Source: Cytophagaceae bacterium (GTDB taxonomy: Bacteria; Bacteroidota; Bacteroidia; Cytophagales; Flexibacteraceae). From it: DNA of 34,852 nt. A program made the position numbers and the translations under genes. Positions 1 to 34,852 of this stretch are shown one piece after another (position 1 is the stretch's first letter; each line of letters starts with the position of its first letter). Under the pieces are notes generated by a model that searched no databases, was not told where the DNA came from, and saw only the letters and a list, made by a program, of their open reading frames with translations. The stretch lies in contig CANETC010000013.1 in NCBI GenBank assembly GCA_947441055.1, positions 1 to 34,852 on the forward strand, read 5' to 3'.

Positions 1-44
1 CCTTTTCCGTTGCTTATCGAATTTGTTAAGACCCAAGTTTTGCC

Positions 45-2189
45 TTATTTCAGGATAGAAATGTTGCGAACTGTTGCCGTATTGCCTTGTGCATCTGTTG
101 CACGCAAACGGTAAATGCCTGGATGTGTTCCGCTGATGTTCAGAATTGGATTGGCAGAATTGGTTTCCATGTCGATTACTGTCTGACCCAAAGCATTGAA
201 AAGTTCAATTTTGCGGTTTCCTTCGCTTGGAAAACGGACAGAAAGATTGTCGCGAGCTGGGTTTGGATAAGCCAGCATTGCCTCATTCGAAAGCATATCA
301 GAAGTAGAAATTAACAGACTCATATCGCTGTTGTTGCGAGGAAGGAGTTTCATATTGCTGAAACTGTATGTCATGATGCCCTGTACAATTGTGAATTGCA
401 TTTCGGGAACCACAAGTACCAAAGGAACATTCATTGTTCCATCAACTGTCTGCCAGATTGGTGAGTTTACATAGCTAACATTCAAAGAAGAGAATGCTGT
501 GCTGCCTTGGCGACCTGCAAGAACTCTGCAACCTGTGTTGGGGTCATTCACATCAGAGCCGATGCGATATTCTCCATTGTTGCGAAGCTGGGCCGCATCG
601 GCATTAGAATCTACCACAAAGAGGTTTAATCCAGCCACTGGGTTTTCAAGTTTTACGAGCATGCCTTCATACTTTTCAGTTACAGCAAAGTCATAAGTGG
701 TAAGCGTTGCAGGATTGATCGAAATTGGCTGTGGAACGGGTTGACCAGCAGCAACTACAGATGCATTGCTGATGTTTGTAAGACGGGTTAGACCAAAATA
801 CTCTTCCACAATTCCGGTAACAGAAACTTTATCACCAACGGCAAGAGAAGTAATTAAGGAGCCTCCGTTTACCCAGATTCCACCCCATTCATTTTGTCCT
901 TCTTGCTGAATGAAAACAAATCCAAGGTTTTCAGGTGCAGCCGAAGCGGTTACAATTCCTTTTAGAGTAACGGTATCACCAGTGTATCCTGATCTGCCAA
1001 CTGAATAAGGCGTGAATTGAATGTCTCTGATGGTGCATCCCTCAGAGTTTGAAGTATAAAACAGTGGGTTAAGCTGTCCTGGTACATTTGGTACAAGTGT
1101 AGTGTTGTTCAAATTGTCTTTGGCGCGGAAATAATAACGGACAATCTGACCATTTGGTTGGCCCGGAATGGATGCAGCATAACGGGTTCCGTTTGCCGTA
1201 GCAGGAAGAGTTTGATAAACGAGCCCATCAAGTGAGTAAAGCAATTCTGCACTGGTAATTGTGCCATCATCTGTAATGTCGGCTGAAACGATTACCGGCT
1301 CCGCAGGCCCTGGGCAGGCTACACTTTTCTTAATGTTACCAATGGAAGGAGAGGAGGCACCTTTTACATAATGGGTAAGACTGAATGGGTTGATGTTATA
1401 GCCACGGCTTGTTGTAGCAGCTTGATCACAACCGTTTTTCCAGCTTTCAACCAAACCTTTTACGGATGTGTATTGATCTCCAACATTTGGTGGAACAAAG
1501 CCGTTGGAAAGGCGCTGCGTGCGAAAACGGTCATAAATCCAAACATGGTTGTTTGCACTGTCTTTCACCAGAATCCGGCAACGATCGCCCACCAATTGAA
1601 CATTTACAACGGTTACATTATTTACTTGAACAAAATTGCCTTCAAACTTTTCACCTGTTGTTAGGTGATTTATTGGGTTGCCATCGTTGTTTAGGTTTCC
1701 GTTTAACTGCCCAACACTGATTGGAAATGCTTCTGGTGCTGGTCCTGGCTCGAAACTAAGCAATTGAACTCCATTAACAATTGGCGTTATCTGAGTTTCG
1801 CCGTTTGTGGTGGGATTAAATTCAGTTACAATTCCTATTACTTCAATGGTATCACCCGACACGAGGGTGTTCATGTCAGTAGGAGTGGTGGCCACAGAAT
1901 TTCTTATTGTAATGTTGCCATAAGGTGTGGATGCCTGGGCCGTAATGTCACGAATCCATACCCAACGGGTTTGACCGGATGTTTCATTGAGTCCGCCATT
2001 GTTGATTACAACACCTCTTACCCGAACTGTGTCGTTGTAGTAAAGTGGATTTGGTCCATCACTGCAGGAATCAGGCTGAAATTGTCCTGCCCAACCCTGA
2101 ATTTCCTGAATTGGCGTTAATGGCAGGTTCTGCGCTTGGGCGCCGAAGGCCAGCATCAGGGTGGCCAGAATTGCGTAACAAATTCTCAT
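45..2189 (-). CDS. Secreted T9SS type A sorting domain protein with repeated OB-fold-like segments
   Basis: 714-aa ORF. Signal peptide MRICYAILATLMLAFGAQAQ. Repeated 'GDTIEVIGIVTEF' / 'GDKVSVTGIVEEYFGLTRL' segments. C-terminal 'AYPNPARDNLSVRFP...GIYRLRATDAQGNTATVRNISILK' is T9SS CTD-like. Confidence 0.85.
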   Translation of the reverse strand: MRICYAILATLMLAFGAQAQNLPLTPIQEIQGWAGQFQPDSCSDGPNPLYYNDTVRVRGVVINNGGLNETSGQTRWVWIRDITAQASTPYGNITIRNSVATTPTDMNTLVSGDTIEVIGIVTEFNPTTNGETQITPIVNGVQLLSFEPGPAPEAFPISVGQLNGNLNNDGNPINHLTTGEKFEGNFVQVNNVTVVNVQLVGDRCRILVKDSANNHVWIYDRFRTQRLSNGFVPPNVGDQYTSVKGLVESWKNGCDQAATTSRGYNINPFSLTHYVKGASSPSIGNIKKSVACPGPAEPVIVSADITDDGTITSAELLYSLDGLVYQTLPATANGTRYAASIPGQPNGQIVRYYFRAKDNLNNTTLVPNVPGQLNPLFYTSNSEGCTIRDIQFTPYSVGRSGYTGDTVTLKGIVTASAAPENLGFVFIQQEGQNEWGGIWVNGGSLITSLAVGDKVSVTGIVEEYFGLTRLTNISNASVVAAGQPVPQPISINPATLTTYDFAVTEKYEGMLVKLENPVAGLNLFVVDSNADAAQLRNNGEYRIGSDVNDPNTGCRVLAGRQGSTAFSSLNVSYVNSPIWQTVDGTMNVPLVLVVPEMQFTIVQGIMTYSFSNMKLLPRNNSDMSLLISTSDMLSNEAMLAYPNPARDNLSVRFPSEGNRKIELFNALGQTVIDMETNSANPILNISGTHPGIYRLRATDAQGNTATVRNISILK

Positions 2190-2200
2190 ACGATTGATTT

Positions 2201-4429
2201 TTATTTGATTATGGTAAATTTTCCTGTTTGAATTTCTCCTGAATTCAAGTCTTTTACAGAGAACAAATATAAGCCCCTGCTGATGATTTGGGAATCCTTG
2301 CTTAGAAGATTCCAGTCATGTTCTCCACCTGAAAACACCCGCTTGTCCTGAATGTTGGGATCCTGAGAAAAGGAACTGTAGGTCTTAAACCAACTGTCTG
2401 TACCGCGGTAAGTGGATGCATCATGGGTAAATTGGTCAATCATATCTCCTGCTGTGGAAAATATACTGACTTCACAACGGGCAGGCAGATTGGCAAAATA
2501 TAGTTTTCCATCCTCTGGCTTGGTACTTACACCTTGCCAGGATGCACCTGCATAATAAGGATCAGGATAAGCAAAAGGTTTGTTGGTTTTGATGTCTGGG
2601 TTTTCGACCGTGCCCGGGAAAACCATAAATTGATTGGAGGACTTGGAAGTTTCCAGTGGACCCAAGTTATTCTTTACGGAACCTCTATCAAATGCAGAAA
2701 GGGCAATAGCATGTTGCCAACCATTTTGTAATGCGTCAAATCGGAAATGGTATTTGTACACATTGGCATCTCCTTCAAAGTTGGTGTCTTTTGCCAGTCG
2801 GATGGTTTCTAAACCAGTGTCAAAACCGATGGCATTGCCTTTTTTATCCCATTCACCCACAAGCTCATAGCTATTTTGAAGGTCAAGGTTGGAACGGGTA
2901 TCGAAGCCAAAAGCTGATTTGTAAATTCTGTAGCCTTCAAAATCCTTTTCTTTTGAAATCGGATCGATTGAATTTTCAGAATTCTCGGTCCAGTAAACAT
3001 CTACTGCACGATCTTTCGCCACAATCCGGGTTTGCGGCACATCGGGCGGACTTGGAAGGATATACCGGTCGATAAATCCATTCTGGTTTAAGTCTTCAAC
3101 TTGTTCCAGAATTCCATTGCCATTCGCATCTTCTCCATTGTAGGCAGTTTGTGCCCAAAGTGCATTTGCAAATAGATTCCTCCGCTGAATATTCGTGTTT
3201 TCGGTATTCGGCAAACCTTCGGAATTATCCTTCTTTGCACAAACCAGAGCAAAAACCACAGACATACTTTCACCGGGATTGAGTCTCTGAAAATTACCTA
3301 CAGACAGAACATTGGTTCTGTTACCAGGTCTTTTGATGATGGATCTTACTGGCTCTCCAGGAGGTTCTGCAAAATCCCAATTAGACTCATATTGAAGTCC
3401 TTTGCTCATCCTGGAAAAACGATCCGGGTCGTTGGGTGGTGGGAAGAATTTTGGATCCGAACTACCGAAAAGCCAGGTTTGAAAATTACTTTTGAAGGGA
3501 GAGCTTACTGTTTTTCCAGCCACGAAAACCTGACCTTGTTTGTTGTTTTCAATCCGCTCAGCACCTAAAAATTTGATTCCAACATAGCTTTCGGTAAAGC
3601 CTGGATCTCCAGTTGCATCAAAAACATAACCCATCATCAGAGAATCTTCAAATCCATTCCCGCCTTTGTTGAAGAAGGCCGTTCCGGATGGAATTGTGCG
3701 ACTTACATTTCGTACCACTGCATTGTAATATTGACCAACATGCAGGCTGTCAAGCGTGTCGTTGCCATTGTTGGTGATTTTATAATTCAGGATTACAAAG
3801 AAATTGGCAAAGGAATAATTCCAGTTGTAAGCTTCCAGTTTTACATCGAGTCCCAGAGGATTGCTGTGCCCGGGAATCTGCCTTGGTGGATTACCTGAAC
3901 CTGGAATTGAGAAATTCCGATCCGTAAATTCAGTGATTAAATCCTGATGAGAAATCGCCTCTTTGCGGTAGTTCTGGCTTTGCGTCAAACTTGAAATTTC
4001 AGTAAAACCAGGACTGATGGCCGTGAATTCAAAGTTGGATGATCCGGCTGAATATCCTACCGGTGAGTCGAATGCAGCTGTTGAAACATAAGGACCAAGC
4101 ATGCTTTTTACAAGAATGCTGTCTGGCGCTCCCTGACTGGTATCCGGATTTGGAGTTTTTCTTCGGCTGGATTTGTATGAACCAACCCAAAGACCTCCCT
4201 GAAACATGTGTTCGATCGAGGAACCCGCAGGATACTCGCAGCTTGGATAATTTTTCTGGGTGTATGATCCCCGGAACGCGTTTCCAATCAAGCCAAGGTT
4301 GTTGAGTGTTAGCCCGATATTTGATTGACTTGTAACTCTTTCTTCGAGGTTTTGTGCGCTGACATTCAGGCACAAAAAAACCGTCAGGAGAACAATTTGG
4401 AAACACAATTTTTGGCTCCTTTCTGACAT
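2201..4429 (-). CDS. Secreted protein with T9SS-like C-terminus, Bacteroidota-specific
   Basis: 742-aa ORF with signal peptide ending NVSAQ. C-term 'SRGLYLFSVKDLNSGEIQTGKFTIIK'. 11-nt gap to the next minus-strand gene, so likely co-transcribed. Confidence 0.8.
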   Translation of the reverse strand: MSERSQKLCFQIVLLTVFLCLNVSAQNLEERVTSQSNIGLTLNNLGLIGNAFRGSYTQKNYPSCEYPAGSSIEHMFQGGLWVGSYKSSRRKTPNPDTSQGAPDSILVKSMLGPYVSTAAFDSPVGYSAGSSNFEFTAISPGFTEISSLTQSQNYRKEAISHQDLITEFTDRNFSIPGSGNPPRQIPGHSNPLGLDVKLEAYNWNYSFANFFVILNYKITNNGNDTLDSLHVGQYYNAVVRNVSRTIPSGTAFFNKGGNGFEDSLMMGYVFDATGDPGFTESYVGIKFLGAERIENNKQGQVFVAGKTVSSPFKSNFQTWLFGSSDPKFFPPPNDPDRFSRMSKGLQYESNWDFAEPPGEPVRSIIKRPGNRTNVLSVGNFQRLNPGESMSVVFALVCAKKDNSEGLPNTENTNIQRRNLFANALWAQTAYNGEDANGNGILEQVEDLNQNGFIDRYILPSPPDVPQTRIVAKDRAVDVYWTENSENSIDPISKEKDFEGYRIYKSAFGFDTRSNLDLQNSYELVGEWDKKGNAIGFDTGLETIRLAKDTNFEGDANVYKYHFRFDALQNGWQHAIALSAFDRGSVKNNLGPLETSKSSNQFMVFPGTVENPDIKTNKPFAYPDPYYAGASWQGVSTKPEDGKLYFANLPARCEVSIFSTAGDMIDQFTHDASTYRGTDSWFKTYSSFSQDPNIQDKRVFSGGEHDWNLLSKDSQIISRGLYLFSVKDLNSGEIQTGKFTIIK

Positions 4430-4506
4430 AGGGGGGCAAGTTGATGAAATCCATGCAATCGTGGAAATGTATTGATATTATATTTCTGTAAAGTGTATCA
4501 GCTGGT

Positions 4507-4542
4507 CAGCAAAAAGGACTGCAATTGCAGTCCTTTTTGCTG
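4507..4542. terminator. Perfect 36-bp palindrome, probable intrinsic terminator after the 4564-7359 gene
   Basis: CAGCAAAAAGGACTGCAATTGCAGTCCTTTTTGCTG equals its own reverse complement. It lies 21 nt past the stop of the minus-strand gene and has a T5 tract within the arm in each direction. Confidence 0.75.
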
Positions 4543-4563
4543 AATATCAACTAATTATTTTCA

Positions 4564-7359
4564 TTACCTCACAATGAGTTTGTCTCTTACTATTCGGTTG
4601 TTGAAAATGATTTCAGTGAGGTAGATCCCAGAAGGCAATTCTTTTAACTCAATCTTGCTGTTTGTTGAAATTTTATGGCTGGACATTTCTTTTCCATCAA
4701 GCGCGGAAATTTTGAAAATCGCTTCTGAAATTCCGGATGGAAGCCTGAATTGAATGGCATCAGAACTTGGATTCGGGAAAAACAGAGGATTAGAATTTGT
4801 AATCAAATTATCTACCGAAGTATTTTCGCTGATTCCAATGTTGTCAATGTCAATCCATGCGCCTGTGTTGTCTGTGCGGAAAATCCAGCCTTCAAATTTT
4901 ATGGCAACTGCATTGCCCGCATAAGGTGTAAGGTCGGCAGTGGCAGTCTGGAAATTGTCGAAACCAAATGGCTGACCAGCTTTTGTTTTAAAAATGCCAA
5001 TCCATGAAGCACCGCAATCTGTACTGATACTTGCAGTTACGGAATCTGAAGCCCCAAATCCAAACGACCCTGCAAGGTCATTTTTCAGGCGTATATCAAA
5101 ACTCAGTTGGCTATTGGTCGGAAGAACTTCGGTGGCTGGTGCAATGGCAAAACTGCTGCGATTTCCACTGTAAAGGTTGGTTGAAAGTGATCGGGTTGAG
5201 TTTGTGCCGCGTACGCGAACTTTAAAATCGCTGCCTTGGCTTTGCTCTACCAACCATCCTGCAGGAATTCCGCTCGGAAGATTGTCGAAGTTAATTACTG
5301 CCGGAATGCTCAAAGGTGTGGTGGCGCCAATGTATACATAGCGATAAGAAGCTGTGTCGTTTGCAACTGAAAATCCATCTTCTGATGGAAGAACGGTTCT
5401 TACCATCACTTTAATCGCCGAATTTGGGTTGATGGTTACCGCATCAAATGTGATTAGACTTGAATCTCCTGCATTGAGGGCTGGTGAAAAATTGAAATTC
5501 TGTACCTGTGGCGTTCCGTTGTTTACGCTTACAGAAATAGGAGATGAAGCAATCAGTGAATCTCCCTCATTCTTGATCCAGGCTTTTACAGCAAAACTTG
5601 TTTGAGAACAATTGGGGTTGTTCTGATTTTCTACGATCACACGGCGCGCTCCAAGATCAAAGGAATTTCCTTGATTCAGGGTAAGGTCGTCTAAATGAAA
5701 ATTATAAGTTCCTGCGGGTGCTGTGCCTTTGTTGCTTACATGCACCGCAATTTGAAATGGACCGGATACTGCAGGAATTTGAACGGAGTAACCTTTCTTA
5801 GAATTTGAAAGTGCGCCACCTGTTACTGAATTATTGTCGAATGAATAAATCGTGTTCCAGGTCTGACCGCAATTGTCGGAAATTAAAAACCGAATCTCGT
5901 CATTGTCAATTCCATTTGCAAGTGGGTTGATGGTGTCAAATCCTGTGATGGCGGCCCGAAATTTCAAACGCAAATTTGTCGAAGGTTGGAACGCCGGACT
6001 CACAAGCCAATCGCTTATGGTATCAGAGCTGAAAGCCTGCACAGCAATCGAACTTGTTGAAGAGGAAAATTGGGTACCAGCGACAAATCTTCCATCGTTG
6101 GTTACCGGCTTGTTTCTTCCACGGTAGGATTTCCACCCTTTTGCAATGAATTCATTGAAACTTCTAATTGGTGCTGAAGGTGTTGCAATGCTTGCAAAAA
6201 CCGTTGTTTTGATGGAAGCTGTGTCGTTTATGGCATAAATGCCGGTATCCAATGGGATTTCAGACCAAACTTTAATATTCACTGGTCCCGGTGTGCTCAG
6301 GTCTACGGTTTGGCTGAGGTTAATGATTCTTGACTGGTTTTTGGCAAGTGGTGGATTAAGGCTTAAAGTACCATTCTGTGCGGCAGCACCATTGATTTGA
6401 ACTTGGTATGGAATGCTGGTTTCAGTACTGTCGCCATAATTAAAAATGCGCACCTGAATCGGCTCATTAATTGTTCCAGGACATCCAAATGCAACTGAAG
6501 GAGAAAGGCTTAACTTGTCTAGTCCAATATCATGGGCAGTTTGTGCAGGATTGTAGAAAGTATAATTCAATCCGTTATCTGGCAGGAAAGTTGGTTGAAA
6601 GTCGGTTTGGATGGTTCGGTCTAGCGATTTTATAGAGCTTGCCCAGGTTTCAGCTGCCAGTACATTGGCTTTTCTCATTTGCACCACATTATAGGCATTT
6701 CCTCTTATTCCAACAGATGCCAAACGGTTGTTTGCTGCTTTTTGAAAAGCGCCATACGAGAAAACAACCTTGTTGCCGTTTTCTTGCAGGCGAATCTGAA
6801 AATTGAAATTGTCATCTCCAATTGTTGCAAGGTAAATTCGGAATTTCTTCCATTGGACAACGCATTCTCTGTTGGGCTCAGTGCCCGTGGTAATAAAACT
6901 CAACTCTGATCCGGTTTGTCCCTGCAAGTCAAGATGCAAAGCTGCCAGCATATTGGCATAAAACGCGGTATCAGGTAGGTTGAATGGAGTACCAGTGAAT
7001 GCAGACGAGACACTGTTTGGAATGCTGAAAATATCATTTCCTAGTGTCACATATCCATTCGTGCCAACTGCAAAACGGGTAAATACTTGTCCATTAAATG
7101 AAAATGGAAATCCGATTGGAAATCCAGCCCCGGCGGTAGTATTGGTAGCACCTATGGTAGAAGCGTTGAATACTTCTTCATCTATGGCAATAGTACCCAA
7201 AACGGTTCCTCCCGATATTTCGGTGTAGGTTCCGACTTGTTGTTGGAAAAAGTAGTTTTTAACGCTGTATTGCGCCGTTGCAAAATTTGACAATCCACTA
7301 AGGATGGCTACAAAAATTGCAGTAATCGCAAATTGACTTTTTAAGGAATTGTTTTTCAT
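4564..7359 (-). CDS. Large secreted T9SS type A sorting domain protein with choice-of-anchor/jelly-roll-like modules
   Basis: 931-aa ORF, signal peptide ending FATAQ. C-term 'NPLFFPNPSSDAIQFRLPSG...GIYLTEIIFNNRIVRDKLIVR' is typical of a T9SS CTD. Repeated 'W.VSPAFQPSTNLRLKFRAAITG'-like segments. Confidence 0.85.
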   Translation of the reverse strand: MKNNSLKSQFAITAIFVAILSGLSNFATAQYSVKNYFFQQQVGTYTEISGGTVLGTIAIDEEVFNASTIGATNTTAGAGFPIGFPFSFNGQVFTRFAVGTNGYVTLGNDIFSIPNSVSSAFTGTPFNLPDTAFYANMLAALHLDLQGQTGSELSFITTGTEPNRECVVQWKKFRIYLATIGDDNFNFQIRLQENGNKVVFSYGAFQKAANNRLASVGIRGNAYNVVQMRKANVLAAETWASSIKSLDRTIQTDFQPTFLPDNGLNYTFYNPAQTAHDIGLDKLSLSPSVAFGCPGTINEPIQVRIFNYGDSTETSIPYQVQINGAAAQNGTLSLNPPLAKNQSRIINLSQTVDLSTPGPVNIKVWSEIPLDTGIYAINDTASIKTTVFASIATPSAPIRSFNEFIAKGWKSYRGRNKPVTNDGRFVAGTQFSSSTSSIAVQAFSSDTISDWLVSPAFQPSTNLRLKFRAAITGFDTINPLANGIDNDEIRFLISDNCGQTWNTIYSFDNNSVTGGALSNSKKGYSVQIPAVSGPFQIAVHVSNKGTAPAGTYNFHLDDLTLNQGNSFDLGARRVIVENQNNPNCSQTSFAVKAWIKNEGDSLIASSPISVSVNNGTPQVQNFNFSPALNAGDSSLITFDAVTINPNSAIKVMVRTVLPSEDGFSVANDTASYRYVYIGATTPLSIPAVINFDNLPSGIPAGWLVEQSQGSDFKVRVRGTNSTRSLSTNLYSGNRSSFAIAPATEVLPTNSQLSFDIRLKNDLAGSFGFGASDSVTASISTDCGASWIGIFKTKAGQPFGFDNFQTATADLTPYAGNAVAIKFEGWIFRTDNTGAWIDIDNIGISENTSVDNLITNSNPLFFPNPSSDAIQFRLPSGISEAIFKISALDGKEMSSHKISTNSKIELKELPSGIYLTEIIFNNRIVRDKLIVR

Positions 7360-7410
7360 TGTCTTGAACGATAAAATGGTATCAGTGCAAATAAAGTAAA
7401 GCCTTCAGCT

Positions 7411-7677
7411 TTATACAACAATATTGAGTAGGAAGCTTTGTAATTCTTCTTCGGAAATGTCGATTTCAAAGGTCTTCAACTTTCCTGTTGAGCCGGCAGC
7501 CAGTCGAATGGATGATTTTGGAATTTTCAGAAGACCTGCCAGAAAAATGACAATGGCCTGATTGGCTTTTCCTTCTGTAGCTGGGGCGGCAACACGAAGC
7601 CACAATGTTCCATCCTCATTTCTTCCCAATCCATTTTTTCTTGCATTTGGCTTTACAAGAAATCTCAATTTTTCCAT
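7411..7677 (-). CDS. DUF167 / YggU family protein
   Basis: 88 aa: 'MEKLRFLVKPNARKNGLGRNEDGTLWLRVAAPATEGKANQAIVIFLAGLLKIPKSSIRLAAGSTGKLKTFEI' matches the DUF167 pattern (VxPxA.. / APxxGKAN / G..S..K). Confidence 0.9.
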   Translation of the reverse strand: MEKLRFLVKPNARKNGLGRNEDGTLWLRVAAPATEGKANQAIVIFLAGLLKIPKSSIRLAAGSTGKLKTFEIDISEEELQSFLLNIVV

Positions 7678-7684
7678 GGCTTCC

Positions 7685-9349
7685 TTAGAAGCTGGCGATT
7701 ATCGAAGCAGAAACGCCGGAGCTTGCTGGAACAACCCTGCAAACACCTCCAACGCAAAACACACCTGCACGCTGCCTTCCTCCTGAAATGGAAATTCGAA
7801 CGGTTCCTTTGGTATAACCAATGGTTGCGCCGGGATAATGGAAGCGCTTGTTTTTATCTATATTTCCATAATTGTATTCATCATAAATGGCTGCAAAATA
7901 ATTGGAGCCAATCTGGTACTCCATTAAGAACATGGCCCAGGAGTTGAAGTGCTGTTTCGTGTAAAGGTGCTGGAGTTCCCACCGAAGCGTGTGCTTGGGC
8001 TTAAATTTCCAGGAAAGGTCAGCCACTCCAATGTGGGCAAAAATATCAGACTTAGTATCAATTCCCTGAACGGCTTGTTTGCTGGCTTCAATAAAAATGT
8101 ATGTGCAAATAAGCTTCATACTTGAGTTCAGTTTCTTGCTCATCTCAACACTCAGATTCTGGTAGAGTGTTTTCTTTCCGGGTTCTAAAAAAGGCGAGTT
8201 GAATTGAATTACATCTCTTGCCCCACCATTAAGGGAATCTCTGTGAATGTCGTTGATGCGGGAATAATTAATGGAAAAGTTGGTTCCAGTACTTCCACCA
8301 AGGAAGCTTCCCACTGGAGCATTGTAAAAAATGTCTGATTGCAGCCCCATTTCGCCTTGTGGTTGGGTGGCATAAGGATAAAGCGTTGCCAGCCTGTATG
8401 TGTGCTGGGGTGTAAGTGGCGGCAGATAGTTGATCAAAAGATCGTTGAGGTTGGCATTGCGACTGCTTCTAAAGTCAAAGTTGTCTATGCGTTTTGCTCC
8501 GAGTGAAATTCCAAATCCTTTGGTGGTATAAACACCATTAAGAAGCAGCGCTTGTCCGTAACGATAACTATTGTTGTTGGTCTCTCCGGGATCCTGACTT
8601 TTCCAGGCATATTCTCCTTCCAGACTAAAGTTGTTGTGGTTTACTTTTATCCTGCTGGAAATTGCAGAAACATTTTCAGGTAATTTATAGCTTGGATTGT
8701 CATCCGCCTGATACTTGCTTACAGCGCCAAGGCCTACCGTGACATTATAAGGACTAAATTCAAATTTAGGGATGAGCTCGTTGAGCGAGAATTCAGCATC
8801 GATACCCCTCACAATTCCAGGGCTTTTGTCGAAAAAAAATCGCTGCTTCCCGGCAAAGGCTTTCAAGTGAATTCCTTCCAGAATGTTGTAACGCAATCGA
8901 ACCCCATCCACAGAATTGTCGAAGCCAAGTCCCCATTCCCAATAGCTTCGATAAATAAGTCCGTTGCCAAATTGCTCATAAAAATTACCAAGGGTTACAG
9001 ATAAATCTTTCCAACGGTAATTCACAAATCGGAATGGAATGCCTGTTCCGTTTAAGCGCTTGTCGTAGCCCAGAAGTGCAGGCTGATAGTTTTCAAATCG
9101 AATTCCACCTGAAAGATTGCCTCTGTCGTAAAGGAGGTTTAAATAGGTGTTGTTGCCTACTTTTTCTTGGAATTTGGGTCCAATTTTCGGGTCGTAAAAA
9201 TAGTACTGAGCATCCGTTTGAAAGTCGCCGTGTATGTAGGTCGCTTCTTGGCCCTCAGTATTTTCCTCCTGTGCCCGAATTGCTTGTGAATAAAAAAAGG
9301 AAATCCCCAGAAAAAGGGCCAGCCTTAATTGGAAGAATTTATTTTTCAC
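7685..9349 (-). CDS. DUF6029-like outer-membrane beta-barrel protein
   Basis: The ORF track starts at 9439, but the extension overlaps tlpA. The better start is GTG at 9349 (VKNKFFQLRLALFLGISFFYSQAIRAQ signal peptide), 1 nt after the tlpA stop. Body is alternating aromatic beta-barrel sequence ('LSVTLGNFYEQFGNGLIYRSYWEWGLGFDNSVDGVRLRY'). Confidence 0.78.
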   Translation of the reverse strand: MKNKFFQLRLALFLGISFFYSQAIRAQEENTEGQEATYIHGDFQTDAQYYFYDPKIGPKFQEKVGNNTYLNLLYDRGNLSGGIRFENYQPALLGYDKRLNGTGIPFRFVNYRWKDLSVTLGNFYEQFGNGLIYRSYWEWGLGFDNSVDGVRLRYNILEGIHLKAFAGKQRFFFDKSPGIVRGIDAEFSLNELIPKFEFSPYNVTVGLGAVSKYQADDNPSYKLPENVSAISSRIKVNHNNFSLEGEYAWKSQDPGETNNNSYRYGQALLLNGVYTTKGFGISLGAKRIDNFDFRSSRNANLNDLLINYLPPLTPQHTYRLATLYPYATQPQGEMGLQSDIFYNAPVGSFLGGSTGTNFSINYSRINDIHRDSLNGGARDVIQFNSPFLEPGKKTLYQNLSVEMSKKLNSSMKLICTYIFIEASKQAVQGIDTKSDIFAHIGVADLSWKFKPKHTLRWELQHLYTKQHFNSWAMFLMEYQIGSNYFAAIYDEYNYGNIDKNKRFHYPGATIGYTKGTVRISISGGRQRAGVFCVGGVCRVVPASSGVSASIIASF

Positions 9350-9350
9350 T

Positions 9351-9866
9351 TTAATTCCTGCTGCTATTCTTTTTAAGGATTTCGTAAAGTTCATCCTCAT
9401 CGCCTGGCGCATACGAGTTGTGCTGCCAGATAATTTCACCCTTTGGATTCAAGACAAATGTATGTGGGATGTTGTTCACATTAAGAGCGCGCTTGAAATC
9501 GGAATTGGAATCCAGAATAATATCATATTCCCAGCCTTTTCCATTTACAAGCGGACCAACTTTTGAAGTATTTCGGGTATCATCAATCGTAACAGCCACG
9601 ATTTTAATTCCGAGTTCTTTTTTCCATTCAGGGTAATGGTCTTTGATGGTATTAAGTTCCAAAACACATGGCTTGCACCATGTAGCCCAAAAGTTAATTA
9701 CCGTAAGGCCTTCCTTATTGAGGAGTTCAGATGAATTGATGGTTGTGCCATTTAAAGTTTGGAGTTTTACGGATGGCAGTTTTCTGAGAGCTGTTTCCGA
9801 TTGGGCAAAGCTGAAGTTTACCAGGAACAGCGAAAAGAATAGAAGTGTATTTCTTAAGTAGTTCAT
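9351..9866 (-). CDS. TlpA family thiol:disulfide oxidoreductase (thioredoxin fold)
   Basis: WATWCKPC active site and cis-Pro region 'NVNNIPHTFVLNPKGEI'. Preferred start is MNYLRNTLLFFSLFLVNFSFAQ at 9866; the upstream extension to 9917 runs through a terminator-like hairpin. Confidence 0.88.
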   Translation of the reverse strand: MNYLRNTLLFFSLFLVNFSFAQSETALRKLPSVKLQTLNGTTINSSELLNKEGLTVINFWATWCKPCVLELNTIKDHYPEWKKELGIKIVAVTIDDTRNTSKVGPLVNGKGWEYDIILDSNSDFKRALNVNNIPHTFVLNPKGEIIWQHNSYAPGDEDELYEILKKNSSRN

Positions 9867-9873
9867 AAATAGG

Positions 9874-9906
9874 TAAAAAAAAGCCCGGAGAATTTCTTCC
9901 CCGGGC
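9874..9906 (-). terminator. Terminator-like hairpin plus T-tract between the Omp28-like gene and tlpA
   Basis: On the minus strand: GCCCGGGGAA-GAAA-TTCTCCGGGC (10-bp stem, one mismatch) followed by a run of T. It sits between the stop at 9923 and the ATG at 9866. Confidence 0.7.
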
Positions 9907-9922
9907 AAATTTTTCAAAGGAA

Positions 9923-12460
9923 TTATTTGATCACAATCTTCTGCACCGGAGAAGCCATTCCTGGAGCCTCCAGCCTTAGCTGATAAACACCTGCGTTTAG
10001 TTTCTCGATGGAAAGAACTTGCTCAGCATTTGAATTGTTTACAGACTGGCGAAGAACTTCTTTGCCGCTCAGGTCAGAAAGGATGATGGTTTTTACTTCA
10101 CCTGTTACTGGAACCATTAGATTGTTTTTGGCCGGATTTGGGTAAGCAAGTTTCACATTCTCAATGATGCCTGCAACCGAACTTGGAGCAAGGGTTGAAA
10201 GAGCTGCCGCATTCGAATTTTTGCTGCAACCATCTTTGCTTACGATGCAACGGAAAATGTGTCCGTTGTCTGTAGCACTCACATTGGAAACAGATAGTGT
10301 AGCAGCTGTAGTTCCACTGTATTGACCACCTTCACTAAGGTCTGAAAATCCAGCGCCGGTGTCTTTCTGCCATTGCCAGCTTACTCCTGTGGTTGTGCTG
10401 GCTGTTGTAAATGTTGCAGTAGTTCCATAAACAGCGCTTTGGTTTACTGGCTGTGCGCTAACTACCGGACTTGGAATTACATTAACTGTAAATGAATTGG
10501 AAAGGGCTGAGCCATTTGGCTCTGTGGTCTGAAGGAAGTAAGTGCCAGCAGTGGTCACAGAAATGGTTGCTGTAGTTGCACCGTTGCTCCAAAGGTAAGA
10601 GGTGGCTGGACTAGCAGTTAATGTTGCAGAAGTTCCCTGACAAATGGAATTTCCATTAGAACCTGTGATTGAAGCTGAAAGCGATGCATTGCCTTCAAAC
10701 CATCCGTTAATTCTTCCAAAGAGTGTATTGCGAAGGTTGTTGCCTGCTGTGGTGGTTGAAAATGATTCCATACGGAAACCGAGATAAACCAATTTCCAGT
10801 TGTCACCATAATTGTAAATTCCAGCAAAATCAGAATCAGAATAATCTAGGAATGCCTTTGCATTTGCAGCAGTACCAGAAACACCAAGTTTGTCTGGATA
10901 ACTTCCTGTGCCTGAAAGCACTTGGTTGCTTGGGAAGAATGGTGCCATCAAAGTGTCATCAAGGTTTTTAGTCACAGTTACTGCTGTAGCACTTCCGTCG
11001 TCGATGTATTCAGCGCCCATGTAATCAGCAAAAAATGCAGCGGTGGTTGGATCTGTGCCTTGACCAACATCATACCCGATGTCCTGACCCATAATCAGCA
11101 ATTTACCACCGGAATTGAGGTAATTTTGAAAAGATTCGGAACGATAAGCGCCCAAAGTACCACTGTAAGCGGCTCCGGTTGTGTAAAACAGTTTTCCAAT
11201 ATTGATGGCATTCAATCCAGCTGAATCTAAATCAGCTGATTCGACAGCATTTAGAAAACAAGCTGGTTCCTGAAGAAGTGTGAATACCTGGTTAAATCTT
11301 GCGGTAGCAGTACCGGCAAGATCAAGAAGTAAAATATTAGAAGGAGTTACCGCGGTAAAATCAAGTGCATTCTTTACCGAAGGATTGATGGTTTCTGAAT
11401 TGGCTTCAACTTTGAAACTCATCTTTTTGTTAAGCAAAGCATCGTTGGAACCTGTCAACTTAAATACAATATCCTTAGATGTGTTGGAAGCAAGTGGAAT
11501 GCTTGCAGAATCAGAATATTCAATACCATCTGCCACAATCTTGGCGGACCAGCCTGCAGGAAGCGTACCAGCAGAAGCTTTTAATTTGATATTCTGACTT
11601 GCTTCTGCTTTTGAAATTATCTGGAAACCAAAAGAAACATCGTTTCCGGCTTTAATTCTAACTGATTTTTGGCCAGCAGGTCTTGAAATTGAAAGCCAAG
11701 GACGAGGCTCATCGTATCCAGCACCAAGAACTTCTTTGGTTGAATTGTTTTGAACGAATGCAATGGCTGCTGCCTGACCAAGATTGTAGTAAACCGGGGT
11801 TCCATTGGCCCTTTTAAGCGACCATTTAAATGTAAATTGCAAGCTGTCTCCGGCTGCAAGTGCAGGTAGGGTTGTACCAGCCGCAGAAGGGAACATTTTC
11901 TTCATCACACTTTCAAATTTCTTTTCTCCATTTGAACCTGGAGCAGTGGCAAATTCAATTTCACGCTCAATGGCAGCTACATGCAATACATGGCCTGCAG
12001 GAATTGCATTGATGGCCCTTACTTTCGCTGTAACTAGGAGAGAATCACTTGCCGGAGCCGGATTGGAAAGGATTAAGTAAGAAACTTTGGTTGCAACGCC
12101 TGGGCTTGTTGAGTTTCTGGTGTTAATAATTGACTGCGTTACTCCACCCGGACTACCATTGTATACATTGCCATCCATTACAGAATTTGGAACACCATTT
12201 ACTGCATAATAATTTACACGACTTTGAACATCTGTTGGATTTGCGGCATTCATAGGGTCAACTCCAGGCCATGATGTCTGGTATTTTAGTGCCACAATCT
12301 TCACCGAATTTTGATCGAGAAGCGCATTGAGAGCTGGGTTCTGCGAAGCACATGGCCCACAAGAAGCCTGTGTAAAGTGTTCGAGCAAAACTAAGCGCTG
12401 AGACACGGCAATGGTTGAAATCGCCATGAAGGAAAACAATAGCAATACTTGTTTTTTCAT
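9923..12460 (-). CDS. Omp28-related secreted protein: N-terminal thioredoxin-like domain, Ig-like region, T9SS CTD
   Basis: 'LLEHFTQASCGPCASQNPALNALL' CxxC motif and 'VNYYAVNGVPNSVMDGN'. Ig-like 'SYLWSNGATTATISVTTAGTYFLQTT'. CTD 'LAYPNPAKNNLMVPV...GVYQLRLEAPGMASPVQKIVIK'. Preferred start is MKKQVLLLFSF at 12460 rather than 12514. Confidence 0.85.
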   Translation of the reverse strand: MKKQVLLLFSFMAISTIAVSQRLVLLEHFTQASCGPCASQNPALNALLDQNSVKIVALKYQTSWPGVDPMNAANPTDVQSRVNYYAVNGVPNSVMDGNVYNGSPGGVTQSIINTRNSTSPGVATKVSYLILSNPAPASDSLLVTAKVRAINAIPAGHVLHVAAIEREIEFATAPGSNGEKKFESVMKKMFPSAAGTTLPALAAGDSLQFTFKWSLKRANGTPVYYNLGQAAAIAFVQNNSTKEVLGAGYDEPRPWLSISRPAGQKSVRIKAGNDVSFGFQIISKAEASQNIKLKASAGTLPAGWSAKIVADGIEYSDSASIPLASNTSKDIVFKLTGSNDALLNKKMSFKVEANSETINPSVKNALDFTAVTPSNILLLDLAGTATARFNQVFTLLQEPACFLNAVESADLDSAGLNAINIGKLFYTTGAAYSGTLGAYRSESFQNYLNSGGKLLIMGQDIGYDVGQGTDPTTAAFFADYMGAEYIDDGSATAVTVTKNLDDTLMAPFFPSNQVLSGTGSYPDKLGVSGTAANAKAFLDYSDSDFAGIYNYGDNWKLVYLGFRMESFSTTTAGNNLRNTLFGRINGWFEGNASLSASITGSNGNSICQGTSATLTASPATSYLWSNGATTATISVTTAGTYFLQTTEPNGSALSNSFTVNVIPSPVVSAQPVNQSAVYGTTATFTTASTTTGVSWQWQKDTGAGFSDLSEGGQYSGTTAATLSVSNVSATDNGHIFRCIVSKDGCSKNSNAAALSTLAPSSVAGIIENVKLAYPNPAKNNLMVPVTGEVKTIILSDLSGKEVLRQSVNNSNAEQVLSIEKLNAGVYQLRLEAPGMASPVQKIVIK

Positions 12461-12629
12461 TGGTATATAAAGGAATGTTGAATTAAAGCCCAAACTTACC
12501 CAACGGATTTCCATTTATCAAACAGGTAATCGAATAATCAATCAATTTCCCGAATTTTCTTTGTTGAAAATTAAAATCACTGAGATTTGATTCTGTAAAT
12601 CAGGAATCTAATATTTTTTTCAGGAGATA

Positions 12630-13790
12630 CTATGCAATGCGAAACAAAGTTTGAATGATCATTTCAGCGCCTTTTTGGTCGTTAAAACCTTGTAATGCTC
12701 CAATTCTGCTGATTGAATTCTCAACTGAAAATGGAGTGTTTTTTAGAAAACTTACTTGTTCATTCAGCTCTGAGGCTTTTCTGAACAAGGTGCAGTAATT
12801 TTCAAGCCCAGTTCCTTCCACCATCATTGGATTGGTGAGTACAAATCGTCCGTTGAAAAGGGATTTTATCAGTTTTAATTTTACACCTGTAGATTGGAAA
12901 GCTGGTAAAATATGGATGTGGGCCTCCCGGATTAAGCGATTCATTTCATTCGCCCTTGGATTTTCAATCAGTTGAAAACCAACCCTGTTTGCCAATAAAT
13001 TTTTCATGGCTGCTCCTGGTTTTTTGCCAGCGATTATCAGTGGGAATTCGGCAGAAACTTTGAGGTTTGCCAAAAGCCATTCAACTGCCTCCTCATTTTC
13101 GGGTACCGATAAATTTCCATGATACAGCATGAAAGATCCGGTTCCGGGGTCTGCCTGCATTGCAGAAACACCATGAAACGGGAAAAGGAGTGAAGTTTGA
13201 GGGTATCTGCTTTCCAGGTATTCCGTTTCCGTTTTGCTAATGGCAAAAATATGGTTGGCATGCACCAAAACGGATTCAAATCGTTGAAGCCTTTTTGATT
13301 CCACCGCATAGTAAATGGTTTTCAGGGTTTCGGTTGAATGGTCGAAAAGACCCCGATAATATTGCCATTCCACATTGTGCATCCGCACCGCCTTTTGCTT
13401 GTTTTTCAAAAGAGGGTGGTCAAGATAAGCGCAGGTGTGCAGGCCCTCAAACAAAATTGGATGTTCATCCGCAGAAAGCCTCTCCAGTAGATCTGGATTT
13501 ATTCTTGAGCCCACGATGTATGGAACCCGGCTTACAAGTCCTGTATAAATCTTCTTGCGTGGGTAATAATGAACCGAAGCACACAACTTATCTAGCTCAT
13601 CTGAAGCCTTTCTGCCGTACTGAAATGTGTGTAAATGAATTCGAACTCCAGCCTCATAAAGGGCCTTCATTTTATAATAAACATCAATTACACCTCCATA
13701 ATCCGGAGGATATGGAACATCAAATGAAACAATATGTAACTCGCGTTCAGCCAATAATTGAAGCGCTTTGAAATTGAAGCGCGGCTGCAA
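12630..13790 (-). CDS. Glycosyltransferase (GT-B fold, GT1/GT4-like)
   Basis: 386-aa ORF with 'ELHIVSFDVPYPPDYGGVIDVYYKMKALYEAGVRIHLHTF', 'GNLSVPENEEAVEWLLANL', 'ILPAFQSTGVKLKLIKSLFNGRFVLTN'. Exact start uncertain. Confidence 0.7.
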   Translation of the reverse strand: MQPRFNFKALQLLAERELHIVSFDVPYPPDYGGVIDVYYKMKALYEAGVRIHLHTFQYGRKASDELDKLCASVHYYPRKKIYTGLVSRVPYIVGSRINPDLLERLSADEHPILFEGLHTCAYLDHPLLKNKQKAVRMHNVEWQYYRGLFDHSTETLKTIYYAVESKRLQRFESVLVHANHIFAISKTETEYLESRYPQTSLLFPFHGVSAMQADPGTGSFMLYHGNLSVPENEEAVEWLLANLKVSAEFPLIIAGKKPGAAMKNLLANRVGFQLIENPRANEMNRLIREAHIHILPAFQSTGVKLKLIKSLFNGRFVLTNPMMVEGTGLENYCTLFRKASELNEQVSFLKNTPFSVENSISRIGALQGFNDQKGAEMIIQTLFRIA

Positions 13791-13853
13791 ATATCAAAAA
13801 AAGCCCCTTATGAAATGTCATCCCGTTGCATATTGCAAGCCATCCCACAGCTT

Positions 13854-15554
13854 ATGAGGCGCTTACTGCTGTTTTTTGGTTCTTTGATTTTAACTGTTTC
13901 CTCAATTCAGGCACAGTCAACCTTCCTCCCCTTGGATCCTGATATTTACCATTGGATTGATCGGGCAGACATCCGAACTTTTGGACTTTCTGGGCGGTTT
14001 CAGTCCGGATTCAGGACCCTTTCAAGGGAGTCAATCAACCAATTGATGGACACACTTTCTTTGAAGTCGGGGCTTTCTGCATCAGACAGATTTCAAATAA
14101 GGTATTTCAGGGAGGTGAATTCCGAATTCTCCATTCCCGACTCTTCCGGACTCAGGAAGCCATTTCTGAATTCTTTTTTTAAACGAAAAGCAGATATCCT
14201 TTCTTATCAGGATTCTGTTTTTGACCTCCATGCCAACATTGCGGGTTATGGTTCTATGGGTAAAAGCTCAGGTGGTGATGGGGATTTTTTAATCAATTCA
14301 AGAGGCGTAGAAGTGCGGGGGACCATCGCCAAAAAGGTGGGTTTTTATTCTTATATGGCAGACAATCAGGTTATTTTGCCAGATTATGTTGGAGATTGGA
14401 CAGCCCGGTTTGGCTCTTTACCGCACGAGGGTTTCTGGAAAAGAACCGGCCTTAATGGGTATGATTTTTTCTCGGCCAGGGCTTATATTACTTTCAATGC
14501 TGGAAAATATATTGCCTTTCAGGCAGGCCACGATCGCCTTCAAACTGGTTATGGATATCGGTCCATGGTTCTTTCCGATTTCTCAAATCCTTATACTTTT
14601 CTTCGGGTCAGTACAAAGATTTGGAAGGTAGAATACACCAATTTGTTTGCGAGTTTAAAGACAGACGTGAATGCATTGTCCACTGGAATTCCGGGCAACA
14701 AGAGAATTCCTGATAAACTTTTTGTCTTTCACCGGCTTGGAATCAATATTGGAAAGCGCGTTTCTCTTGGACTTTTCGAGGCAGTTGTGGCTGGAAAAGA
14801 TCCGAATACAAGCGCAGGTGGGACTTTTCCGGATCCTTCTTATTTCAATCCGATAATCTTTTATAGAGCCATTGAGCAGAATTCGGGTAGTCCCGACAAT
14901 GCTGGTCTTGGACTTGATTTGAAAGTCTCTGTTTCCAAATCCATCAGGGCTTATGGGCAGTTTTTTCTGGATGAGTTTTTGCTCAAGAAGTTTACGGAAG
15001 GCAAAGGATGGTGGGGCAATAAATATGCAGTTCAGGCAGGAGTGCATTACATCGATGTGGCGGGAATTCGGAACCTTGACTTACAGGCGGAATTCAATTT
15101 AGCACGGCCATTTACTTATTCTCATCAAAGCAACTACAGTTCTTATTCGCATTACGGTCAGCCATTGGCACATCCTCTGGGCGCCAATTTCAGAGAGGTG
15201 CTGGCAATATTGAGGTACCAGCCAGTTCCCAGGGTGCAGGCGAGTGCCAAATTGATATATTTTGAAAGAGGGCTTGACAGCAGCTTCGCTTCCAAAAGTT
15301 ATGGGAGTGATGTGCTAAAGTCCTACTACTTACGGGCCAAGGAATCTGGTAATTTCCTTGCACAGGGAGTTTTGCAAAAAGTTCTATTTCTCGATTTTAC
15401 ATTAAGTTGGCAGCCTTGGACCAACTTTTTTCTTGATATCAAGCATGTGATTCGAAGTGATGAAAGGTTTGGTTCAATTTCTCCTTCGCCTAAATCCGGT
15501 TATACATCTTTGTCAGTCAGGTGGAACATTGCCCAGCGTGGTTATGAGTTTTGA
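13854..15554 (+). CDS. Capsule assembly Wzi-like outer-membrane protein
   Basis: Signal peptide MRRLLLFFGSLILTVSSIQAQ (in frame at 13854). 'LPLDPDIYHWIDRADIR' N-terminal motif, barrel segments 'KYIAFQAGHDRLQTGYGYRSMVLSDFSNPYTFLR'. The ORF-track start at 13758 overlaps the divergent glycosyltransferase gene. Confidence 0.78.
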   Translation: MRRLLLFFGSLILTVSSIQAQSTFLPLDPDIYHWIDRADIRTFGLSGRFQSGFRTLSRESINQLMDTLSLKSGLSASDRFQIRYFREVNSEFSIPDSSGLRKPFLNSFFKRKADILSYQDSVFDLHANIAGYGSMGKSSGGDGDFLINSRGVEVRGTIAKKVGFYSYMADNQVILPDYVGDWTARFGSLPHEGFWKRTGLNGYDFFSARAYITFNAGKYIAFQAGHDRLQTGYGYRSMVLSDFSNPYTFLRVSTKIWKVEYTNLFASLKTDVNALSTGIPGNKRIPDKLFVFHRLGINIGKRVSLGLFEAVVAGKDPNTSAGGTFPDPSYFNPIIFYRAIEQNSGSPDNAGLGLDLKVSVSKSIRAYGQFFLDEFLLKKFTEGKGWWGNKYAVQAGVHYIDVAGIRNLDLQAEFNLARPFTYSHQSNYSSYSHYGQPLAHPLGANFREVLAILRYQPVPRVQASAKLIYFERGLDSSFASKSYGSDVLKSYYLRAKESGNFLAQGVLQKVLFLDFTLSWQPWTNFFLDIKHVIRSDERFGSISPSPKSGYTSLSVRWNIAQRGYEF

Positions 15555-15855
15555 TTTTTCGAAATCTGTCTGGCTTTTCAATGTTATTTTTCAGTAGTTT
15601 TTTTTTACAGACACTATCTAAAAATAGTGCAAATGGGTTTGTGATGGTTGAAAAGTAGAATCATCCAATAATTCCAGATTCTTACAACTTTAGGGTAAAA
15701 TGGTTTTGACGGCCGTTACCCAAAATCTAAAAATTTCCATAAAAAATGGGTTAAATTTTTTTTGTCTGGTATTTTTTGAATGCCGCAATAAGCTAGTAAA
15801 TCTTCCTTACTGATGATGGTTAACTTTGTTTTTATATCATAACAACTAAAACCTC

Positions 15856-17814
15856 ATGGAAAAAATCATTTTTATCCTTGGGATTTTCATTCAAAATTTG
15901 GGAGTAAGTGCACAATCGAAATCTGAAAAATTTACAGACAAGCGAAATTTTCAGGAAAAAGATGCCGGCCAAAGTCTTTGGCAATTAAAGCGACAGGATA
16001 ATGGGAATGGATCGAGTTTTTACAAGGTCCAAATCAATCTGTCAGAAATGAAAAGAATTTGGGAAAAAGAACCCGCTTCAATTTCAATACAAATTCCTGA
16101 AAAAAGCGGAAAAATCCGTCCGTTGAAATTTGTAAAAACAAGCTCGATAGATACCGGATTTTGCATCACAACTTCAGATGGACGAAAATTAACTGGAAAA
16201 GAGTTTTCCGGATTACACTATCGAATAAGTGGCGAGCAGGATTGTAAAGTTGGTGGAATTTCATTTCGCGAAGACGGTCTTATGGGGCTTATTGGACTAC
16301 CATCCTGCAATATCAGTATTGGAGAGAAAGTCCCTGGTTCAGGAGATTACACCTTGTCGTATGATGAGGATAGTAAAATGCCAGCCTGGGATTGCGGCGC
16401 AAAAGATATGCCATCTAAAGAAAGTTTAAAAGTTGAAGCGACTTCCGATAAAGCCGCTTCTCTAATTTGTAAGCCTGTCAGGATTTACATGGAAGGTGAT
16501 AGAGATATCTACTCAAAATCGGGGAACAGCCTTACTACTGCAGCGAATTTTGTGACAGGCCTCTTCAATGTTGTGGCCCAGGTGTATTTGAATGAAGGAA
16601 TAACCATCCGGCTCGCAAGCATTTACCAATGGACAACAGCAGATCCATATGTGGCAATGACTTCCAGCAGTACTGTACTTACCAATTTTGTAAACAACCG
16701 TGCGGCTTCAACCGTGAACGCTGATTTGATTCATCTTCTGTCAACCAGGGCCGCATACATGGGTGGAATCGCGTATTTGAATGTATTGTGCAATCCTTTT
16801 TACAAACATGGTTTCTCCAATATTCATTACCAATATTCTGCATTGCCTGCTTATTCCTGGTCGGTGTATTGCATCTCTCATGAACTTGGTCATAATTTCG
16901 GATCAAACCATACCCAATGGTGTGGCTGGCAACTAACAAGTACAAAAACTGGGAGAATTGATTCCTGTTATGCAAGTGAAGGTTCCTGTGGTACCAATAC
17001 AAAAGCCAGAGTGGGAACCATCATGAGCTATTGCCACCTTTCTTCCGGAATTGATTTCAACAAAGGGTTTGGTCCCTTGCCCCAAACTGCCATCCGAAAT
17101 GGGCTTAATGCCGCAACATGCATTACATCAAGCACTTGCATGGGTGTGCCTACAGTTTCAGCCGACAGCCTTAGCAACAAAAATAATTCTTATAATCTAA
17201 CTGTTTCAATTCCTGCAAACCATAATGCCACTTCCTGGGCATTGGTAGAAGGAACTACAACGATCAATTCTGGAACTTTAACCGGAACAACGGCCTACAG
17301 CACAACGGTACCAGTTACTGGCAAAGCCAATGGGAGCTACACCTACAAAGTGATTTTATCAAATGCGAGTTCTACCTCCACCGGAAACACCATCACAGTT
17401 GTAGTTGCGGTGCCTGTTGTAAACCCGGGTTCGGGTAGTGGAGTTTGTACTGCAAACGGACTTCAAGCTTGGTTTGGTTCAGATGGTAAAATGCGTTTCA
17501 AATTTGGAATTAGTTCTCCTTGCACCACTTATACGGTTCAGGTTTGCCGGTATAATCTTTATGATCCAAATTTGGTGCCTTCTGCTGGTGCAATTCCGGT
17601 TGCCTGTGGTGTGAGAAACAGCATGTCAGCCTATTCTCCTACTTCGGCAGAATGGGCACAAGGGTTTATAGAAAGAGTAGTAAATCCTCAGCCTACAAAC
17701 CTAACTACCTCTGGAATGGGGAGTTTTTGGTACAGTGTTGATATTACTTGTAACAGCAATAGCTGCACCACAACCAACAGAACAAGAACTTATATTTTTG
17801 TACCGGGTATATAA
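15856..17814 (+). CDS. Secreted reprolysin-like (metzincin) zinc metallopeptidase
   Basis: HELGHNFGSNH (HExxHxxGxxH) at 16879-16911 and Met-turn 'GTIMSYCH'. Signal peptide 'MEKIIFILGIFIQNLGVSAQ'. Ig-like and Cys-containing C-terminal region; no T9SS CTD evident. Confidence 0.88.
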   Translation: MEKIIFILGIFIQNLGVSAQSKSEKFTDKRNFQEKDAGQSLWQLKRQDNGNGSSFYKVQINLSEMKRIWEKEPASISIQIPEKSGKIRPLKFVKTSSIDTGFCITTSDGRKLTGKEFSGLHYRISGEQDCKVGGISFREDGLMGLIGLPSCNISIGEKVPGSGDYTLSYDEDSKMPAWDCGAKDMPSKESLKVEATSDKAASLICKPVRIYMEGDRDIYSKSGNSLTTAANFVTGLFNVVAQVYLNEGITIRLASIYQWTTADPYVAMTSSSTVLTNFVNNRAASTVNADLIHLLSTRAAYMGGIAYLNVLCNPFYKHGFSNIHYQYSALPAYSWSVYCISHELGHNFGSNHTQWCGWQLTSTKTGRIDSCYASEGSCGTNTKARVGTIMSYCHLSSGIDFNKGFGPLPQTAIRNGLNAATCITSSTCMGVPTVSADSLSNKNNSYNLTVSIPANHNATSWALVEGTTTINSGTLTGTTAYSTTVPVTGKANGSYTYKVILSNASSTSTGNTITVVVAVPVVNPGSGSGVCTANGLQAWFGSDGKMRFKFGISSPCTTYTVQVCRYNLYDPNLVPSAGAIPVACGVRNSMSAYSPTSAEWAQGFIERVVNPQPTNLTTSGMGSFWYSVDITCNSNSCTTTNRTRTYIFVPGI

Positions 17815-17865
17815 AAAAAGACGATGAAATTTGCCTTGTAGCAATTAATAATCAATCGTTTATTG

Positions 17866-17907
17866 TTTAAAAAGAAAAGACACCGCTTGGTGTCTTTTCT
17901 TTTTAAA
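17866..17907. terminator. Bidirectional intrinsic terminator between convergent metallopeptidase and frr genes
   Basis: TTTAAAAAGAAAAGACACC-GCTT-GGTGTCTTTTCTTTTTAAA: perfect 19-bp arms with 4-nt loop. Confidence 0.9.
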
Positions 17908-17965
17908 CCTGAATAAAAAAAACTTTAAAGCCAGTCCCAAAAGCCGCTTAACAAGCTGAGATTGT

Positions 17966-18526
17966 TTAAACGGTCATGATTTCTTTTTCCTTATCGACAA
18001 CCATCTGTTCGATTTTGGAAATATGTGCATCTGTTAGTTGCTGAACTTTTTCCTCAGCTTTTTTTACATCATCTTCAGAAACTCCATCCTTTAGTAATTT
18101 CCGCAGTTCTTCATTTGATTCTTTCCGGATGGAACGAATGCTAACTTTTCCGGCCTCTCCTTCATTCTTCACCTGCTTTACAAGGTCGCGGCGCCTTTCT
18201 TCTGTAAGTGGTGGAATAATGAGTCGAACTACTTCTCCATCACTTTGTGGATTTAAACCAAGATCCGAATTGATAATGGCCCTTTCAATATCTGAAATTA
18301 GCTTTTTCTCAAAAGGCCGGATGATGATGGTTCTGGCATCCGAGGTGTTAACCGTTGCCGCCTGATGAAGCGGAGTTGAAATGCCGTAGTAGTCAACATA
18401 AAGTCCATCAAGCATTGCTGGACTTGCTTTTCCGGCCCTGATTTTGTTGAACTCCAAACCGGTATGTTTGATGGCCTTATCCATCAAATCCTTTGCTTCA
18501 TCCAGATACATCTGAATCTCTTCCAT
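17966..18526 (-). CDS. frr: Ribosome recycling factor
   Basis: 186 aa with canonical 'LDGLYVDYYGISTPLHQAATVNTSDARTIIIRPFEKKLISDIERAI' and 'PPLTEERRRDLVKQVK'. Confidence 0.97.
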   Translation of the reverse strand: MEEIQMYLDEAKDLMDKAIKHTGLEFNKIRAGKASPAMLDGLYVDYYGISTPLHQAATVNTSDARTIIIRPFEKKLISDIERAIINSDLGLNPQSDGEVVRLIIPPLTEERRRDLVKQVKNEGEAGKVSIRSIRKESNEELRKLLKDGVSEDDVKKAEEKVQQLTDAHISKIEQMVVDKEKEIMTV

Positions 18527-18536
18527 TTTCCAAAAA

Positions 18537-19253
18537 TTATGATTGGTGGTTTGTTACAAGTGTTCCGATTTCTTCTCCTCGCACAAGACGCAGAAGATTA
18601 TCCGCTTTGTTCATGTCAAATACAATGATGGGCAAGCCGTTTTCTTTGCAGAGTGTAAAGGCTGTCATGTCCATTACATTAAGTCCCATTTCATAAACCT
18701 GATCGAATGATACGCTGTTAAACCTCGTTGCATTCGGATTTTTTTCTGGATCGGCAGAGTAAATCCCATCCACCCGGGTTCCTTTTAAAACCACATCTGC
18801 GTCGATTTCGATGGCACGCAAACTTGCGGCTGAATCTGTTGTAAAAAATGGTCTTCCGATTCCTGCACCTAAAATTACCAAGCGGCCTTTTTCCATGTGC
18901 CGGATTGCCCTTCTTCGAATGAAGGGTTCGCATACTTCATCAATTTTCAGCGCAGACATCAAGCGGGTATAAATACCTGCATTTTCACAGGCGCCCTGAA
19001 TTGCCATTGCATTAATCAAGGTTGCCATCATGCCCATATAGTCTCCGGTTGCCTTTTCTATGCCAGCACCCTTTGCATCCTCCCCCCTGAAAATATTGCC
19101 TCCTCCGATTACAACAGAAATCTGCACGCCCAGGTCGTACACCTTTTTGATTTCACTTGCATATAACTTGAGCATTTCAGGGTCTATGCCATGGCCTTTC
19201 TTGCCCAGCAAGGATTCACCACTCAGTTTCAACAAGATGCGTTTGTATTTCAT
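18537..19253 (-). CDS. pyrH: UMP kinase
   Basis: '[24 protein letters not shown]', '[10 protein letters not shown]', '[25 protein letters not shown]'. Start at 19253 preferred over 19280. pyrH-frr order is common. Confidence 0.96.
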
Positions 19254-19472
19254 GATTTTTTTGGCTGCAAGGCGAGGCAAATATATGCGTTTGGCCTATT
19301 CCTTGCGAAATATTCGACACTTAGATCTCGAATTGCAATTTGGCTGAGTTTGGTTGTGAGATTTTATAAAATTTCGCTGAGGGTGATTTTAACATTTATT
19401 ACAAATCAATTAACACTCGAAGCACTAAACCTCAATCCTTTCCTGCGCTCTCAGGACCAAACAATTAAAATT

Positions 19473-20036
19473 ATGAAAAACTTAATTCTCCTTATCTTAC
19501 TTACCGGATTTCAATATTCCGGGAGCGCAAATTGCAATCAGCAAGCACAAAAAAATCCCTGGCGCAAATACCATCGTCCAAAACAACATTGCCTCAAGCC
19601 GGAACACAGTCGTAGGTTCCAAAAGTCAATGTTCGGAATTTCAAGGCTGCCTTTTGGCGCCTTTTGTCTGCCTCATGGTCGCCGGAATGTTTTTTTTCAT
19701 GACGGCTACTTCTATCGTAAGAGCTCCTCTTGCTATTCCATGATTCCAGCACCAGTTGGGATTTTTATTCCCAGACTTCCATTTAATGCATTAAAAATAT
19801 TTCACAGTGGTCTTGCCATTTGGTTCCTCGCTGGTAATTTCTACCGGGAATCCAACAAGGGATTTATGGTGATTGAAACACCTTTATGAATTCGGGTTCC
19901 AGAGCTTCCAGAGGCAGATTTGGAACCGATATTCCTAGAAGGAGAAAAATTCTTCCTCTTTAACAATGTCCTTTGGAAGAAAAGGGAAAGCCGGCATGCC
20001 TTGTATTTTGAGGCAATTGATTATTGGCAATCCTGA
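19473..20036 (+). pseudogene. Small secreted Tyr/Phe-rich repeat protein (DUF6515-like) interrupted by in-frame TGA at 19887-19889
   Basis: ATG at 19473 (MKNLILLILLTGFQYSGSA...) open to TGA at 19887, then 48 further codons in the same frame (IRVPELPEADLEPIFLEGEKFFLFNNVLWKKRESRHALYFEAIDYWQS) to TGA at 20034. The post-stop segment continues the internal repeat pattern. Confidence 0.65.
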
Positions 20037-20092
20037 ATCAAATCATAAAAAGTCATGGGGCAGTTTCCATTCGCCTTTTTCATATTTGTGGG

Positions 20093-21115
20093 ATGAAAAA
20101 AGTACTTGTTACAGGAATATCCGGCTTTTTAGGTTTGCATATTGCGGCTGAAGGACTTCGGCGGGGGTATGCAATTCGGGGTACGGTTCGGAGCGAAGTC
20201 CAAAAACAGGAGGTGCTCAAGTTGTTTTCCAGCTTGATGCCGGAGGGGCGAATTGAAATATGCCTGGCAAATTTGCTTCAAGCGGAAGGTTGGGATAAAG
20301 CAATAGAGGGCTGCGAAGGAATTATGCATGTGGCCTCTCCATTTATTCTTGAAATTCCGAAACATGAAGATGATCTGATTAAACCGGCTGTTTTGGGTGT
20401 GAAAAATGTAATGGAGGCTGCCTTACGGCAGGGGGTTCACCGGATTGTTCAAACTTCTTCTATAGTTGCCATAATGTATGGCCACGACAGAAATAAAACC
20501 CATTTCAATGAAGATGATTGGACAAAATTGGTGGGTCCTACCATTTCATCCTACACCAAAAGTAAAACACTTGCAGAACAGGAATTCTGGGCTATCGGGC
20601 ATCAAAATCCAAGTTTGCAATTGACTGCCATCAATCCCGGTTTTGTTTTGGGGCCTTTGCTGAATAAGGATCCGGGCACTTCTGTTCAGGTTTTATTGAA
20701 AATGATGAAAGGCGAATATCCGGGTGTTCCTCGTTTGGGGTTTGCAACTGTGGATGTGCGGGATGTTGCCGCATTACATTGGAATGCACTCGAGCAAAAC
20801 ATAAGCATTGGCAAGCGTTATCCAGCAGTTTCTTCAACGGTCTGGTTTGCCGAATTGGCGCAGATGATTCTGGATTTCAAGCCTGAATTTTCTTCCAAGG
20901 TAAAAGCGCGGCAACTACCAGATTGGTTTGTCCGGATTTTTGCACTATTTGATAAACCAACTCGCATGATTTTGCCTGAGCTGGGATTTTGCGCCCATAT
21001 TTCCGGAGAGCTTGCTGCTCATGACCTTGGGTTTAAACCCAGACCGGTTGTGGAATCTGTAAATGCTTCGGTAGATTCCATTATTGAAAGGGGCCTGATT
21101 AAAGTCCCAGGATGA
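20093..21115 (+). CDS. NAD(P)-dependent epimerase/dehydratase family reductase (dihydroflavonol-4-reductase-like extended SDR)
   Basis: 'MKKVLVTGISGFLGLHIAAEGLRRGYAIRGTVRS' Rossmann motif (TGxxGFLG), 'VQTSSIVAIMYG', 'YTKSKTLAE' (YxxxK). ATG at 20093 preferred over 20024. Confidence 0.87.
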   Translation: MKKVLVTGISGFLGLHIAAEGLRRGYAIRGTVRSEVQKQEVLKLFSSLMPEGRIEICLANLLQAEGWDKAIEGCEGIMHVASPFILEIPKHEDDLIKPAVLGVKNVMEAALRQGVHRIVQTSSIVAIMYGHDRNKTHFNEDDWTKLVGPTISSYTKSKTLAEQEFWAIGHQNPSLQLTAINPGFVLGPLLNKDPGTSVQVLLKMMKGEYPGVPRLGFATVDVRDVAALHWNALEQNISIGKRYPAVSSTVWFAELAQMILDFKPEFSSKVKARQLPDWFVRIFALFDKPTRMILPELGFCAHISGELAAHDLGFKPRPVVESVNASVDSIIERGLIKVPG

Positions 21116-21205
21116 TTCATTTCTCTGGGTATTTATAAGCAAAGGCCTTGTTGATTTTTAATCAGGGGATTATAATTTTACAAATTTGAACTCTTCTCAA
21201 ATAGA

Positions 21206-22144
21206 ATGGAGAAATATCTTGGAATAGACATTGGCGGGAATCATGTAAAAACGGCTTTGGTAGGCTCGGATGGTACAATACATGATTTTCAGAGTTACCC
21301 CACTGCACAGCTCAAGGAAAGTGGAGATTTTATTTCATCCCTTTTGGATGTGATCGCCTACAAACTTGTTGGTCATAAAGAAGTGCAGAGAATTGGAATC
21401 GGTCTTCCTGGGATGATTTCCAGAAACAGGCATGTGCCAATTGATATTCCTTCCATTCCTGAATTGAACGGGCAACCCTTGTATCTGCGCTTAAAAGATC
21501 GATTTCCGGAAAAGGAGTTTTTTTTGGAGAATGATGCAAATGCAGCGGCCCTTGGTGAATTGTTGTTTGCTTCACAGGATCTGCCCCATAACTTTTTGTT
21601 CATTACACTTGGAACAGGAATTGGGTCTGCTTGTGTGCTGGATGGCCGGATTTTTTCCGGAGGTGATGGAAATGGACTTGAACTTGGACACATTCCAAGT
21701 AGAAACAACAAACGCCTCGAAGCCAATATCGGTAAGCAAGGCGTAATCAATCTGGCTAGCAATAGGCTCGCAGAATTTCATGGTGAAACCCTTATTTCAA
21801 GAGATCAGCCCATGTCCGCCACCAAGCTTGTGGTTACTGCATCAGATGGAGACCTTTTTGCGCGTCAGGTTTTTAACGAAGTAGGTGAAATTCTTGGAGA
21901 AGGTCTGGTTGCCCTGGTACGGATATTGGATGTAAAAACAGTTGTAATCGGAGGCGGACTTTCGGCCAGTTTTGAATACATCAAGCCCGGTGTGCTTCGG
22001 GTAATGAATTTGTTGCTTCCTGGTTATTATACCAATTCATTGGATTTCAGGCTTGCTTCTTTAGGCAACGACGCCGGCGTACTTGGCGCTGCTTCTCTTT
22101 GTCAGGAAGCAACATCTGAAACCTTATCCAATAAATCGATGTAA
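21206..22144 (+). CDS. ROK family protein / putative sugar kinase
   Basis: 'YLGIDIGGNHVKTALVGSDG', 'ENDANAAALGE', 'LGTGIGSACVLDGRIFSGGDGNGLELGHIP', 'VVIGGGLSASFEYI'. Confidence 0.85.
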   Translation: MEKYLGIDIGGNHVKTALVGSDGTIHDFQSYPTAQLKESGDFISSLLDVIAYKLVGHKEVQRIGIGLPGMISRNRHVPIDIPSIPELNGQPLYLRLKDRFPEKEFFLENDANAAALGELLFASQDLPHNFLFITLGTGIGSACVLDGRIFSGGDGNGLELGHIPSRNNKRLEANIGKQGVINLASNRLAEFHGETLISRDQPMSATKLVVTASDGDLFARQVFNEVGEILGEGLVALVRILDVKTVVIGGGLSASFEYIKPGVLRVMNLLLPGYYTNSLDFRLASLGNDAGVLGAASLCQEATSETLSNKSM

Positions 22145-22240
22145 GGAATTGACATGGTAGCAAGAAATTGATTCAGATAGATGTGGCTTATTTGACCTTC
22201 CAAAATCAATCATTCACCCGTCATTAAATATCTGGCTCCA

Positions 22241-22795
22241 ATGAAAAGCCTTAAATCAATTTACGAACTTCACAAAAAACTCGAGGACGATCAGATAATT
22301 ATTGCCTATGAAGGCGAGTTGAATCCCCAAATTACAAATTCAGTTTTAACGCTTACTGAGAAAAATCTGGATAAGAAAATCCCTACAACCCAGGTTCGTA
22401 GAAGAGCATTTCACATTGCAGTTGAATGTCTTCAGAATATTTCTACCCATTCTGAAAAGATTGAGAAATATCCCAACAGTATTTTTCTAATCGGCCAGGA
22501 AGGCAATGAGTTTTTTGTCAGTTCCGGAAATGTGATCAATTCCGACAAAGTTGACAGCCTTCAAAGGCGCTTGGATCAGATCAACAATCTCGACAAAGAA
22601 GGTCTGAAGCAATTGCACATGCAGGTGATCAAAGAATCATTGCTTAAACAAGAATCGTCCAATGCCGGTTTGGGCTTAATCAGCATAGCAAGAAAATCTG
22701 GAAAGAAAATCGGCTACCAGTTTGTGGAGATGGATTCCGAGAATTCGTTTTTTTCTTTTCAGGCATCCTTTTTAAAAGAACCAGAAGCAGTTTAA
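22241..22795 (+). CDS. SiaB-like family protein kinase (DUF6272)
   Basis: 'IIAYEGELNPQITNSVLTLTEKNLDKK...RRRAFHIAVECLQNISTHSEK', 'SSNAGLGLISIARKSGKKIGYQF': GHKL-like N and G boxes. Directly followed by a SiaC-like gene. Confidence 0.8.
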   Translation: MKSLKSIYELHKKLEDDQIIIAYEGELNPQITNSVLTLTEKNLDKKIPTTQVRRRAFHIAVECLQNISTHSEKIEKYPNSIFLIGQEGNEFFVSSGNVINSDKVDSLQRRLDQINNLDKEGLKQLHMQVIKESLLKQESSNAGLGLISIARKSGKKIGYQFVEMDSENSFFSFQASFLKEPEAV

Positions 22796-22800
22796 CAGAT

Positions 22801-23166
22801 ATGGAGAAATTAATCAGATTTGGAAGCCCTGAAACACCGGATATTAGCCTGAATCCCATTTTAGGAAGGCTGGAATTTTCGGGAAAGTCATTGCCGGAAG
22901 ATTCTGACACATTCTTCAAACCTGTATTGGCCTGGATAGATGAATATCTGGCATATCCGGTTCCCAATACTGAGATCGAAATTAAACTCGATTATTTTAA
23001 TACTTCCACGAGCCTGGTCTTGATGAAGGTTTTCAACAAGTTTCAGGAAAAGGAAAATGTTGTGGTTCGTTGGTACCACCTTCCGGAGGATGAAGACATG
23101 TTGGAAAGTGGAAAAGAATTTGAAGTTCTTTCAAAACTGAATTTTGAGTACCACGAATTCCATTAA
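22801..23166 (+). CDS. SiaC-like regulatory phosphoprotein (DUF1987)
   Basis: 'SPETPDISLNPILGRLEFSGKSLPEDSDTFFKPVLAWIDEYLAYP...IEIKLDYFNTSTSLVLMKVF'; the FNTSTS-type site resembles SpoIIAA/SiaC phosphosites. Confidence 0.85.
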   Translation: MEKLIRFGSPETPDISLNPILGRLEFSGKSLPEDSDTFFKPVLAWIDEYLAYPVPNTEIEIKLDYFNTSTSLVLMKVFNKFQEKENVVVRWYHLPEDEDMLESGKEFEVLSKLNFEYHEFH

Positions 23167-23195
23167 AATTTTCCCTTAGGTTTTGATTAGTTTTG

Positions 23196-23221
23196 AAAGA
23201 GGTTCAGTTTTGAGCCTCTTT
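23196..23221 (+). terminator. Terminator-like hairpin after the siaC-like gene
   Basis: AAAGAGGTTCA-GTTT-TGAGCCTCTTT stem (one G-T pair) followed by TGTTTT; lies between the stop at 23166 and the gpsA ATG at 23232. Confidence 0.6.
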
Positions 23222-23231
23222 TGTTTTAAAT

Positions 23232-24233
23232 ATGAGTGAAACCAGTCCGGTAGTTTGTATAGTAGGAGCGGGGTCCTGGGCCACAGCCCTCTGCAAGATT
23301 TTTTCAGATTCCGGACTCCGGATAAACTGGTGGTTTCACAGGAATGATGACGCGAAACACTTTGTTGAAACAGGCCACAATCCTCGATATCTTTCTGATG
23401 TGGATTTCACAGGGAAATCGGTCACCGCCATGGTTGATTTGTCGGAGGCAATAAAGTCTTCGGATATTGTCTTGATAGCAGTACCATCGGCCTATGTGGC
23501 CTCGGTCCTCGAAGGCCTTGACAAAGATATTTTCCGTGGAAAGAAGTGTATTTCTTCCGTAAAGGGCATTCTTCCTGAGCAGCTGGAGCTTGTTACAGAT
23601 TATTTAAAAAACCAGTTTGGGGTAGCCTTGGATTCCATGGCCGTAGTTGGTGGACCTTGTCATGCCGAGGAAGTAGCCCTTGAAAAGCAGAGTTACCTTA
23701 CTGTTGCTTCAAAAGATCTGGAATATGCTGAAATGTTGAAGGCTTTAATGAAGAGCCGTTATATCAGCGTAAAAGTATCTTCAGATCTTGATGGAATTGA
23801 ATGGGCTGCGGTTTTGAAGAATGTGTATGCCATAGCTTGCGGTGTTTGTCACGGTCAGGGTTTTGGGGATAATTTTCAATCTGTTCTGGTGTCCAATGCG
23901 ATGCAGGAGATGCAAGTATTTTTGGATGCCCATTCGCCGGGGAAGCGAAATACATTGGAATCGGCGTATTTGGGGGATCTTTTGGTGACAGCCTATTCAA
24001 CATTCAGCAGGAACCGTACTTTTGGAAATATGGTTGGACGCGGGTACACAATTCGGGCTGCGCAATTGGAACTAGGAATGGTGGCAGAAGGTTATCATGC
24101 CATAAACGGCTTACACAGCATGTGTCAGCGCCTCAACATTTCTCTGCCCATTGCGGAAACCATGTACGGAATTATGTATAAGAATGCTCCTGTCAGAGAA
24201 AGCATTTCAAGACTTAAGTTAATTTTGTCCTGA
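23232..24233 (+). CDS. gpsA: NAD(P)H-dependent glycerol-3-phosphate dehydrogenase
   Basis: 'VCIVGAGSWATALCKIFSDSG', 'VVGGPCHAEEVA', 'AVLKNVYAIACGVCHGQGFGDN', 'LGDLLVTAYSTFSRNRTFG'. Confidence 0.93.
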   Translation: MSETSPVVCIVGAGSWATALCKIFSDSGLRINWWFHRNDDAKHFVETGHNPRYLSDVDFTGKSVTAMVDLSEAIKSSDIVLIAVPSAYVASVLEGLDKDIFRGKKCISSVKGILPEQLELVTDYLKNQFGVALDSMAVVGGPCHAEEVALEKQSYLTVASKDLEYAEMLKALMKSRYISVKVSSDLDGIEWAAVLKNVYAIACGVCHGQGFGDNFQSVLVSNAMQEMQVFLDAHSPGKRNTLESAYLGDLLVTAYSTFSRNRTFGNMVGRGYTIRAAQLELGMVAEGYHAINGLHSMCQRLNISLPIAETMYGIMYKNAPVRESISRLKLILS

Positions 24234-24235
24234 TT

Positions 24236-24946
24236 TTAGTAGGGTCTGATAAAACCATTCAGGCCCAAATCCCTAAGACAAGCCATTTCTTCTTCTGCCG
24301 ATTGCCTGGACGGGTATTGATGAAGCATAACCCTGTATAATTTCCCTTCCCTTACGGTTCCTACTTGCAGATACACATCTTTTATCCCTTTCAGGATTAG
24401 TGCCTGGCAAATTTCACGGGCAGAAACCAAATCAGTATGGGCGGCAATTTGAAATCCGAATCCTTCCGGATTTTTCATGTGCCCCCAATAATTGTAAGTG
24501 TTTCCCGGAAGGTAAAGCGCAGTATTTTGGACATCATTGCTCTGGAAAAATGACCTGACCGGGCCTAATACGATGTCTTTTCCGTTGACTACTTCTATCG
24601 CGACTCTGGCTGCACCATAACGCATTAAATCAATTGCCTTGGCGGCAGCCTTAGAGAGGTCAATAATTCTGGTTTTAACATGTGGGCCACGATCATTGAT
24701 TTTCAAGATTACAGCCTTGCCATTGTGCAGGTTGGTAACTTTTACTTTTGTACCAAATGGAATCGTCCGGTGGGCAGCACTAAACTTATGAATGTCGAAT
24801 TTTTCTCCGCTTGCTGTCCGCCTGCCATGAAAGGCTTCGGCATAATAGGATGCCCTGCCGAAAAACCGGATCGGATTCGTTTCCTGGGCATAAACATCCT
24901 GTAAAAGGATGATTCCAAGAAGTGAAAAAAGCCATATCCCTCTCAT
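24236..24946 (-). CDS. RlpA family protein (double-psi beta-barrel, with C-terminal SPOR-like region)
   Basis: 'GRASYYAEAFHGRRTASGEKFDIHKFSAAHRTIPFGTKVKVTNLHNGKAVILKINDRGPHVKTRIIDLSKAAAKAID'; C-term 'VYLQVGTVREGKLYRVMLHQYPSRQSAEEEMACL' is SPOR-like. Confidence 0.92.
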   Translation of the reverse strand: MRGIWLFSLLGIILLQDVYAQETNPIRFFGRASYYAEAFHGRRTASGEKFDIHKFSAAHRTIPFGTKVKVTNLHNGKAVILKINDRGPHVKTRIIDLSKAAAKAIDLMRYGAARVAIEVVNGKDIVLGPVRSFFQSNDVQNTALYLPGNTYNYWGHMKNPEGFGFQIAAHTDLVSAREICQALILKGIKDVYLQVGTVREGKLYRVMLHQYPSRQSAEEEMACLRDLGLNGFIRPY

Positions 24947-25061
24947 TTTCAGTTTTTTAACTAAAGACGAAGGGGCAAGATATTGCTTTTTTTTCGTTTA
25001 GCCTTTGAATAATGTGCATTGTGACGAGGAATGAACTATTATTGAACAAATTTTTTGTGCC

Positions 25062-25379
25062 GTGGAAGAAAGAAATGACCGCAATGAAATTTTTGCGAAG
25101 AGGGTAAAGGCAGGCAAGAGGACTTACTTCTTCGACCTGAAAGCGACGCGTTCCGACGATTATTACCTTACCATCACTGAAAGCAAAAAAAAGTTTGCCG
25201 ATGATGGCACCTTTGTTTTTGAAAAGCATAAGATTTTCCTTTACAAAGAAGACTTTGAGAAGTTTATCGAAGCGCTTCAGGAATCTTACGACAAGGTAAA
25301 AGAACTGATGCCGGATTTTGATTTCTCCAGGCCTGCCAATCAGGCGGAAGATGGGGAAAGAGATTTCAACTGGGATTGA
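25062..25379 (+). CDS. DUF3276 / PUR-alpha-like nucleic-acid-binding protein (GTG start)
   Basis: 105 aa 'IFAKRVKAGKRTYFFDLKATRSDDYYLTITESKKKFADDGTFVFEKHKIFLYKEDFEKFIEAL', characteristic Bacteroidota PUR-family sequence. Confidence 0.92.
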   Translation: MEERNDRNEIFAKRVKAGKRTYFFDLKATRSDDYYLTITESKKKFADDGTFVFEKHKIFLYKEDFEKFIEALQESYDKVKELMPDFDFSRPANQAEDGERDFNWD

Positions 25380-25444
25380 GTTACGGTAAAAAATGGGCAT
25401 TTTTGCCATTGGAAAGTTGCTGAGTCTTCTTTCCTTTTCAACCC

Positions 25445-26578
25445 ATGTTCGGACCCAAAATAAAATTCATTTTTTTTCTGCTTTTGACACTGTTTTGCAC
25501 CACACTGGCAGGTGCAGAATGGATTACAGGTAATTTCTGGTTTGATTTTGGCCAGAAATTAAAACCCTTGGGTTGGCCTGAATTTCTGAAGGGCCTTCAG
25601 TTTTCAATTCCATTTATCGGTGTATTAACCGTTCATGAATTTGGCCATTACCTGGTGGCAAGGAAATACAAGGCCGATGTTACTTTGCCCTTTTACATTC
25701 CTGCTTGGCTTGGATTTTTGGGCATGCAAAGCCTTGGCACGATGGGTGCATTCATAAGCCTTCGTTCGAAACTCCGTTCCCGGATTGAATATTTTGATGT
25801 GGGACTTGCTGGTCCACTTGCTGGATTTATCGCAGCACTTTTTCTGCTTTGGTATGGCTATTCGCATCTTCCCGGGCTGGATTATCTTTTCAGCATACAT
25901 CCCGAATATGCCAAGTTCGGAAATAATTATGCTGACTTTGTTTACTCAAACCCTGGCCAAAATCTGTTTTTGGGTAAGAGTTTGTTGATTCAGTTTTTCG
26001 AAACATATGTAGCTGACCCCGCTTTGATTCCGAATGGTTATGAATTAATGCATTACCCATTTCTTTTTGCAGGCTATCTCGCACTTTTTGTAACCGCTTT
26101 AAATCTTCTGCCCGTTGGGCAGCTCGACGGTGGCCATATCCTTTTTTCGGCCTGTGGTTCAAAATTGCACAGTGTCATTTCTCCAATCGTTTTTTGCAGC
26201 TTTTTGTTTTATGCAGGATTGGGCGCCCCAATGCCCGTGGATTTTAGATATGATGCATTTCTCGTTTCTAAGATGGGCGAAAATCTGCTTTTGCTCGGGG
26301 TGATCTATATCTCTGTTTCGAAAGTTTTTGATAAAGTTTCATCCAACATTGCACTGGCAGTTTCAATATTTGGACTTCAGTATATCATCAAAATTTTGAT
26401 GCCCGACTTAGTTGGAAATCAAGGCTGGATCGTGTTTGGATTGATTCTGGGTCGTTTTTTAGGCATCTATCACCCGGAGGTGGAAGACAACAAACCGCTT
26501 GGGTTTGTACGAATTTTATTCGCTGTGCTTGCACTTTTGATTCTGATCACTTGCTTTTCGCCTAAGCCATTTGGTTGA
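25445..26578 (+). CDS. Site-2 protease family (M50) membrane metalloprotease
   Basis: 'TVHEFGHYLVARKY' HExxH in a hydrophobic context and 'LNLLPVGQLDGGHI' second motif; multiple TM segments. Confidence 0.92.
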   Translation: MFGPKIKFIFFLLLTLFCTTLAGAEWITGNFWFDFGQKLKPLGWPEFLKGLQFSIPFIGVLTVHEFGHYLVARKYKADVTLPFYIPAWLGFLGMQSLGTMGAFISLRSKLRSRIEYFDVGLAGPLAGFIAALFLLWYGYSHLPGLDYLFSIHPEYAKFGNNYADFVYSNPGQNLFLGKSLLIQFFETYVADPALIPNGYELMHYPFLFAGYLALFVTALNLLPVGQLDGGHILFSACGSKLHSVISPIVFCSFLFYAGLGAPMPVDFRYDAFLVSKMGENLLLLGVIYISVSKVFDKVSSNIALAVSIFGLQYIIKILMPDLVGNQGWIVFGLILGRFLGIYHPEVEDNKPLGFVRILFAVLALLILITCFSPKPFG

Positions 26579-26646
26579 TCTGCGGTTTTTGTGGGCGGAC
26601 GATTCTCAATTACATTTGCAGCTCTATTTTTTAGTCTCCCCAAGTA

Positions 26647-28041
26647 ATGAGTGCATTGTATATGAAGGTAGCCGAGGTTCTATCAACCTCTCCCAAAGGC
26701 AAGGAAATTTGTGTAAAGGGTTGGGTTAGAACCCGTCGTGGAAATAAAAATGTGGCATTTATTGCCCTGAATGATGGAAGCACATTTCATTCCTTGCAGC
26801 TTGTAGCGGAGCTATCCGGTTTTGATGAAGAGATAATTCGCAGGGTTACAACAGGTTCCTGCATTTCTGCTACTGGTATTGTCGTTGAATCTTTGGGTTC
26901 CGGGCAAACGGTGGAAATACAAATGCAAACGCTAGAAATTCTTGGGGATTCAGATCCGGAGTCATATCCGCTCCAGAAAAAAGGGCATTCGCTGGAGTTT
27001 CTGCGTGAAATTGCCCACCTGCGTTTCCGCACAAATACTTTTGGGGCTGTTTTTAGAATCCGTCATGCTATGTCTTTCGGGATTCACAAATTCTTCAACG
27101 ACAGAGGCTTTTTTCATATTCACTCTCCCATCATTACAGGTTCAGATGCGGAAGGTGCGGGTGCCATGTTCCGTGTGAGTACGATTGACCCGGCCAATCC
27201 TCCGAAAGACGAGACCGGTAAAATAGATTATAAAGAAGATTTTTTCGGCCAAGCGACCAACCTTACGGTTTCCGGTCAGCTTGAAGCCGAACTTGCCGCC
27301 ATGGCACTTGGCCAGGTGTATACTTTCGGACCAACTTTTCGTGCTGAAAATTCCAATACAACCCGGCATTTGGCCGAGTTCTGGATGATTGAGCCGGAAG
27401 TTGCGTTTAATGAAATTAAGGAGAACATGGATCTTGCGGAAGATTTGCTCCGTTATCTGGTGCAATATGCAATTGACAATTGTGGGGATGATTTGAATTT
27501 CCTCAATGAGCAATACGACAAGGAACTATTAGACAGATTACGCTTTGTGGTGGACAACCGATTCGAGCGCCTGAGCTATACCGAGGCTGTTGAAATTCTG
27601 AAAAAATCAGGCGCCAAATTTGAATATCCAGTTGACTGGGGAACCGATTTGCAATCAGAACATGAACGCTATTTGGTGGAAAAGCATTTTAAAAAGCCCG
27701 TGATTCTGACGGATTATCCGAAAGACATCAAAGCGTTTTACATGAAACTGAACGAGGACGGAAAAACAGTTCGTGCCATGGATGTGCTGTTTCCTGGTAT
27801 AGGTGAAATAATAGGCGGTTCCCAGCGGGAGGAGAATTACGATAAACTCAGGGCCCGTATGCAGGAGATGCACATACCTGAAGAAGAATTGTACTGGTAT
27901 TTAGATACCCGCAAGTTTGGAACTTGTCCGCATGCCGGTTTTGGACTTGGCTTTGAGCGTCTGATGCTTTTTGTAACCGGAATGTCGAACATCAGAGATG
28001 TAATTCCATTCCCAAGAACGCCGCAGAACGCCGCGTTTTGA
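26647..28041 (+). CDS. asnS: Asparagine--tRNA ligase
   Basis: 464 aa: OB-fold '[23 protein letters not shown]', class II motifs '[29 protein letters not shown]', '[29 protein letters not shown]'. Confidence 0.96.
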
Positions 28042-28071
28042 TGAGAATTCTTTCAGGATTATGATTTTAAT

Positions 28072-28175
28072 GGGCTGGAGATTTCCAGTCCTAACCGCGC
28101 CCCGGATAGCAACGGAAAGCCCGGAAGGAGTAAAGCGACTGAGGACTTGCAGTGAATAGCCGGAAATGGCGCCCC
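28072..28175 (+). ncRNA. Candidate structured RNA or intergenic element in the asnS-M16 intergenic region
   Basis: Hairpin GGGCTGGA-GATT-TCCAGTCC (28072-28091). Then a GC-rich block in which GCGCC (28097-28101) can pair with GGCGC (28168-28172), CCGG (28102-28105) with CCGG (28160-28163), and inner ACTG/CAGT (28138-28153). No convincing ORF; strand assignment tentative. Confidence 0.4.
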
Positions 28176-28335
28176 AAAAAGAAATTGATTGCAAAGCAGA
28201 CTTATGATTGGGTTTGCTTTTCAGACCGGCTTTTATCCTGATTTTCTTCCATTTAGCAAATTCATTCACCGAATTGGAAATTCCCATTTGATAGTTTGGG
28301 TTTTCTGCCATTCCTTGCCTTTGAAAATAATTCTT

Positions 28336-31170
28336 ATGAAAAACCGAATTCTTTACGCCCTGATCCTTTGCGCTGCTTTTTCGAACATGCAAGCGCAACC
28401 AAAATTTGTTGAAAAGGTAGTTAAAACCAAGCCTGATGAGCTGGTGATCCCTTACGAAAAATATGTTTTGCCCAACGGCTTAACCGTTTTGATCCATGAA
28501 GACCATTCCGATCCGGTGGTTCATGTGGATGTTACCTACCATGTTGGTTCTGCCAGAGAAGAGATTGGTAAGTCGGGTTTTGCGCATTTTTTCGAGCACA
28601 TGATGTTTCAGGGCAGCGACAATGTTGGCGATGAGCAGCATTTTAAGATCATTACCGAAGCAGGTGGAACTTTAAACGGAACTACCAACCGCGACCGTAC
28701 CAATTACTTCGAAACAGTTCCAAGCAATCAATTGGAAAAAATGTTGTGGTTGGAGGCCGACCGGATGGGATTTTTGCTCGATGCCGTTACCCAGCAGAAG
28801 TTTGAAGTTCAGCGGGCTACTGTGAAAAATGAGCGTGGTCAGAATTACGACAATCGTCCTGATGGACTTGTTCAGGAAACGATCTCCAGAAATATTTTTC
28901 CATACGGTCACCCATATTCCTGGCTAACTATCGGGTATGTTGAAGATCTCAACAGGGTAGATGTAAAAGACCTTAAGAACTTTTTTCTGCGTTGGTATGG
29001 ACCAAACAATGCGGTTGTTACAGTGGGTGGTGATTTGAATACCAAAGACGCTTTGGCGCTTGTGAACAAATATTTTGGCAGCATCCCCCGTGGGCCTGAG
29101 GTGAACAGGACAATTTTGCCTGCCCCTGTTTTGGAGTCTGACAGATATGTGAGTATGGTTGATGATTATGCCAAAATTCCAATGCTCTATATGTCCATGC
29201 CAACTGTTCCGTTTTACTCTGCAGATGAGGCGGCGCTTGATTGTTTTGCTGATATTTTCGGCGGTAGCAATACTTCCATTCTTTACCAGCGTCTGGTAAA
29301 AACGCAGAAGGCCACAAGGGCATTTTGTTTCAATATGACTTCTGAACTGGCAGGCAATTTGCAGTTTGCGGTTATGCCCAAGACAGGCAACTCCTTGGCA
29401 GACATTGAAAAAGAACTCAGGGCCTGCTTGAAAGAATTTGAGGCAAAGGGTGTAAGCGATGAGGACATTGCTCGTTTTAGTCAGAAGATGGAAGCCAGCA
29501 TGATCAATGAATTGGAAAGCGTTTCCGGAAAGGTATCTCAGCTAGCCGATTTTTATACTTTCACTGGCAACGCCAATTATACCAAGGAAAATCTTCGTCG
29601 TTATACAACCATTACCAAAGAGGATGTAATGCGGGTGTTTAACCAATATGTAAAAAATAAACCGATGGTGGTTTTGAGCGTGCTCACAAAGGGCAGCGAT
29701 GCTGCAAAAGCTGCGCCTGATAATTACACCGTCAATACAGCTGGTTATAAATCACCTGATTATGGATATTCTAAGTTGACCTATAAGAAGCCTAAGGACA
29801 ATTTTGACCGCAGTAAAATGCCGGGAAGCGGTCCAAATCCATCTGTGAAAGAGCCTCAGTTTACAATCAGAGAGCTCGACGGCATGAAAATGATTTATTC
29901 CCAGAGCGATGAGCTTCCTGTGGTGGTTTTGAATATTCGGATCAAAGGCGGAAGTATTGCCGAACAAGCTTATCCAGGCAAGACTGGAATCAGGGGAATT
30001 TTCAATTCCATGATGGAGGAAGACAACATGAAATACTCGGCCGAGCAAATGAGTGTAGAACTCGAAAAGCTGGGTTCTGAAATCAGCATTTACAGCGATT
30101 TGGATGCAACTGTTGTTGGCATTCGTTGTTTGAAAAAGAACCTTAACCAGACGCTGGATTTGCTGGAGGCTCGACTTTTGACACCGAAATTTATGGCGGA
30201 AACATTCGACAGAATTCGCAATCAAAATCTTGAAGAAATAAAAAATCGCAGAACCCGGGCTGCTTTGGTTGCATCTATTGCATTTGATAAACTGGTTTAT
30301 GGAAAAGAGAGTGTGCAAGGAATTTCAGAAACAGAAGCAAGTTTGAATGCAATTGGTCTTGCCGACATCGAGGATTTTTACAAAAAGTTCATGCACCGTG
30401 ATGGTCTCGAACTGATTGTTGTCGGCGGTTTGGGCGAAAATGAGGCTTTCAGTATTCTGGAAAGAATGAAAAAACTTCCGGAAGGAAAATCAATCATGCC
30501 TGCGCTTCCAGCCATTTCCAAAACCATGCCGCCATCCAAAACCGTGTACATTGTAGACATACCGAAAGCGGCCCAAACTGAATTCAGGATTGGTTATGCC
30601 AACGACATGACTTATAACCCAACCGGTGAATATTACCGTTGCATGCTTGCGAATTACTCTTTGGGTGGGGCTTTCAACAGCAGGCTTAATCTGAACCTTC
30701 GCGAGAATCGTGGCTGGACATATGGTGCCAGATCCGGATTTTCTGCCAATGCTTACAATGGTGCTTTCCAGTTTTCGGCTGGAATCAAAGCGGCTGCAAC
30801 GGATTCTGCGCTCAGGGAAATTATGCTCGATATTGAACAATATAGTCAAGGTGGTGTGACAATGGAGGAACTTAGCTTTATGAAAAACTCCCTTGGTCAA
30901 AGTGAGGCCAGAAAATATGAAACTGGTTTTCAGAAAGCTGGGTTTATCGGCAATATTTTGAGGTATAGCTTGAAGCCTGGTTTTGTGCAAGAGCAGAACA
31001 AATTGCTTGCAGGAATCAAGGCTGAAGAGATAAATGGCTTGGCCAAAAAATGGCTTTCAACCGATAAGATGTATATTCTTTTGGCAGGTGATAAAGCCAA
31101 AATTGCCCCAGGAATTGAGAAGCTTAATTATAAAATCGTCGAGCTCACAGCCGAAGGTGATCCAAAGTAA
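28336..31170 (+). CDS. Secreted M16 (pitrilysin/insulinase) family peptidase with two M16 domain copies
   Basis: Signal peptide MKNRILYALILCAAFSNMQAQ at 28336. HFFEHMMFQG (HxxEH) in the N-terminal copy; C-terminal copy 'LGGAFNSRLNLNLRENRGWTYGARSGF' without HxxEH. The ORF-track start at 28189 lies next to the candidate ncRNA and is less likely. Confidence 0.92.
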   Translation: MKNRILYALILCAAFSNMQAQPKFVEKVVKTKPDELVIPYEKYVLPNGLTVLIHEDHSDPVVHVDVTYHVGSAREEIGKSGFAHFFEHMMFQGSDNVGDEQHFKIITEAGGTLNGTTNRDRTNYFETVPSNQLEKMLWLEADRMGFLLDAVTQQKFEVQRATVKNERGQNYDNRPDGLVQETISRNIFPYGHPYSWLTIGYVEDLNRVDVKDLKNFFLRWYGPNNAVVTVGGDLNTKDALALVNKYFGSIPRGPEVNRTILPAPVLESDRYVSMVDDYAKIPMLYMSMPTVPFYSADEAALDCFADIFGGSNTSILYQRLVKTQKATRAFCFNMTSELAGNLQFAVMPKTGNSLADIEKELRACLKEFEAKGVSDEDIARFSQKMEASMINELESVSGKVSQLADFYTFTGNANYTKENLRRYTTITKEDVMRVFNQYVKNKPMVVLSVLTKGSDAAKAAPDNYTVNTAGYKSPDYGYSKLTYKKPKDNFDRSKMPGSGPNPSVKEPQFTIRELDGMKMIYSQSDELPVVVLNIRIKGGSIAEQAYPGKTGIRGIFNSMMEEDNMKYSAEQMSVELEKLGSEISIYSDLDATVVGIRCLKKNLNQTLDLLEARLLTPKFMAETFDRIRNQNLEEIKNRRTRAALVASIAFDKLVYGKESVQGISETEASLNAIGLADIEDFYKKFMHRDGLELIVVGGLGENEAFSILERMKKLPEGKSIMPALPAISKTMPPSKTVYIVDIPKAAQTEFRIGYANDMTYNPTGEYYRCMLANYSLGGAFNSRLNLNLRENRGWTYGARSGFSANAYNGAFQFSAGIKAAATDSALREIMLDIEQYSQGGVTMEELSFMKNSLGQSEARKYETGFQKAGFIGNILRYSLKPGFVQEQNKLLAGIKAEEINGLAKKWLSTDKMYILLAGDKAKIAPGIEKLNYKIVELTAEGDPK

Positions 31171-31197
31171 TTTGAATTCATTTTTTTGAATTGATAG

Positions 31198-31230
31198 AAG
31201 TGGGAAGTCAAATGGCTTCCCACTTTTTTT
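31198..31230 (+). terminator. Intrinsic terminator after the M16 peptidase gene
   Basis: AAGTGGGAAGTC-AAAT-GGCTTCCCACTT (12-bp stem, one G-T pair) followed by a T-tract. Confidence 0.85.
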
Positions 31231-31264
31231 ATTAAAGGATGGCTTCTTGGCTTAAAGTATATTT

Positions 31265-32488
31265 GTGCGGATGCTTTTGCGCTTGATTCGTTCCTATCTC
31301 AGCAGCTTTTCCGGTTTGCACAAGGAAATTTGGTTGCTCGCTCTTGGGATGTTTATCAACCGGAGTGGCACCATGGTGCTGATGTTTGCTTCCCTTTACC
31401 TAACCCGCGACAAAGGGTTTTCGATGGAAGCTGCTGGGTTTATTATGGCCTTTTTTGGCTTTGGCAGCATTTTAGGAAGTTTTTTTGGGGGATGGCTCAC
31501 AGACAGGTGGAAGCCAATTCCGGTCATGTTGCTTTCGCTGGTTTCTTCAGGAATCGTCTTGCTTTTTCTTCCACTCGCAGAATCTGCAGGCTCAATTTCG
31601 CTCATTGTTTTTCTGAATGCAATGCTGGCGGATATGTACAGACCGGCCAATTCTGCGGCAATGAAATTTGCCAGTGATCCAAATAACCGAACCAGGTCTT
31701 TGTCGCTTGTGCGCTTGGCAGCCAATCTTGGTTTCAGCATTGGGCCGGCTGCCGGTGGCTTTATTGCCCTTTGGTTTGGTTACAACATTGTGTTTCTATT
31801 GGATTCCTTTACCAGCATAATGGCTTCTGGAATTCTGTTTTTAACATTCAGGAAGAAAATTGGATTGGCTGGAAAAGTGTTGGATTCAGATCAAAGCTCA
31901 AAAGTGAAATCTGCTTATCGGGATCTGGATTATCTGTTTTTTGTATTGCTGGTGGCGGTGTATGCAGTTTGCTTTTTTCAATTGTTCGCAGGCATGCCAT
32001 TGTATTTTAAAACTGAATGCGGTTTTTCTGAAGATTGGATTGGTCTGCTTCTTGGATTGAATGGTTTGGTTGTGGTGCTTGCCGAAATGCCGGTCATCGC
32101 CTGGCTGGAATCGCACAAGGCTCCTTTTCTACTGATTTTTTTCGGGGTGATCTGCATTCCAATTTCATTTTTGTTTTTGATTTTCGGGGCCTGCGCAATT
32201 TGGCCTGCGGTATTTTATACCATCGTAATGTCCTTTTCTGAAATTTTTGCCATGCCCTTTATGATGAATTTTGCCTTATCGAGGGGAGGCCAGAAAAGGC
32301 AGGGACAGTATTCCGGACTTTATTCCATTGCATATGGCATCGCCAATATTTTGGCACCTTCGCTTGGTCTTTATCTGGCTGCCAATTTTGGATTTGGGCA
32401 ATATTTTAACTTTTTCATTTTGCTCTCCCTATTGAATGCAGGTGGATTTTTATGGTTGAATAGGAGATTGAAGTCAAGGTCGATTTGA
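31265..32488 (+). CDS. Major facilitator superfamily transporter
   Basis: 407 aa, about 12 hydrophobic segments; 'GGWLTDRWKPIPVM' A-like motif between early TMs; 'MFINRSGTMVLMFASLYLTRDKGFS'. Starts with GTG at 31265 or ATG at 31271. Confidence 0.87.
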   Translation: MRMLLRLIRSYLSSFSGLHKEIWLLALGMFINRSGTMVLMFASLYLTRDKGFSMEAAGFIMAFFGFGSILGSFFGGWLTDRWKPIPVMLLSLVSSGIVLLFLPLAESAGSISLIVFLNAMLADMYRPANSAAMKFASDPNNRTRSLSLVRLAANLGFSIGPAAGGFIALWFGYNIVFLLDSFTSIMASGILFLTFRKKIGLAGKVLDSDQSSKVKSAYRDLDYLFFVLLVAVYAVCFFQLFAGMPLYFKTECGFSEDWIGLLLGLNGLVVVLAEMPVIAWLESHKAPFLLIFFGVICIPISFLFLIFGACAIWPAVFYTIVMSFSEIFAMPFMMNFALSRGGQKRQGQYSGLYSIAYGIANILAPSLGLYLAANFGFGQYFNFFILLSLLNAGGFLWLNRRLKSRSI

Positions 32489-32573
32489 CCATAAAAAGAA
32501 GAGATGACAATTGTCTATTTTCCTCTGTTCTAGTTCGTGTCACCAAGAATCAGACAAATTAATCGTGTTTTAA

Positions 32574-32596
32574 GTTCCGGATTGCAAATCCGGAAC
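32574..32596. repeat. Inverted repeat hairpin
   Basis: GTTCCGGATT-GCA-AATCCGGAAC, perfect 10-bp arms. Confidence 0.85.
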
Positions 32597-32683
32597 AGCG
32601 GATTTTTGGTTTTTCCTGCTGCGGCAATCGTAGGGGCAAACCCATGTGCTCGCCTCGCCGACAGGCGGGTTTGTCCGTGGGTT

Positions 32684-32731
32684 AAACCTAGGAGGTTTCG
32701 AAATACGCGTCCAAGCAAACCTCCTAGGTTT
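32684..32731. repeat. Inverted repeat (stem-loop, terminator-like on the + strand)
   Basis: AAACCTAGGAGGTTT (32684-32698) and AAACCTCCTAGGTTT (32717-32731), perfect 15-bp arms, followed by further T. Confidence 0.85.
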
Positions 32732-32787
32732 TTTGTTTTGGTAGATGTTCAGATGTTGTTGGTGAATAACACCAACGAAGGCGGCTT

Positions 32788-32837
32788 TTTTTGTCTGCAT
32801 CACGGATTAAACGGATGGAGGGATTTCGCGGATTTTT
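32788..32837 (+). repeat. Direct repeat copy A
   Basis: TTTTTGTCTGCATCACGGATTAAaCGGATggagGGATTTCGcGGATTTTT; copy B lies at 32988-33037. Confidence 0.8.
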
Positions 32838-32852
32838 CCCATGGTACCTATC

Positions 32853-32880
32853 GTAGGGGCGAATTGCAATTCGCCCCTAC
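32853..32880. repeat. Perfect 28-bp palindrome
   Basis: GTAGGGGCGAATTGCAATTCGCCCCTAC equals its own reverse complement. Confidence 0.9.
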
Positions 32881-32987
32881 ATCTGTAAATCTATGTCAGG
32901 ATTTAGCGGGCTTGTGTTTGGATGCAAATGAATTTTGTGGAAAGATTCCGTGTCATCAGCGTAATCCGATTCATCTGCGATTCTGCC

Positions 32988-33037
32988 TTTTTGTCTGCAT
33001 CACGGATTAATCGGATTTTATGATTTCGTGGATTTTT
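32988..33037 (+). repeat. Direct repeat copy B
   Basis: TTTTTGTCTGCATCACGGATTAAtCGGATtttatGATTTCGtGGATTTTT; same layout as copy A, exactly 200 bp downstream. Confidence 0.8.
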
Positions 33038-33232
33038 GGTCACTTCGGACCGCTTTAGAGGAATGTTAGCTGCTTACTGAATCCTCTTCTAAATTTGCAA
33101 TCCGGAACTTTTGTTTGCTTTAATTTGGATCTGTACCTCTGTTTTTTTCTGAGTAGAAATAATTTTCATTCTTAACGCATACTAAAGGCTAGTATTTGGA
33201 GATTTTTTCTTTTGCATATCAAACCTTTACCA

Positions 33233-33781
33233 GTGAAAACCAGAATTAAAATCAAGCTCATTACTTTCTCTTTCGGCCTGCTATTTCTGATGGCTCACTC
33301 GGGTTTTGTTTTCGCCCAAGGCCATAATTTGCCATCTCCTTCCCCAAAACAGGAGCCTGCACAATCTCAATCTTTCAATTCCCTTGGCGGTGTGATAACC
33401 GGAAGTGGCGGTACAGTTTCTTACAGTGTGGGCCAGCTGGTGTACAGCACTGATGAATCAGCCGGAGGTTCACTGGCGCAGGGCGTTCAAAGACCTTACC
33501 GTTTGGCCTCGGTGGAAATCAAGCCTTCCGCACCGGCGCTGAATTTTTCCATTTTGCCAAACCCGACCGATGGCGATTTGCTGCTTCGGTTAAGCGATAA
33601 GCCGGAAGAAATTCCATTATACAAGGTAACGGACCTTCAAGGCAAGGAACTGCTTGAAGGCCGGGTTTCTTATCCCGACACACCGGTCCGCCTTTCAGGT
33701 TTTGCATCCGGTGCTTACCTTATTCAAATAAGGAACACACAAGACAAGCCTTTACAAACACTTCAGATAATTAAGAACTAA
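33233..33781 (+). CDS. Small secreted T9SS sorting domain protein
   Basis: GTG start (VKTRIKIKLITFSFGLLFLMAHSGFVFAQ signal peptide; the track's start at 33212 is TTG). 'SLGGVITGSGGTVSYSVGQLVYST' motif and T9SS CTD 'FSILPNPTDGDLLLRL...GAYLIQIRNTQDKPLQTLQIIKN'. Confidence 0.83.
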   Translation: MKTRIKIKLITFSFGLLFLMAHSGFVFAQGHNLPSPSPKQEPAQSQSFNSLGGVITGSGGTVSYSVGQLVYSTDESAGGSLAQGVQRPYRLASVEIKPSAPALNFSILPNPTDGDLLLRLSDKPEEIPLYKVTDLQGKELLEGRVSYPDTPVRLSGFASGAYLIQIRNTQDKPLQTLQIIKN

Positions 33782-33793
33782 GTCTTACCATCC

Positions 33794-34852
33794 ATGAAAT
33801 TTTCATTTTACAGTCGAATTCTTCTTTCCTCCCTGCTGCTGCTTTGCTGTGTAATTCAATTGCAAGCACAGGCTCCGCAGCGTTTGTCTTATCAGGCCGA
33901 AATCCGCAATGCCAGCAATGCGCTGGTGGTAAATACTTTGGTAGGCATGCGATTTAGCATCTTGCAGGGTTCGGCCACCGGCACGGTGGTTTACTCTGAG
34001 CGCCAAACACCCACCACAAATTCCAACGGACTTGTGAGTCTGCAGATTGGTGGCGGTACGGTAATTTCCGGCGTGTTTGCCAGCATCGCCTGGGGCAGCG
34101 GAAGCTACTTTCTGAAAACGGAAACCGATCCGGCCGGCGGAACCAATTATACAATAAGTGGAACCCAGCAGATGCTGAGTGTGCCGTATGCCTTATTTTC
34201 TGGTAACGGAATTCCTGCCGGAGGAGGCAACGGGCAGGTGCTCACAAACTGCAACGGCATAGCCTTATGGACAAGCGGCGGTGTTTGTCCCGGTACAATA
34301 TCGGCACTCAATTGTTTATCTGCCACAAATACGGGTACACTTACTTCCGGTGTTGCGGCCTCCAGCGTAAGCAGTTCTGTTCCATACTCCGGCGGAAATG
34401 CTGGTCCATACAGCGGACAAACTGTAACATCTACAGGTGTAACCGGACTAACAGCTACATTAACGGCAGGGAGTTTTGCAAGCGGAGCGGGAAGCTTAAC
34501 CTACACCATAACAGGTACTCCAACCAGCGGCGGGACAGCCAATTTTGACCTCAACATTGGCGGACAAACATGTTCCCTCACAATAACAGTTGCGGCACCA
34601 ATTGGAACCATAAGCGCTTTAACCTGTGCAAGTGCCAGCAACAGCGGCACTTTAACTTTGGCCGTGCCAGCTTCAGGTGTAAGCAGCAGTGTTCCATATA
34701 CAGGCGGAAATGGCGGCACACACAGCGGACAAACCGTAACATCTACAGGCGTAACTGGTCTCACGGCCACGCTTACAGCAGGCAATTTTGCAATCGGAGC
34801 AGGTAGTTTAAGCTACACCATTCCCGGAACACCAGCGACCAGCGGAACAGCG
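33794..34852 (+). CDS. Secreted repeat protein, 3'-truncated by the window edge: 'SVPYAL' head plus 104-aa tandem repeats
   Basis: Read through manually: ATG at 33794, no stop to 34852. MKFSFYSRILLSSLLLLCCVIQLQAQAPQRLSYQAEIRNASNALVVNTLVGMRFSILQG...MLSVPYALFSGNG..., then repeats 'GTISALNCLSATNTGTLTSG...' and 'GTISALTCASASNSGTLTLA...'. Absent from the ORF track, presumably because no stop is in the window. Confidence 0.9.
   Translation, partial: MKFSFYSRILLSSLLLLCCVIQLQAQAPQRLSYQAEIRNASNALVVNTLVGMRFSILQGSATGTVVYSERQTPTTNSNGLVSLQIGGGTVISGVFASIAWGSGSYFLKTETDPAGGTNYTISGTQQMLSVPYALFSGNGIPAGGGNGQVLTNCNGIALWTSGGVCPGTISALNCLSATNTGTLTSGVAASSVSSSVPYSGGNAGPYSGQTVTSTGVTGLTATLTAGSFASGAGSLTYTITGTPTSGGTANFDLNIGGQTCSLTITVAAPIGTISALTCASASNSGTLTLAVPASGVSSSVPYTGGNGGTHSGQTVTSTGVTGLTATLTAGNFAIGAGSLSYTIPGTPATSGTA
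34292..34852 (+). repeat. Tandem 312-bp (104-aa) coding repeats
   Basis: Unit 1 34292-34603; unit 2 starts at 34604 and is cut by the window end. Shared core 'SGQTVTSTGVTGLTATLTAG.FA.GAGSL.YTI.GTP'. Confidence 0.88.

Follow-up and report, generated by a model that had tools for sequence, protein, structure and literature searches.

What does a single stop codon mean when it stands inside a gene whose reading frame otherwise remains open and continues to resemble its relatives? The window analysed here, a stretch of 34,852 nucleotides from a Cytophagaceae bacterium (contig CANETC010000013.1), raises this question on its forward strand. An earlier note on this DNA had described a frame from ATG 19473 that is split by a TGA, and this layout was confirmed. 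The first 138 codons (19473..19886) are followed by a premature in-frame TGA at codon 139 (19887..19889), then by 48 sense codons (19890..20033) and finally by the original TGA stop (20034..20036), which is shared with the sister genome G003. From 19473 to 20036 the frame contains this one interior stop, no second one and no frameshift. The 5' part encodes an N-terminal segment that, judged by eye, resembles a signal peptide, then a basic linker and repeat units 1 and 2; the 48 codons downstream of the stop encode the third repeat unit and the C-terminus. Extension of the open reading frame upstream to 19191 as coding sequence was ruled out, as the sister has three stops in that frame. The divergent upstream neighbour, on the reverse strand, is a gene that we take to be the UMP kinase gene pyrH (18537..19253). 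Downstream on the forward strand lies what is presumably an NAD-dependent epimerase/SDR-like gene (20093..21115), which is matched in G003 and absent, at E<=1e-60, from the three other genomes of the genus. The reading that we prefer, with a probability of roughly 0.6, is that a dispensable gene of the DUF6515 family has recently acquired a nonsense mutation here.

The family assignment was examined with the conceptual product carrying an X at the position of the stop. Its match to PF20125 (DUF6515) was unbroken from residue 48 to residue 173 (E=2.4e-16, 60.5 bits, with a curated gathering cutoff of 24.9 bits), in agreement with the earlier suggestion of a DUF6515-like family. Residues 1-138 alone also scored above the gathering cutoff (49.6 bits, E=5.6e-13), and the last 48 residues alone gave no PF20125 match. 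The C-terminal repeat unit is thus not in the same uninterrupted frame here, being encoded 3' of the TGA. The gene product is probably a small, exported repeat protein of uncharacterised function. Sequence searches of the PDB returned no solved relative, and the open-access literature on DUF6515 amounted to one paper that mentions the family, its subject being plant bZIP genes. A structure prediction made without an alignment had a mean pLDDT of 44, too poor for use. No second DUF6515 copy was found in the source genome, the assembly of which is 89% complete.

Is the gene intact elsewhere? G003 (CAMDMI010000092.1) is a metagenome-assembled genome of the same genus, ~2.7 Mb in size at 95% completeness. 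It encodes a 187-aa ortholog with no interior stop. This ortholog resembles the window gene in its 75% identity over all 187 residues and in its final stop, but has GGA in place of TGA at codon 139; the codons flanking codon 139 are identical in the two genes. Since the same neighbours are found on both sides and in the same order, with the UMP kinase gene divergent upstream and the epimerase-like gene downstream, we regard the G003 gene as a true ortholog. The note had predicted a Gly at the stop by aligning the internal repeats, and this proved right: the sister has GGA, and the affected column holds Gly in 20 of 23 relatives (the G003 ortholog and 22 DUF6515 proteins from the same order) and Asp in the other three. 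The missing residue could therefore be correctly predicted from the internal repeats by a reader without tools. All 23 relatives extend past the site into the C-terminal unit in one open frame. Orthologs ending naturally at ETPL, just before the stop, had been raised as a finding that would speak against an interrupted gene; none of the 23 ends there. Two of the five genomes of the genus, the source included, carry the ortholog, and 24 of the 194 genomes sampled from the order carry the family, a patchy distribution that fits repeated loss or gain of the family. With the gene present in only two of five genomes of its genus, its loss is therefore tolerable. Together with the epimerase-like gene, the DUF6515 gene may form a lineage-specific insertion beside pyrH.

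Selection on the two parts of the gene was compared by Nei-Gojobori counts between the window and the sister. The dN/dS ratio was 0.216 before the stop and 0.065 in the 48 codons after it (dS 1.05, dN 0.068), a difference between body and tail that is not significant (Fisher p=0.11). In the tail, 17 of the 24 differing bases fall at third codon positions, and 41 of the 48 residues match those of the G003 ortholog. Such agreement is not due to chance, and it bears out the claim that the codons beyond the stop continue the homology. Judged from this pairwise comparison, the tail is under purifying selection and is clearly not relaxed. Consequently, the stop is either recent or an error, or else it does not end the protein. 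A tail dN/dS of 0.065 argues against a long neutral period since the stop arose. Bounds on the neutral age of the stop, which are approximate, assumption-dependent and weak, lie between zero and roughly one third of the window's branch if calculated with the dS of this gene; the genome-median dS extends them to roughly two thirds. A wrong base, or readthrough of the stop, would leave the tail just as undecayed, and both possibilities are considered here.

In the first of these, the population carries GGA, and an erroneous or minority base entered the assembled consensus, an explanation that we consider possible, if rather unlikely. The source assembly is a fragmented draft of 249 contigs, 89% complete, in which a consensus error or the base of a minor strain would look identical to a real mutation, and the tail without decay also speaks for this explanation. 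The background of interior stops was assessed by comparing ~1.2 Mb of the source genome with ~1.1 Mb of G003, about 40% of each genome, which yielded ~355 pairs of orthologs with a total of ~123,000 aligned codons. In this comparison, 24 queries had a stop in the matched source-genome DNA. They were sorted by stop position and dN/dS, and overlapping open reading frames were examined for the main candidates; four candidates other than the DUF6515 gene were examined directly, and the remainder were judged by stop position and dN/dS. Among the ~355 pairs and ~123,000 codons, only the DUF6515 gene proved to be a real gene with a convincing interior stop. The other candidates were rejected as over-extended starts, C-terminal length differences or spurious open reading frames on the opposite strand. 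A handful of frameshift-like ortholog pairs were also listed (4 and 2); the pairs at the source-genome loci L112 10831-11552 and L085 5829-6345 appear to carry a frameshift in either the source genome or G003, with flanking identities of 88-90% and 90-94%, respectively. The result of the scan can be read in two ways. A solitary interior stop in ~40% of each genome is compatible with an isolated base error, and it indicates that the source genome is not generally decaying. The same scan, however, shows the assembly to contain few errors of this kind, and the difference at codon 139 is one substitution with no indel.

The second possibility is that the TGA is read through functionally, by a near-cognate tRNA, by selenocysteine insertion or by reassignment of the codon, to give forms of 138 and 187 aa. 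Bacteria are known to read through UGA at low levels, and purifying selection on the tail would be expected if the long form were made. Nevertheless, no conservation of the stop was seen: the position holds a sense codon in the G003 ortholog and in all 22 other homologs, and because no relative shares the stop, an intact ancestral gene accounts for the constraint on the tail. TGA is also a normal stop in this genome. It ends 307 of the 928 open reading frames in the examined part, about one third, and serves as the final stop of the DUF6515 gene itself. The ~1.2 Mb of the source genome examined yielded no tRNA with a UCA anticodon. A genetic-code change, such as reassignment of TGA to Gly or Trp, was rejected on these two grounds. 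Selenocysteine insertion was likewise rejected, since no match to tRNA-Sec in the whole source genome (89% complete) passed the Rfam cutoff. An A follows the stop, and this is not known as a favoured context for readthrough. Functional readthrough, listed by the earlier note among three options, is therefore left with no positive support, and we regard it as very improbable. The more specific proposal, that a TGA peculiar to this species, at a conserved Gly codon, allows useful levels of readthrough and gives a short and a long exported DUF6515 protein, seems to us more improbable still.

Could the gene work without its tail, or the tail without the rest of the gene? A selected, functional short version of 138 aa would retain the putative export signal along with repeat units 1 and 2, and the 5' part by itself still gives a good DUF6515 score. 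Against this, the C-terminal unit is retained in 23 of 23 homologs, and the counts against the sister show no weaker constraint on the tail than on the remaining codons; we give this explanation hardly any credence. As for the tail, the statement that it has no start codon is correct for ATG and GTG but not for TTG, which occurs in frame at 19920 and 20001. Reinitiation in the tail was rejected: the TTG at 19920 is not conserved, the sister having CTG there, and a fragment begun there would be without an export signal.

The recent nonsense allele, also among the three options of the note, is thus the best supported of them, given the intact GGA ortholog and the constrained tail. An intact ortholog in a close relative, a single lesion and in-frame homology that continues beyond it were all found. 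We propose that a recent nonsense substitution converted the conserved Gly codon to TGA in the source genome. Translation would then stop after 138 residues, with loss of the third repeat unit, and the allele would probably be newly arisen, either loss-of-function or encoding a partly functional truncated protein. We infer that the cells truly contain the stop, that termination at it is efficient and that the truncated product has no function. The case is an ordinary one: a gene loss caught early, or else an assembly error, in a lineage with a patchy distribution of DUF6515.

Comparison with known systems places the locus as follows. The window product has the repeated aromatic/Gly/Pro pattern of the PF20125 members, most of which have Gly at the affected column. 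The members examined in the order are intact, whereas the window gene is interrupted by the TGA. For bacteria, published examples exist of in-frame stops followed by constrained sequence (PMC7918605), which is a point in favour of readthrough. The cases of Belinky et al. (2021; PMC7918605) resemble the window in having a stop inside an otherwise conserved gene, with a downstream dN/dS below 1. These authors accepted apparently tolerated in-frame stops only if the same stop was present in at least two genomes, so as to exclude sequencing errors. The stop in the window, by contrast, is seen in one genome only and falls short of that standard, which speaks against readthrough.
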